In this document: piece after piece, positions 1-15,273 of the stretch | Numbering within the stretch: the stretch's first letter is position 1 | Layout: the number at the start of each line of letters is the position of its first letter | NCBI GenBank assembly: GCA_003520455.1 | Contig: DOUV01000330.1 | Span: 1-15,273, forward strand | DNA from: Chloroflexota bacterium | GTDB taxonomy: Bacteria; Chloroflexota; Anaerolineae; Ardenticatenales; Ardenticatenaceae | DNA length: 15,273 nt | Direction of reading: 5' to 3' | Notes under the pieces: model-generated | What the model was told of the DNA's origin: nothing | The model's input: the letters and a program-made list of their open reading frames with translations, nothing else | Database searches by the model: none | Made by a program: the position numbers and the translations under genes

Positions 1-11
1 CCCTCCCCCAG

Positions 12-98
12 CCCCTCCCCGAAGCGGGGAGGGGAGTCAGACGCGTGCCCGCCAGCCGCGCGGCACTCCGTCTCCCCCTTCCCTGCGAGGGAAGGGGG
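12..98. repeat. Pair of GC-rich hairpin repeats
   Basis: Two perfect purine/pyrimidine hairpins lie close together. The first has arms at 12-21 and 25-34 (CCCCTCCCCG / CGGGGAGGGG) with a 3-nt loop. The second has arms at 74-84 and 88-98 (CCCCCTTCCCT / AGGGAAGGGGG) with a GCG loop. Both have the strand bias of dispersed REP-like repeats that I recall as very common between genes in Chloroflexota genomes; that link is from memory. They could also act as transcription terminators for a gene ending left of the window, although no T-run follows. Confidence 0.7.
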
Positions 99-350
99 CT
101 GGGGGGTTAGGTTCTGCCGGCGACGCCAGCTGCCTGACAACTCGTGCGTACACCCGATCGAGGGCCCTGCCCACGCACGCGATGTCGGTAGGCAGGCGAA
201 ATTGTTCAAGCCACGCTCCTGCAAATACAGGCCTCACGGGGGTGGCAGGGAGGGACGCGATCACGGAACCGCGTGGCCGGGCTGGCGCCTTTGGGCGTCC
301 AGATAGGCCTTCCTTGCCAGCTGCATTCCCCTCTTATAAGGAGGCAGGAC
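99..350. other. Intergenic region upstream of the aldo/keto reductase
   Basis: No convincing gene. A short minus-strand open frame (37-264) exists, but its last third is only the translated hairpin repeat and it has no clear ribosome binding site. Inverted arms CGTGCGT (143-149) and ACGCACG (173-179) could form a stem with a 23-nt loop. The region ends with the strong Shine-Dalgarno sequence AAGGAGG at 338-344 that serves the next gene. Confidence 0.5.
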
Positions 351-1208
351 ATGATCAGTCGACAACCGTTTGGCCGCACCGGCCACCTGAGTGCACGCGC
401 CCTCTTGGGCGCCGCCGCTTTTGGGCGAGTCACCCAGAGCGAAGCTGATGCCGCACTCGAACGAGCGCTCGGCTACGGCGTCAACCATGTCGACACGGCT
501 GCCAGTTACGGCGAGTCCGAACAGCGCCTGGGGTCCTGGATCCGCCGCCATGGCCGGCCTTTCTTTCTGGCAACGAAAACGGGGGAGCGCATCGCCCAAC
601 GGGCGCGCGAGGAGTTGCACCGCTCCCTGGAACGTCTCGGCGTCCACCAGGTGGATTTGTTGCAGCTCCATAACCTGGTTGACCCGCGGGAGTGGGAGAC
701 GGCCCTTGGCCCGGGGGGCGCCTTAGAAGCGGCGATCGCTGCCCGCGAAGAAGGTTTGGTGCGTTTCATCGGCGTGACCGGGCATGGCTGGACAGTGGCG
801 CGGATGCACGCCCGGGCGCTGGAACGGTTTGACTTCGACTCCGTGCTGCTGCCATGGAGCTATGTGCTGGCGCAGAATGCTCAGTATCGGGCCGACTTTC
901 AGGCCTTGGTGCAAGTCTGCCACGCTCGTCAAGTCGCGGTGCAGACCATCAAGGCCATCGTCCGGGCGCCGTGGGACGACCGGCCCCCGACGCGCGTGAC
1001 CTGGTACGAGCCGCTCGAAGAGCAAGCGGACATCGATCTGGCGATCCACTGGGTGCTGGGCCACCCCGGGCTGTTCGTGAATACCGTCGGCGATATCCAT
1101 GTCTTACCCAAGGTGTTGGAGGCGGCCAGCCGGTTCGAGGCCGCACCGGCCGACAGTGAGATGCAGGCGCAGGTGGCCCGGCTCGGGATGCGTGCGCTCT
1201 TTCCGTGA
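351..1208 (+). CDS. Aldo/keto reductase family protein
   Basis: Predicted cytosolic NAD(P)H-dependent oxidoreductase of 285 aa that would reduce a carbonyl substrate; the actual substrate cannot be read from the sequence. The full catalytic tetrad is visible: Asp48 and Tyr53 in [12 protein letters not shown], Lys76 in FLATKTGER and His107 in LLQLHNL. The strand-5 segment RFIGVTGHG and the C-terminal GDIHVLPKV stretch also fit a TIM-barrel aldo/keto reductase. Length is a little under the usual 290-330 aa, and the protein belongs to the short bacterial type often annotated as a general oxidoreductase. The start at 351 is chosen because AAGGAGG at 338-344 lies 6 nt upstream. The frame stays open back to 273, but nothing there looks like protein. 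It stands alone, with no operon partner. Family is certain; the role is not. Confidence 0.93.
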
Positions 1209-1541
1209 GACCGAAGCACAGTGCAATGACCTTCCACCGGCCACGCAGATGAACAATGGTATCGGGAGAGCCGCGGTTCTATCGAGCTCGGCCAATAACC
1301 CGGGCTTCAACTCGTATTCCGGTTGTTTGCACAGCACGATAAATCATATAAAATCGAGCGAATTTCGCACGAAATCAGGGCTGAGCCCCTGATCGATGAG
1401 GTTCCAGACTATCTGTGCGCCCTCGACCCAGCGTTCCCTCACGAAAGGAGGTAGCCTGGCGGTAGATTCATTTCTCTTCGGGAGTATACGGGCAACAGTG
1501 TCAAGTTCACCATCTAACCCATGAGGAGAGAACAGGATCAG
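1209..1541. other. Intergenic region, leader of the secreted protein gene
   Basis: Without a gene. The middle (about 1336-1375) is clearly more AT-rich than its surroundings and holds a candidate promoter. A hairpin follows: arms ATCAGGG (1374-1380) and CCCTGAT (1387-1393) with a 6-nt loop. If the promoter is real, the mRNA has a leader of roughly 180 nt. A purine-rich AGGAGAG at 1524-1530 precedes the chosen start. Confidence 0.5.
1323..1352 (+). promoter_or_regulatory. Candidate sigma70-type promoter
   Basis: TTGTTT (1323-1328) and TATAAA (1347-1352) are separated by 18 bp inside an AT-rich island in otherwise GC-rich DNA. The -10 box matches 5 of 6 consensus bases; the -35 box is weak, with 3 of 6. 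It would serve the exported protein gene at 1542. Confidence 0.35.
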
Positions 1542-2315
1542 ATGAACACAAGAATGCGTTCGCTTTCGCTCGTCGTCATTCTTGTAGGGCTGCTTGCCCT
1601 CGCGGTTTTCCCGTCCGCTGCAGGCGCCAGCCATTCGTGGGGGAATTACCACTGGGCTCGCACCAGCAATCCCTTCACGCTCAAACTCGGTGATAATCTG
1701 TCCAGCGGCTGGGACTCGTATCTCGCCACCACTTCCAGTGACTGGAGCCAATCCAAGGTGCTCGATACGACTATTGTCGCCGGCGGCACCCGTGCCAAGA
1801 ACTGCCGGCCGACGAAGGGGCACGTGGAGGTCTGCAACAGCACCTACGGCAACAATGGCTGGCTCGGCGTGGCGCAGATCTGGGCCAGCGGCAGCCACAT
1901 TACGCAGGGTACCGTCAAGGTCAATGATACCTACTTCAAGACCCGAACGTACAACACCCCGGCGTGGAAGAACCTCGTGATGTGCCAGGAGGTCGGCCAC
2001 ACGTTCGGGCTCGCTCATCAGGACGAGAACTTCAATAACCCTCCCCTCGGGACGTGCATGGATTACTCGAGTGACCCGACCCTGAACCAGCATCCGAACG
2101 CGCATGACTACGAGGAGTTGGAGATAATCTACGCGCACCTCGACAGTACGACCACGGTCGGCAGCCTGCCAGCGGCGATGGCGAATGGTGACTTCAGCAC
2201 TCCGGCCGAGTGGGGCAGGGCGATCAGAACCTCGCCCAAGGGGCGCGCGCTGGTTTACGAGCGCGACTTCGGCGGCGGGCATAAGCTGTTCACGTTTGTG
2301 TTCTGGGCGGAGTAG
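1542..2315 (+). CDS. Exported metzincin-like putative metallopeptidase, unusual zinc motif
   Basis: Predicted secreted protein of 257 aa. The N-terminus (MNTRMRSLSL, then the hydrophobic run VVILVGLLALAVF and PSAAGASHS) is a signal peptide, with likely cleavage after AGA or nearby, near residue 28. The mature part contains QEVGHTFGLAH (residues 149-159), which matches the metzincin pattern HExxHxxGxxH except that the first His is Gln. Glu150, His153 and His159 are present, and a CMDY stretch shortly after could be the Met-turn. Cysteines flank the motif (C148 and the Cys of GTCMDY), and two others lie around residues 87-100, suggesting disulphides in an exported domain. I recall related bacterial proteins with the same Gln, so this may be a family trait and not damage. 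Activity as a protease is therefore uncertain. The start at 1542 is preferred over 1521 because AGGAGAG (1524-1530) falls upstream of it and the signal peptide then begins normally. Confidence 0.75.
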   Translation: MNTRMRSLSLVVILVGLLALAVFPSAAGASHSWGNYHWARTSNPFTLKLGDNLSSGWDSYLATTSSDWSQSKVLDTTIVAGGTRAKNCRPTKGHVEVCNSTYGNNGWLGVAQIWASGSHITQGTVKVNDTYFKTRTYNTPAWKNLVMCQEVGHTFGLAHQDENFNNPPLGTCMDYSSDPTLNQHPNAHDYEELEIIYAHLDSTTTVGSLPAAMANGDFSTPAEWGRAIRTSPKGRALVYERDFGGGHKLFTFVFWAE

Positions 2316-2660
2316 AGCGGCGGATGGCGGGTCGGCATCTGCTGTGAGCTTCACACGAGTATCAATGTGAGCCGATAATGAGCGCAGAGGTGAAGCAACC
2401 AAAGCGTTGCCCTTCATGCGTTGGCGGGTTGAGTACTCGGGGTGGACTACGGAACGAGACCTGACAGGTTCTCAGGATCTGTCGGGTCTCGTTCTTTCTA
2501 TGACCGGCGGTACGCCCAAAGCGCGGCGGTCTTCGGGGGCGGCCAGCGCACGCCGATCGCAGTTTTGACACAACTGCGGGAGCAGCAGCCGCGGCGGATC
2601 GGTCACCGGGGTCGCAGTGAGGAAGGCCAGGACGGCCGGCTTCGCGGTCGCCGGTTGCGG
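2316..2660. other. Convergent intergenic region
   Basis: Lies between the 3' ends of the exported protein gene (+) and sdhB (-). No gene is supported; open frames here are extensions or shadows. Its main feature is the long hairpin at 2452-2494, placed where both converging transcripts need to end. Confidence 0.5.
2452..2494. repeat. Long hairpin repeat, possible bidirectional terminator
   Basis: Arms 2452-2467 and 2479-2494 pair over 16 positions, nearly perfectly, around an 11-nt loop. The core is GACCTGACAG / CTGTCGGGTC. The plus strand continues with CTTTCTA, only weakly U-rich. The GACCTGACAG core resembles a dispersed repeat that I associate with Chloroflexota, so it may be a mobile repeat used as a terminator for both converging genes. 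Confidence 0.6.
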
Positions 2661-3515
2661 TCAGTCGGCCGGCCCAGGCTGCGGAGCGGCAGTCCGCTCC
2701 GGCGCCTTCGGGATTTTGTCGTTGGGCACGTACTCCGTCGGTAGCGGCGCCACGGCCGGTGGCCGCTTCCGGCCAAGCAGGCCGAGGGCCTCCAGGCTGA
2801 GGGCGCGCTTCAAGAGTTGGATGGCCAGGGCGGGATCGACGCCTTTCGGACAGGCGTCCGTGCACGCTCCGGCGAGATGGCACTGAAACGGTCCGTGCAG
2901 GGCGTCGAGCGCCGCCAGCCGTGGGGCCAGCCCGGCGTCGCGGCAGTCGGTCGTATACCGGAAGGCTTGCGCCAACGGCTGCGGTCCCAGGAAGGCTGAG
3001 TCGGTGGCCAGCGTCGGGCAGGCTGCCATGCACAGGCCGCACTTGATGCAGATCGAGAATTGACCGTAGGCCTCGCGCTCCTCCGGCGTCTGCAAGTACT
3101 CGCTCCCAAATGGTGCGCCGCCGTTTGCAGGGATCAGATGCGGGTGAATGGAAGCGTGCTTCTCGAACAACGGCATCAGATCCGGCACGAGGTCTTTGAC
3201 GGTGGGATAGTTGGGCAGCGGCGCGACCTCGACGATATCCGCCTCGAGGTGCAGCACCTGGGTCTGGCAGGCCAGTCTGGGCCGGCCGTTGATGTACATG
3301 CCGCAGGATCCGCAGATGCCCATCCGGCACGACGAACGCCAGGCGAGGGTGGGGTCCTGCTCGCTCTTGATGAGGTGCAGCGCCTCCAGCACCGTCATGC
3401 CTTCAAAGACAGCCACCTCGCGCGTTTCCCGGCGCGGCCCGGCGTCCTTCTCCGGATCGTAGCGATGCAGGCGGAACGTGATCTTGCGCGCGGGGGCGGA
3501 AGCATTCTTTTCCAT
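2661..3515 (-). CDS. Succinate dehydrogenase / fumarate reductase iron-sulfur subunit
   Basis: Iron-sulfur subunit (284 aa) of complex II; it passes electrons from the flavin of SdhA to quinone at the SdhC/SdhD anchor. All three clusters can be placed: [2Fe-2S] with Cys63, Cys68, Cys71 and Cys83 (CRMGICGSC then LAC); [4Fe-4S] with Cys156, Cys159, Cys162 and Cys222; [3Fe-4S] with Cys166, Cys212 and Cys218 (CHLAGACTDACPKG). The N-terminal ferredoxin fold and C-terminal helical domain are in the usual order. The last ~45 residues are a Pro/Ala-rich tail beyond the conserved core. The start at 3515 is chosen because GAGGT lies about 5 nt upstream on the minus strand. Earlier starts at 3527 (ATGA overlap with sdhD) or 3548 are possible but lack a ribosome binding site. 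Last gene of the fum-sdh operon. Confidence 0.95.
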   Translation of the reverse strand: MEKNASAPARKITFRLHRYDPEKDAGPRRETREVAVFEGMTVLEALHLIKSEQDPTLAWRSSCRMGICGSCGMYINGRPRLACQTQVLHLEADIVEVAPLPNYPTVKDLVPDLMPLFEKHASIHPHLIPANGGAPFGSEYLQTPEEREAYGQFSICIKCGLCMAACPTLATDSAFLGPQPLAQAFRYTTDCRDAGLAPRLAALDALHGPFQCHLAGACTDACPKGVDPALAIQLLKRALSLEALGLLGRKRPPAVAPLPTEYVPNDKIPKAPERTAAPQPGPAD

Positions 3516-3523
3516 ATCAAACC

Positions 3524-3883
3524 TCATCCATTGACGAACGTCCACCACGTGACGTAGCTGCCGTACACGAAGAAGACGAAGCCGATCAGCAGGATTGCCA
3601 CGCTCACGGCCCGGTCCCGCCCGCGCGTGATGGGCAACTCCAGCACGACGCCGCGCAGGCCGTACAGCCCGTGGTAGAGCGCGGCGGCCAGGAACAGGAT
3701 GTAAACCGTGAACTGCCCGACGTCGCGCCCGCGGGCCAGCATCGCCTCGAAGCTGCGTGTGGCTTCAACGCTCTGCCCGGTGAACACCGGGCTGTAGTGC
3801 ATAATCGCGAAGTGCGCTCCCAGCAACACCAGGATGAGCACGGTGGAGCCCAGGCTCAACAGCCACAAACGACTCTCGCGCAT
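3524..3883 (-). CDS. Succinate dehydrogenase membrane anchor, SdhD-like
   Basis: Small membrane anchor (119 aa) of complex II with three predicted transmembrane helices, at about residues 8-28, 57-80 and 92-114. Helix 2 carries YHGLYGLRG with His71. This is the position and motif of a heme b ligand in this family, also seen in the neighbouring SdhC. His24 in helix 1 (AHFAIMHY) is another possible ligand. Assignment rests on size, helix pattern, this motif and position between sdhC and sdhB; anchor subunits are poorly conserved. The start at 3883 is preferred to 3895 because GGAGGT (3893-3888, minus strand) lies 4 nt upstream. The gene then begins 13 nt after the sdhC stop, and sdhB begins 8 nt after its own stop. 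Confidence 0.85.
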   Translation of the reverse strand: MRESRLWLLSLGSTVLILVLLGAHFAIMHYSPVFTGQSVEATRSFEAMLARGRDVGQFTVYILFLAAALYHGLYGLRGVVLELPITRGRDRAVSVAILLIGFVFFVYGSYVTWWTFVNG

Positions 3884-3896
3884 GGTGACCTCCATC

Positions 3897-4346
3897 TCAC
3901 GAGAAGAAGAAACTGAACCCGCCGAACGCCAGCACCAGTGCGGCCAGGGCCATCAGTGCGAAGGTGAGCGGGCGGTGCCGTTTGACCGACGAGGCGTACG
4001 GGTAGACCGGCTGCGCCGGCCGGCCGAGGAAGAAGCCCAACTCGGTCAGCAGCAGCCGGATCCCGTTGAGGCCGTGGAACACAAATGCGGCGAACAGGAG
4101 GTACTCGAGCGCCTTGAAGACCGGTGTCTCGAAGAGTGCCATCAGCGCTCCCCAGGCGGGCGCGCCCGCCACACGCTGGCCAGTCTCAATGATGTGCAGC
4201 AGCAAGTAGACGATCAGCCCGATTCCCGTCAGCCGGTGCAATACGTAGAGATACCGCTCGATCGAATACCGGCCGGCGTACATCCATCCCTTGACTCCCA
4301 GTTGGTTCGGGCGCGGCGCGGGCCGCGCTTTCATCTCAGCGTTCAT
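3897..4346 (-). CDS. Succinate dehydrogenase cytochrome b subunit, SdhC-like
   Basis: Cytochrome b anchor (149 aa) of complex II. It starts with the family-typical segment YSIERYLYVLHRLTG (His37), followed by three transmembrane helices at roughly 35-57, 78-105 and 126-148. Helix 2 has FHGLNGIRLL with His91, the expected heme b ligand; His51 at the end of helix 1 is a second candidate. Together with SdhD this could bind one or two hemes and the quinone. The open frame extends upstream to 4460 inside sdhA. The start at 4346 is chosen because GAGGAG sits just upstream and the family's conserved sequence begins about 25 residues later. The gap to the sdhA stop is 11 nt. Confidence 0.9.
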   Translation of the reverse strand: MNAEMKARPAPRPNQLGVKGWMYAGRYSIERYLYVLHRLTGIGLIVYLLLHIIETGQRVAGAPAWGALMALFETPVFKALEYLLFAAFVFHGLNGIRLLLTELGFFLGRPAQPVYPYASSVKRHRPLTFALMALAALVLAFGGFSFFFS

Positions 4347-4357
4347 TCGCGCTCTCC

Positions 4358-6070
4358 TCAGTACTTCCGCTCGATGGGCTGCCACATCGTGATGGCGACC
4401 GGGATGTATTCCAGGCATGGGCCGTGCGGCGTGCTGTAGGCCAGGGTGTGTTTGAGCCACCGCTCATCGTCGCGGGTGGGAAAGTCCCGGCGGGCGTGAC
4501 CGCCGCGCGACTCTTCACGGGCCAGCGCGCCGGCCGTGGCAACCTCGGCCACATCGAGCATGAAGCCGGTCTCCAGCGCGCGGATCAAGTCGGTGTTGTA
4601 GACCCAGCCCTTATCTGCGACGTGGATGCGCTGATAGCACTGCTTGAGCTCGCGGATCCGGTCCAGGCCCGCCCGCATCTCCTGCCCGGTGCGGTAGACA
4701 CCCATGCGAGCGTCCATTGTCTGGCGCAACTCGGCGCGGATGTGGTAGTGGCTCTCCGTCCCCTGTTGCTTCGCCAGATCGTTGAGGCGTTCTTCCTCGT
4801 CCTGGGCCGCCGCCGTGGGAGCATCCGGCAGGGGGGAGCGCCCGGCGTAGCGCCCTGCGTCCTCGCCGGCGACCCGCCCCCAGAGCAGGCACTCCGCGGT
4901 GGAGTTAGTACCCAGGCGGTTCGCGCCGTGGAGCGACACGCAGGCCGCTTCGCCCGCCGCCCACACATTTTCGGCGATCGTGCGGCCACGCAGGTCGGTG
5001 TGGATGCCGCCCATCGAGTAGTGGGCCACCGGACGGATGGGAATCGGCTTCTCGATAGGGTCGAGCCCGATGTGCTTGATCGCCACCTCGCGGATGAGCG
5101 GCAGGCGCTCGTTGATCTTCGCTGCCCCCAGATGCCGCAAATCCAGGTGCACGTAGTCGAGCCCCTCGGGGCCGGGGAAGCCGCGGCCCTCGAGAATCTC
5201 AGTCGTCTCGGCGCGGGCGATGATGTCGCGCGGAGCGAGTTCCATGCCCTTGGGCGCGTACCTGTCCATGAAGCGCTCGCCCTGTTTGTTGACCAGGTAG
5301 CCGCCCTCGCCGCGACAGGCTTCCGTCATGAGGATGCCGCTCGGGACGAGGCCCGTCGGGTGGAACTGAACGAACTCCATGTCCTTGAGCGGCAAGCCGG
5401 CGCGGTAGGCCATTGCCAACCCGTCGCCGGTCACGGTCTCGGAGTAGGTGGTGAAGCCGAAGATCTGGCCGGCGCCGCCCGTGGCGACGATCAGCGCCTT
5501 GCCGCGGATGAGCAGCACGCGGCCGTGGACCATGTCCAGGACGGTCAACCCGGCAAACAGGCCGTTCTCGATCAAGATCGAAGTCGCGAAGACCTCGTCG
5601 TAGCGCTGCACCTGCTGCGTGTGCTTCAGCAAGGTGTCGTACAGGGTCTGCATCTCCTGGAAGCCAGTTTTGTCCGCGGCGAAGACGGCGCGGGGGTAGC
5701 TGTGCCCGCCGAACGGCCGCTGCGCGATCCTCCCGTCGGGCCGGCGCGACCACGGGAGGCCCCAGTGGTCGAGCTCGAGGATCTCCCTGGGCATCTCGTG
5801 GACGAAGAACTCGACCGCGTCCTGGTCGGCCAGAAAGTCGGAGCCCTTGACGGTGTCCCAGGCGTGCAACTCGACGCTGTCGCCCTCGTCCGGGCGCAGG
5901 ACGGCCGCCGTGCCGCCCTCGGCTGCCACCGAGTGGGCGCGCATCAACTGTAGCTTGGAGACGAGAGCAATGTCCAGTTGGCCGCCGCTCACCCTGGTCG
6001 CCTCCAGGGCCGCCCGCAGACCCGCGAGTCCTGACCCCAAGATGACCAGGTCGTGTATGACAGTTTCCAT
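4358..6070 (-). CDS. Succinate dehydrogenase / fumarate reductase flavoprotein subunit
   Basis: Catalytic FAD subunit (570 aa), interconverting succinate and fumarate. The dinucleotide-binding loop GSGLAG is at 12-17. MRAHSVAAEGGT (His46) is the site where FAD is normally attached covalently. Substrate and catalytic residues line up with the family: His237 in QFHPTG, Glu250 in TEACRGEGG, Arg281 in APRDIIAR (proton-transfer Arg), His350 in HYSMGG and Arg385 in GANRLGTNS. Length and the C-terminal helical bundle are normal. Sequence alone does not settle whether the complex runs as dehydrogenase or fumarate reductase; a fumarase in the same operon is compatible with both. The start at 6070 has AAGGA about 9 nt upstream and lies 21 nt after the fumarase beta stop. 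Confidence 0.96.
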   Translation of the reverse strand: METVIHDLVILGSGLAGLRAALEATRVSGGQLDIALVSKLQLMRAHSVAAEGGTAAVLRPDEGDSVELHAWDTVKGSDFLADQDAVEFFVHEMPREILELDHWGLPWSRRPDGRIAQRPFGGHSYPRAVFAADKTGFQEMQTLYDTLLKHTQQVQRYDEVFATSILIENGLFAGLTVLDMVHGRVLLIRGKALIVATGGAGQIFGFTTYSETVTGDGLAMAYRAGLPLKDMEFVQFHPTGLVPSGILMTEACRGEGGYLVNKQGERFMDRYAPKGMELAPRDIIARAETTEILEGRGFPGPEGLDYVHLDLRHLGAAKINERLPLIREVAIKHIGLDPIEKPIPIRPVAHYSMGGIHTDLRGRTIAENVWAAGEAACVSLHGANRLGTNSTAECLLWGRVAGEDAGRYAGRSPLPDAPTAAAQDEEERLNDLAKQQGTESHYHIRAELRQTMDARMGVYRTGQEMRAGLDRIRELKQCYQRIHVADKGWVYNTDLIRALETGFMLDVAEVATAGALAREESRGGHARRDFPTRDDERWLKHTLAYSTPHGPCLEYIPVAITMWQPIERKY

Positions 6071-6091
6071 ACGAGTGTCCTTGCCGGGGCC

Positions 6092-6703
6092 CTAGGCCAC
6101 CAACTCCGCGAGCTTGACCCTGGACGCCTGCTCGACGGCAGCGTGCAAGCTGTGGCCGTGGCTGTCCATGGTCACGACGGCGGGAAAGTCCTTGACGCGA
6201 ATCTTCCAGAATGCCTCCGGCGCGCCGAACTCGTCCTTCTTGAAGACGTCAATCACTTCCTCGACCGAGGCAGCGATGAGCGAACCGGCGCCGCCGATGG
6301 CGTGCAGGTAGACGGCGGTGTGCTTCTGGCACGCCTCGAGCGTGCGCGTGCCCATGCCGCCCTTGCCGATGATGAGCTTGACGTTGAAGTGGCCGATGAC
6401 CAGGTCCTCGTAGACCTCTTCGCGAGCGCTGGTTGTCGGCCCGGCGGAGACGAACTCGTAGCGACCGTCCACCTGCCGGACGACCGGCCCGCAGTGATAG
6501 ATGGCACCGCCGTTCAGGTCCGCCTTGAGGATCTCGTACAACGCCAGCTCACCGGCGGGCGGCGCGGCCTTGACGAAGCGCTCGACCATGTACTTGTGGG
6601 CGGCGTCGCGCGCGGTGAGCATCACACCCGAGACAGAGACCGTGTCACCGACTCTAAGCTGGGCGATGACTTCGTCTGAGGCCGGGAGCGTAATCGGGAC
6701 CAT
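6092..6703 (-). CDS. Class I (Fe-S) fumarate hydratase, beta subunit
   Basis: C-terminal-type subunit (203 aa) of the oxygen-sensitive two-subunit fumarase; hydrates fumarate to malate together with the alpha subunit. Family motifs in order: ARDAAH (31-36), the HCGP segment (70-73), AGPTTSAR (87-94), which helps bind the substrate, and GKGGM (113-117), followed by the Gly/Ala-rich HAIGGAG stretch. L-tartrate dehydratase beta is the close alternative in this family; the sdh genes 21 nt downstream favour fumarase. The ATG at 6703 is chosen because AGGAGG (6717-6712, minus strand) lies 8 nt upstream; a GTG at 6712 overlaps that site and is unlikely. The symbol denotes the beta subunit, not the E. 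coli FumB isozyme. Confidence 0.92.
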   Translation of the reverse strand: MVPITLPASDEVIAQLRVGDTVSVSGVMLTARDAAHKYMVERFVKAAPPAGELALYEILKADLNGGAIYHCGPVVRQVDGRYEFVSAGPTTSAREEVYEDLVIGHFNVKLIIGKGGMGTRTLEACQKHTAVYLHAIGGAGSLIAASVEEVIDVFKKDEFGAPEAFWKIRVKDFPAVVTMDSHGHSLHAAVEQASRVKLAELVA

Positions 6704-6762
6704 AGTTTCCACCTCCTGATCCGTGCGTTGGTTTGTGCCGATAGTGTCTGTTGAATCGAGAC

Positions 6763-6778
6763 GAGCAGCTACCTGCTC
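6763..6778 (-). other. Intercistronic hairpin between fumarase alpha and beta genes
   Basis: Arms GAGCAG (6763-6768) and CTGCTC (6773-6778) with a 4-nt loop lie in the 114-nt gap, by far the largest in the operon. No T-run follows on the minus strand, so a terminator is unlikely. A role in mRNA processing or stability is possible but unproven. Confidence 0.4.
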
Positions 6779-6817
6779 TCTTCTCCACGTCGAGAACGCC
6801 AGGCGCGCACGGTACGG

Positions 6818-7693
6818 TCAAGTGACCTGATACTCACCATCACGCCACGTGAGTGAGCGCCGACGGTGAGCCCAGCACATGTAGGCCACAGTGACGAAGA
6901 AGCTGGCCGGGTGGCGGTGCGGTGTACCAATCTGCGTTGCGAGCAGGGTCGTCTGGCCGCCGAATCCCATCGGGCCGATGCCGAGTTGGTTGGCCTCGCC
7001 GGTCAGGCGCTGTTCCAGCGCGGCCACCTCCGGCTCGGGTGAGGCCTCATCCAGCGTGCGGAAGAGCTGTTCCTTGGCCGTGACGTAGGAGACGCCGCGG
7101 TCGCCGCCGACCGCGATCCCGAGGATGCCGGGGGCGCAGCCCTTGCCCTGCGCTTTGTAGACCGCGTCGAGCGCCACACGGCGTACGCCCTCCAGGTCGC
7201 GGCCCGCCTTGAGCTCGGCGTTGGGTAGCGAGTACTGCGCGCTAACATTCTCGCAGCCGCCCCCCTTGAGCATCAGATCGGCTTTGAGTTCGCGCTCCTC
7301 CCACTCCTCAAAGTGGATGGTGGGCACGCCCTCACCGAGGTTATTACCGGTGTTCTTGCCAGTGATGGGATTCACGGCGTTGGGGCGCAGGTACGCGCGG
7401 CGGGTGGCCTCCGTCAGGGCGGTCTCGATTTGGGCCCGGAGGGCGCGGGTGGACCAGCCCTCGGGGTAGTGGACGTAGAAGATCGTCGTGCCCGTGTCCT
7501 GGCAGATGGGCGTCGAGTTCTTCCGCGCCACAGCCACATTCTCGAGGATGGTGTCGAGCGCGCTGCGCGCGGGTGATCCCTCGGTCTCCTTCTCGCGCGC
7601 GACTTGCAGCGCCTGCTCTACATCGCCCGATAGATCGGTGGCAGTGCGACGGATCAGTTCCAGAAATGCTTCCGTGAGGTCCGGTGTGGTCAT
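6818..7693 (-). CDS. Class I (Fe-S) fumarate hydratase, alpha subunit
   Basis: N-terminal-type subunit (291 aa) of the two-subunit fumarase, carrying the [4Fe-4S] cluster whose free iron binds substrate. The three cluster cysteines are visible: Cys64 in TPICQDTGT, Cys147 in KGGGCENVS and Cys186 in GKGCAPGILG. The NPITGKNTGNNLGEGVP stretch (108-124) is also characteristic. Length is typical. The alternative is L-tartrate dehydratase alpha or a related Fe-S hydro-lyase; the shared operon with succinate dehydrogenase argues for fumarase. The start at 7693 has AAAGGAG about 6 nt upstream. First gene of the operon, divergent from the DUF2236 gene. The symbol denotes the alpha subunit. Confidence 0.93.
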   Translation of the reverse strand: MTTPDLTEAFLELIRRTATDLSGDVEQALQVAREKETEGSPARSALDTILENVAVARKNSTPICQDTGTTIFYVHYPEGWSTRALRAQIETALTEATRRAYLRPNAVNPITGKNTGNNLGEGVPTIHFEEWEERELKADLMLKGGGCENVSAQYSLPNAELKAGRDLEGVRRVALDAVYKAQGKGCAPGILGIAVGGDRGVSYVTAKEQLFRTLDEASPEPEVAALEQRLTGEANQLGIGPMGFGGQTTLLATQIGTPHRHPASFFVTVAYMCWAHRRRSLTWRDGEYQVT

Positions 7694-8061
7694 ACCCGAC
7701 TCCTTTCAGGGCAGTGTGGTACCGAACGGGCGTCCAGAAGAGTGGGGGTGGTCGCCGCGGCGGCTCGCCAAACTGGATCGCCCAGGCTATTCTCGTGAGG
7801 ATAGGGGAAGGATGGACGAGAGACTAGTGCGAGAAATCATATGTCTTGGGTGACCCTAGGCCTCACTCAGCAGATAACTCATCACTCAGCACGGAGCACT
7901 TTGCTTCACCAGCGATTGAGGGCCGCACGATAACGATCACCTCAACAGCGCCCGGCCACGTTCAGCTCTCGCCCCGGATTGACGAAACACGGTGGCTGCT
8001 TAAGATGAAAGCGACGCGCTCAGTACCCGGCGGAGATATTTTGACGAAGGGGGAAAATCAC
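7694..8061. other. Divergent intergenic region between fum-sdh operon and DUF2236 gene
   Basis: Must hold the promoters of both divergent units, but I could not pick convincing -35/-10 pairs. The frame of the plus-strand gene stays open back to a TTG at 7846, yet that stretch (Ser/Thr-rich, no family similarity, no ribosome binding site) reads as non-coding. A 10-bp direct repeat lies at 7863-7891. Confidence 0.45.
7863..7891. repeat. Tandem 10-bp direct repeat, possible regulator site
   Basis: TCACTCAGCA occurs at 7863-7872 and again at 7882-7891, a period of 19 bp, close to two helical turns. Its position in a divergent promoter region suits a regulator binding site, but chance or a decayed simple repeat is possible. 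Confidence 0.35.
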
Positions 8062-8952
8062 GTGTCCCACCGCACTTTCCTCAAACGTATTCTCCAACTC
8101 GACCCGGTGCGCGACCACACAGAGATCGTTTACCTTGATGCCTTTCACGAATTTCCGTTCGACACGACCCGCTCGCTCGAGTTCGCCTTGTTCCGTACCT
8201 ATGCGGTGCCCAGTATCGCCACCCTGCTTGATCAGACCGGCGAGTTTGCTCAGCGGGCCCGCAAGCGCTATGACGACACGGACCTCCTGCTGAGCGAGAT
8301 CCTGGAGCATGGTTACGATAGCGAACGCGGTCGGGCTGCGCTCCGCCGCATGAACCGCCAGCATGGCCGCTTCCACATCTCGAACGAGGATTTTCTCTAT
8401 GTCCTGTCCACGTTTGTTTTCGAACCAGTTCGCTGGATTGCACGTTTCGGCTACCGGCCGATGGTGGACCAGGAGCGGCTGGCCTGGTTCTACTTCTGGC
8501 GTCAAGTTGGGCGGCGTATGAACATCCACTCGATTCCAGAAGAGTACGCTGCGTTCGAGCGTTACAACGTTGACTACGAACGTGAGCATTTTCGGTACAC
8601 CCCCGCCAACCGCCGCATCGCAGAAGCGACGCGCGATCTGTTCCTGGGATTCCTCCTGCCGAAACCGTTGTGGCGTCTGGGTGAGCCGGCGATCTATGCG
8701 ATGCTAGACGAACCGTTGCTGGAAGCATTCCGCTTTCCCCGGCCCTCGACGCTCCTCCGGAGGAGTGTCGAGGGGGCGCTCACGTTACGTGGCCGCCTGA
8801 TACGTCTGCTGCCCGAGAGGCAACGGCCGCATCTGCGGACGGTCATCAAGCGTCCGACATATCCCGATGGGTACCACATTGAAGAGCTTGGACCACCGAT
8901 TGAGCGCGGGTCGAAGCAGGGGGACGCCCCAGCAAGGGAAGAGATGCCATAA
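8062..8952 (+). CDS. DUF2236 (MpaB / rubber-oxygenase family) protein
   Basis: Protein of 296 aa in the DUF2236 family, which includes the fungal oxygenase MpaB and is related to latex-clearing protein, a heme b oxygenase. Family landmarks: LDPVRDHTEIV near the start (12-23), ALFRTYAVPSIATLLDQTGEF (42-62), the RMNRQHGRF block with His101 as a likely heme-contact residue, FLYVLSTFVFEPVRW (111-125), FYFWRQVGRRMNIHSIP (143-159) and YEREHFRYTP (172-181). It may be an oxygenase, but most members have no known function. The GTG at 8062 is chosen because AAGGGGGA (8047-8054) sits 7 nt upstream and the family's conserved part begins a few residues later; an ATG at 8005 is the alternative. An almost perfect inverted repeat lies inside the gene (8743-8774). 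No operon partner. Confidence 0.85.
   Translation: MSHRTFLKRILQLDPVRDHTEIVYLDAFHEFPFDTTRSLEFALFRTYAVPSIATLLDQTGEFAQRARKRYDDTDLLLSEILEHGYDSERGRAALRRMNRQHGRFHISNEDFLYVLSTFVFEPVRWIARFGYRPMVDQERLAWFYFWRQVGRRMNIHSIPEEYAAFERYNVDYEREHFRYTPANRRIAEATRDLFLGFLLPKPLWRLGEPAIYAMLDEPLLEAFRFPRPSTLLRRSVEGALTLRGRLIRLLPERQRPHLRTVIKRPTYPDGYHIEELGPPIERGSKQGDAPAREEMP
8743..8774 (+). repeat. Inverted repeat inside the DUF2236 gene
   Basis: Arms 8743-8758 and 8759-8774 are complementary at 15 of 16 positions, the exception being a G:U-compatible pair, with no spacer. The reading frame passes through it, giving PSTLLRRSVEG. It may be a REP-like element absorbed into the coding sequence or a mRNA hairpin. Confidence 0.75.
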
Positions 8953-9641
8953 GGCCGAACGAGGAGAAGCCGCTCTCAGGCTGCGACGTACCTGATCGTT
9001 CTGGGCCGCCGGCTCGTAGTGAGCCGCCTGGCCCGGATCGAGCGCTTCCTCGGAGCCAGCTGCGGCGCACCTCGACAGCCGAGCAGTGCTCGACCGGTCT
9101 GCTCCTTGATGATGATGCGCCAGCATGCTATACCAGGCGAGCAGATGGCTCTTCGCCCGCAGGTGGAGAGTCCAATCTTCCAAAGAATCTCCATCCGCAG
9201 CCAGCACCCCGGTGCTCGAGCCCTCTACCCATCTCTGATCGTTTGCGGCAGCGATGGCCTTTTCGTCGCGGTCGTCATCCCATGCTACATTCGAATTGCG
9301 AAATAACGAGAGGCCTTCGTACAAGGCGAAACCTCTGGTGCGGTGTTTCTCGCTGATCGACTCGCCGCACCATCCCTATCCGGTGCGCCCGGTCAGTTGA
9401 CCGGGTGTGGTAAGAGGTGGCCGTTGTCCCCGGTCTGTGGCCTGTGTCAACGTGTGCTCTCACGACGGGCTGGATTGAGGAGTGGGGGATGTGGCAACAG
9501 ACAACAGACCGTAACGCTGCCAGGAAAGCCCTTTTCGTCTCTGTGCCCTGGCGTCTTAACCTTAAGAATCGGGTCGATGGTTCTCCCGATGAGTGCTCCT
9601 CAGAGTCAACAGAGATGATCGGCCGGGAGGAACTTACTGTC
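8953..9641. other. Long intergenic region with several hairpins
   Basis: About 690 bp with no supported gene. A minus-strand frame (8785-9324) and the upstream extension of the hydrolase frame (from 9417) are open but show no family similarity. The stretch 9309-9405 has consecutive inverted repeats, described separately. GGGAGG (9625-9630) is the ribosome binding site of the hydrolase. Confidence 0.45.
9309..9405 (+). other. Cluster of three inverted repeats, possible structured leader
   Basis: Stem 1: AGAGG (9309-9313) with CCTCT (9332-9336), enclosing CCTT/AAGG. Stem 2: TGGTGCGG (9336-9343) with CCGCACCA (9365-9372), perfect over 8 bp. Stem 3: CCCGGTCA (9388-9395) with TGACCGGG (9398-9405), perfect, with a 2-nt spacer, also operator-like as DNA. 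No known riboswitch class was recognised. Confidence 0.4.
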
Positions 9642-10412
9642 ATGAGAGTCACCGTCTGCCAACTGAGTGACGAGCGGGATGGATTTGCGTCCGACTGGGA
9701 GGGGCTCGTTGCGCACGTCAAGAGCGAATCCAGTGACCTGGTGCTGTTGCCTGAGATGCCCTTCTCCCGCTGGTTCGCGTTGGGCCGCGATTTTGATCCG
9801 GGCGTGTGGCAAGCGGCCGTCGCGGCCCACGATGCCTGGCTGGCGCGCTTGCACCCACTCGCACCAGCGGTCGTACTCGGCTCGCGGCCCGTGAACGCCG
9901 GCAGCTATCGACGAAACGAAGGGTTCATCTGGGATCAAGAGCTCGGATACCGCGCCGTCCATTCCAAGTATTACCTACCCAACGAAGAAGGCTATTGGGA
10001 GGCCTCCTGGTACGGCCGGGGTGAGGGCGATTTCACGCCGGTTCAGAGTGGCGTGGCGCGGATTGGGTTTGCGATTTGTACCGAACTCTGGTTTCTGGAG
10101 CGTGCCCGGGCCTACGGCCAGCAAGGGGTTCAGATCATCGTTACGCCCCGCGCCACGGGCAGCGTGACCGTCGACAAGTGGCTCGTTGGCGGGCGGGCCT
10201 GCGCGGTTGTCTCGGGCGCCTTCTCGCTCTCGTCCAACCGTGTCAGTGCTGCGGGTCAGGCGACGGATTTCGGTGGGCAGGGCTGGGTTGTCGATCCGGA
10301 CGGGGCCGTGCTCGGGCTCACCTCGCGGGCACAGCCCTTCGTGACGGTCGAGATTGACCTCCACGCAGCCGAGTTGGCCAGGCAGACATATCCGCGGTAT
10401 GTCCGTGACTAG
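9642..10412 (+). CDS. Carbon-nitrogen hydrolase, nitrilase superfamily
   Basis: Cytosolic hydrolase of 256 aa that would cleave a C-N bond (amide, carbamoyl or nitrile) using a Glu-Lys-Cys triad: Glu38 in LLPEMPFSRW, Lys109 in VHSKYYLPNEEGYWE and Cys146 in GFAICTELWF. The usual alpha-beta-beta-alpha order and C-terminal strand GWVVDPDGAVLG with VTVEIDL are present. Amidases and N-carbamoyl hydrolases are more likely than true nitrilases for this length and motif set, but the substrate is unknown. The ATG at 9642 fits the family, whose members start directly with the beta strand MRVTVCQL. GGGAGG lies 11 nt upstream, a slightly long spacing. The frame is open back to 9417 without protein-like content. 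Stands alone. Confidence 0.9.
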   Translation: MRVTVCQLSDERDGFASDWEGLVAHVKSESSDLVLLPEMPFSRWFALGRDFDPGVWQAAVAAHDAWLARLHPLAPAVVLGSRPVNAGSYRRNEGFIWDQELGYRAVHSKYYLPNEEGYWEASWYGRGEGDFTPVQSGVARIGFAICTELWFLERARAYGQQGVQIIVTPRATGSVTVDKWLVGGRACAVVSGAFSLSSNRVSAAGQATDFGGQGWVVDPDGAVLGLTSRAQPFVTVEIDLHAAELARQTYPRYVRD

Positions 10413-10703
10413 CGCGCCGGTCAAGGCGTCAGACTTCCGAAGTCTGGGAGGGACCGTGCTGGCGCAAAGCGCGCTCCGACGACGGGGATCGAGGCGGGCA
10501 CCTGTCTCGAACAAGACTTCGGAAGTCTCGTCCCCCCTCGCGGGAATGACGTGACCGGGGCTCTAGCAACAGCCGGCCCCAATTCACAGTGAAGGCAATC
10601 GGCGCGTGGGGATCGCCGTGGGCCGGTGAGCCGACTGCTGATCGGACGACGCGCGCTGGGAAGCCGCGCGATTCTTCAAGCGATTCGAAATGCGAGAACC
10701 AAG
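10413..10703. other. Repeat-bearing intergenic region before tag
   Basis: About 290 bp without a gene. It contains two AGACTTC-type palindromes (10430-10446 and 10514-10528), a GCGCAAAGCGC hairpin between them and, at about 10537-10550, a CGCGGGAATGAC segment of a kind widely dispersed in bacterial genomes (from memory). No promoter was picked. Confidence 0.5.
10430..10528. repeat. Two AGACTTC / GAAGTCT palindromic repeats
   Basis: CAGACTTC-C-GAAGTCTG at 10430-10446 and AGACTTC-G-GAAGTCT at 10514-10528 are the same palindrome in two copies about 80 bp apart, with only the centre base changed. They flank the region between the hydrolase and tag. I recall this palindrome as a common dispersed repeat in Chloroflexota genomes. 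Confidence 0.7.
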
Positions 10704-11261
10704 ATGAAACGCTGCGAATGGGCGACGACCGAACTTTCAACGACCTACCACGACCAGGAGTGGGGCGTACCGTTGCACGACGATCGCGCCTTGTTTGAGT
10801 TCCTTGTCCTGGAAGGCGCCCAGGCCGGGCTCAGTTGGGAGACTGTTCTCAAGAAGCGCGCCAACTACCGGTTGGCTTTCGACAACTTTGACGCTCGCGC
10901 GATCGCAGTGTACGACCAGCGCAAAGTAGACCAATTACTCGCCAATCCGGGGATCATTCGCAATCGACTCAAGATCGCCGCCGCGATCCAGAACGCCAAA
11001 GCCTTTCTCGAGGTGCAAAAGGAGTTCGGCAGTTTCGATGCGTATCTGTGGCGGTACGTGGGTGGCCGGCCCAGGAAGAATGCCTGGCACTCGCTGGACG
11101 AGATCCCGGTCCGGACGCCGGAATCCGATGCCTTGAGCAAAGACCTGACGCGGCGCGGCTTCAAGTTCGTCGGCTCAACCATCTGCTATGCGTTCATGCA
11201 GGCCGTTGGGATGGTCAACGACCACACCGTCGATTGCTTCAGGTACGTGGAGATTGAATGA
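10704..11261 (+). CDS. DNA-3-methyladenine glycosylase I
   Basis: Base-excision repair glycosylase (185 aa) that removes 3-methyladenine from alkylated DNA. It aligns end to end with the E. coli Tag family. The structural zinc ligands are all present: Cys4 (MKRCEWA), His16 (TYHDQEWG), His174 and Cys178 (NDHTVDCFRY). Glu37 in LEGAQAGLSW, Tyr15 and Trp20 of the base pocket, and the RRGFKFVGSTICYAFMQA segment are conserved. The start at 10704 is chosen because the family begins with M-x-x-C; the ribosome binding site is weak (GAGA at 10694-10697). The frame is open back to 10626 without similarity. Single-gene unit; an SOS or adaptive-response site was not seen. Confidence 0.96.
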   Translation: MKRCEWATTELSTTYHDQEWGVPLHDDRALFEFLVLEGAQAGLSWETVLKKRANYRLAFDNFDARAIAVYDQRKVDQLLANPGIIRNRLKIAAAIQNAKAFLEVQKEFGSFDAYLWRYVGGRPRKNAWHSLDEIPVRTPESDALSKDLTRRGFKFVGSTICYAFMQAVGMVNDHTVDCFRYVEIE

Positions 11262-11800
11262 GCCCACCGGCGTGAAAATCAGCAGAGCTATCTTCTGGTG
11301 AGGCGGGCGTCCACCGACAATCCTCTAAAAGCCCAGTAGCGACTCAAGGTTCACCGCGGGTTTCGACACCTGCAACGTTGTCTCTCGGCCGGCAAGCATT
11401 TCTTACCAACTCTTGGTCTACTCACAAGCGAAAGTCTGGCGGCGCGGGCGCCGGGCCGGGCACCTCCTCTTCACAAACGATTGTTGGCGTCCTTCGGTGG
11501 TTTCAAGTTAGAATAACAGACCGCGGGGTCGCCGGCTGACGCAGAGAGCCGACGCCTTCGTTCCGCAACCGGTGCTCTTTCGAGGTTGTCCGGGATGGGT
11601 GCCGCGCGACCGATCGCGGTGAGGGTTCTTCGGCTGCACGCGGCCACGACTCTCGTTGCGAGGTCTGCGCTTCCGATGGGTCCACAAACGAACCGGCTGG
11701 TGACCACTTCGCCGGCGCTTCCCACTCGCAGGCCACCATCCATCTTCCAGCGAGCGGAGCAGGCCAGTATCCGATCACAGGCAAGGGAGAGCGAAGCAAC
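11262..11800. other. Long intergenic region upstream of the kinase-lyase pair
   Basis: About 540 bp with no supported gene on either strand. A possible -10 box and leader for the kinase lie near 11484-11514. Some local inverted repeats occur (for example CCGCG / CGCGG near 11600-11620), but no riboswitch or terminator was recognised. It ends with AAGGGAGA (11783-11790), the ribosome binding site of the kinase. Confidence 0.45.
11484..11514 (+). promoter_or_regulatory. Weak candidate promoter for the kinase-lyase pair
   Basis: TTGGCG (11484-11489) and TAGAAT (11509-11514; 5 of 6 consensus bases) are 19 bp apart, longer than ideal. It lies in a locally AT-richer patch and would give a leader of about 280 nt. 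The evidence is thin. Confidence 0.25.
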
Positions 11801-13384
11801 GTGCCAGCCGACCAGGACAAGTACATCCTCGCCGTAGACCTCGGTACGTCCGGCCTCAAGGTCGCCTTGGTTTCCAGTCGCGGCGACGTTGTCGGCTGCG
11901 AGATTGAAGCCCTGCCGCTCTTCCTCCTTCCGGATGGCGGGGCCGAGCAACATCCGGACGATTGGTGGAATGGCATCAAAAATGCGACCAGGAGATTGGT
12001 GGGCAGCGGGCTCGTTCCGATCGACGAGATTGTCGCGGTCAGTTGCACGGCCCAATGGTCGGGTACAGTTGCGGTTGATCGCGGTGGATACCCGCTGATG
12101 AAGGCCATCATCTGGATGGACTCCCGCGGGGCCCGCTACGTGAAGCGCGTGACCGGCGGACCGATCACAGTTGAGGGCTACGGCATCGAAAAGCTGCTGA
12201 TCTGGCTCCGCTTGACGGGCGGGATTCCGGCACACTCCGGGAAGGATTCGATTGCCCACATCCTCTATATCAGGAATGAGTTGCCTGAGATCTACAGGCA
12301 AACCTACAAATTCCTCGAGCCCAAAGACTACCTCAACCTGCGCCTGACCGGCAGGTATGCCGCTTCATACGACTCGATCGCCCTGCACTGGGTGACTGAT
12401 AACCGAAACATCACGCAGATTGTCTACGACGAGCGGCTCCTCAAGATGGTAGCGCTCGAGCGGGAGAAGCTGCCCGACCTGCAGCGCGCCATCGACATCC
12501 TCGGCCCGATCAAGCCGGAGGTCGCCGCCGAGTTGGGGCTGAACGAGAAGGTGCAAGTCGTGGTGGGGACGCCCGATGTTCACTCGGCAGCCATCGGTGC
12601 GGGCGCCGTGCGGGATTACGAGGGTCATCTCTACATCGGGACCTCGTCCTGGCTGACCTGTCACGTTCCATTCAAGAAGACAGATATCCTTCACAACATG
12701 GCTTCGCTCCCCTCGCCGATTCCGGGAAGATACTTTATCGCCAACGAGCAGGAATGTGCGGGCGTCTGCCTGGACGTCTTGCGGGACAATATCCTGTATC
12801 ACCGGGATGAGTTGGCGGCAGCACCGCCGCACGATGTCTACGACCACTTCAACGAGGTTGCCGCGCGGGTCCCTGCCGGGAGCGACAAGCTGATCTTCAC
12901 GCCCTGGCTCTATGGAGAACGAACCCCGGTCGAGGATCGTTTTGTCCGGGGTGGATTCTTCAATCAATCTCTCAAAACCACGCGCGAGCATTTCATCAGG
13001 GCCGTGTTCGAGGGTGTGGCATACAACTCGAGGTGGCTCCTTGGTTCGGTGGAGAGGTTCGCCCGCCGGCGGTTGGACCCAATCAATATGATCGGCGGCG
13101 GAGCGAATTCGAATCTCTGGTGCCAGATTCATGCCGATGTTCTTGATCGAACCATCCGGCAGGTGAAGGCGCCGATCTGGGCCAATGCCCGCGGGGCGGC
13201 CTTTCTGGCCTCCGCGGCGCTAGGATACATCACGCTCGATGAGATCCGCGAGCAGGTTCAAATCACCAACACCTACGAACCCAATCCGGAGAACCGTGCG
13301 ATCTACGACGAATTGTTCAAGGAATTTGTGAATCTCTACAAGAGGAACCGGGAGATCTACGCGCGACTGAACCGGGCTATGTAG
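11801..13384 (+). CDS. FGGY-family carbohydrate kinase, xylulokinase-like
   Basis: ATP-dependent sugar or polyol kinase of 527 aa. The N-terminal phosphate-binding motif [11 protein letters not shown] (13-23), WMDSRG (105-110), the catalytic Asp259 in [13 protein letters not shown] and the C-terminal adenosine-binding [12 protein letters not shown] (432-443) identify the FGGY family. Overall layout resembles xylulokinase, but xylulokinases usually carry a different substrate loop and occur beside xylose isomerase, which is absent here. The natural substrate is open, and the adjacent lyase suggests a phosphorylated amino alcohol. The start is GTG at 11801, with AAGGGAGA 10 nt upstream. The lyase gene starts 50 nt after its stop, consistent with one transcript. 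Confidence 0.9.
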
Positions 13385-13434
13385 CCGCTGCGGGATGCTC
13401 GGGCCAACTTTGGCAGACCGGTCGGGAGGAAGTG

Positions 13435-14955
13435 ATGGATCTCGTGAAGATGATTCAGGCTCGACTTGGGCGGGTGGATCCACGCCTCATGGGGATGGTG
13501 GAGGCACGGGTCACATCCATCCCGTTCGTCAAGGCGCGGCTGCAAAAAGAATACGATGGGCTGATGCACGAGTTGGAGAGTTCCCTGAGGCCCTACAAGG
13601 ATGGTTTTGTCAATGTCTCCCGTCTCCCGGAGGTCGGCCGCGACCGGGCAATGATTCTGCGGGAGATGGCGGCGTTCAAATCTCTTGAGGAGGCGCGCTG
13701 GAAAGAGGGCTTCGTGTCGGGTGCGGTGTACCACGGCGACGACGACCACATCGATTTCCTCAACCAGGTGTATGCCCTTCATTCACAGAGCAACCCGCTC
13801 CATTCCGACCTGTGGCCGAGTATCACGAAATTCGAGGCCGAAATCGTGGCAATGACGGCCAACATGCTCGGCGCCGGCGAGGCCGGTGGCGGCCCGGAGA
13901 ATGAGATTTGCGGGGTCGTTTCGTCAGGTGGGACGGAAAGTATCCTCCTGGCGATGAAGGCCTATCGAGACTGGGCGAGGGAGAAGAAACAGATCACCAA
14001 ACCCGAAATGATCGTTCCTTCCACGGCCCATGCCGCCTTTGACAAAGCGGCCCAGTATTTCAGCATCAAGCTGATCCGGGTCCCCGTCGGCGCCGATTAT
14101 GCCGCCGATGTGGCAGCAACCAGGAGGGCAATCACGAGAAATACCATCGTCATCGTGGGATCGGCGACGTCGTTTCCCCACGGCATCATTGATCCCATCG
14201 GGGCGCTGTCCGAACTGGCGCGGGAGCAGGGCATTGGGTTTCACACGGATGCCTGTCTGGGTGGCTTTGTACTCCCTTGGGCCAGAAAGCTGGGCTATCC
14301 GGTCTCAGCCTTCGATTTCAACCTGCCCGGTGTGACCTCCATCTCAGCCGATACGCACAAATTCGGGTATGCTGCCAAGGGCACCTCGGTCGTTCTGTAT
14401 CGTGGGTTCGAGCTACGGCACTACCAGTACTACACGATCACTGATTGGCCCGGTGGTCTGTACTTCTCTCCAACCTTCGCCGGGAGCCGGCCCGGCGCGC
14501 TGAGCGCCACCGCCTGGGCAGCGATGGTGTCTCTGGGAGAGCAGGGGTATCTGGAGGCCACGAAGCGAATTCTGGAGACGGCTGCGTTCATTCGCCGGAA
14601 GATCGAGAAGATCCCCGACCTCCACGTGCTCGGGGATCCGCTCTGGGTGATCGCGTTCGCCTCCCAGGAACTGGACATCTATAAGATTATGGATGCCATG
14701 AGCACGAGACAGTGGAACTTGAACGGCCTGCACCGCCCGCCTGCTGTCCACCTCTGTGTGACCCTGCGGCATACGCGCCCGGGTGTTGCGGAGAGATTCA
14801 TCGAGGATTTGAAAGCGGCTGTCGAGGATGTCAGGCTGAATCCCGACGAGAAGGGGAGGATGGCTCCTGTGTACGGGATGGCCGCGACGCTGCCGCTGCG
14901 CGGGGTCGTGGGTGACATGCTCAAACGGTACATGGATGTGTTGTACAAAGTGTAG
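13435..14955 (+). CDS. Sphingosine-1-phosphate lyase-like PLP enzyme
   Basis: PLP-dependent aldehyde-lyase of 506 aa. The family cleaves sphingosine 1-phosphate-type 2-amino-3-hydroxy-1-phosphates into phosphoethanolamine and an aldehyde. Stretches that match human SGPL1 closely (recalled): VSGAVYHGD (94-102), [10 protein letters not shown] (119-128), [17 protein letters not shown] (163-179), [11 protein letters not shown] (199-209), HTDACLGGF (270-278), [14 protein letters not shown] (299-312) and [10 protein letters not shown]. Lys309 is the PLP Schiff-base lysine, His199 stacks on PLP and Asp272 binds the pyridine nitrogen. Tyr99, His123 and Lys315 match phosphate-binding residues known from the Symbiobacterium enzyme, where the PLP lysine is Lys311. 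There is no N-terminal membrane anchor, as expected for a bacterial form. The start is ATG 13435 (GGAGG 5 nt upstream); GTG 13432 is the alternative. Glutamate decarboxylases share the fold but not these motifs. True substrate unknown. Confidence 0.92.
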
Positions 14956-15130
14956 GGTGCTTGCGCGGCGCACGGAGGAGCAAGAGTTTCCCTTTGGCGG
15001 GAGACGACTTGGGGGTACACTTTGGGGGTCGCCAGTGAGAGTTCTGTTGTGTCTCCTCGCTGTCCGAACGCCGGGCACCCCCGGCATGCTGCAATGCCCC
15101 CGGCAGGCGCGGCGGTTCAATCCCTGAGTT

Positions 15131-15148
15131 TGTTCGTTATAACGAACA
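15131..15148. promoter_or_regulatory. 18-bp perfect palindrome, operator candidate
   Basis: TGTTCGTTATAACGAACA reads identically on both strands with no spacer. It is AT-rich in a GC-rich setting and ends 19 bp before the -35 box of the next promoter, a typical place for an activator or repressor dimer site. The regulator family cannot be named. Confidence 0.65.
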
Positions 15149-15167
15149 CGAGCCCGCCAGGTCGAAC

Positions 15168-15196
15168 TTGCCAAGCGTCGCGCAGTCGCGTATTAT
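15168..15196 (+). promoter_or_regulatory. Sigma70-type promoter pointing out of the window
   Basis: TTGCCA (15168-15173) and TATTAT (15191-15196) are separated by exactly 17 bp. Both boxes are close to consensus (TTGACA with 4 matches, TATAAT with 5). Transcription would start near 15203 and run rightward into a gene not included here. Confidence 0.55.
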
Positions 15197-15253
15197 TGGC
15201 ACAGGCGAGACGAGAACATCGGTCACGGCGGCCTGGTGCCGGGCGAGAGCCGG

Positions 15254-15267
15254 GCGACTGAAGTCGC
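15254..15267. repeat. GCGACT/AGTCGC palindromic repeat
   Basis: GCGACTGAAGTCGC forms a 6-bp stem with a GA centre. The same palindrome core is, from memory, a frequent dispersed repeat in Chloroflexota and some other bacteria. It lies in the leader of the predicted outgoing transcript, so its placement there may matter for that mRNA. Confidence 0.5.
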
Positions 15268-15273
15268 GGCTGG

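Follow-up and report, generated by a model that had tools for sequence, protein, structure and literature searches.

To our knowledge, the known sphingosine kinases are of the DAGK type, and bacterial sphingosine-1-phosphate (S1P) lyases were crystallised years ago without a clear answer as to the source of their phosphorylated substrate. In eukaryotes, SphK/LCB4 and SGPL1/DPL1 carry out a chemistry like the one proposed below, in which a long-chain base is phosphorylated at C1 and then split by a retro-aldol reaction into phosphoethanolamine and an aldehyde (PMC6148460). The natural function of the S1P lyase of Symbiobacterium thermophilum (StSPL, 3mad) is called still unknown in PMC3148216, where sphingolipid catabolism is offered as a guess. 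The FGGY kinases form a separate group, for which a review tabulates nine functions, the substrate in each case being a sugar, a polyol or gluconate (PMC3245297, Table 1); none of the FGGY kinases in that review acts on an amine or a lipid, their clefts close over the substrate, and in two of them, fuculokinase and rhamnulokinase, the phosphate goes to C1 of a ketose. Here, we describe a locus in which an FGGY kinase gene and an S1P lyase gene lie side by side.

A kinase gene followed by a lyase gene

The window, that is the whole stretch of DNA that was analysed, comprises 15,273 nucleotides of a Chloroflexota contig and contains the following features, all on the forward strand.

11801..13384, +, kinase of the FGGY family, proposed to phosphorylate C1 of a sphingoid base or 2-amino-1,3-diol (Pfam FGGY_N and FGGY_C, XylB model, subfamily alignment A2, tree)
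12056..12061, +, codons W86-S87 of the kinase, motif QWSG (alignment; xylulokinase 2itm has QMHG)
12575..12577, +, codon D259 of the kinase, aligned with an XylB Asp (alignment)
13385..13434, +, intergenic stretch of 50 nt, from the kinase stop to the lyase ATG (sequence)
13424..13429, +, GGGAGG, separated by 5 nt from ATG 13435 and probably the ribosome-binding site of the lyase gene (sequence)
13435..14955, +, S1P lyase (S1PL; PLP-dependent aldehyde-lyase), 506 aa (670 bits to 3mad, 14 of 14 functional residues)
14359..14361, +, codon K310 of the lyase (numbering from GTG 13432), PLP lysine, corresponding to Lys311 in the Symbiobacterium enzyme (alignment)

The kinase reading frame encodes 527 aa. 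That of the lyase, 13432-14955, encodes 507 aa if counted from the GTG; the ATG three nucleotides further on is the more likely start, as judged from the position of the GGGAGG, and the public copy of the protein (P0003) likewise has 506 aa. An earlier, sequence-only reading of this DNA had described two genes with a 50-nt gap, and the distance from stop codon to ATG is exactly 50 nt. Both proteins also match a 10.4 Mb metagenome-assembled contig of an Ardenticatenaceae bacterium. The 540 nt 5' of the kinase are without a called gene, and the gene caller gave none between the 3' side of the lyase and the window end; antisense reading frames are present. A scan of 11262-15273 for sigma-70 promoters and terminators returned about as many sites as shuffled sequence (1 versus 1.0 and 4 versus 3.0), and is thus uninformative on co-transcription of the two genes. 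A larger operon around the pair was considered and rejected, the neighbours annotated at lyase-type loci being varied and mostly housekeeping genes.

The lyase belongs to the S1P lyase family

Among solved structures, the best match of the lyase is StSPL (3mad; 670 bits, residues 46-507), followed at greater distance by human S1PL (444 bits) and by the Burkholderia and Legionella enzymes of the same family (5k1r and 4w8i; 416 and 239 bits), while the first family outside the S1P lyases scored 99 bits. Each of the ten best distinct solved sequences carries the name S1P lyase or sphinganine-1-phosphate aldolase, so that the closest solved relatives over nearly the full length of the protein are S1P lyases. 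Furthermore, the window lyase keeps all 14 functional residues listed for the Symbiobacterium enzyme in Table 3 of PMC6148460, which comprise the PLP lysine, the PLP cup and sandwich, the substrate-phosphate residues and the substrate-entry Tyr. Across 91 distinct close lyases, 11 of these positions are kept without exception; the remaining three are Ala98 (kept in 88), Thr168 (89) and His309 (90). None of the 91 close or 10 distant distinct lyases lacks the PLP lysine (102 lyases minus 1 repeat; the kinase counts below use 163 minus 20 repeats). In terms of family, the enzyme is an S1P lyase, and its substrate would by homology be a sphingoid-base 1-phosphate.

The kinase is an FGGY protein scoring below the xylulokinase cut-off

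The kinase matches Pfam FGGY_N (132 bits) and FGGY_C (87 bits), both over their full length, and shares fold and domains with xylulokinase, gluconokinase, L-fuculokinase and rhamnulokinase. A DAGK catalytic domain was not found in the domain search, in line with the sequence-only reading, which called the enzyme an FGGY kinase and placed the known sphingosine kinases in the DAGK family; the proposed route thus differs from that of the known sphingosine kinases. Whereas the eukaryotic system joins a DAGK kinase to a lyase homologous to the one described here, the window carries an FGGY kinase in a two-gene bacterial unit.

The kinase lies under the cut-off of every NCBIfam model that it matched, the best curated ones being xylulokinase and gluconokinase, and reached 266.8 bits with the XylB model (TIGR01312) against a cut-off of 380.25. 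Its QWSG replaces the QMHG of xylulokinase 2itm at what we take to be a pocket position; among 143 distinct kinases, 106 have the W and 110 the S. D259, presumably the equivalent of the XylB catalytic base Asp233, is D in 143 of 143. In the kinase tree, which came from a quick search after thinning the 121 kinases to 86 and adding one long-branch outgroup, and in which the program flagged meeting long branches, one row labelled C (L102) was placed inside the B group. Selenocysteine was considered because in-frame stops had been reported in some kinases. It was rejected for L095, L096 and L087, whose gene calls are intact reading frames ending at the flagged stop, which is thus the terminal codon.

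Kinase and lyase adjoin in several phyla

A kinase gene lies upstream of the lyase in 70 of the 75 loci with informative upstream DNA among the best 80 of 593 candidates, a figure that describes close relatives. Surveys were centred on the genomes of loci L005, L011 and L034, whose phylum labels they follow, and counted kinase matches of at least 45% and lyase matches of at least 49% identity. The kinase adjoins 10 of 12 lyase matches in Chloroflexota, 40 of 43 in Myxococcota and 2 of 6 in the phylum of G008, where just 2 of 23 kinase matches have a lyase beside them. Rows left out by these thresholds were 15 of 32 kinases and 10 of 22 lyases in Chloroflexota, 2 of 45 and 43 of 86 in Myxococcota (the kinase pieces of G302 C377 being one row), and 5 of 28 and 9 of 15 in the phylum of G008. 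The left-out lyases mostly have no neighbouring kinase, with the exception of G288 (43%, kinase 36%).

In the top-120 homologue lists of the two proteins, 18 contigs of identical nucleotide count were shared, compared with a mean of 1.2 and a maximum of 4 in 100 shifted controls. Adjacency of kinase and lyase is far above chance, and the locus and genome surveys give a concordant picture. The order is reversed in two loci (L093 and L094), divergent pairs (L090-L092; 44-46% identity for the kinase, 46-49% for the lyase) are still side by side, and kinase and lyase distances are correlated (r = 0.92, 84 distinct loci). The sequence-only reading would have been undermined by a pair that is not conserved; instead, the pair is found in several phyla, with either gene coming first. 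Of the genome search proposed with that reading, the part concerning conserved pairs was successful. Beyond kinase and lyase, no family recurs at over 10 of the 81 loci, and no gene of sugar catabolism was seen repeatedly.

Partners of the kinase relatives lie within amine chemistry

Some genes nevertheless hold a fixed place in subsets of lyase loci: a pyruvate:ferredoxin-oxidoreductase gene lies 3' of the lyase in 8 loci, and a FAAH-like amidase gene in 6 of 80 (best 80 of 593). In a second type of locus, the kinase relatives are accompanied by a class III aminotransferase instead of the lyase, often together with an aldolase and, in one group, also with a RuBisCO-like protein. In a third type, a saccharopine-dehydrogenase-like enzyme takes the place of the lyase. 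The homologues of the partner aminotransferase include glutamate-1-semialdehyde aminomutases (up to 219 bits) and 6hbs (92 bits), which is related but not the closest homologue and bears on the alternative module only. We take 6hbs to be the fumonisin-degrading aminopentol aminotransferase, a class III enzyme with a sphingoid-like amino alcohol as its substrate.

Amine chemistry is common to all three partner types, in contrast to the setting of the sugar FGGY kinases. This bears on the possibility that the product of the kinase is an ordinary ketose phosphate and that its neighbours are linked by regulation or transfer history alone. The best-scoring curated models, and the xylulokinase name that many homologues carry in one source, point that way. 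However, the XylB score is 113 bits below its cut-off, the annotated neighbours are not sugar genes, none of 20 annotated neighbour representatives belongs to pentose catabolism, the pair persists whichever gene comes first and where the copies have diverged, and partner swaps remain inside amine chemistry. We consider a ketose kinase, which would have spoken against the sequence-only reading, very improbable.

The kinase might instead act downstream of or in parallel to the lyase and not on the amino alcohol itself; its substrate could be, for example, a 2-hydroxy-aldehyde after its release, or a keto form. A keto form would be a plausible kinase substrate in the aminotransferase and saccharopine-dehydrogenase types, and five of the 75 informative loci (best 80 of 593) have a lyase with no adjoining kinase. 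Four of those five genomes, however, carry the kinase elsewhere, and S1P lyase is reported to be inactive on unphosphorylated sphinganine (PMC6148460), so that phosphorylation must, on that report, come first. We consider a kinase acting downstream or in parallel improbable.

Ceramidases and the choice of substrate

In locus L101, a ceramidase gene lies about 1 kb upstream of the kinase (508 bits to PF04734; 401 bits to the solved neutral ceramidase 4wgk), and in G643 the kinase has a tandem of two ceramidases at a distance of about 3 kb. Both are aminotransferase-type and not lyase-type loci and belong to one order; the adjacency thus concerns two genomes, with several of the 20 examined regions incomplete, and was spotted after inspecting many neighbour families, though a sphingoid substrate predicts it. 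Strong ceramidase matches occur in 4 of 155 genomes, all four with the kinase (Fisher P = 3.8e-4, kinship ignored); the match in G623 is fragmented, and neither G623 nor G644 has ceramidase and kinase on one contig. In Myxococcota, a full-length ceramidase is present in 33 of 40 pair genomes, 7 being without one, versus 18 of 106 others (kinship ignored). PF04734 was found in none of 10 pair genomes of Chloroflexota, the phylum of the window.

The sequence-only reading had left amino polyol and long-chain base as alternatives. As the ceramidase co-occurs with the kinase clade and adjoins the kinase in two genomes, the balance tilts toward a sphingoid base, though not in Chloroflexota. Alternatively, the kinase could act on an imported short amino polyol, such as a 2-amino-2-deoxy-alditol, and the lyase would then release phosphoethanolamine and a short hydroxy-aldehyde. 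Small polyols and a closed cleft are the habit of FGGY kinases, an MFS transporter gene is found repeatedly at aminotransferase-type loci and next to the reversed lyase-kinase pair, and the Chloroflexota pair genomes fit with their lack of PF04734 matches. Against a small soluble substrate stand the ceramidase and FAAH-like amidase associations and the lyase itself, whose closest relatives are proven S1P lyases and in which the substrate-entry Tyr is retained; we regard such a substrate as unlikely, with a modest chance of being right.

Discussion

Collectively, these findings suggest that the recurrent kinase-lyase pair is probably a bacterial route of sphingolipid-backbone breakdown, with a kinase unrelated to the animal and fungal one. 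On balance, we favour a self-contained module of two enzymes degrading sphingoid bases or very similar 2-amino-1,3-diols. In the first step, modelled on the C1 phosphorylation of ketoses by fuculokinase and rhamnulokinase, the FGGY kinase would use ATP to phosphorylate R-CHOH-CH(NH2)-CH2OH at its C1 hydroxyl; in the second, the PLP lyase would split the C2-C3 bond of the presumed product to give phosphoethanolamine and an aldehyde. Ceramides or other N-acylated lipids would most likely be the source of the substrate, which a ceramidase or a FAAH-like amidase would set free; the gene for such an enzyme usually does not lie close by. The kinase-plus-lyase reading made from this DNA earlier is supported by comparative genomics, short of proof.

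The kinase relatives may serve other fates of like substrates, namely transamination followed by an aldolase and/or a RuBisCO-like enzyme, or a saccharopine-dehydrogenase-like oxidation. More tentatively, and with rather less confidence than in the two-enzyme module, the kinase clade could be a second, independently evolved sphingoid-base kinase and the common gate to three dismantling routes. These would be C2-C3 cleavage by the lyase; transamination followed by methionine-salvage- or DHAP-shunt-like steps (class II aldolase family and RuBisCO-like protein), their substrate being the 1-phospho-2-keto-3,4-diol from a base of the phytosphingosine type; and the saccharopine-dehydrogenase-like route.

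No description of an FGGY kinase-S1P lyase pair was found among the matches listed from titles and abstract openings of the open-licence literature, a scope that leaves subscription papers and preprints outside. The pair offers bacterial S1P lyases a concrete candidate partner for making their substrate, and the partner swaps of the kinase predict two further pathways. If this reading is true, the FGGY family would reach from sugars to amino alcohols or amino-lipids, many 'xylulokinase' annotations would need correction, and sediment and soil bacteria of the Anaerolineae, Desulfobacterota and Myxococcota would have a route for sphingolipid use.

The kinase and lyase genes of the window

Two adjoining genes were identified in the window:

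11801-13384, + strand: FGGY kinase gene (Pfam FGGY_N and FGGY_C)
13435-14955, + strand: S1P lyase gene (Pfam Pyridoxal_deC with Aminotran_5), with an in-frame GTG three bases before the ATG

This confirmed the kinase and lyase separated by 50 nt of the sequence-only reading; GGGAGG lies ahead of the lyase start. Both proteins are matched by proteins of one 10.4 Mb Ardenticatenaceae bacterium contig (100% and 98%). The top model for the kinase was xylulokinase, yet the score was 113 bits below the model cut-off, and in an alignment the window kinase possessed the motif QWSG, compared with QMHG in xylulokinase 2itm. The W of this motif was present in 106 and the S in 110 of 143 distinct kinases.

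The genes upstream of the pair at 7846-11261, encoding an MpaB/rubber-oxygenase-like protein, a carbon-nitrogen hydrolase, and a 3-methyladenine glycosylase, are apparently unrelated to it. Minus-strand genes at 2661-6070 resemble succinate dehydrogenase subunits by eye, two of them clustering with genes in L026, L029, and L033 (L numbers denote loci fetched from genomes), and a fumarate hydratase-like gene (Pfam Fumerase) is located at 6818-7693 on the same strand. A 264-amino-acid protein lacking a Pfam match (1521-2315, + strand) contains QEVGHTFGLAHQD, which we take to resemble the metzincin protease motif, but with Gln for the first His.

Identity of the lyase

Among solved structures, the window lyase was nearest to S1P lyases (Symbiobacterium, 670 bits; human, 444 bits; yeast, 376 bits; lowest, 239 bits), while the first other family, tyrosine/aspartate decarboxylase, reached only 99 bits. 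Table 3 of PMC6148460 gives 14 positions for the Symbiobacterium S1P lyase. All 14 were present in the window lyase when aligned to the solved Symbiobacterium chain, the numbering of which is that of the paper plus one (verified at Lys311, His310, Cys276, and Asp274). Distinct lyases from the fetched loci numbered 101, comprising 91 close and 10 distant ones. In the close lyases 11 of the 14 positions were invariant, and the remaining three were kept in 88 (Ala), 89 (Thr), and 90 (the His310 equivalent) of 91; in the distant lyases, the phosphate-contact Ala and His and also the cup Thr were variable. Judged by these residues, the window protein is predicted to be a real S1P lyase.

According to PMC6148460, S1P lyase does not turn over unphosphorylated sphinganine, and the sphingosine kinases so far known belong to the DAGK family, in line with the sequence-only reading. 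The natural function of the Symbiobacterium enzyme is called still unknown in PMC3148216.

Conservation of the kinase-lyase pair

Contigs matched by exact size were shared between the kinase and lyase homologue lists in 18 cases, whereas lists shifted as a control shared 1.2 on average. We next scanned GTDB species genomes with a lyase alignment and took the best 80 of 593 candidate loci; a kinase was present at 70 of these 80, three of the kinases being cut by a contig end and that of L022 lying in two pieces. Judged by record titles, the pairs fall in Chloroflexota, Desulfobacteraceae, other 'Deltaproteobacteria', Myxococcota, Spirochaetota, Zixiibacteriota, KSB1, and Neomarinimicrobiota. 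According to gene calls, 65 of the 68 kinase-family genes placeable against a called lyase were its directly upstream same-strand neighbour, with most gaps between -4 and 185 bp. At five of the ten loci without a kinase, the contig ends 39-328 bp upstream of the lyase. At the others (L002, L034, L043, L073, and L077), no kinase was found upstream despite at least 819 bp of DNA there; four of these five genomes carry a kinase elsewhere (best copy, 52-61% identity), and a search of the L002 genome, G007, returned distant FGGY matches only.

Family clustering at the close lyase loci showed that, besides kinase and lyase, every gene family was confined to 10 or fewer of the 81 loci. At L077 (11475-16200), genes for an ACT-domain protein, a glutamine-synthetase-like protein, a C26 peptidase, and an aldehyde ferredoxin oxidoreductase (Pfam) come after the kinase-less lyase, and by clustering the same neighbour families accompany the kinase-less lyase of L073 (11449-16864); this gene set could handle ethanolamine and aldehyde.

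Phylum surveys, which do not take adjacency as their starting point, were limited to matches of at least 45% (kinase) and 49% (lyase) identity; the names Chloroflexota and Myxococcota follow the titles of L005 (genome G001) and L011 (genome G003), whose phyla were surveyed. A same-strand kinase lay within 400 bp of 10/12 lyase matches in Chloroflexota (251 genomes) and of 40/43 in Myxococcota (146 genomes). In the phylum of the Desulfobacterales genome carrying L034 (198 genomes), a kinase was beside the lyase in 2/6 cases and within 3 kb in 3/6, and the lyase adjoined only 2 of 23 kinase matches, most kinases there having no lyase neighbour. Kinase and lyase distances correlated over 84 loci (r = 0.92), to which shared ancestry of the genomes contributes. 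A deeply diverged adjoining pair was also observed at L128 (genome G288, contig C387), where 10 bp separate the genes and identity to the window proteins is 35% for the kinase and 43% for the lyase.

Alternative partners of the kinase

We surveyed 20 regions with kinases of 33-61% identity and 40 further regions, three of the latter without a kinase, and found three partner types beside the kinase. Type A, the S1P lyase, also occurred as a divergent pair in L090-L092 (kinase 44-46%, lyase 46-49%) and in reversed gene order followed by an MFS gene in L093 and L094. Type B, a class III aminotransferase (12 loci; Pfam), was accompanied by a class II aldolase in 11/12 loci, an MFS transporter in 8/12, and a TetR regulator in 6/12, of the same families throughout. 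Type C, a saccharopine-dehydrogenase-like protein, was mostly encoded directly upstream of the kinase (18 loci, including L107 at 6620-9500), a recurring putative two-gene unit. An N-sulphoglucosamine sulphohydrolase-type sulfatase lies downstream of the type C kinase in L095 (9782-11344), and L096 and L099 contain proteins clustering with it.

Of 121 near full-length kinases, 85 were type A, 18 type C, 12 type B, and 6 none of the three. In a kinase tree from a quick search with a long-branch outgroup, partner types clustered (10 changes versus 32.9 in shuffles), with type A spread at the base and types B and C nested inside. Each of the partner types acts on amines, which is what an amino alcohol, or the keto form of one, as kinase substrate would predict. 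PMC3245297 lists nine functions for the FGGY family, all on sugars, polyols, or gluconate, with fuculokinase and rhamnulokinase acting at C1.

Evidence for a proposed sphingoid-base substrate

We propose that the kinase would add phosphate at C1 of a sphingoid base, or of a closely similar compound, and that the lyase would then yield phosphoethanolamine and an aldehyde. At type B loci, with phytosphingosine as the base, the product of transamination plus phosphorylation at C1 would be a 1-phospho-2-keto-3,4-diol. 5-Methylthioribulose 1-phosphate has the same head group, and both class II aldolase-family and RuBisCO-like enzymes are known for that compound; this would explain why a RuBisCO-like protein is encoded near some of the kinases. 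Such a protein was present near the kinase in L101, L102, L104, L105, L088, and L089, and in 17/20 further regions; two of these 20 show the L104 and L105 sites again with wider flanks. At many type B loci the RuBisCO-like protein is followed by a protein of about 358-374 amino acids without a Pfam match (L101, 4055-5179; L104, 3911-4987).

The kinase of L101 is 61% identical to that of the window, and its locus is a candidate for a new sphingoid-base pathway:

L101, 3357-14319: MFS, neutral ceramidase, TetR, FGGY kinase, class III aminotransferase, RuBisCO-like protein, and 374-amino-acid protein genes, with a divergent class II aldolase gene

The ceramidase gene (PF04734, 508 bits; PF17048, 161 bits; solved neutral ceramidase 4wgk, 401 bits) is flanked by the MFS and TetR genes; it shares the strand of the kinase and lies about 1 kb upstream of it. 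Among 20 wider-flank regions, one more had a ceramidase near the kinase: L166 (genome G643), with two tandem copies on the opposite strand, the nearest match 2.8 kb away. Kinases of this clade occur in 23 of 155 genomes of the order to which L101 belongs. Strong PF04734 matches (best above 150 bits) were found in only 4 of the 155, all four with the kinase (Fisher P = 3.8e-4, kinship ignored); at a looser level, the kinase was present in 7/14 genomes with a match versus 16/141 others (P = 0.0011, kinship ignored). In Myxococcota, 33/40 pair genomes encoded a full-length ceramidase versus 18/106 others, kinship again ignored. Against a sphingoid base count the 7/40 Myxococcota pair genomes lacking a full-length ceramidase and the 0/10 Chloroflexota pair genomes with PF04734, in a search that found the family in 34 genomes. 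In six Chloroflexota loci, the lyase is followed by a FAAH-like amidase gene (425 bits to a fatty acid amide hydrolase; next kind of enzyme, 228 bits), a putative enzyme that could release an amine from an amide lipid.

Collectively, pairing, partner swaps, and the partial ceramidase association lend comparative-genomic support to the kinase-then-lyase interpretation of the sequence-only reading. By title or abstract start, we found no description of an FGGY kinase/S1P lyase pair in the open-licence literature. The predicted route consists of a kinase plus a lyase, as in eukaryotes; in contrast, the bacterial kinase is unrelated and has alternative partners.
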